IMG/VR virus record: IMGVR_UViG_3300047487_000042
Span: 1 to 25,140 of that record
DNA length: 25,140 nt
DNA from: a virus
Direction: 5' to 3' (one strand)
A program made the position numbers and the translations under genes. How positions within the stretch are numbered: position 1 is the stretch's first letter; every line of letters begins with the position of its first letter. The notes below the pieces were generated by a model, which was not told the DNA's origin, did not search any database, and saw only the letters and a program-made list of their open reading frames with translations. Shown here piece after piece: positions 1-25,140 of this stretch.

Positions 1-97
1 CCAGGAGATCCATCAGCAGCACTGTGATGGCGAACAGGTACGCCAGTACCCAGAACAGCAGGCTTACGCCCGCGGCGATGCGTTCTTCTGTCTTCAT
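1..97 (-). CDS. Small single-TM membrane protein, partial (C-terminus off window)
   Basis: The start codon ATG is at 97-95, and GGAG lies about nine bases upstream in the leftward reading. The 32 residues present begin MKTEERIAAGVSLLFW and run into one hydrophobic segment (about residues 8-31, Val/Leu/Phe/Ala/Ile-rich), so this is probably a one-pass inner-membrane peptide. The rest lies beyond the left edge. It follows the 130-residue gene in the same direction, so it is probably in the same operon. No family is recognised. A GTG two bases before this ATG opens another frame, but the hydrophobic pattern favours the ATG frame. Confidence 0.5.
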   Translation of the reverse strand, partial: MKTEERIAAGVSLLFWVLAYLFAITVLLMDLL

Positions 98-118
98 TCA
101 CGTTGTCTCCCGAGGATG

Positions 119-132
119 GGGGCCGAAGCCCC
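119..132 (-). other. UUCG-capped GC hairpin between genes
   Basis: Read leftward this is GGGGC-TTCG-GCCCC, a perfect 5-bp stem with the very stable UUCG tetraloop, in the 44-base gap between two leftward genes. No T-tract follows, so it is not a standard intrinsic terminator. It could be an mRNA-stabilising or processing hairpin, or a weak pause site. Confidence 0.4.
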
Positions 133-141
133 AAGTTTCAG

Positions 142-534
142 TTACTGTTCAACTTCAAAATACACGCCAGGGTAGCCGTAGACCTTGGCCAACTTACCCT
201 TGCGAATCTCTATGGTCACATTGCCGTGCAGGTCGCCGTATTGGTCACCACGTTTACGGATGTAAAAATCCACGATGCCGCGACCGTCAGGCGTCAACTC
301 GATGCCCTTGCGGAACTCTGCCCAGTCGCCATAGTCGGCCAGATCAGTGTCGTTCCATTTCGGATCGTCGGTCACAAGGGCGATGTTCATGCTGACGCCC
401 CTTGACTCATCTCGGGTGTTGCCCCGCCATGCAGGCTCAAGAATCACGGCGCTCTCACTGATGCGAGGGGCAGACTCCAAAGCCGCAGCGGCCTTGATGA
501 TCGCAACATCTTGCTTAGTAGGCTTGAAGATCAT
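142..534 (-). CDS. Hypothetical phage protein, 130 aa
   Basis: The start ATG at 534 follows a perfect AGGAGG (540-545) at a five- to six-base spacing, so the start is well supported. The N-terminal part has an Ala-rich helix. The C-terminal half is rich in charged and aromatic residues (WAEFRKGIEL, then GYPGVYFEVEQ at the end) and looks like a small soluble alpha/beta protein. There is no TM segment, signal peptide or cysteine motif. An internal Met about 48 residues in (MNIALVTDD) has no comparable Shine-Dalgarno. It is the last complete gene of the left block visible here. The family is not recognised and no function is claimed. Confidence 0.65.
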   Translation of the reverse strand: MIFKPTKQDVAIIKAAAALESAPRISESAVILEPAWRGNTRDESRGVSMNIALVTDDPKWNDTDLADYGDWAEFRKGIELTPDGRGIVDFYIRKRGDQYGDLHGNVTIEIRKGKLAKVYGYPGVYFEVEQ

Positions 535-547
535 CTCGGCCTCCTGA

Positions 548-841
548 TTAACGGGCGGTGGTCTTGACCGAGAACACGGCCGTGACGGTGGTGTTGGCCA
601 CGATCACATCCTCGGGGATGTTGCAGACCTTGGCGATAGCCTTCCAGTCCGTGACCTTGCGGTTGGCCTCGATCACCGAAGCCTTGAAGTAGTTGCCCTC
701 AAACACCGAGCCGCCGCCGTTGGTAGCGACATCCTTCATCGCTTCCTTGATCGAGTCGGCCTTGGCCGTCAGTTCAGCGATCTGGGCCAAGAGGAGGCCG
801 AGTTCGTCAGCGTACAGGAGAGGGATGTTGTTTGCGTCCAT
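548..841 (-). CDS. Hypothetical phage protein with N-terminal coiled coil, 97 aa
   Basis: ATG at 841 is preceded by AAAGG about nine bases upstream. Residues 10-40 form a predicted amphipathic helix (LGLLLAQIAELTAKADSIKE) that may be a coiled coil. After a Gly-rich turn (NGGGS) comes a small domain with FKASVIEANRKVTDWKAIAK. This helix plus VDWKAIA-like arrangement recurs in small early proteins of many phages as I remember them, but I know no function. A 90-base AT-rich gap with two inverted repeats lies upstream, so this gene may begin its own transcript. The leader around the Shine-Dalgarno (844-857) is identical over 14 bases to the leader of the gene starting at 3530. Confidence 0.7.
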   Translation of the reverse strand: MDANNIPLLYADELGLLLAQIAELTAKADSIKEAMKDVATNGGGSVFEGNYFKASVIEANRKVTDWKAIAKVCNIPEDVIVANTTVTAVFSVKTTAR

Positions 842-866
842 GATCAGTTACCTTTCTCTGTTACCC

Positions 867-881
867 GCAGCACCGTGCTGC
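867..881. repeat. 15-bp inverted repeat (7-bp arms)
   Basis: GCAGCAC-C-GTGCTGC is a perfect 7-bp dyad around one central base, in the intergenic gap upstream of the 548-841 gene. It could be an operator half of the adjacent promoter candidate. With so short a loop a DNA-binding site is more likely than an RNA hairpin. Confidence 0.5.
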
Positions 882-891
882 AGTGGTGTGA

Positions 892-921
892 ACTTTAATT
901 TAAAATCAAAGTCTGTGTCTA
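892..921 (-). promoter_or_regulatory. Candidate leftward sigma70 promoter with overlapping palindrome
   Basis: Read leftward, TAGACA (921-916, 5/6 to the -35 consensus) is separated by 18 bases from TAAAGT (897-892, 4/6 to the -10). The spacer is AT-rich, unlike the surrounding coding DNA. An imperfect 19-bp palindrome CTTTAATTT-A-AAATCAAAG (893-911, 8/9 arm match) lies over the spacer and -10. The placement fits a promoter for the 548-841 and 142-534 genes. This is pattern-based only. Confidence 0.35.
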
Positions 922-931
922 GTGATAAACC

Positions 932-1210
932 CTACCTTTTACTCGGAATTAAAAGTTCAAGGGTGTCAGCCAAGATGTCGAGTTCCCCTGTGCTGTGGCG
1001 CTTGAAGTCGTCTCTGGTGCCGTGCCACCCCTTGCTGCCGGTGTGGTGCGGCTCACAGAGGGGGATGACGAGCCAGTCGCTCTGCCTCTGCGCCATCCCT
1101 ACGCCTGCCCTAGGGTGATGCAGTTGAGCAGGAGTGCCGGGATAGCCCATGCGCCTGCACATCCCGCAGCCCAGGTCGGCCACGGCATTCTTCCACTGCT
1201 TGATGTTCAC
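932..1210 (-). CDS. HNH nuclease, Ref (RecA-dependent nuclease)-like, 92 aa
   Basis: This is a small zinc-type HNH endonuclease. The visible motifs are a Cys pair at residues 15 and 18 (CGMC), LHH at 30-32, IPLC at 49-52 and HH at 55-56, followed by GWHG at 61-64. This layout matches phage P1 Ref and related RecA-dependent nucleases, which cleave DNA in RecA filaments and stimulate recombination; specific Ref activity here is inference. The start is GTG at 1210, overlapping the TGA of the upstream gene (GTGA), with AAGG about eight bases before it. The adjacent rusA and exonuclease genes support a role in recombination or genome processing. Confidence 0.75.
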   Translation of the reverse strand: MNIKQWKNAVADLGCGMCRRMGYPGTPAQLHHPRAGVGMAQRQSDWLVIPLCEPHHTGSKGWHGTRDDFKRHSTGELDILADTLELLIPSKR

Positions 1211-1551
1211 AGCGCTGCCTTCTCGATCATGCGATTGGACGCCTCAAGGGAACGCCACACATCGATCCTTGCCTGTGCCGCCACCATGAGCCACCGCATC
1301 CGCTCCTCCTCCTCGATCGCGGCCTTGATGGCCAAGAGGTGCTGCTTGTAGTCCGGGTGGCTGTACGCCTCCCTCTCCTGCGCGTTGACCGCCTCGAACC
1401 CGTGCGTGAGGGCGTCCTTGCACAGTTCGGCCTTCATGGTCTTGCGGTACTCCTCAAGGTACGTCCGGTTGGCCTTGGCCTGGGCGTACTTCTTCGAGTT
1501 GGCGATCATGAAGTCGATCGCGTCGTTGGGGTCAATGATCTTGTCGCTCAT
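1207..1551 (-). CDS. Conserved-looking phage helical protein, 114 aa
   Basis: ATG at 1551 follows GGAGAG about five bases upstream. The protein is almost wholly helical and charged. A region around residues 25-45 (KANRTYLEEYRKTMKAELCK) leads to QEREAYSHPDYKQHL and then RWLMVAAQARIDVWRSLEAS near the C-terminus. This order of motifs resembles a family common in proteobacterial phages, but I cannot name a function. No catalytic motif is visible. It overlaps the upstream gene by 20 bases and the downstream HNH gene by four, which indicates translational coupling. It may be an accessory partner of the HNH protein; that is inference from position only. Confidence 0.7.
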   Translation of the reverse strand: MSDKIIDPNDAIDFMIANSKKYAQAKANRTYLEEYRKTMKAELCKDALTHGFEAVNAQEREAYSHPDYKQHLLAIKAAIEEEERMRWLMVAAQARIDVWRSLEASNRMIEKAAL

Positions 1552-2041
1552 AGTTCTCTCCGGTTACGTTCAACAAAACATCCTTGCCGTTCGGGCCCTG
1601 CGCCAGAACCCTGATGATCCTTTTGCTTACCTTCTCCTGCGCGTCGAACAGTTCGCTGTGGGTGGTCCCCGCCAGGAGTTCCGAGTACAGCCCCAGGAGG
1701 TCCATCAGGGCGCTGATCTCCTGAGCCTTGAGAGTTTTACTGCCCGTCTCCTTCAACCGATCTAGGGCGCTGATCACCGCCTGCTGCAGGGCGTCTATCG
1801 CCCCGCCTTCGTCCCTTGCGACCTTCATCTCCACCAGGGCCTCGATCAGGTTGATGGCGTTGAAGACAGCCTGCCAGTTCTGCTTCGTTGCCTTGGCCTG
1901 TCTTGCGGCTTCGATCGCGGCGTCAAGCGGGGCGATGAACCTCAGGGCATCGGTGGTGGTCAGCCTTGCCACCCCCTGCATGGCCATCAGGTGCGCCGAG
2001 GGGTTTGTTCCCTTTGGCTTGTACTTGCTGCGCTTCCTCAT
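1532..2041 (-). CDS. Hypothetical phage protein, 169 aa
   Basis: ATG at 2041 follows AAGGGAATGGG. The protein starts with a basic segment (MRKRSKYKPKG), then is helical and Ala-rich with acidic stretches (residues 40-150), ending in a polar tail (NVTGENYERQDH). The basic N-terminus could contact nucleic acid or just be a disordered tail. There is no TM segment, cysteine cluster or known catalytic motif. It sits in the early leftward block between a 30-residue membrane peptide gene and the 114-residue helical protein, and overlaps the latter by 20 bases. The family is not named and no function is claimed. Confidence 0.65.
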   Translation of the reverse strand: MRKRSKYKPKGTNPSAHLMAMQGVARLTTTDALRFIAPLDAAIEAARQAKATKQNWQAVFNAINLIEALVEMKVARDEGGAIDALQQAVISALDRLKETGSKTLKAQEISALMDLLGLYSELLAGTTHSELFDAQEKVSKRIIRVLAQGPNGKDVLLNVTGENYERQDH

Positions 2042-2089
2042 CCCATTCCCTTAAAACCGCCAGGGCACATACCGCATACAGGGCAAACT

Positions 2090-2182
2090 TCAGTCGTTGA
2101 ACAGCAGCCAGATGATGACTGCCGGGATCAGGACGACGAAGATCAGCAGAAGGATCAGCAGCACCTGCCCCACGTCTTCCAT
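2090..2182 (-). CDS. 30-residue single-TM peptide
   Basis: ATG at 2182 follows GGGAGGACGACGGT, a good Shine-Dalgarno at 8-9 bases; the stop is TGA at 2092-2090. The product is MEDVGQVLLI, then LLLIFVVLIPAVIIWLLFND: an acidic N-terminus, one hydrophobic span of about 22 residues with a central Pro, and an acidic end. It fills the gap between rusA (ends 2200) and the next gene (starts 2041), which argues that it is real. Small phage membrane peptides can act in lysis timing, exclusion or membrane depolarisation, but nothing here distinguishes these. A second, eight-codon frame (about 2074-2048) follows and is probably chance. Confidence 0.6.
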   Translation of the reverse strand: MEDVGQVLLILLLIFVVLIPAVIIWLLFND

Positions 2183-2199
2183 ACCGTCGTCCTCCCATC

Positions 2200-2559
2200 T
2201 CATTCCAACTCCACGATCAACTTCCCAGGCTTGGCTCCCAGTTCTCTGTAGACCACGATCGGCTGAAAGTTCCGGTCGTTGACCTGCAGGGCATCCGCCA
2301 GTCCATCCAAAGCAGCCTTGGCCGCGGCCAGACAGTTGTCCGCATCTCGCATCCGCTTGTCCGGCATCTGAAAGATCAGGGTCAGCCTGATGTCCCCTTC
2401 AGGAGCCTGCCACGCCCGGATCTGGTGCTTGGCCAACCAAGCGGAGTTTTCCCGGTACTGGGTCTTGGATGCGTGAAGGGTTGCCCAGTGCCTGCCCTTG
2501 GCTCGGTTCGGAAACAGGTCCGCCGGAGGGAAGTCGAGTTCGATCCGCATCAATGTCAT
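2200..2559 (-). CDS. rusA: RusA-type Holliday junction resolvase, 119 aa
   Basis: This enzyme resolves four-way DNA junctions by symmetric cleavage, typically for recombination or before packaging in phages. The RusA hallmark is visible: RDADN at residues 71-75 (metal-binding Asp72 and Asp74 with Asn75), Lys81, Asp85 in KAALDGL, and Asp95 in QVND. An N-terminal beta strand (MRIELDFPP) precedes a PNRAKGRHW segment, as in the family, and the length (about 120 aa) is normal. ATG at 2559 follows GAAGGTCAAGG; a second Met three codons later is possible. It lies downstream of the DUF1376 and DUF6475 replication genes. Its first 161 bases are also read in another frame by the upstream gene. Confidence 0.88.
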   Translation of the reverse strand: MTLMRIELDFPPADLFPNRAKGRHWATLHASKTQYRENSAWLAKHQIRAWQAPEGDIRLTLIFQMPDKRMRDADNCLAAAKAALDGLADALQVNDRNFQPIVVYRELGAKPGKLIVELE

Positions 2560-2743
2560 CCTTGACCTTCTTCAGGTACAACAAAAATTCCCATTCCTTC
2601 TTCTCCTTGAGTCTTTCGAGTTCTTCAATCCAGTCGTTCAGGGCGTCCAACTGGAGCAGGATGTCCTGATCGTTGAAGTCCACCGAAATCCTTACGGAAC
2701 CCGTTTCAGACCTTATGGACCAGTGCAGTTTCCCGAGCAGCAT
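2399..2743 (-). CDS. Hypothetical protein with C-terminus overprinted on rusA, 114 aa
   Basis: ATG at 2743 follows GAGGAGAACTGACC. The first about 60 residues look genuine: a beta-strand-like start (GKLHWSIRSETGSVRISVDF) and then an acidic/basic helix (LNDWIEELERLKEKKEWEF). The last about 53 residues lie over the start of rusA in another frame and turn into low-complexity Gly/Pro/Ser/Gln sequence, as expected of read-through rather than a folded domain. The natural end was probably near 2550, as a short overlap with rusA. Either a stop was lost or the tail is tolerated. No function is recognised. A small helical early protein is the safest description. Confidence 0.55.
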   Translation of the reverse strand: MLLGKLHWSIRSETGSVRISVDFNDQDILLQLDALNDWIEELERLKEKKEWEFLLYLKKVKDDIDADRTRLPSGGPVSEPSQGQALGNPSRIQDPVPGKLRLVGQAPDPGVAGS

Positions 2744-2745
2744 GG

Positions 2746-3033
2746 TCAGTTCTCCTCAAACTGCCCCGGAATCCGCCTTAAAACGGCCATAGCGGCGTTT
2801 TTTAGCGCGGTTGATACCTCACCCTCATCCTCCTCGCTTGCGAGCCTCATAACGAGTTCTGCACAGGCTCGGCGTTCGATCTGGATCGCCTGCTTGGAGG
2901 TTTGGATGGCGATGGCCATGATTTCGGCCTTGGCTTGGGCTAGGCGCTCCTCGAACTCCTTCTCGGTGTAGAGGGTCTGTCCGGCTCCGCGGCCGAGCAG
3001 GAAGTTCTTCTGGAAATCGGTCAGGTCGGTCAT
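2746..3033 (-). CDS. Hypothetical helical phage protein, 95 aa
   Basis: ATG at 3033 overlaps the upstream TGA (ATGA) and follows AGAGGAAAGC. Residues 22-60 form a charged helix (EKEFEERLAQAKAEIMAIAI) compatible with a coiled coil, followed by ERRACAELVMRLASEEDEGE and a short C-terminal helix ending GQFEEN. There is no TM segment and no recognised domain. It is tightly packed between two early genes, so co-translation is likely. The overall pattern (long charged helix, single Cys) is common among accessory phage proteins of unknown role. Confidence 0.65.
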   Translation of the reverse strand: MTDLTDFQKNFLLGRGAGQTLYTEKEFEERLAQAKAEIMAIAIQTSKQAIQIERRACAELVMRLASEEDEGEVSTALKNAAMAVLRRIPGQFEEN

Positions 3034-3530
3034 GCTTTCCTCTTGATGTTGGCCCAGTTGAACTGACTGGACATGATCTCGTCGAAGTCAAAGTGCTTTC
3101 CGATACACCCTCGGAAGGATGTTTGTTCGTCGGATTCGCCCCAGACACGGTTGTCGTAGATGAAGATTGACTCGCATATGCCCATGCGACCCGCGATCCA
3201 GTCCTCTGCTTTCTTGGTCACCCTCCACACTCCGGAGCGGTTGCCCTTGGACTCAAGCAGCCCCCAGTGGGTGAGCATGGAGTAGTTCTTGCCCTTGAGA
3301 ATCCATCGGGGCGCAGTGTTTTGAACGTCCACCCACCCATCGTGATCCCCGTGAGTTTGAATCCACCTCAGGCTAAGAGCGTGGGTCTGGTTGAGTTTGA
3401 AGCGGTAGACCTTCCCGCTGCGGTCGCAGCAAGGGCAGATCCCGCCATCACCTTCAATCGCCACCCTCCAGTTCCGGCGCATCCTCTCAAGCCATGCGCC
3501 TTCGTTCCCGAACATATCCAGTTGATTCAT
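3030..3530 (-). CDS. Phage protein with CxCC zinc-type motif, 166 aa
   Basis: ATG at 3530 follows AAAGGTAACTGA. After a short N-terminus (MNQLDMFGNEGAWLERM) there is CPCC at residues 32-35 followed by DRSGKVYRFKLNQTHALSL, a layout seen in small early phage proteins. The middle has Trp/His-rich sequence (RWIQTHGDHDGWVD) and a winged-helix-like stretch (YSMLTHWGLLESKG, then GVWRVTKKAEDWIAG), so DNA binding is plausible. Later Cys residues (CESIF, FRGCIG) could complete a metal site, though spacing is uncertain. It overlaps both neighbours by four bases. A role is not known; a small zinc or winged-helix regulator is one possibility. Confidence 0.65.
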   Translation of the reverse strand: MNQLDMFGNEGAWLERMRRNWRVAIEGDGGICPCCDRSGKVYRFKLNQTHALSLRWIQTHGDHDGWVDVQNTAPRWILKGKNYSMLTHWGLLESKGNRSGVWRVTKKAEDWIAGRMGICESIFIYDNRVWGESDEQTSFRGCIGKHFDFDEIMSSQFNWANIKRKA

Positions 3531-3817
3531 TTCTCAGTTACCTTTCTTTGCTCGTTCATCCTTTGTCTCAGATCCGCTAGGGCTTCTGGTCCTCGACGTT
3601 TCTCAATGTCCTCGCAGGTTTTCTGCCACCACTGTCGAGCCTGCGCTCCACCCGAGGTACTGGCGATCTCCCGAAAGCGCTTGAGCCAGTGACGGGCCTC
3701 GCAGTCCCTCATGTGGTTCCAGATCTCCGGTGGCGGCAAGAGCGTCTCGAATTTGATCCCCAGTCCAGGCTCCGACCCCTTCGCGGGTTTGGTTGAGGAC
3801 TTTCTTGGCTTCTTCAC
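3527..3817 (-). CDS. Phage protein, CEARHW family-like, 96 aa (GTG start; probable frame-split gene)
   Basis: Read from GTG at 3817, the strong part is residues 37 onward: MRDCEARHWLKRFREIAS, then ARQWWQKTCEDIEKRRGPEA and LADLRQRMNEQRK. This resembles a small conserved family of early proteobacterial-phage proteins (xEARxWLxR...WW...DI.KxRG). The first about 35 residues are Lys/Pro/Ser-rich and unconvincing. The expected N-terminal motif (IRDALAATGDL) is instead in the ATG-started frame of 3824-3603. That frame starts with the usual ATGA overlap to the previous gene. I therefore suspect one gene broken by a single-base frame change near 3715-3735. No function is known. Confidence 0.6.
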   Translation of the reverse strand: MKKPRKSSTKPAKGSEPGLGIKFETLLPPPEIWNHMRDCEARHWLKRFREIASTSGGAQARQWWQKTCEDIEKRRGPEALADLRQRMNEQRKVTEK

Positions 3818-3824
3818 GGGTCAT
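3603..3824 (-). CDS. Alternative or N-terminal frame of the 3.5-3.8 kb gene, 73 aa
   Basis: ATG at 3824 overlaps the TGA of the preceding gene (ATGA), the standard junction in this operon, and a purine-rich GGGGGTGAGGGA lies just upstream. Residues 1-35 look like a real protein (MTREEAKKVLNQTREG, then GDQIRDALAATGDL). The remainder, which overlaps the CEARHW frame of the other reading, looks like non-coding read-through (GLRGPSLAQALSGDRQYLGW). It is either the N-terminal part of a frameshifted single gene or a short overlapping gene. I favour the former. Confidence 0.35.
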   Translation of the reverse strand: MTREEAKKVLNQTREGVGAWTGDQIRDALAATGDLEPHEGLRGPSLAQALSGDRQYLGWSAGSTVVAENLRGH

Positions 3825-4171
3825 TCCCTCACCCCCAGGGCTTCCCGCCAGGACGACTTTTGGAACGAAGTCAGCCTCTCACCGCGGGCTTCCCGCTCCT
3901 TCAGGGCATGAGCCCATCGCCTAGGGTTGGAGTGGGAGAACATCTCCTCAACCTTACGGAGGATGGCCAACTTCTCCTCGTCGGAAACCTTCCTGTACTC
4001 GATCGCGGACATCGTCTCCACAGGGGCCGCCTTGATGTCCTCGGTGATGGATGGCCAGTCCTTGGCGGGCTTCCATGCGTGCCTGGAGCACAGGCGGCCG
4101 TTCCCGGCGTCTACGCTCCAACGGTTGGGGCAGCCCCTGGCTGCACACATCAGGTGCATTACATCTTCCAT
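3821..4171 (-). CDS. Phage protein with N-terminal C4/C3H zinc-type motif, 116 aa
   Basis: ATG at 4171 follows GAGGAACTGAG. Residues 9-31 hold Cys9, Cys14, Cys28 and His31 (C-x4-C-x13-C-x2-H), a probable single zinc site in MCAARGCPNRWSVDAGNGRL. A WKPAKDWPSITEDI linker then leads to a charged helical half (ILRKVEEMFSHSNPRRWAHA). Proteins with this CPNRWSVD...LCSxHAW pattern occur beside DUF6475-type genes in betaproteobacterial phages as far as I recall; the role is unknown. It lies one base from the DUF6475 gene upstream and overlaps the next reading frame by four bases. It may be a DNA- or protein-binding accessory of replication (inference). Confidence 0.7.
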   Translation of the reverse strand: MEDVMHLMCAARGCPNRWSVDAGNGRLCSRHAWKPAKDWPSITEDIKAAPVETMSAIEYRKVSDEEKLAILRKVEEMFSHSNPRRWAHALKEREARGERLTSFQKSSWREALGVRE

Positions 4172-4172
4172 C

Positions 4173-4709
4173 TCAGTTCCTCAGCAGCAAAGGTTGAACA
4201 TTGGATTCAATGAACCCACGAGCCCCGTTTTCGGTGGCAGAAATCCCAGACAGTCGCGTAGGAGCGTCCTCCACCCCTCGGGTGGTGTAGGTGCGGTAGA
4301 AGTCGCAGAACCGCTTCTGCAGGAACGGCAACTCGTCAACCTGAGACTGGCAGAACTTTGGCCATCCTCCAAGGGTTTGAATCGCCGCATGAGCGATCGG
4401 ATCACCCAGATCAAGGGTCTGGTATGCCCCGACCTGAGAAATCGCCTTGTACGCCTTATTCCAGGCCAGGAGAGCCCTGTCCGTATGCGTGCCTTGGAGC
4501 ATCCGAACCAGATCCGCGGGCTTTGGAGGGAACTGGCCCTTCTCCGGGTCCATGGCGTGGGAGGTCAAGGCCTTCCGCACCTGCTCCAACTCAAAGTTCT
4601 GGGAAGCCTGCCACCAGACGGTGATGGCGAAGTCCGAGACATCTTGCTTGTAGAAGGCTAGGACATCGGTGATCAGTTCCATGAACTGGGGTTTGTCACT
4701 CGCTTTCAT
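4173..4709 (-). CDS. DUF6475-like phage replication-region protein, 178 aa
   Basis: The protein begins FMELITDVLAFYKQDVSDFA and continues with WWQASQNFELEQVRKALTSH, AMDPEKGQFPPKPADLVRML and a GGWPKFC segment near residue 120. This order matches my recollection of the DUF6475 family, found next to primosome/O-like genes in proteobacterial prophages; the biochemical role is not established. The fold appears all-helical in the first 90 residues. ATG at 4709 follows AAGGAGCGATGA, and the gene overlaps the end of the DUF1376 replication gene by 14 bases. From position it may serve as a helicase-loader or initiator partner, like lambda P beside O, but no sequence motif here proves that. Confidence 0.72.
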   Translation of the reverse strand: MKASDKPQFMELITDVLAFYKQDVSDFAITVWWQASQNFELEQVRKALTSHAMDPEKGQFPPKPADLVRMLQGTHTDRALLAWNKAYKAISQVGAYQTLDLGDPIAHAAIQTLGGWPKFCQSQVDELPFLQKRFCDFYRTYTTRGVEDAPTRLSGISATENGARGFIESNVQPLLLRN

Positions 4710-5448
4710 TCATCGCTCCTTGGTTTTGCAGCCAACGCAGGCCGACTTCCTTGTTCCGACGCTCCAGGGCCTCCTGCTTGTTGAGGGTCGCGCCACCTTC
4801 CCTCGTCAGCCAACTGGCCTTGAATCCACCCCATCCTCGAAGGCAGCACTCCTTCAGAGCCTCCTGCATAGAGATGCCTGCCTTGACGACCTCGGCCTCG
4901 ACTTGAGCCATGGCGGTCTTGGTCAACGGCAACTTCTTGGCTCTTCTGATGGCCAACCAGTCTTCCCAGACTTGGGGTTCAACACCATCGAAGCACTCGA
5001 CGACAGTCGATGTGCGTGTATTTCTAACCTTGGTTTCTGGTTGTTGGTTCTTGGTTATTGGTTCTTGGTTATTGGTTGGTTGCACGTCCGTTGAACGTCC
5101 GTTGAGCGTCTGTTCTACGGATGCATTACGGATGTTCTGCCGACGCTCTGCAGACGCTTTACCGGCGCGTGACGCCTGATCCTTTTTCCCGCGATAGTGC
5201 GCGATCTCCTGCTCACAGCGGGCATGGAAGTACCCATCAGGGGTGTAGGTGAACATATCGTTCAGCACATCCCGGATGACGCTTGGCTCAACGCGGATGC
5301 GCTTGGCAACCCACTCCATGTCAAGAGGGATCGGGCCTTCAAGGTCGTAGTACATATCGATCAGGCGCCGATATGCCAAGTCCTCCTCGTTGCTCAGGTG
5401 AGCGGTGGAGGCCCTGTAGTCACCAATGTGGAACTGGTAGTAGTGCAT
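4696..5448 (-). CDS. DUF1376 replication-initiation-like protein, 251 aa
   Basis: Residues 1-85 are a DUF1376 domain: MHYYQFHIGDYRASTAHLS, then EDLAYRRLIDMYYDLEGPIP and a winged-helix-like remainder. Residues about 95-140 form a polar low-complexity linker (QPTNNQEPITKNQQPE). Residues 155-215 are a small Trp-rich helical domain (VWEDWLAIRRAKKLPLTKTA, then GWGGFKASWL) typical of phage O/DnaT-like replication proteins. Such proteins are thought to bind the phage origin and recruit helicase machinery (family inference). The start is ATG at 5448 with AAGGAC six bases upstream. An in-frame upstream extension to GTG 5562 has no clear Shine-Dalgarno and would cover a structured leader, so it is rejected. 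The linker DNA is a dense array of direct repeats. Confidence 0.82.
   Translation of the reverse strand: MHYYQFHIGDYRASTAHLSNEEDLAYRRLIDMYYDLEGPIPLDMEWVAKRIRVEPSVIRDVLNDMFTYTPDGYFHARCEQEIAHYRGKKDQASRAGKASAERRQNIRNASVEQTLNGRSTDVQPTNNQEPITKNQQPETKVRNTRTSTVVECFDGVEPQVWEDWLAIRRAKKLPLTKTAMAQVEAEVVKAGISMQEALKECCLRGWGGFKASWLTREGGATLNKQEALERRNKEVGLRWLQNQGAMNESE
5029..5160. repeat. Cluster of 7-bp and 11-bp direct repeats inside the replication gene (candidate origin)
   Basis: Seven consecutive heptads of the form NTTGGTT (two with one change) run 5029-5077. Next come 11-bp units ACGTCCGTTGA (5084-5094 and 5095-5105) plus a degenerate third copy to 5116. TACGGATG is then repeated at an 11-base interval (from 5116 and 5127). 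Finally GACGCT is repeated at about an 11-base interval near 5140-5160. The cluster corresponds to the disordered linker of the DUF1376 protein. Short iterons embedded in the initiator gene are the arrangement of the lambda origin in gene O. An AT-rich unwinding element is not obvious, so origin function is inference. Confidence 0.5.
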
Positions 5449-5453
5449 CAGTT

Positions 5454-5544
5454 GTCCTTGGGTGGACAGCCTCAGGGTGAGAATTCCGAGGCGGGCCAAC
5501 CCATTGCGGGTCTTGATCGGGCCTGAAGCCGTCCGCCCAAGGAC
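5454..5544 (-). promoter_or_regulatory. Long RNA hairpin in the leader of the DUF1376 gene, sequestering its Shine-Dalgarno
   Basis: In the leftward transcript, a 5' arm (5544-5522, beginning GTCCTTGGGCGG) can pair over 23 positions with a 3' arm (5476-5454, ending CACCCAAGGAC): 20 Watson-Crick pairs, two G-U and one C-A mismatch by my count. The 45-nt loop (5521-5477) can form at least one more small stem (ACCC/GGGT around GCAAT). The 3' arm ends with AAGGAC, the Shine-Dalgarno of the gene whose ATG is at 5448, so folding would hide it. The 150-base gap between the Cro-like gene and the replication gene holds this element and no convincing gene. Confidence 0.6.
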
Positions 5545-5594
5545 ACTGACTTGCAAGCCCACCTTATGCGCTTCTCACGGCGCTGATGAGCATC

Positions 5595-5798
5595 TTAATC
5601 GCCAAACAAGTCAGGGCGCAAGTCCCTGCGCGTCACAAGCCCTTGCGTGGCATCTTCGATCCTCTTGGCCAGGGCTGCGGAGCACTTGCGCTTCTCGTGG
5701 ATCAAGAGGGACATCCAGGACTGGGTCACGCCCAGGTACTCGGCCATCTCCTTGATCGCTCCGATCGGCTCTTCGTCAAAGTATTGTTTGAGTTTCAT
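5595..5798 (-). CDS. YdaS/Cro-like helix-turn-helix DNA-binding protein, 67 aa
   Basis: This is a small repressor/Cro-type protein. Residues 10-35 read EPIGAIKEMAEYLGVTQSWM then SLLIHEKRK, a helix-turn-helix with the recognition helix around TQSWMSLLI. The C-terminal IEDATQGLVTRRDLRPD is the signature of YdaS_antitoxin/Cro proteins of lambdoid prophages. It is the first gene of the leftward early block and faces the rightward block across a 103-base region with a palindromic operator, so it probably controls both directions. The ATG at 5798 is immediately preceded by GGAAGG, an unusually short Shine-Dalgarno spacing that may limit translation. No CI-like partner gene is in the window. Confidence 0.82.
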   Translation of the reverse strand: MKLKQYFDEEPIGAIKEMAEYLGVTQSWMSLLIHEKRKCSAALAKRIEDATQGLVTRRDLRPDLFGD

Positions 5799-5819
5799 CC
5801 TTCCAGTCTACTTGAACTT

Positions 5820-5825
5820 TTTATA
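5820..5825 (-). promoter_or_regulatory. Candidate -10 element for the leftward early promoter
   Basis: Read leftward the hexamer is TATAAA (5/6 to consensus), about 22 bases upstream of the Cro-like gene's ATG. The -35 region at a 17-base spacing (5848-5843) is AACACC, which is poor, but it lies in one arm of the palindromic operator, so this promoter may be regulator-dependent. The assignment is by eye. Confidence 0.35.
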
Positions 5826-5826
5826 C

Positions 5827-5848
5827 AACACAATGTTGACATGGTGTT
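5827..5848. promoter_or_regulatory. 22-bp near-perfect palindrome, candidate operator of the early switch
   Basis: The arms AACACAATGT and ACATGGTGTT flank a central TG; nine of ten arm positions are complementary. It lies in the only divergent intergenic region of the window, between the Cro-like gene and the rightward early genes, and contains the TTGACA of the candidate rightward promoter. It is a good candidate binding site for the YdaS/Cro-like protein or for an unseen repressor. Confidence 0.6.
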
Positions 5849-5864
5849 TGAGTTGTGATCCACT
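5836..5864 (+). promoter_or_regulatory. Candidate rightward early promoter
   Basis: A perfect -35 TTGACA (5836-5841) is followed after 17 bases by TCCACT (5859-5864), which matches the -10 consensus at only three positions. The downstream gene starts at 5902 with AAAGG seven bases before it. The strong -35 lies in the centre of the operator palindrome, so a bound repressor would block it. The weak -10 makes the assignment tentative. Confidence 0.35.
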
Positions 5865-5901
5865 GCATTCACGCCAAAGAGGCGGTCACTGAAAGGTTGA
5901 A

Positions 5902-6108
5902 ATGAAGCATCTGCCCTACAACACCGGCAAAGTCCTCATCGGATGCCGGTACGAGCCTTCCACGAAGGTCGAGTTCAGCCGTGATGCTGAACGCCTCCAA
6001 ATGGCCCTGATCGGGCCTCCCAAGCGAGAAGTCACTCCGGGCTACTACCTGAGCCTTGCGGCTATTTGCGTCGCTCTGATGGCGGCTTTGATGTGGGTGA
6101 CGAAATGA
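5902..6108 (+). CDS. Small conserved-looking phage protein with C-terminal TM, 68 aa
   Basis: First gene of the rightward early block; ATG follows AAAGGTTGA. The N-terminal part, MKHLPYNTGKVLIGCRYEP, followed by FSRDAERLQMALIG, matches a pattern I recall from many short phage proteins near the replication control region. Their function is unknown. Here a hydrophobic tail (YYLSLAAICVALMAALMWV, about residues 48-66) adds one likely TM segment with an N-in orientation. The stop overlaps the next start (ATGA). The conserved N-terminal motif without any catalytic residue suggests an interaction role, perhaps with host machinery at the membrane (inference). Confidence 0.7.
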   Translation: MKHLPYNTGKVLIGCRYEPSTKVEFSRDAERLQMALIGPPKREVTPGYYLSLAAICVALMAALMWVTK

Positions 6109-6308
6109 AAAACATGAGAGTTCTGATGTCGGGCTCAACCGTTCGGATGATTGCCCAAGAGGCCGATGCTGCTATCGAAGCAGCCCGCCTGTCGTTCGTC
6201 ACCAACCGTCCGCTTACGGGTGATGAGTGGCGCAAGATCATGGAAGTGGTCACCTACGCCAAGGTGGCTTGCGCCAACGCCCTGCGTGAGGAGGAAGAGA
6301 ATGACTGA
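6105..6308 (+). CDS. Hypothetical early phage protein, 67 aa
   Basis: The start ATG at 6105 overlaps the previous stop (ATGA). Two further in-frame Met codons (6114, 6126) are possible starts. The protein is helical: STVRMIAQEADAAIEAARLS, then PLTGDEWRKIMEVVTYAKVA and an acidic end (LREEEEND). No domain is recognised. An upstream in-frame extension to 6066 lies over the preceding gene and is not needed. It is translationally coupled to both neighbours. Confidence 0.65.
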   Translation: MKNMRVLMSGSTVRMIAQEADAAIEAARLSFVTNRPLTGDEWRKIMEVVTYAKVACANALREEEEND

Positions 6309-6459
6309 CGAAGAATACCTAGAGTGGTTGAAAGATCCCAAGGCCCAGGACGAATACCAGGAGTGGTGCCTGAAGGAAGCCCTGCGTAATGCAGGTTTGA
6401 GCGTGGAAGAAGTGTTGAAAGTAACTGAGAAAGTTTTCTCTAAGGAGCAACAGAAATGA
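6301..6459 (+). CDS. Hypothetical acidic early protein, 52 aa
   Basis: ATG at 6301 lies within the end of the previous gene (8-base overlap) and is preceded by GAGGAGGAAGAGA, a strong Shine-Dalgarno that doubles as coding for that gene's Glu-rich tail. The product is MTDEEYLEWLKDPKAQDEYQ, then a helix (EWCLKEALRNAGLSVEEVLK) and a basic end. It is soluble, has no known motif, and overlaps the SSB-like gene by four bases. It may be a small partner of the SSB/exonuclease pair (position only). Confidence 0.65.
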   Translation: MTDEEYLEWLKDPKAQDEYQEWCLKEALRNAGLSVEEVLKVTEKVFSKEQQK

Positions 6460-7118
6460 GTTTTATCGTAGAAGCATCTGGTGGTGGTCGTGAGTTCAAG
6501 ACCGTTCCTTCTGGAACCCATCTGGCCCGTCTGTATCGCATCGTTGACTTGGGAACTCAAACCTCCCAGTTCGACGGTGGTGAGGTGAAGATGCAGCGCA
6601 AGGTGATGTTCGGATGGGAGATCCACGGCGAAGACGATAACGGAGCACCTCTCCTGACGGAAGAAGGAAAACCGATGGCCGTCTTCAAGAACTACACCCT
6701 GTCATGGAACGAAGCCGCAACCTTGCGGAAGGATCTGCAGGCTTGGCGAGGACAGCCCTGGACAGACAAGGAAGCCTCACGGTTTGACCTGAAGAACGTC
6801 CTGGGTCAGTGGTGTATGTTGAACATTCTTCACCGCTCTGGAAACAAGGACGGGAAGATCTTCGCCAACGTCGCAGGCATCTCGCCTGTTCCGGGCTTCC
6901 TGAAGAAGCAGGGTCTTCCTGAGGGTCACAACGAACTGCAGATGTTCCGCCTCGGAGACCCGGACTGGGAACTGTTTGAGACCTTCTCTAAAGGTCTAAA
7001 AGCCAAGATTGAGTCCTCGCCCGAGTACAAGGCACTGGCCAACACCGGTTCTTCCGGCAACGGGAAGAAGAGTCTCGCGTCCATGAGCAATGACTTGGAT
7101 GAGGACATCCCCTTCTAA
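6456..7118 (+). CDS. Single-stranded DNA-binding-like protein with acidic tail, 220 aa
   Basis: The first about 150 residues have the beta-rich, aromatic pattern of an OB-fold phage ssDNA-binding protein: PSGTHLARLYRIVDLGTQ, then MQRKVMFGWEIHGED, ending in a segment LGQWCMLNILH. Residues 195-220 are a Ser/Gly linker with the acidic terminus DLDEDIPF, the classic SSB tail motif that recruits replication and recombination partners. ATG is within AAATGAG, with AAGGAG upstream. The adjacent exonuclease supports a recombination/replication role: coating ssDNA produced by resection. Phage SSBs of this kind are often annotated as hypothetical or DUF669-like. The exact subfamily is uncertain. Confidence 0.75.
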   Translation: MSFIVEASGGGREFKTVPSGTHLARLYRIVDLGTQTSQFDGGEVKMQRKVMFGWEIHGEDDNGAPLLTEEGKPMAVFKNYTLSWNEAATLRKDLQAWRGQPWTDKEASRFDLKNVLGQWCMLNILHRSGNKDGKIFANVAGISPVPGFLKKQGLPEGHNELQMFRLGDPDWELFETFSKGLKAKIESSPEYKALANTGSSGNGKKSLASMSNDLDEDIPF

Positions 7119-7127
7119 GGAGCAAAC

Positions 7128-7895
7128 ATGATCGTCAGAGCATCTGAGAGTCAGCACTGGTACACCAAGTCTGGGGAACCGGCTTACTCGGTCAAGAACA
7201 AGGACGGGCATCAGCGACCAACCACCCTTCGGGATGCGCGGAAGTTGGGGCTCGTCCCTTCTGTGACCACCATCATCAAATGCGCCGCATCTCCGGGTCT
7301 TGAGGCTTGGAAACTGCAGCAGATGATGCTCGCGGCCCTGACCCTTCCTAGGGCCCCAGAAGAGACGGAAGAGTCCTTCATCAGCCGGATTCAGTCCGAC
7401 TCCAAGGAACAGGCCAAAGCCGCAGCGGAGAGGGGTTCAGAGGTCCATGCGGCCCTTGAATCCTTCTTCGAGACCCGCCATGTCACCTCGAAGTTCTCGG
7501 GCGCTGTACTGGGAACTGAGAGCCAGATCGTCAAAGTTTTTGGCGACCTAGAGTGGTCTACAGAGAAGTCTTTTGGTCACCCCCTAGGTTTTGGGGGAAA
7601 AGTAGACCTTCATTCCTCGGATGGGAATGGGGTGGTGATCGATTTTAAGACCAAGGAGTTCACAAGTGACCAAGTGGAGAAGGTACAGGGATACGACGAG
7701 CACCTCATGCAACTGGCTGCCTACCGCGTTGGGTTGGATCTGCCTGATGCTCGATGCGCGAACGTCTTCGTCTCGGTGACAGAGCCGGGACTGGTCGTGG
7801 TGAGGGAGTGGTCACAAGAAGACCTTGGCAGGGGAAGACTTATGTTTGAGTCTCTCCTGAACTATTGGTACGCAAAGTCAGGACTGGAGAGATAA
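7128..7895 (+). CDS. PD-(D/E)XK exonuclease, RecB/Cas4-like, 255 aa
   Basis: This is a DNA nuclease of the RecB/lambda-exonuclease fold. Visible motifs are GSEVHAAL with His107 (helix before the core), GFGGKVD ending at Asp160, then IDFKTKE with Asp172 and Lys174 (the D...DxK catalytic core), and QLAAY at 195-199 (motif QxxxY typical of RecB/Cas4 types). The N-terminal SVTTII segment is also common in this class. No Cys cluster for a Fe-S site is evident. ATG follows AAGGAGCAAAC nine bases after the SSB-like gene. It probably resects dsDNA ends for recombination, though no annealase (Red-beta, Erf, RecT) is in the window. Confidence 0.85.
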   Translation: MIVRASESQHWYTKSGEPAYSVKNKDGHQRPTTLRDARKLGLVPSVTTIIKCAASPGLEAWKLQQMMLAALTLPRAPEETEESFISRIQSDSKEQAKAAAERGSEVHAALESFFETRHVTSKFSGAVLGTESQIVKVFGDLEWSTEKSFGHPLGFGGKVDLHSSDGNGVVIDFKTKEFTSDQVEKVQGYDEHLMQLAAYRVGLDLPDARCANVFVSVTEPGLVVVREWSQEDLGRGRLMFESLLNYWYAKSGLER

Positions 7896-8063
7896 ATGAA
7901 CGACTTCTGGAGCGTTGCGCTTGTGATCTGGACTGTGTTGGCTTGGCTGACACATATCGTGGTGGCGATCTCGTCTAGCAAGTGGATCCTTCTACTGGCA
8001 GGCGCGATCTTCTTCCCCGTGGGCTGTGTCCACGGGACTGGTGTTTGGTTTGGCTTTTTCTAA
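7896..8063 (+). CDS. Small two-TM membrane protein, 55 aa
   Basis: ATG starts immediately after the exonuclease stop, with GGAGAG upstream inside that gene's end. The product starts MNDFWSVALVIWTVLAWLTH. It has two hydrophobic segments (about residues 5-25 and 30-46) separated by SSSK, then FPVGCVHGTGVWFGFF. The repeated aromatic and Gly motif GxxxGxWFGxF resembles small membrane proteins found next to recombination genes in many phages, with unknown role (perhaps superinfection exclusion). It fills what would otherwise be a 177-base gap, and its spacing is fully consistent with the operon. Confidence 0.68.
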   Translation: MNDFWSVALVIWTVLAWLTHIVVAISSSKWILLLAGAIFFPVGCVHGTGVWFGFF

Positions 8064-8072
8064 GGAGAGAAC

Positions 8073-8450
8073 ATGATTACCCTACAACTCACCCCTGTGC
8101 AGTACGACATCGTCAAGGCTGCAGTCGTGGCCTACAGCAACGGCCTGATGAAGGTCATTGACGAGGCCCAGGCGCCCCTTTTCTTCCAAGAACCGGAAGA
8201 GCCGGAGATCCCCGCGCTCAATATCCCCAAGGGCTTCAGCCTGAATGAGCAGCAGGTCCGGGCCATGAAGGATGCAGGGGCTTGGGACGACCTGCCCAGG
8301 CGAGTCAATGTCATCAAGGGCTACATCAGTGAGCACCGCAAGAACCTCCGGGCCGAGAAGGCCGCTGCCAAGAAAGCCGCTCCGTATGGCTTGAAGAAGG
8401 ACGGTACTCCTCGCAAGGCCCCTGGCCGCAAGCCGAAGGTGGCAGCATGA
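8073..8450 (+). CDS. Phage protein with basic AT-hook-like tail, 125 aa
   Basis: ATG follows TAAGGAGAGAAC. The N-terminal about 85 residues are helical (QYDIVKAAVVAYSNGLMKVI) with an acidic EPEEPEIP linker. The C-terminal 40 residues are Lys/Ala-rich and end KKDGTPRKAPGRKPKVAA, close to AT-hook or histone-H1-like tails (GRKP core). It is likely a nucleic-acid-binding accessory protein; the specific target is unknown. It overlaps the next gene by four bases (ATGA). No enzymatic motif is visible. Alternatively the tail is only a flexible region that binds other acidic proteins. Confidence 0.65.
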   Translation: MITLQLTPVQYDIVKAAVVAYSNGLMKVIDEAQAPLFFQEPEEPEIPALNIPKGFSLNEQQVRAMKDAGAWDDLPRRVNVIKGYISEHRKNLRAEKAAAKKAAPYGLKKDGTPRKAPGRKPKVAA

Positions 8451-8668
8451 TGCTCACAACCGAAGAGGTCAAAGAAGCCTTCCGGACCATCTGGTTGGAG
8501 GAGAACTACGCCTTTCTTGAAGAAGACTTAGTGAAACTCGCCAATGGCTTTATCGCTGCGGCTGCGCCTAAAATCGCCCGAGCAGAGCGAGAAATGTGCA
8601 TCGAGTTCGTGCGGTCTCTCAACGGGGTGGTCGCAGACGCCCTGCAGGAGAAGCGCCGTGACGCCTGA
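8447..8668 (+). CDS. Hypothetical early phage protein, 73 aa
   Basis: Two tandem ATG codons (8447 and 8450) can serve as start, overlapping the previous stop. The product is an acidic-to-neutral helical protein (TEEVKEAFRTIWLEENYAFL, EDLVKLANGFIAAAAPKIA, REMCIEFVRSLNGVVADA). It ends basic (EKRRDA), overlapping the next gene's GTG start by 11 bases. No family or motif is recognised. It belongs to a run of five short coupled genes of unknown role. Confidence 0.62.
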   Translation: MMLTTEEVKEAFRTIWLEENYAFLEEDLVKLANGFIAAAAPKIARAEREMCIEFVRSLNGVVADALQEKRRDA

Positions 8669-8882
8669 GGAGTTCATTGATGCACTGTTCGGGAAGGGGT
8701 GGACGAACGATCAACTGCCCCTCTTCCTTGAAGTGTTGAAGGGATTCGACCGGGACTCCAAGCGGTATCACGAGATCCGAGACATCTTGGCCAACACAAA
8801 CGGGTTCGTTGCAACTAGGGAGCAACTCAGTGAAATTGATGACTTGGTTGACGAGGCAGCCCGATATGCCGGACCTGTTTGA
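8658..8882 (+). CDS. Hypothetical early phage protein, 74 aa (GTG start)
   Basis: GTG at 8658 follows GGAGAAGCGCC, inside the end of the previous gene, and gives a natural protein start (MTPEEFIDALFGKGWTNDQL). The middle (PLFLEVLKGFDRDSKRYHEI) and end (QLSEIDDLVDEAARYAGPV) are helical and acidic. It is soluble, with no known motif. The next gene starts 17 bases before its stop. The region before 8658 in the same frame is not used, because it lies inside the preceding gene. Confidence 0.62.
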   Translation: MTPEEFIDALFGKGWTNDQLPLFLEVLKGFDRDSKRYHEIRDILANTNGFVATREQLSEIDDLVDEAARYAGPV

Positions 8883-9033
8883 CTACGCCCCGATGCTTAT
8901 CAAGATCGATCAACTTGAACGCAGGATTCATGACCTGTGCCTTGAGAAGCAGCACAAGGAAGCGATTCTTCTGGTTGATGAGTTGATGGAGCAGTGCGCG
9001 GTGCTCAAGAAGTGGCTGAAGGCCCAGAAATGA
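8866..9033 (+). CDS. Hypothetical early phage protein, 55 aa
   Basis: ATG at 8866 (MPDLFDYAPMLIKIDQLERR) follows GAGG with a nine-base spacing. An earlier in-frame ATG at 8839 would add MTWLTRQPD but has a poorer Shine-Dalgarno. The rest is a single amphipathic helical protein (EKQHKEAILLVDELMEQCAV), probably a coiled-coil dimer. It is coupled to the next gene by ATGA. No function is recognised. Confidence 0.6.
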   Translation: MPDLFDYAPMLIKIDQLERRIHDLCLEKQHKEAILLVDELMEQCAVLKKWLKAQK

Positions 9034-9251
9034 TCCTCATCAAGATCAGCAAGGGGAAGTTGGAAGCAAACTGGGATGAGATCGTCGCCCTGGCTGACGA
9101 GTTCGACCAAGGGTCTAACACCGAAGATGCTTACATGAGCAAGATCTTCTCGCTGATCTTCGACAAGGGTTACGAACAGGCCCTTGTGGATATGGAAGAG
9201 CACAACAGAAGGCTCCTTGTCCTCGCCACTTGTACAGGCGGACACGCATAA
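9030..9251 (+). CDS. Hypothetical early phage protein, 73 aa, last gene of rightward block
   Basis: ATG at 9030 overlaps the previous stop. The product starts MILIKISKGKLEANWDEIVA. It has a helical middle (MSKIFSLIFDKGYEQALVDM) and a short tail with Cys (ATCTGGHA). It is soluble and no domain is recognised. Its stop codon is directly followed by the hairpin that separates the convergent transcription blocks, so it ends the rightward operon. Confidence 0.62.
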   Translation: MILIKISKGKLEANWDEIVALADEFDQGSNTEDAYMSKIFSLIFDKGYEQALVDMEEHNRRLLVLATCTGGHA

Positions 9252-9272
9252 AAAAGGCCCCCGAAGGGGCCT
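9249..9272 (-). terminator. Intrinsic terminator of the leftward late operon
   Basis: Read leftward, AGGCCCC-TTCG-GGGGCCT (9272-9255) forms a perfect 7-bp stem with a UUCG loop, directly followed by six T (9254-9249): a textbook rho-independent terminator for the leftward structural genes ending at 9311. For the rightward transcript the U-tract is missing (AACTCTCT follows), so it is at best a weak stop there. The only unassigned bases nearby are 9273-9310, which contain a minor CTCTCT/AGAGAG inverted repeat. Confidence 0.82.
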
Positions 9273-9310
9273 AACTCTCTGGTTTGGCAACTGGAGAGAG
9301 AGGAGAGATT

Positions 9311-10351
9311 CTATTGCGGGGCTTGTTCTACAGCCTGCTGCTGCTCTAGAACAGACTTGTAGGGCTTGTACTTGTCATAGAGGTACAGAGCCAACGGAGA
9401 CAGGACTGCAGCCCCAACCCGCGCCACTGGGTGGATTTGTGGGAGCAGAGACAAGAGGCTTCCCGCAGTAGATCCTGCAGCCACCTTCGCGCCCAGTGGA
9501 TCTACATCCCGGCGCATCATGTACTGCTGAATGCCTTCTGCGGTTCCAACGCCGCCCATCGCGCCAGACACCCGCGGGGAAGACAAAAGAGCCCCGCCCA
9601 TCTCCACTGCCGGAGAGACTACAGCCCCCATGCCGCGACGAGCCATACCCGCCGCCTGCTGCAGGGCTCCAGGCTTTTGTTGCATGGTGTACCCGCCGGT
9701 CTCAGGAGGCGTAGGAGGGCCCATAAACGGCTTGGGCTCAACAGGCTTTGGGCCCGCCGTCTGAGGGGCCTCAGAGCGAGGCGTCAACACTCCAGATGGG
9801 GTGGCTGTCATGCCAGGAAGCGAAGAGAACAGATCCTGAGCGCTTCGTCCAACGATGCCGCGACGACGCATCTCGTTGATGAGTTCAGTCATCTGACGCT
9901 GTCCTGCGGCCTCTTGGGCCGTCTGAACATTGAATCCGGTTGTCCGAGCCCTGCCAGTAGCGCCTGCATCGTCGATCGTTCCTTGCAGGATTCGATCAGA
10001 CAGAGAGCGACCAGGAGCCCCGGCGGCGCCTGCTGTTGGAGCAGAAGGAGCGGCTGCTGTTGGGGCAGCCTGCATTGCCCTAGAAGAAGGACTCGCCGCA
10101 GCGTACAAGGACGGAGGAATTGGCTGTCCTTGAGCCAGTCTCTGGGCAACGATGCGATTGGCCAAACCCTTCGATGCGGCCGCGCCTGCGCCTGCTCCAA
10201 ACAAGTCGTAGAGGATTCGGTCCTCTTCTGAGATTTGCACGGGCGGCTTCTTGTCAGTGACGCCCATATTTTTAAGGTCACTGACGGTCGCTTCGTACTG
10301 CGGGTCAAGTTCCCGCAGGCGCTTCATCACATCATCGTTGTCTTTGCTCAT
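9311..10351 (-). CDS. Putative internal virion (ejection) protein, 346 aa
   Basis: The N-terminus is charged and helical (MSKDNDDVMKRLRELDPQYE). Residues 50-75 form a Gly/Ala-rich helix (LFGAGAGAAASKGLA), 85-115 an Ala/Pro linker, and 195-230 a Pro-rich linker. The C-terminal about 110 residues contain hydrophobic Gly/Ala/Leu stretches (VSPAVEMGGALLSS, SLLSLLPQIHPVARVG). Such mixtures of Ala/Pro linkers and weakly hydrophobic helices are usual for DNA-ejection proteins of podoviruses; sequence identity to a named family is not recognised. ATG at 10351 follows GGAAGGTAAGTC. It is the last gene of the late operon, directly before the terminator, and follows two similar proteins. Confidence 0.65.
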   Translation of the reverse strand: MSKDNDDVMKRLRELDPQYEATVSDLKNMGVTDKKPPVQISEEDRILYDLFGAGAGAAASKGLANRIVAQRLAQGQPIPPSLYAAASPSSRAMQAAPTAAAPSAPTAGAAGAPGRSLSDRILQGTIDDAGATGRARTTGFNVQTAQEAAGQRQMTELINEMRRRGIVGRSAQDLFSSLPGMTATPSGVLTPRSEAPQTAGPKPVEPKPFMGPPTPPETGGYTMQQKPGALQQAAGMARRGMGAVVSPAVEMGGALLSSPRVSGAMGGVGTAEGIQQYMMRRDVDPLGAKVAAGSTAGSLLSLLPQIHPVARVGAAVLSPLALYLYDKYKPYKSVLEQQQAVEQAPQ

Positions 10352-10354
10352 GAC

Positions 10355-12307
10355 TTACCTTCCTGCCGTGAAGTCGCTCTGAATGCGCGTGAACAACGGG
10401 GTGTAGGAATCCATAATGCGACGGACATCCTCGCCGATGAAGTTGTTTGGGCTGCGGTTCTTCGGATACTCTCTAGCAGCGTTGTACATATCGTCGATCT
10501 GACGATTGGTCAGCAGGCTATGGGTTGCCCAGTAAGCAATCACGCGAGCAGAGTCCTGAGGACGGGCTGACGGAGACTTCATCATCACAGAATCGGCGTT
10601 AGAAATCTGAGGACCAAGCACAGACTTGTATGCTGCGGCGCGGTTGAAGAACTCCTCGTCAAGCAACATGACTACCCGTCGAGCCACATCCTGCTTCGAC
10701 TCAGGCAACTTAACTTTTTCAAGGAAAGTTGTAACTGGCGCAGAAGCCCGATAAGAGCCAAAAGAGAAGCCTTCATTAGCCGCCGCCATAAGAGCATTCA
10801 TTAGGCCCTGTCGGACCAAGAGACCAACGGCATCTGGGTGTTCACGGACAAGGCGTCGAATCTCTTCTAGACGACGGTTTGATGCCACGATCTGCTGAGG
10901 AGCGCCGATCTGGCGGATGAGGCCCATCTGCTCTGTAGCCTCTTTGTCGTTTGCTTTGATGCGGTCGGTCGTGATCTTGACCTGTTCGGCTATCGGTAAA
11001 CCGGCAAGTTCAGGGTCAACAGCCAATCCAACAGGAATGCCTTGGCTTGTCGCCAACTGCTGCCGAAGATTGTTGATCTCTGTTCTCGCCTGACGCTCTG
11101 CATTTGCGTCATTGGCCTGAACAGCCGAAGCCATCCGGGTAGAAGCCTGACGAAGTTGATCCATAAGAGCGTTTTGCTCTTGCGTCGGAGGCGGAACCTC
11201 AGCCCGCTCAGGAGGAACTCTCGGGGCTGCAGCAGGAGCGCCAGGAGCCCGAGCGGGTTGTGCGGCAGGCGCGGGTCTTTGTCCGTATTGACCTTGACCG
11301 GTGATCTGCGTGTAAAGCCTCGTAACCTCAGAGAAGTCGCCGGTCTCAAACGCCTTTTCTTCCGCCTGCTCAATCATTGCCCGCTGACGAGGGGTTCCTT
11401 CGCCAGTCAAGGTCATAAGTTGGCTTGCATTGCTTGGGTTTGGAATGCGGATGGAGAACATCCCGCGATCTCCGCCAAACGGCATGGCTTGAGGCCCAGA
11501 GCGGCGACCGGCAAGATAGGTCTCAAAGTACCGACGTTCGGCCTCGGGGCCCTTTTCCTTCTCGGCTTTGAACTGCTGAATTTCAAGACCTGTCATCGGG
11601 ATTGACATGGCCCTGCCCTGGTACACGATTTCTGTTGGCTCTTGCTTCTGTCGCAGATCAGCCAAGATCATGGGAGCACCGCTTGCATCGCGTCGATTCT
11701 TGTTGATCACGATGCCGTCTCGGATCTCAACACCCTCGCGCTCAAACTTGAGCAACTCAAGGGTTTGCTTCGCAGCATTCTGCAAGGCGGGGCGAGAAGA
11801 CCTGCTCAGACGCTCAACGTAGGAAAGAACCTCGTTGGGGTTCGTGGTCGTAACTTCACCAGAAGGAGCGGCCTGGGCGGCTTGTCCCGCAGGAGCGGGT
11901 CGCCCACCAGAAGCAGGTTGTCCGGCAGGAGCGCCACCAGAAGGGCCGAAGATGGACGGAAGTCCGCGCAGCATCTGCTGCTCAGAAATAGCCTGTGCTT
12001 CTGCCAATTCCTGCGCGGCAAGTTCTCGCCTGATCTGAGCCATCTCAATGGCTCGCTTGTCCTCGCTCGCCTGAGCGGGGCCAACCATCGCTGCCACATT
12101 GCCCAAAGCCTCTCCGAATGATCCGGTCTTGGTGGGGGCCAGGAAACCCTGAGCCATAGCCAGAAGAACCGGATCAAAAAGAGGGTTCTCACGAGCCTTG
12201 AGGGCCTCTTCCAAAGCCTTTCGACTCGCCACCGCCTTCTCAAAGGCGGCCTCTTCCCTTGGCGTCTCGACAACCATTGACAGGCCGGAGCGTTGAGCGG
12301 TTGCCAT
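10355..12307 (-). CDS. Putative internal virion (ejection) protein, 650 aa
   Basis: Residues 1-120 are helical (EEAAFEKAVASRKALEEALK, FLAPTKTGSFGEALG, EDKRAIEMAQIRRELAA). An Ala/Gly/Pro linker spans about 125-155. A middle domain of about 190 residues includes IVYQGRAMSIPMTGLEI. A second Pro/Ala linker lies at about 345-375. A helical C-terminal domain follows (ASTRMASAVQANDANAERQA and KSVLGPQISNADSVMMKS). The FLAPTKTGSFGEALG stretch resembles a motif I recall in large internal proteins of marine and freshwater podoviruses. No lytic transglycosylase motif is seen. It lies three bases from both neighbours and probably enters the host with the DNA (inference). Confidence 0.68.
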   Translation of the reverse strand: MATAQRSGLSMVVETPREEAAFEKAVASRKALEEALKARENPLFDPVLLAMAQGFLAPTKTGSFGEALGNVAAMVGPAQASEDKRAIEMAQIRRELAAQELAEAQAISEQQMLRGLPSIFGPSGGAPAGQPASGGRPAPAGQAAQAAPSGEVTTTNPNEVLSYVERLSRSSRPALQNAAKQTLELLKFEREGVEIRDGIVINKNRRDASGAPMILADLRQKQEPTEIVYQGRAMSIPMTGLEIQQFKAEKEKGPEAERRYFETYLAGRRSGPQAMPFGGDRGMFSIRIPNPSNASQLMTLTGEGTPRQRAMIEQAEEKAFETGDFSEVTRLYTQITGQGQYGQRPAPAAQPARAPGAPAAAPRVPPERAEVPPPTQEQNALMDQLRQASTRMASAVQANDANAERQARTEINNLRQQLATSQGIPVGLAVDPELAGLPIAEQVKITTDRIKANDKEATEQMGLIRQIGAPQQIVASNRRLEEIRRLVREHPDAVGLLVRQGLMNALMAAANEGFSFGSYRASAPVTTFLEKVKLPESKQDVARRVVMLLDEEFFNRAAAYKSVLGPQISNADSVMMKSPSARPQDSARVIAYWATHSLLTNRQIDDMYNAAREYPKNRSPNNFIGEDVRRIMDSYTPLFTRIQSDFTAGR

Positions 12308-12310
12308 TAT

Positions 12311-13282
12311 TTAGCCTCCTCCATCACGATATTCCTCTCCGGTCAAAGGGGGGCCCTTGTACTCAATGAGAGGAGCGTTCGGGTCATAACTTCCCGTTGG
12401 AGATCCACTAAACTGCCTGCCCAAAAAGTCAACCAGTCGGTTGCCGAATCCGCTCGGGCTGCTGAAACCCGCGCCCATCAATGTGCCAAGACCGGCAATT
12501 TGCTGCAGGGGAGACGGAGCGAATGCGGGTGGTGGTTGAAGAGCCTTTTCCGAGACCGTCGTCGGGTAGGTGTAGCCTCGCAGGATCTGGGCGACGTTCT
12601 GAGCACGAACGGTCGGGGCCTCAATCTTGGCTTGTTCATACGCCTGCTGAGTTGCTCCCAAATCCGCCAGAGCCTTCAGGCCGCCAGTAGCCGCCGTTCC
12701 CGCCTGAGCACCAATTCCGCCAAGAGCAGATGCCGCCTGCGTCTGAGCCTGACGCTGCTTCAGAGCCGCATCTAGAGCGCTCTGATAGCCCGCGGCGCGG
12801 TACTTGGCCTGTTGACCCAAGAGATCAGCCTGAACATCCGCTAGGGACTGGCCAATCGCTCCGGCGTACCGGCGGCTTCCGAAAGCACCAGTTCCACCGA
12901 AGGCGGCCCGCAACTGAGGCAGGTACTGCTGTTGGACATTCTCGGCGCTCTGGCGGGCCATCTCGTCCACAACCGACTGCTCGTAGGGGTTGAAGAACGC
13001 AGAGATGTCGGCTTGAGTGATCGGAGTCGCCCCCGCCTGACCTGCCGCTAGAGCAGAAGTCATCGCAGGTTGGTAGGCTGTGGCCACCCCAGGAGCCATC
13101 TGGTAAGCCTGCTGCTGTAGCGCAGAAGGTCCGGCCACCATCTCAGCGCCGGGAGTGCCCAGTTGCTCACGACCTTTTGACGCAAGGTCGGTAAGGTAGT
13201 CTGTAAGGTATTGAGGAGCAGTCGTCGCTGTAGTGCGACTGGTCTCGATAAGTGGCGGAGTGCCCGGATCAAAAAGTCCCAT
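12311..13282 (-). CDS. Putative internal virion protein, Ala/Gln-rich, 323 aa
   Basis: The N-terminus is MGLFDPGTPPLIETSRTTAT, followed by YLTDYLTDLASKGREQL. The centre holds ISAFFNPYEQSVVDEMARQS and RAAFGGTGAFGSRRYA, followed by a long Ala/Gln/Leu helix (DLLGQQAKYRAAGYQSALDA). The FFNPYEQ...GAFGSR arrangement recurs in internal proteins of environmental podoviruses as I remember them. The last 60 residues are Gly/Pro-rich (GTLMGAGFSSPSGFGNRLVD) and end in acidic and Gly residues. ATG at 13282 follows GGAGCAATC. It sits just downstream of the giant protein, in the typical place of gp14-gp16-like ejection proteins. Confidence 0.68.
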   Translation of the reverse strand: MGLFDPGTPPLIETSRTTATTAPQYLTDYLTDLASKGREQLGTPGAEMVAGPSALQQQAYQMAPGVATAYQPAMTSALAAGQAGATPITQADISAFFNPYEQSVVDEMARQSAENVQQQYLPQLRAAFGGTGAFGSRRYAGAIGQSLADVQADLLGQQAKYRAAGYQSALDAALKQRQAQTQAASALGGIGAQAGTAATGGLKALADLGATQQAYEQAKIEAPTVRAQNVAQILRGYTYPTTVSEKALQPPPAFAPSPLQQIAGLGTLMGAGFSSPSGFGNRLVDFLGRQFSGSPTGSYDPNAPLIEYKGPPLTGEEYRDGGG

Positions 13283-13292
13283 GATTGCTCCT

Positions 13293-16200
13293 TTACCGCT
13301 TCGATTTTAAGTAGTCAAGCGGAGATTTCAAAGCGGGTGGCGGAAGATCTTTTGGCCCCTTTGACCTAGCCCGCTCCCGGATGTTGTGCATCATCTCGTA
13401 CAACTTGTCGGTTCCGGCCTTGGTAGAACCGTTGCCCAGGGCAGAAACCACATCCGCCGGGAAGACAAACTCCCCGTCCGCAAGCCACGCCGGGATGTCG
13501 TCGGACTGGCCATCGCCCTCTCCGGCAACGTGTTTCCCGCCCTTAAAGTCCTCCCGACCCTTGTGGGTTGGAAGTCCACCGGCCTTGGCCAGGAGGGGTA
13601 GAGCCATTCCGCCCTCTTTAGCCTGCAGGGGCTGAACATATCCGCCATTGGCGTAGTTCACCGCTTCCGGAAAAGATCCGCCTAGGATGTCATCAATCGA
13701 GTCCTCTTGGCCGTAGGAGTAGTACGGCTGCTCGTTGGCTGCCTGACCCAAACCCCCTTGAGGGGTGCCCATCCGCTCGGACAGGATCTGCATCAGTCGG
13801 GGATCGATGTTCTGCATCATGGCATCTCTTTCAAACTGTTCCTGCGCCTGACGTACCTGGGCAAGAGGATCAACATAGCCTTGGGTGACTCGGGATTCAA
13901 GCATTTGAGGGGCAAGACGCCCGGATTCTTGAGCGCCGCCATAGAAGGCGGGAAGAGCCATCGCCGCAGCGGGGGCCCTGGTTGAAGAAGGCTTTACGGT
14001 TGGAGTCGTGACCTTCGGAGGTGTAACGGGCGCAACCGGTTCAACACTCTTGACGGGATCAACGCCCTTGATTGGATCAAGAGAGGTCACCGGCTTGACC
14101 GGATCAAGAGACTTGATCGGGGTCAGCGGCTTGAGAGGCAGATCATCGCCAATCACCATCTGACGACCAGTCGTCGTATCCGTCACAACCGTTATCGTCT
14201 GACCAGAGTTGGTATCTGTCGTGGTGTTGGTCGTGATGTTCCCGTCGGTTGTCGTCTGGGTTGTAACGTCCGTATTGACATCCGTTGTCATCTCAGTAGT
14301 CACGCCAGTGTTTTCGTTGGTCGTGATCTGAGTGGTTACGCCTGTATTGGTGTCAGTCGTGGTGTTGGTTGTGGTTCCGGTATTGGTGTCGGTCGTTGTC
14401 TGCGTAGTGACGCCAGTATTCGTGTCTGTCTGCGTCTGAGTCGTAACACCCGTGTTCGTATCGGTCTGAGTTTGGGTGGTGATGTTGGAGTCAGTCTGGG
14501 TCTCGGTCGTGACTCCCGTCGTTGTATCGGTAGTCGTCTGTGTAGTGACGCCGGTACTTGTGTCAGTCGCTGTTTGAGTCGTAGTACCGGTAGAGGTATC
14601 AGTCGTGGTCTGGGTGTTGACACCGGTGCTTGTGTCTGTGGTCGTCTCTGTCGTTACCCCGGTATTGGTATCTGTTGTCGTCTGAGTCGTGACCCCGGTG
14701 TTGGTGTCGGTCTGGGTTTGAGTCGTCGTCCCAGTATTGGTATCGGTCTGAGTCTGAGTGGTGACACCAGTGTTGGTGTTCGTCTGAGTCTCAGTTGTCA
14801 CACCAGTGTTGGTGTCGGTTGCCGTAGAAGTCGTAACCCCAGTGTTGTTGTTGGTGGTGGTCTGGGTAGTGACTCCGGTGTTGGTATCCGTGGTAGATGA
14901 AGTCGTCGTGTTGTTGTTTGCGTCAGTCGTGGTTTCAGTCGTGGCGCCAGTGTTGTTGTTGGTCTCTGTAGAAATCGTGGTGTTAGTGGCGCCGTCGGTC
15001 TGGCTATTTGTGGTCGTGTTAGTGCTCGGATCAGTCGTTGTCGAATTAGATGTTCCTGTGTTGGCATTAGTGACTGTCTGGGTGATAGCGCCCGTATCTG
15101 CGCTTGTATCAGTTGAGTTAGTGACACCCGTACTCGTATCCGTCACGCTTTCAGTAGCAACACCAGTGTTCTGATTCGTTGTGACCTGTGTTTTTGTATC
15201 AGAGCCCGGATCGCTCGTCACGGTTGTTGTCGTACCGACATTGTTGTCATTCGTCGTGGTCGTCGAAGCGCCGGTATTGTTGTTCGTCTGAACAACAGTT
15301 TCTGTTCCGGAATTTGGGTTTGAAGAACTCGTGGCCGTGGTGTTCGTGGCAGCGTTGGTGTCGGTTGTGCTTGTTGCTCCGGTATTGGAGTTAGTGGCCG
15401 TCACGGTCGTGCCGCCGGTGTTGTTCACCGCTGTATTGGTGACCAAACCCGTAGCGGCATCTATTTGGGAACCAGTTGTTGCGCCACCGCTAACCAAGCC
15501 TAGGCTTGCTGCCGTGATCGGGGCGCCCGACGCGCTCGTGCCGAGCACGGTGTCTGCGGCCATGCCGGATGTGTCGATTACGCCACCGCCCAATACCTCG
15601 CGGCTGTAATCCGAGATGAGTTGATTAACATCCATCTGTCCAGTAGTAGACAGATGCGAATCTTCGTTTGCCAAAGAAGAGGTAACTAGATCGCCAAGGG
15701 TAAGGGTTTTTCCCGAAGGATCAGTGCCGATTGCAAGACTAGCGTCTACCACCGAGTCTGGGCGATATGTTCCATCTATTGAAACAAGACCCTGATCTGC
15801 AAAAGAGTTTGCTAGTGCAGTATTGACATCAACCGATGTCTGGATTGTGCTAGCAGTCTTGCCGCCGACGCCTGCGCCTACGATGGACTTTGTAAGAGCA
15901 GAGTTCAGATCCTCTCCAGTAGCCAGAGAAATCACAAGTTCCTCAAAACCTTCTACTGGAGCCTCGGCGACGCCCGCGCCCGCCTTCCTGCCAACTGCGC
16001 TCTCAATGGCGCTACCGAAGCGTTTTGCAATCGCAGAATCTACGATGCCTGCAGTAACAGCAGTAATGGCGCCCGCGATGTAACCATCACGAGCAGCAAG
16101 ACGATCTGCCTCTTCGGGAGACTTTCCCTGATTGATGTACTCTTGATACTTGTCGCGTGAAGTTGCGCCGATAGCCTCAACTGTGTTTAGGCCAACATCA

Positions 16201-18983
16201 GTAGCAACGCCTGCGGCAAGACCTAACAATTTTGTGGCTCGCGCTGCTGCCGCTACCGGCAAAACTTCTTGACCCACCTCACGCAACACCATGTTAAGCG
16301 AGAGAGGGTTGTCAATGACCGCCTTAACGAACTCAAATCCTTTGTTGAAGAATCCTTCCGTGTTTTGAACTCGACTCAACACGTTCTGCGTAGCCTGAGT
16401 CACCTGCGGCAATTCCATGTTCTTGCCTGCGGTCTCTAGGGCTGTAAACGCTCTATCAATGAACGTGTTGCGACCACCCAATCCTGTGACTATGCTAGAT
16501 CCTTGCTCACCTAGCAGTTGGAATAGATTAGAGAAGCCTTGCCGAACAACATTGCCGCCGGTCTGCAAGTGGTCTTTAACCCACTGCGGATCGGCCACGA
16601 TGGGCTTGAATTGATCGCTAAGTTGCGTGCCCTGCATTGATGTAGCAACTGCGTCAAAGTCAGTTCCCACATCATCGCTACTGGTTGCCCCAATCGTGGT
16701 GCGTAGCGGCACGGTAGAGAGAGATGTTGCCGCATCCACTCCCGCTCCCGCAGTCAGTCCGCGTCCTGCGCCTGCCGTTTGATTTGTAGATGTCGCCGCA
16801 TTGACCCGAGCAAGATCTGAAGCCTCTGCCAAAGCAGGGTTCTCCTGCCGAGTGTCTGTGCTGTATGACTTGCCCTGCCAAGTGAAGGTCTTGCCCGCGC
16901 CGTAGAGATTTCGAGCGGAGGCATAAGCATCTTCAAACGTCGCAGCGTTGTTGATGCCGTTTGCGATGGAGGCATTCAACTCTTCCTGAGTCGGAGCCCT
17001 TGGGAGTTCGATGGAAGTGATGTCGCCGGTATCAAAGTTAGCAGAACCAACAGTTCCCAAGTTCTCGCCGGTGACCCTTGTTGTCGCGGTTGGGGCGGTT
17101 CCGGGAAGTCGACTGATACCACCAACAGTTCCTCCGGACACTGCCTGGGCGGCGGCGGCGGCTTCTTCATCAGTTGCCCCTGTACGCTTGGCATTGATGA
17201 AGGCAGCAGTTGCGGCATCCGAAAGCCCCTTTGGAACAGAAGCCTGCTCAACCGCAGAAGACAACTGGTTTGCTGCCTCCATGATGCCCATCAGCGCAGC
17301 AGGATTGGAGCCCGCTCTCTGAATGGCGTCCACCAGACCGATGGCTTTTGCGGCAACTGTGGCGTTGGGGTTGTTAACAAGCCCTGCTGCAGCGTTAGCG
17401 ATAGCCGAGATATTAGGCTTTCCGGAACTCAACTCTTGGGCAAGTCGAAGTCCTGCTGAAACCTGTCCTCCAGTGATCCCGGTTCCCTCAAGGGCAGAGG
17501 TGATCGCGCTTCCTGCGCCGGAGGTGACCGCTCCAGTCAGGCCCGCACGGGCAAGGTCGCTCAGATCTCCGCCCGAAGCGATAACGCCAGGAACAGCATT
17601 CAGGCCACTCTGGACAGCGCCGCGCACGGCGTCCGCAGCCACCTGACTGCCGGTGAGATTGAGCGTCTCAGCAGCAGCAGCATTGGCAAGGCTTGCTCCA
17701 CCCGCTCCGAGAGCGCCAGTGGCAGCACCTGTCAATGCGCCTCTCAGTACATCACCACCGGTCAAACCCGCCTGAGCAGCCCCAAGACCGCCACGAACGA
17801 TTGCATTTGCAGCGATGTTGGAAGCAAGGGTCGCACTGCCGCCTCCGATAGTTGCAGCAAGGCTTTGAGCCACAGGGCCCGCAAAGGCCATGGCAGCCAT
17901 CGAAACCAGAGGAGCAACAGCGCCCTTCCAAGACTCCGAATAATCAAAGCCTTGTTCGCCAAGTTTGTTTCCTTGAGCGTCAAAGTCGATTGCAACACCG
18001 CTGTCGCTGCCCGTAAAGTAACGAACCCGAGCGCCAGTTATGTTGCCGCTGTCGTCGTAGGTGTAGGTCGTCTCAAGCGGAAGGTTGCGATCGTTTGTCG
18101 CAGTCTTGGTGGCTTGGAATCCGCCGCCCTGACGCTCTCCTGCGAAGTCATACGAAATTGGCAGAGACCGAAGTGTGTAGTCGCCAACCTGAATTCCGGC
18201 GTCGTAGAAGGTTGAGCCTTCTCCTTGACCGAATGCTTGGTTGTAACTTGCTCGCAGTTGATCGGCAATGCTTGGATCGGCTCCAAGCAAACTCGTGACA
18301 AGCGACTGAGGAGAAGAAGATGCGGCTTGTTGAAGAGCAGATGCGCTCGCCGCAGGAGCGGGAGCAGGTGCAGGTTCGGGGGCGGGAGCGGGAGCAGGTT
18401 CAGGTGCGGGTGCAGGAGCAGGAGCAGGAGCAGGAGCGCCACCAGAGATGATTCTCTGAGCCTCTACTGCATCAACCGGGTAGCCCTGTTCGTCAATGTA
18501 ATTTCCGCCAAGAGTTTGATACAAGCCGGGGGCAACATAAACAGGAGCCGCATCCACGATGGGCTTGGACTCGGGCAGAACTTCTGACGGAGGAGTGCTA
18601 AAGGCCTCGTCGAGAGCGGTTTTGATGACCTCTGATTGATTCTGTATCGGAAGTTCAGCCGTGGTAGTTACAGGCGACTCCTCAACTTGAGTATCAAAAT
18701 TTGTCTGGGGAAGTCCGCCAGTCGGTTGATCAACAGTTGGAGCGGGCGTTCTAAGCCCAGAAGCAAGTCCTTGAAGGGCAGACCAGTCAGAGTCTGTCTG
18801 TTGTCCCGCGGCCTGACGAATATCGGCGTCAGAATAGCCTTGGTCGATCAACTGGTTGTAGTAAGCAGCCTTCTCCAACGGAGAGCGAGAACCGATGTCA
18901 GACGGCAAAACCAGGGGAGATTGATACTCCTCTTCATACTCGCCAAAACGATTCGTCGAGGAGTCGTTGAACGGAAGTGCCAT
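13293..18983 (-). CDS. Giant internal virion / ejection protein, 1896 aa
   Basis: The longest gene of the window, probably packaged in the head and delivered with the DNA. Segments by approximate residue: 1-180 acidic, polar N-terminus; 181-210 Pro-Ala repeat; 355-440 Gly/Ala-rich hydrophobic region (GATGALGAGGASLANAAA); 895-1000 amphipathic helices (LPVAAAARATKLLGLAAG, GYIAGAITAVTAGIVDSA) with membrane-active character; 1180-1605 Thr/Asn-rich 12-residue repeats; 1610-1665 Pro-Val-Lys linker (KSLDPVKPVTSLDPIKG); 1822-1865 the hallmark GDGQSDDIPAWLADGEF then VFPADVVSALGNGS. That last motif marks large internal proteins of environmental podoviruses. ATG follows GGGAACTTGAC. No lysozyme or transglycosylase motif was spotted. 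Repeat instability is a possible source of length variants. Confidence 0.78.
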   Translation of the reverse strand: MALPFNDSSTNRFGEYEEEYQSPLVLPSDIGSRSPLEKAAYYNQLIDQGYSDADIRQAAGQQTDSDWSALQGLASGLRTPAPTVDQPTGGLPQTNFDTQVEESPVTTTAELPIQNQSEVIKTALDEAFSTPPSEVLPESKPIVDAAPVYVAPGLYQTLGGNYIDEQGYPVDAVEAQRIISGGAPAPAPAPAPAPEPAPAPAPEPAPAPAPAASASALQQAASSSPQSLVTSLLGADPSIADQLRASYNQAFGQGEGSTFYDAGIQVGDYTLRSLPISYDFAGERQGGGFQATKTATNDRNLPLETTYTYDDSGNITGARVRYFTGSDSGVAIDFDAQGNKLGEQGFDYSESWKGAVAPLVSMAAMAFAGPVAQSLAATIGGGSATLASNIAANAIVRGGLGAAQAGLTGGDVLRGALTGAATGALGAGGASLANAAAAETLNLTGSQVAADAVRGAVQSGLNAVPGVIASGGDLSDLARAGLTGAVTSGAGSAITSALEGTGITGGQVSAGLRLAQELSSGKPNISAIANAAAGLVNNPNATVAAKAIGLVDAIQRAGSNPAALMGIMEAANQLSSAVEQASVPKGLSDAATAAFINAKRTGATDEEAAAAAQAVSGGTVGGISRLPGTAPTATTRVTGENLGTVGSANFDTGDITSIELPRAPTQEELNASIANGINNAATFEDAYASARNLYGAGKTFTWQGKSYSTDTRQENPALAEASDLARVNAATSTNQTAGAGRGLTAGAGVDAATSLSTVPLRTTIGATSSDDVGTDFDAVATSMQGTQLSDQFKPIVADPQWVKDHLQTGGNVVRQGFSNLFQLLGEQGSSIVTGLGGRNTFIDRAFTALETAGKNMELPQVTQATQNVLSRVQNTEGFFNKGFEFVKAVIDNPLSLNMVLREVGQEVLPVAAAARATKLLGLAAGVATDVGLNTVEAIGATSRDKYQEYINQGKSPEEADRLAARDGYIAGAITAVTAGIVDSAIAKRFGSAIESAVGRKAGAGVAEAPVEGFEELVISLATGEDLNSALTKSIVGAGVGGKTASTIQTSVDVNTALANSFADQGLVSIDGTYRPDSVVDASLAIGTDPSGKTLTLGDLVTSSLANEDSHLSTTGQMDVNQLISDYSREVLGGGVIDTSGMAADTVLGTSASGAPITAASLGLVSGGATTGSQIDAATGLVTNTAVNNTGGTTVTATNSNTGATSTTDTNAATNTTATSSSNPNSGTETVVQTNNNTGASTTTTNDNNVGTTTTVTSDPGSDTKTQVTTNQNTGVATESVTDTSTGVTNSTDTSADTGAITQTVTNANTGTSNSTTTDPSTNTTTNSQTDGATNTTISTETNNNTGATTETTTDANNNTTTSSTTDTNTGVTTQTTTNNNTGVTTSTATDTNTGVTTETQTNTNTGVTTQTQTDTNTGTTTQTQTDTNTGVTTQTTTDTNTGVTTETTTDTSTGVNTQTTTDTSTGTTTQTATDTSTGVTTQTTTDTTTGVTTETQTDSNITTQTQTDTNTGVTTQTQTDTNTGVTTQTTTDTNTGTTTNTTTDTNTGVTTQITTNENTGVTTEMTTDVNTDVTTQTTTDGNITTNTTTDTNSGQTITVVTDTTTGRQMVIGDDLPLKPLTPIKSLDPVKPVTSLDPIKGVDPVKSVEPVAPVTPPKVTTPTVKPSSTRAPAAAMALPAFYGGAQESGRLAPQMLESRVTQGYVDPLAQVRQAQEQFERDAMMQNIDPRLMQILSERMGTPQGGLGQAANEQPYYSYGQEDSIDDILGGSFPEAVNYANGGYVQPLQAKEGGMALPLLAKAGGLPTHKGREDFKGGKHVAGEGDGQSDDIPAWLADGEFVFPADVVSALGNGSTKAGTDKLYEMMHNIRERARSKGPKDLPPPALKSPLDYLKSKR
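14000..14140 (-). repeat. Pro-Val/Ile-Lys-Asp linker repeat in the giant protein
   Basis: The encoded protein reads as variations of K-S/P-L/V-D-P-V/I-K, for example SLDPVKPVTSLDPIKG and VDPVKSVEPVAPV. It is a six- to seven-residue Pro-spaced motif, likely an extended stiff linker between the Thr-rich repeat domain and the C-terminal module. Boundaries are approximate. Confidence 0.6.
14170..15440 (-). repeat. About 35 tandem 36-bp units encoding a 12-residue Thr/Asn repeat
   Basis: The core unit encoded is T-D-T-N-T-G-V-T-T-Q-T-T with variants (E for Q, S for N, A or M in places). A clear central run of about 20 units is flanked by more diverged copies on both sides (SNTGATSTT, NNNTGAST). 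Codons differ between units at nearly every third position. One unit (near 14480) lacks two residues (TDSNITTQT), and one near 14240 reads TDGNITTNT. Unit number is an estimate from total length divided by 36. Confidence 0.85.
18355..18443 (-). repeat. Pro-Ala repeat in the giant protein
   Basis: The encoded stretch is APAPAPAPAPAPEPAP followed by APAPEPAPAPAP, with two EP interruptions, at about residues 181-210. It is a typical rigid, extended linker. On the DNA it is a tandem GGAGCAGGAGCA-type run with synonymous changes. Confidence 0.85.
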
Positions 18984-18984
18984 G

Positions 18985-19230
18985 TCAAGTTCCCGGATTA
19001 ATAGCGCCGACTAAAGCCTGCGCCCATTCTTGCCAGTCGTCGAAGTTGTAGGGGCTAGGAACACCTTCTCGGGTGAAGATGTCCACCGCAAGCAGCCCAG
19101 TACCCCAGGACTTCCAGTCTATAGAAGGATCGGGGATCTGCAGGCTCTGCGCGGCATAGAGTTCCACCATGAGCGCCGCCCACGACTCGAACGTGTGATA
19201 CCGGGGGTCGTAGATGAGGCCGACAGACAT
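18985..19230 (-). CDS. Small structural-region protein, 81 aa
   Basis: ATG at 19230 overlaps the stop of the nozzle-like gene by one base (TAATG); only one base separates its stop from the giant gene's ATG. The protein is Trp/Tyr-rich and acidic: YDPRYHTFESWAALMVEL, then PDPSIDWKSWGTGLLAVD and FDDWQEWAQALVGAINP. Repeated short W-x-W and W-A-L helices suggest a small structural or adaptor-like subunit. Proteins of this type sit between the nozzle gene and the giant internal protein in related environmental podoviruses as I recall; the role is unknown. No TM segment. Confidence 0.68.
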   Translation of the reverse strand: MSVGLIYDPRYHTFESWAALMVELYAAQSLQIPDPSIDWKSWGTGLLAVDIFTREGVPSPYNFDDWQEWAQALVGAINPGT

Positions 19231-21488
19231 TACACCGTGTACCCGCGAACATCGCCGAAGTCGGCGTCGAGGATGATCTTGCCTGCCTGATAGTCTCCCC
19301 CGACAGTGTCGGAGACGAACTTCAGTTGCAAAACGCGCCTTTGCTCCTTCATGTCGATCTTGCTCGTAGAGCCATCGAACGTGTAGGGGCCGGTTATCTT
19401 GTCAGGCTGCTGCGGATAGGGCCTGCCCACGATATACAGATCCATGGTCTCAGTAAGCAGGAAGTCCGGCTCAACCCTTTCGAGGCGGGTCCACCTGTTT
19501 TCCCCCACCGGAGAAGGCTGAGAAGGACCGCCCGCGATGACACCCAAGTCAGAGGTTGTGAAGTAACTCTCAATCGCGTTGACAGTAATGCCCTTGACAA
19601 CATCCTTGCCAAACTCGTGTTGCCACAGGGGGTACAGACCCACAACCTTGTCAACCGTGACCTGAAGGTTAGATCCGCTTCCGAAAGTTGCTGTGAGCGT
19701 GTTCCCGACCGTATAGCCAGATCCAGGGTCTTCAATCGTCACCTTGGTGATAGACCCGCCATTGACCTCAAAAGTGGCCTTGGCGCCCGTTCCAGAGCCT
19801 CCGGTGAGAGTCTCGTAGGAATAGGTGCCGTCGGTGTAGCCAGTCCCTGCGTTGGTGATCGACAGGGCATTGAGGGTGCCGGTTTGATTGGCGTCCCATC
19901 CCGCTGCAACCGGAAACCTGAACACCTGAGAGAAGTACCCCGCAGACCTTCGAGACCCAAGAGCCTCTCCGGTGTCGTACCAAGCGTTCTCGCGGATGTT
20001 GTAGACGATCGCGTCCGTGGCTTCGCTGTTGTCCCCGCGGGGGTAGAACCACCAAACCTCTCCGAATCGCGGAACCTTGCTTGCCCAGACCTTCTGACGT
20101 TGGGTGTAGTTCAGGTTGTCGAAGAAGTAGTTCTGGTTCATGTCGTTGGGGACTTCCTTCACCACACCGTTGTAGAGAAGGAATCGATCCACACCGCACC
20201 AGAAGTAGATGCCGTCGTACTCAATGATGGATTGAGACGAAAGAAGCGAAGACTGGCTCGTGATGATGTCGTAGCGCCAGTATTGGGTGATCGTCGTGCC
20301 TCCCACAACGACATTCGTCGGGGCATAGGACACCCGAATCAGGGAGTCTAGAGACCAGAAAAGCCCAGAAGGAGCGTTAGAACCGCCTCGAACAGGCAAG
20401 CCTTGGACAATCTTCCCGGTGGCGACGTTGACCTCGTTGGCCTCCGCAGAAACCCAGTCGTCGATGTTCCCCGCAGCGCAGTTTCGGACAAGTCCGTCGT
20501 TGCCGTACACGAAGACGTAGGGGTGAAGAGTTACCACCCCGCCAGAGACCTTGACCTCGTTGTCGAAAATCAGATCGACGTTGGAGCCGTTGGCAGAGGC
20601 ATTCTGAGTCAGGGTCAGCGTCGTGGTGCTGATGGACAGAACTCGTGTATTGGAGGGGATGCCGGGGCCAGTCACAATTTGCCCCGCGGCAATGTTCAAG
20701 TTGGCCGCCGACAAAGTGACCGTCGGAGATCCTGAGGTGATCGTTGCGGCCTGTTGAGCGAAGACGCCCGCGGCGTAGAGGATCGTTCCGTCTACCGGCC
20801 CAACCAACAGATAGGTATCGACCTGAGAATCAATGTTGTTCAGATCTTGAGAAGGATGCGCCAGAAGCAGGTTGTTCTGCGAGTTGGCAGAGTCCACGAA
20901 GGTATCAAACTGCCACAAGTTCTCGTCACTGGCCACAAAGGGGCTCGTGATGGCGTTGACCTGCAGAAGAAAACCAGTTCCTCCAGGAATGGCAGCCGTG
21001 AGTTGATCTCCTACGGCAAAACGCATCCCGCCGCCCGTCAGGGTGACTGTCGTGATCACGCCACCGGCCACCACGATCGTGGCATAGGCGCTCATTCCGC
21101 TGCCGGAAACGGGGTAGGTCAGGGCTTGATTCGTGTAAGTGCCGTTGGTGTAGCCAGACCCCGCATCAAGGATCGTCAGAGTGACGATAGGACCGCCAAT
21201 GCGAAAGTCCGTAATGCCCGATCCGATACCATTGTTGTTGATCGGAACGACTTGAACACCGTCTGAATAGCCGTTGTAGACGTTGTTGAAGTTGTTCCTA
21301 GGAACGACAAAGACCCCGCGAGAGGGGCCTGACAGGTCTGGAGTGATCTCTCGGTATCCGCCCATCTTGCGAGGGCGCTTGCGCTGAAACCTTACCCACC
21401 GGCCGTCAGCGTAGAACTCCTTGTCGAAAAGAGTCCCATCCCGCTGAATACCGGGCTTGGTGTCGAGAGCGAATACCTTCTTTGTCAC
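19230..21488 (-). CDS. Tail nozzle / hub-like protein, 752 aa
   Basis: This is probably the tail tube-closing or stabilisation protein of a podovirus tail. The N-terminal motif KPGIQRDGTLFDKEFYADG, continuing WVRFQRKRPRKMGGYRE, is the typical start of nozzle/P22 gp10-like proteins. About residues 90-185 and 535-615 are two copies of a Gly-Thr-rich beta module (see repeat entry). Around 245-305 lies a third beta module (ATITSGSPTVTLSAANLN). Sequence FWSLDSLIRVSYAP and YFWCGVDRFLLYNGVVKE belong to the beta-propeller-like core. The start is GTG at 21488, with GGAG about nine bases upstream. It lies between a fibre-like protein and the small 81-residue protein. The exact tail position is inference. 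Confidence 0.7.
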   Translation of the reverse strand: MTKKVFALDTKPGIQRDGTLFDKEFYADGRWVRFQRKRPRKMGGYREITPDLSGPSRGVFVVPRNNFNNVYNGYSDGVQVVPINNNGIGSGITDFRIGGPIVTLTILDAGSGYTNGTYTNQALTYPVSGSGMSAYATIVVAGGVITTVTLTGGGMRFAVGDQLTAAIPGGTGFLLQVNAITSPFVASDENLWQFDTFVDSANSQNNLLLAHPSQDLNNIDSQVDTYLLVGPVDGTILYAAGVFAQQAATITSGSPTVTLSAANLNIAAGQIVTGPGIPSNTRVLSISTTTLTLTQNASANGSNVDLIFDNEVKVSGGVVTLHPYVFVYGNDGLVRNCAAGNIDDWVSAEANEVNVATGKIVQGLPVRGGSNAPSGLFWSLDSLIRVSYAPTNVVVGGTTITQYWRYDIITSQSSLLSSQSIIEYDGIYFWCGVDRFLLYNGVVKEVPNDMNQNYFFDNLNYTQRQKVWASKVPRFGEVWWFYPRGDNSEATDAIVYNIRENAWYDTGEALGSRRSAGYFSQVFRFPVAAGWDANQTGTLNALSITNAGTGYTDGTYSYETLTGGSGTGAKATFEVNGGSITKVTIEDPGSGYTVGNTLTATFGSGSNLQVTVDKVVGLYPLWQHEFGKDVVKGITVNAIESYFTTSDLGVIAGGPSQPSPVGENRWTRLERVEPDFLLTETMDLYIVGRPYPQQPDKITGPYTFDGSTSKIDMKEQRRVLQLKFVSDTVGGDYQAGKIILDADFGDVRGYTV
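19640..19890 (-). repeat. Beta-module copy B inside the nozzle-like protein
   Basis: It encodes LSITNAGTGYTDGTYSYETL, TGGSGTGAKATFEVNGG and SITKVTIEDPGSGYTVGNTL. It aligns by eye with copy A near 20940-21220 (LTILDAGSGYTNGTYTNQAL, YATIVVAGGVITTVTL, VGDQLTAA). This AGxGYTxGTY...xAxATxxVxGGxI module is widespread in environmental phage virion proteins and probably an exposed decoration. Boundaries are approximate. Confidence 0.65.
20940..21220 (-). repeat. Beta-module copy A inside the nozzle-like protein
   Basis: First copy of the Gly-Thr-rich module, at about residues 90-185. The shared frame is ILDAGSGYTNGTY, then SAYATIVVAGGVITTVTL and FAVGDQLTAAIPGGTG. It is separated from copy B by about 350 residues of core, so the two were probably inserted at separate loops or duplicated and moved apart. 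The boundaries are approximate. Confidence 0.6.
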
Positions 21489-21489
21489 T

Positions 21490-22728
21490 TCAGAATGCTC
21501 CGCCGGAGATGCCGCCGGAGAAGGTTCCCGTACCAGTCACACTTACCCCAGAAGCCGTCGTGTCAAGAACAAGGTTGCCTAGGATGGAAACGCCGAAACG
21601 CCCTGCTCCGGGACGGTACACGCCAGTGTTCGTCTCAGAAGCAAAGTTCAGACTAGGAGCGCCTGCAGTACCATTGGCCAGGGAGATGGCCGTAGCACCC
21701 GCTTGAGTCGTGTTGGCGTTGTAGAAGTTCGTTCCGTCGCAGATAACCGTAGCCTGACCGCCTGCAGGGATCACAGCATCTGCGGCCCCAACGGCTCCGG
21801 TTGTGACCGTGAGCGTAAAGCCGCCCGCAACCGTCTGATTGGAGATCACATACAGGTTTGCCACGGGCGGATACGTCACCGTGACGTTTGATACCAAGGT
21901 TCCCGTATAGAACTGGATCGTGTTAGATGCTTCGTTGGACGAAAGCGTGTAAGCACCACCCGTGACTGGCTTGGTCAGGACATTGAATTGGAAGTCAGAA
22001 CTCTGTCCATAACCTACCGTGACGAAGGCCGTTCCCGTACAGACGATGAGAGCAGATTCTCCGGGGGCAAAAGCCTTGGTAGTTCCTCCATCAAACAGTT
22101 CTGAACTTGTTGTTCCGATGGTGACCGTGCCAGAGCCATTGTTCTTGAACAGAAGAAACCAGTTGTTCCCAAGAGAGGAAGCAAGAGGCAGAGTGGCAGT
22201 CGTTGCCCCGCCTGTCCACACATAAGTCTGAGCCCTGTCTGCGGACACAAAGGTGTATGCAGCAATCAGAGAAACCGCGGGATGGCTTTGATTCAGCGTG
22301 GAACCAGTAGCCAAAAGACCATATCCCGCCAAGGATGCAGCGTCTGCAGCCGAGGTGCCGGTTCCGAAGGCAATGTTGCCCCAAGTACCCGCCGTCGTGG
22401 CGTTGGAGGTGATGTAGATGTACTTGACCTCACCGGCGGCGATCGTGATGATCGTGTTTGTCCCGGCGTAGTCCTTGACCGTGAAGGAGTTGGCGCCGAC
22501 ATTTCGGATCAGCGCATCGTTGCCGACTGAAGTCTGGTTCGCAGGCGGCATCCACAGTGCAAGCCCCGCGGATGAGGCCGTCACATTCATAATCCGCGCC
22601 GCGTAATCGTCGGTGGCGTTTCCGTTGATCGGCCACTCAAGTTGAGTGTTGGCCGACAGGGTGACAGACCGATACGAAACATCCGTCGGTTGGATGACGG
22701 TGCCGGTGAAGGGTGAGTTGTAACTCAT
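21490..22728 (-). CDS. Fibre-like virion protein, beta-rich, 412 aa
   Basis: The start is ATG at 22728 (MSYNSPFTGTVIQPTDVSYR) with AAGGA seven bases upstream; TTG at 22734 is less likely. The protein is Thr/Gly/Val-rich and beta-predicted throughout: NTQLEWPINGNATDDYAARI at the start, repeated W-T-G/V-T-I-G elements (FKNNGSGTVTIGTT) in the middle, and GTAGAPSLNFASETNTGVY, then RPGAGRFGVSILGN, at the end. That last element is a hallmark of phage tail fibres and appendages. No C-terminal S74 chaperone domain follows. It lies directly between the adaptor and nozzle-like genes, so it may attach at the tail hub. Receptor binding is inference. Confidence 0.65.
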   Translation of the reverse strand: MSYNSPFTGTVIQPTDVSYRSVTLSANTQLEWPINGNATDDYAARIMNVTASSAGLALWMPPANQTSVGNDALIRNVGANSFTVKDYAGTNTIITIAAGEVKYIYITSNATTAGTWGNIAFGTGTSAADAASLAGYGLLATGSTLNQSHPAVSLIAAYTFVSADRAQTYVWTGGATTATLPLASSLGNNWFLLFKNNGSGTVTIGTTSSELFDGGTTKAFAPGESALIVCTGTAFVTVGYGQSSDFQFNVLTKPVTGGAYTLSSNEASNTIQFYTGTLVSNVTVTYPPVANLYVISNQTVAGGFTLTVTTGAVGAADAVIPAGGQATVICDGTNFYNANTTQAGATAISLANGTAGAPSLNFASETNTGVYRPGAGRFGVSILGNLVLDTTASGVSVTGTGTFSGGISGGAF

Positions 22729-22737
22729 GATCAATCC

Positions 22738-23367
22738 TTAACTGTCAACCGCCACCGCCTGACGGTCGGCAACGCGCAACTTGTCTTCTGCGATAAGAGT
22801 TTGCATGGCTTGGTCATACATACCTTGCCACAGCGGAACTCGCTCATCGTTCTTCAAGAAAGACATTGATTGCAGCAGAGATCCGTACAAAAGAGCCTGG
22901 GGAGCGTAGATCGTGAACCAGTTGGTCTGGTTCGTGGCGTCCAAAGGCTGAATCCGCTCGTAGTACAGCACCTCGAAGTTGTAGGCGGCATCCGGAGTCG
23001 GAGCCACCATCCAGTGGGTGTAGTCGTAGTCGCAGTAAAACTTCGGCACCAGTTCTTGAGCGGGGTCAGGCCAATACTCGCGTAGGTATTCGTACTTACG
23101 CAGCAGAACCGGGTAACGCTTACCCGCCACCGTGATGTTCATCGAAACCGTTTTGTGCCACCGCGCGGGCTTATCGATGATATTGGTGCCCTGCACCATT
23201 GCACTGGTTTGAACCGTCAGGTTGCCTAGGAACTTGATCTGGGAGGCAATTACCTGCTCGGCAAGCATGATGAAGGTAGGGATCTTGTCGATCGTGGCCT
23301 GATCGGTACGCTCCAGGTAGGACTCAATGTCCGCAACCAGAGAGGTATATGTCATCGTGACTGCCAT
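22738..23367 (-). CDS. Head-to-tail adaptor-like protein, 209 aa
   Basis: ATG at 23367 shares one base with the preceding stop (TGATG) and follows AAGAAGG. The N-terminus TYTSLVADIESYLERTDQAT continues into PTFIMLAEQVIASQIKFLGN, and DKPARWHKTVSMNITVAGKR is followed by YEYLREYWPDPAQELVPKF. The sequence YDYTHWMVAPTPDAAYNFEV and the helical C-terminus fit the phage adaptor family (SU10/P22-like) that forms a ring beneath the portal. Length is normal for this family. It would join the portal to the nozzle; both are predicted to be packed together here. Confidence in the family is moderate to good. Confidence 0.78.
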   Translation of the reverse strand: MAVTMTYTSLVADIESYLERTDQATIDKIPTFIMLAEQVIASQIKFLGNLTVQTSAMVQGTNIIDKPARWHKTVSMNITVAGKRYPVLLRKYEYLREYWPDPAQELVPKFYCDYDYTHWMVAPTPDAAYNFEVLYYERIQPLDATNQTNWFTIYAPQALLYGSLLQSMSFLKNDERVPLWQGMYDQAMQTLIAEDKLRVADRQAVAVDS

Positions 23368-23759
23368 CACCACACCTTCTTCTTGATTGACTCGGGTTGC
23401 GGAACGAACTGCTTGCCTTGCCTAGTTCCTTCGCGCTTGGCTCGGGTTGTCGCCGCATACTCCGCCGGAGAGAGTTTCTCCCGAGCAGTCTTGGGCAGAT
23501 ACCTTTCGCCAGTCGCCTCAGGGCCTTGAGTGGAGGGCTTCCCGGACTTGGTTCCCCAGTCCTCTTTAGTCCACTTTGAGAGCGAATTATCGGCACTTTT
23601 CGGCCCCTTGTAACCCCCTCCAGAGCCTTTGTATTTCTGAGTGGCCAATTGAGCCTTGCGGGCGCTCCATTGACCCGGTTTCCCGCCCTTACTAGAGGCT
23701 TTGACCGAAGCGACGATCCGCTTCCACTTGGCAGGATCAGATTTGACGGCAGAACTCAT
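23367..23759 (-). CDS. DUF5872-like basic protein, 130 aa
   Basis: ATG at 23759 follows GGGGTAAAT, just past the lysozyme stop. An earlier in-frame ATG at 23780 lies inside the lysozyme gene and is less likely. The protein is strongly basic and Gly/Ser-rich. WKRIVASVKASSKGGKPGQW leads to QKYKGSGGGYKGPKS, then LSKWTKEDWGTKSGKP, ERYLPKTAREKLSPAEYAAT and GTRQGKQFVPQPESIKKK. This order matches my recollection of DUF5872, found in phages and giant viruses, with no known enzymatic role. It may be a small DNA-binding virion or packaging protein. Four Trp residues and no Cys are notable. It overlaps the adaptor gene by three bases at most. Confidence 0.75.
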   Translation of the reverse strand: MSSAVKSDPAKWKRIVASVKASSKGGKPGQWSARKAQLATQKYKGSGGGYKGPKSADNSLSKWTKEDWGTKSGKPSTQGPEATGERYLPKTAREKLSPAEYAATTRAKREGTRQGKQFVPQPESIKKKVW

Positions 23760-23761
23760 AT

Positions 23762-24205
23762 TTACCCCATCAAGGCACATTCGGCCTCACGACGACGAAC
23801 GAGGCCAGGAAGCACCTTCCCGCCGGCTTTTGTCCACAGCATCAACTGCTCCTTGGCTCCATCCCAGTCTTGGGCGTTGATCTTGCGCTTTAGGGTGGAG
23901 GTCTGCAAGCGACCAACCCCCAAGTTGTACGCAAAGTCCACGACCGCGTTGAACTTGGCGGGTTCCGTAGCCAGTATCGGGCACAGGCGCAGGACGCCGG
24001 GGGCGTAGGTATGCTGCAACTCCGCCATCAAAAGAGCGTCTGCCTCTTCCGTGGTCATCGGCGGGTCGGTCAACTGCACCTTCCGCCCGTCAGCGTAATA
24101 GGTCGATCCGTACCCGACGGTGGGAATACCTGCGGGGCACAGGTAGGGTTTACTTCTAAACCCCTCAAACCTGCGGCAGAGTTCTGCTGCGAGGTCCAGA
24201 TTCAT
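23762..24205 (-). CDS. GH24 endolysin (muramidase, T4-lysozyme family), 147 aa
   Basis: It hydrolyses peptidoglycan at the end of infection. The catalytic start is RRFEGFRSKPYLCPAGIPTV, then GYG: Glu14, Cys23 in the position of the usual Asp, and Thr29. This E-8-C-5-T variant is common in phage lysozymes. The remainder (FNAVVDFAYNLGVGRLQTST, WTKAGGKVLPGLVRRREAEC) fits the helical lobe, and the final GLVRRRxAE motif is typical. There is no signal peptide or SAR segment, so it needs a holin, and one is encoded just upstream with a four-base overlap. The ATG at 24205 is well placed. Length (147) is normal for the family. Confidence 0.9.
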   Translation of the reverse strand: MNLDLAAELCRRFEGFRSKPYLCPAGIPTVGYGSTYYADGRKVQLTDPPMTTEEADALLMAELQHTYAPGVLRLCPILATEPAKFNAVVDFAYNLGVGRLQTSTLKRKINAQDWDGAKEQLMLWTKAGGKVLPGLVRRREAECALMG

Positions 24206-24696
24206 AGACCGCGCTGCTTGAGCGTCCTGTCGAGGAACCAGTAATTGATGGTGCCCGACACCAGAGCCATGAAGTCAGCCGTCATCATGGTCATAAAAAC
24301 TTCCTTGGGCGGGGCGCCGTTGGTCCAAGCGTTCCAGGCGTACCAGAGATGAACAAAGGACCACAGGGCAATTACCCAGTATGTGACCACCGGGCGCACC
24401 GAGGCGCTCAAGGATGCTGCCCACCCACCTGCGGCTTTTGCCATCTCTGCCTGTTGGTTGATGGCGGCGTTAAACGCATCCATGACACCCACGTCGATGG
24501 CCGCGTCCCGCGCTGCGCCGATCTCGGCGAGTTTTTGCTGACCCCGAATCTGCTCCAGATCGCACTGGCGTTGGAACATCAGGAGTTCGTGGTTGCGCTC
24601 GTTCTTCTTGTCGAAGAACTTCAAAACCTCTGGCGCAAGACGAAAAATGCCCCCGAGAAGGGAGCCAAAGATGCCGCCGCTTAGAAGTTCCAACAT
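24202..24696 (-). CDS. 3-TM holin (GTA-holin-like), 164 aa
   Basis: The N-terminus has a Gly-rich hydrophobic segment (LELLSGGIFGSLLGGIF). A charged coiled coil at about 27-85 (KKNERNHELLMFQRQCDLEQ) follows, then two TM segments in VRPVVTYWVIALWSFVHLWY and in MTMMTADFMALVSGTINYWF, ending LDRTLKQRGL. The SVRPVVTYW...FWFxDR pattern is that of the 3-TM holins first described in gene-transfer agents. Its place directly upstream of the lysozyme supports the call. The start is ATG at 24696, sharing a base with the preceding TGA, after AAGGGGAACAAGTG. It forms membrane lesions that release the lysozyme (family role). Confidence 0.8.
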   Translation of the reverse strand: MLELLSGGIFGSLLGGIFRLAPEVLKFFDKKNERNHELLMFQRQCDLEQIRGQQKLAEIGAARDAAIDVGVMDAFNAAINQQAEMAKAAGGWAASLSASVRPVVTYWVIALWSFVHLWYAWNAWTNGAPPKEVFMTMMTADFMALVSGTINYWFLDRTLKQRGL

Positions 24697-24971
24697 CACT
24701 TGTTCCCCTTGGCAATGCGCTCACGCTCTTCAAGCAGCCTGACTTTTACTTGCAGTTCGTTGATGTGCGCCATCAACTGCTCTTTTTGAATCTGCCTGCG
24801 CTCTGCGCTGATCGGGCTGTCGGTTGGGACGCCCTCTTTGGTGATGAGCGCGGGCATCTGCCCTTCGATCTTGGTCAGACGCTCAGAGAAGGATGCCACT
24901 TGACCGAGTAGCCAAGCAAGCGCAGCCACCACGATTGGGATGATTGCCTTTAGTACATCTGACCATGCCAT
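24696..24971 (-). CDS. TM plus coiled-coil protein of the lysis cassette (spanin-like?), 91 aa
   Basis: One N-terminal TM segment (VLKAIIPIVVAALAWLLGQV, about residues 6-26) is followed by a soluble part with a long charged coiled coil (RQIQKEQLMAHINELQVKVR, about 58-85). The topology (N-in, C in the periplasm) resembles inner-membrane spanins, but no o-spanin lipoprotein frame was noticed. Other options are an anti-holin or XhlA-like accessory. It overlaps the holin gene by three bases and lies a base from the preceding gene. ATG at 24971; the next gene's stop is at 24975-24973. Confidence 0.6.
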   Translation of the reverse strand: MAWSDVLKAIIPIVVAALAWLLGQVASFSERLTKIEGQMPALITKEGVPTDSPISAERRQIQKEQLMAHINELQVKVRLLEERERIAKGNK

Positions 24972-24972
24972 G

Positions 24973-25140
24973 CTACAGCCCCAGTAAGTTCTTCAGGAAT
25001 AGCGCCGCCACTCCCGGCCCTAGAAAGACAGCAGCGATGGTGATGTACAGCAGATGCTCAATGCGCGTCATGCGCTTGCTGCCGTCCTCTAGGCGTCTTT
25101 CAATGGCTTCGTACCGTTGGGCGCAAACTGCTTCATGTAC
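24973..25140 (-). CDS. Membrane protein, C-terminal 55 residues (N-terminus off window)
   Basis: The frame runs off the right edge and ends TAG. It encodes a charged helix (AQRYEAIERRLEDGSKRMTR) followed by one TM segment (YITIAAVFLGPGVAALFL) and NLLGL. This coiled-coil-then-TM layout is like XhlA-type lysis-associated proteins or small holin partners. It abuts the lysis genes and is probably part of that cassette. N-terminal residues are unknown, so the family is not certain. Confidence 0.6.
   Translation of the reverse strand, partial: VHEAVCAQRYEAIERRLEDGSKRMTRIEHLLYITIAAVFLGPGVAALFLKNLLGL

Follow-up and report, generated by a model that had tools for sequence, protein, structure and literature searches.

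The window analyzed here, a stretch of 25,140 nt from the IMG/VR viral record IMGVR_UViG_3300047487_000042, carries on its minus strand an RNA element (5583-5446) located directly before a replication gene. Judging from the sequences compared, an RNA of about 130-135 nt is conserved before the replication gene in a large group of uncultivated phages. Since it appears able to adopt two incompatible folds, and one of these conceals the ribosome-binding site, it probably serves as a switch for the onset of the replication machinery. We regard it, with fairly good confidence, as a riboswitch-like cis-acting switch, in which an antisequestor competes with a sequestor and controls translation of the first gene of the replication operon.

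The starting point was an earlier note on this DNA, which described a long hairpin with arms at 5544-5522 and 5476-5454 of the minus strand and proposed that it hides the Shine-Dalgarno (SD) sequence of the replication gene. The arms pair as described. The stem is present as claimed and is longer than claimed: outer pairs join 5549-5545 with 5452-5448, and the whole hairpin, H3, occupies 5549-5448 on the minus strand. It forms about 28 bp of almost perfect duplex covering the SD, and the stem takes in the A of the start codon ATG (5448-5446). The SD, AAGGA (5455-5459), does lie within the 3' arm, and all homologs have an SD at this position. Within the 45-nt loop, a further small stem is formed by ACCCGCAATGGGT (5511-5499), and the pair analysis of homologs also contains this apical hairpin, H4 (ACCC-GCAAU-GGGT). 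Folding of the minus strand from 5594 to 5440 by RNAfold gave −75.6 kcal/mol (z −5.5), and none of 200 shuffled sequences reached so low an energy. When the homologs are folded to minimum energy, the SD is paired in 25 out of 25 of them, in agreement with the proposed sequestration.

The two arms of H3 differ in their features. The 5' arm (5522-5549) contains the anti-SD UCCUU and is also able to fold back on itself (GUCC/GGAC). The 3' arm (5448-5476), the sequestor, has a conserved bulge or mismatch at 5463 that splits the upper part of H3 from the lower one. Upper H3 is conserved in sequence, and lower H3, which holds the SD, covaries and is conserved mainly in its pairing. In its position, the bulge appears to divide H3 in the way that a core domain is usually divided from an expression platform. 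The hairpin is real; however, it is only one part of the larger element 5583-5446, and the 5' domain extending to 5583, the pseudoknot PK1, the mutually exclusive covarying helices and the promoter had been overlooked.

A search of IMG/VR with the DUF1376 protein revealed 20 loci. Those with a full-length match contain, directly before the start codon, a stretch nearly identical to that of the window, while their DUF1376 proteins are only 51-63% identical, with the exception of one near-identical relative. Scans with conserved pieces as patterns yielded 27 groups with different cores, plus further ones. The element is 87-92% identical to that of the window in the relatives L003, L026, L034, L036 and L060, whereas the level of identity of the same five is 39-58% in the 750 nt downstream and 33-36% in the 200 nt upstream; overall, the element is about 90% identical where its flanks are mostly at 33-45%. 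The covariance model found one copy per contig (128-154 bits) in 19 of the 20 related IMG/VR phage records, always immediately ahead of a start codon. Weaker matches on the opposite strand are the palindrome read backwards. No conserved coding sequence occupies the element, as the earlier note had assumed: in-frame stops and frame-shifting indels are spread across it in most relatives, and a coding extension from GTG 5562 was rejected because of stops and frameshifts in relatives. Integrase was found in none of the 11 element-bearing contigs, which is consistent with virulent phages or fragments.

Compensatory substitutions were looked for in the relatives, using 25 distinct sequences and a structure composed of P1, PK1, H2, H3 and H5. 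In this set, 96.4% of cells are paired, and both sides have changed in 18 of the 45 pairs (116 cells), values that none of 500 shuffles reached; when the partners are slid by one column, pairing is only 42-47%. The 5' hairpin P1, GCGC-C-GUGAGAA-GCGC (5568-5583; this and the following helices are on the minus strand), is paired in 100% of cells, with a change from G-C to A-U on both sides in four sequences. Its loop provides the 5' strand of PK1, GUGAGAA (5572-5578), which forms 7 bp with UUCUCAC (5483-5477) in the loop of the big hairpin; the two strands covary, and four pair-preserving variants occur (GUGAGAA/UUCUCAC, GUGGAAA/UUUCCAC, GUGAUAA/UUAUCAC and GUAAGAA/UUCUUAC). H2 is formed by GGUGGGCU (5556-5563) and the covarying GGCCCGCC (5497-5490), with both sides changed in six of eight pairs. 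Its variants are GGUGGGC/GCCCGCC in the clade of the window, GUGUCUG/CAGACAC in L012, GGGGCAUUUG/CAGAUGCCCC in L044 and GGUCGGU/ACCGACC in L081. H5 pairs CCGA (5517-5520) with UCGG (5489-5486), also covarying; three of its four pairs have changed on both sides, and 98% are paired.

An alternative to H2, designated Halt, pairs GGGCUUG (5554-5560) with CAGGCCC (5525-5519). The latter strand overlaps the apex of H3 and H5, and Halt is incompatible with both. Nevertheless, both of its sides have changed in 30 cells, which was achieved by none of 500 shuffles, and when all ungapped 7-bp helices were scanned without bias, the top ranks went to lower H3, to Halt (columns 32-38 with 68-74) and to PK1. 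Covariation, together with the absence of a conserved reading frame, supports the earlier proposal of a conserved cis-acting control element. An RNase III processing site would explain less. The lambda N leader is an early phage mRNA with a long stem over the SD and an RNase III site, and cleavage of the nearly perfect duplex of about 28 bp could similarly free the SD here. The two leaders share the long stem covering the SD, but they differ in position and gene, and to our knowledge no alternative covarying folds are known in the lambda N leader. A processing site leaves PK1, H2, Halt and the conserved core unexplained, and the conserved bulge interrupts the stem; we consider it improbable.

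It is the leftward RNA that is functional, since G-U pairs far outnumber A-C pairs (103 vs. 15 in total; 50 vs. 0 in upper H3). A ratio of 103:15 would not be expected from a DNA structure or an opposite transcript. It counts against a DNA element, either a replication origin or a cruciform, for which the location directly before the initiator gene and the iteron-like repeats inside that gene could be cited. Conservation is not alike for the two strands and favors an RNA made from one of them; moreover, a conserved promoter precedes the element, the SD and start codon form its 3' end, and the likely origin repeats come only after the start codon, about 330-420 bp downstream of it. A DNA element is thus highly unlikely.

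The promoter became visible only by comparing relatives, while a scan of the window for the sigma70 consensus found none. The comparison of upstream regions indicated a sigma70-like −35 element TTGCGC (5616-5621) and a −10 element TAAGAT (5592-5597) on the minus strand, the latter overlapping the stop codon of a gene for a YdaS-like DNA-binding protein (5595-5798, minus strand; PF15943, 6e-12), an upstream neighbor that is not present in all relatives. Aligned upstreams have the pattern TTGNNN, 17-18 nt, TANNNT, 6-8 nt and P1, even when the upstream genes are different. A promoter with at least 7 of 12 consensus positions lies 5-9 nt before P1 in 25 of 26 distinct upstreams, compared with mostly 1-6 of the 26 at other offsets. 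This conserved pattern at a fixed distance means that the RNA very likely starts at P1, with a predicted 5' end at about 5585-5583. The element would thus be a leader, downstream of its promoter and before the start codon. No sigma70-like antisense promoter was found on the plus strand of 4400-6500 by a scan that also overlooked the minus-strand promoter.

Two exclusive folds emerge from the folding of the homologs. For full-length homologs, RNAalifold gives P1, H3, H5 and H4 with the SD hidden, whereas for homologs truncated ahead of the 3' arm the outcome is PK1, Halt, the 5'-arm hairpin and H4. In the minimum-energy folds of single sequences, PK1 is present in 25 of 25 prefixes, with H2 or Halt, and H3 in 25 of 25 complete RNAs. 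The 5' strand of H2 is located 1-6 nt before the base of the approximately 28-bp H3 stem and its partner strand is beyond the top of that stem; from this position, H2 and the lower, SD-holding part of H3 should not coexist. Exclusive conserved folds, one of them hiding the SD, are the hallmark of a translational riboswitch and are present here, the exclusivity of H2 and H3 being partly deduced from geometry. Opening lower H3 alone would leave a linker long enough for H2. In principle, PK1 and H3 could form together. Because H2 and Halt compete, there is more than one possible ON fold. The prefix fold is not unusually stable compared with shuffles (z −0.37 in the window, mean −1.65 over homologs), and the case for an alternative fold therefore rests on covariation. 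The sequestor fold of the full-length RNA is far more stable (−69 vs. −40 kcal/mol for the prefix), so that without a trigger or a kinetic lag, the leader may simply be off.

The switch may work as follows. Transcription would begin at P1, and the first 108 nt or so would form the 5' domain, comprising P1 with PK1 (an H-type or kissing pseudoknot), either H2 or Halt, the hairpin that the 5' arm forms with itself, and H4. This domain would occupy the 5' arm of the long hairpin and leave the following SD free (ON). Once made, the 3' arm could invade and zip up H3, burying the SD and the start-codon region (OFF). The balance between the folds would be set either by a bound factor or by the speed of folding relative to the arrival of ribosomes, and the replication gene would be translated or not depending on the result. 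The sequence conservation, the covariation of helices belonging to both folds, the hidden SD of the predicted fold, the promoter pattern and the strand of the RNA are what the comparison shows; from them we infer in which direction the switch works, that the folds exclude each other sterically and that there is a trigger.

The nature of the trigger is a question within the switch reading, and our estimates for a timer and for a protein are shares of that question, not alternatives to a switch. Possibly, P1/PK1/H2 is an aptamer domain that recognizes a metabolite or signal of the cell, and the element is a new riboswitch class gating translation of the replication initiator in many phages; we put this forward tentatively. 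Equally tentative is a protein-bound operator, in which a phage or host RNA-binding protein on P1/PK1/H2 controls translation of the operon; it shares the anatomy of the switch, and it would fit a core that is conserved, has its own promoter and lies in a regulatory region of a phage. However, no candidate regulator was found, and simple autoregulation is unlikely, given that the next gene encodes a divergent DUF1376 protein, an HNH nuclease or unrelated small ORFs.

Somewhat more doubtful is a ligand-free kinetic timer, a sub-case of the switch differing in its trigger, in which nascent RNA is briefly translatable before refolding into H3, so that each mRNA yields a short burst of replication protein. 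The big energy gap between the folds and the conserved nascent fold speak for it, and a precedent is the maturation gene of MS2, which is translated only from nascent strands, the final structure hiding its SD (PMC6071253). Both are phage leaders with the SD hidden in the final fold and nascent RNA that may be translatable; however, MS2 is an RNA phage with an unrelated structure, whereas the element described here belongs to a DNA phage and has its own promoter and a conserved pseudoknotted core. A timer should have no need of PK1 or of near-invariant unpaired and core nucleotides, which resemble a recognition site, and the conservation exceeds what timing alone demands.

The gene controlled in the window encodes a DUF1376 or phage O-like replication protein of 250 aa (4696-5448, minus strand, starting at ATG 5448-5446), the product of which matches PF07120 (2e-25), phrog_6451 (primosomal protein) and phrog_678 (O-like). 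In the homologs, ATG, TTG or GTG follows about 7-10 nt after the SD. The gene after the element mostly encodes DUF1376 proteins of several divergent subfamilies. Cis control, as the earlier note proposed, holds, but its assignment of DUF1376 as the regulated gene is only part of the picture, as other genes occupy the slot between the element and the rest of the operon in some relatives: L045, L055 and L059 have an HNH nuclease there, L012, L048, L053 and L054 have small ORFs, and L044, L078 and L079 have a member of another family (start MKRPSFQFYPSDWLRD). Since the downstream gene varies, the RNA apparently regulates the slot rather than one protein, and simple autoregulation by the product of the next gene is unlikely.

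Some additional features of these genomes can be noted. In G002, G008, G019 and G020, a DUF1376 gene is located just upstream of the element, and G008 and G019 have a second one just downstream. The O-like DUF1376 gene of the window contains tandem repeats at 5030-5077 (7-bp TTGGTTA, 6.9 copies) and 5079-5114 (11-bp GTTGAACGTCC, 3.3 copies), which resemble origin iterons as in lambda O. An ORF of 1896 aa at 13293-18983 of the window encodes a long series of imperfect repeats rich in Thr and Asn (NTGVTTQTTTDT-like).

As supposed earlier, the element is not a known RNA: the window has no match in Rfam 15 at the gathering threshold, and relaxed thresholds gave only chance-level matches for the window and two divergent homologs. 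Neither the 50,697 phage records nor the 72,556 plasmid records searched contained a convincing match. One pattern scan of GTDB species genomes revealed chance matches only, and the element is absent from 399 genomes of the order of Sutterella, which need not be the order of the phage host. Several candidates were rejected: a match in a Sinorhizobium RAC02 plasmid lies inside an unrelated oxidoreductase-like ORF, BLASTn matches to Acinetobacter and Rhizobium phages are short (E 0.5-5), pattern matches in Sutterella and Thermoplasmata genomes are without the long hairpin (covariance model E 0.07-0.12), and L077 has a pattern match only. The element is also missing from the stretch examined in zth2-2, two Manatee Spring phages, CV-1-33 and AB3P2, which are known phages whose DUF1376 proteins are among the nearest. 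In the literature searched, mostly open-access, no description of this RNA was found. Pistol and hatchet ribozymes also occur in phages, and a compact pseudoknotted RNA might suggest a self-cleaving ribozyme or another catalytic RNA in the leader; with no Rfam ribozyme match and an SD and start codon always coupled to the element, this is extremely improbable. The RNA family looks new on the basis of these searches, while the kind of device, a translational switch, is already known.

Like translational riboswitches, the element is a leader right after a promoter, with a sequence-conserved pseudoknotted domain ahead of a covarying stem that sequesters the SD, and with two exclusive folds; it differs from them in having no Rfam riboswitch match or known ligand and in belonging to a phage replication operon. 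In the repZ leader of ColIb-P9 (IncI-alpha), the SD of the replication gene is located in a stem, and a pseudoknot of a loop with a distant strand activates it. The element has the same combination of a replication-gene SD within a stem and a loop-to-distant-strand pseudoknot, but ColIb-P9 is a plasmid with an antisense RNA, whereas the promoter scan of the plus strand, which also overlooked the minus-strand promoter, showed no antisense promoter here.

Thus, a single-copy RNA family absent from Rfam 15 is situated at what is probably a control point of DNA replication in many metagenomic phages. Its covarying alternative helices allow specific compensatory-mutation tests in a reporter. If the RNA is a kinetic timer, it would be a DNA-phage counterpart of the MS2 leader; if it senses something, these phages would time the replication of their genomes by means of RNA.
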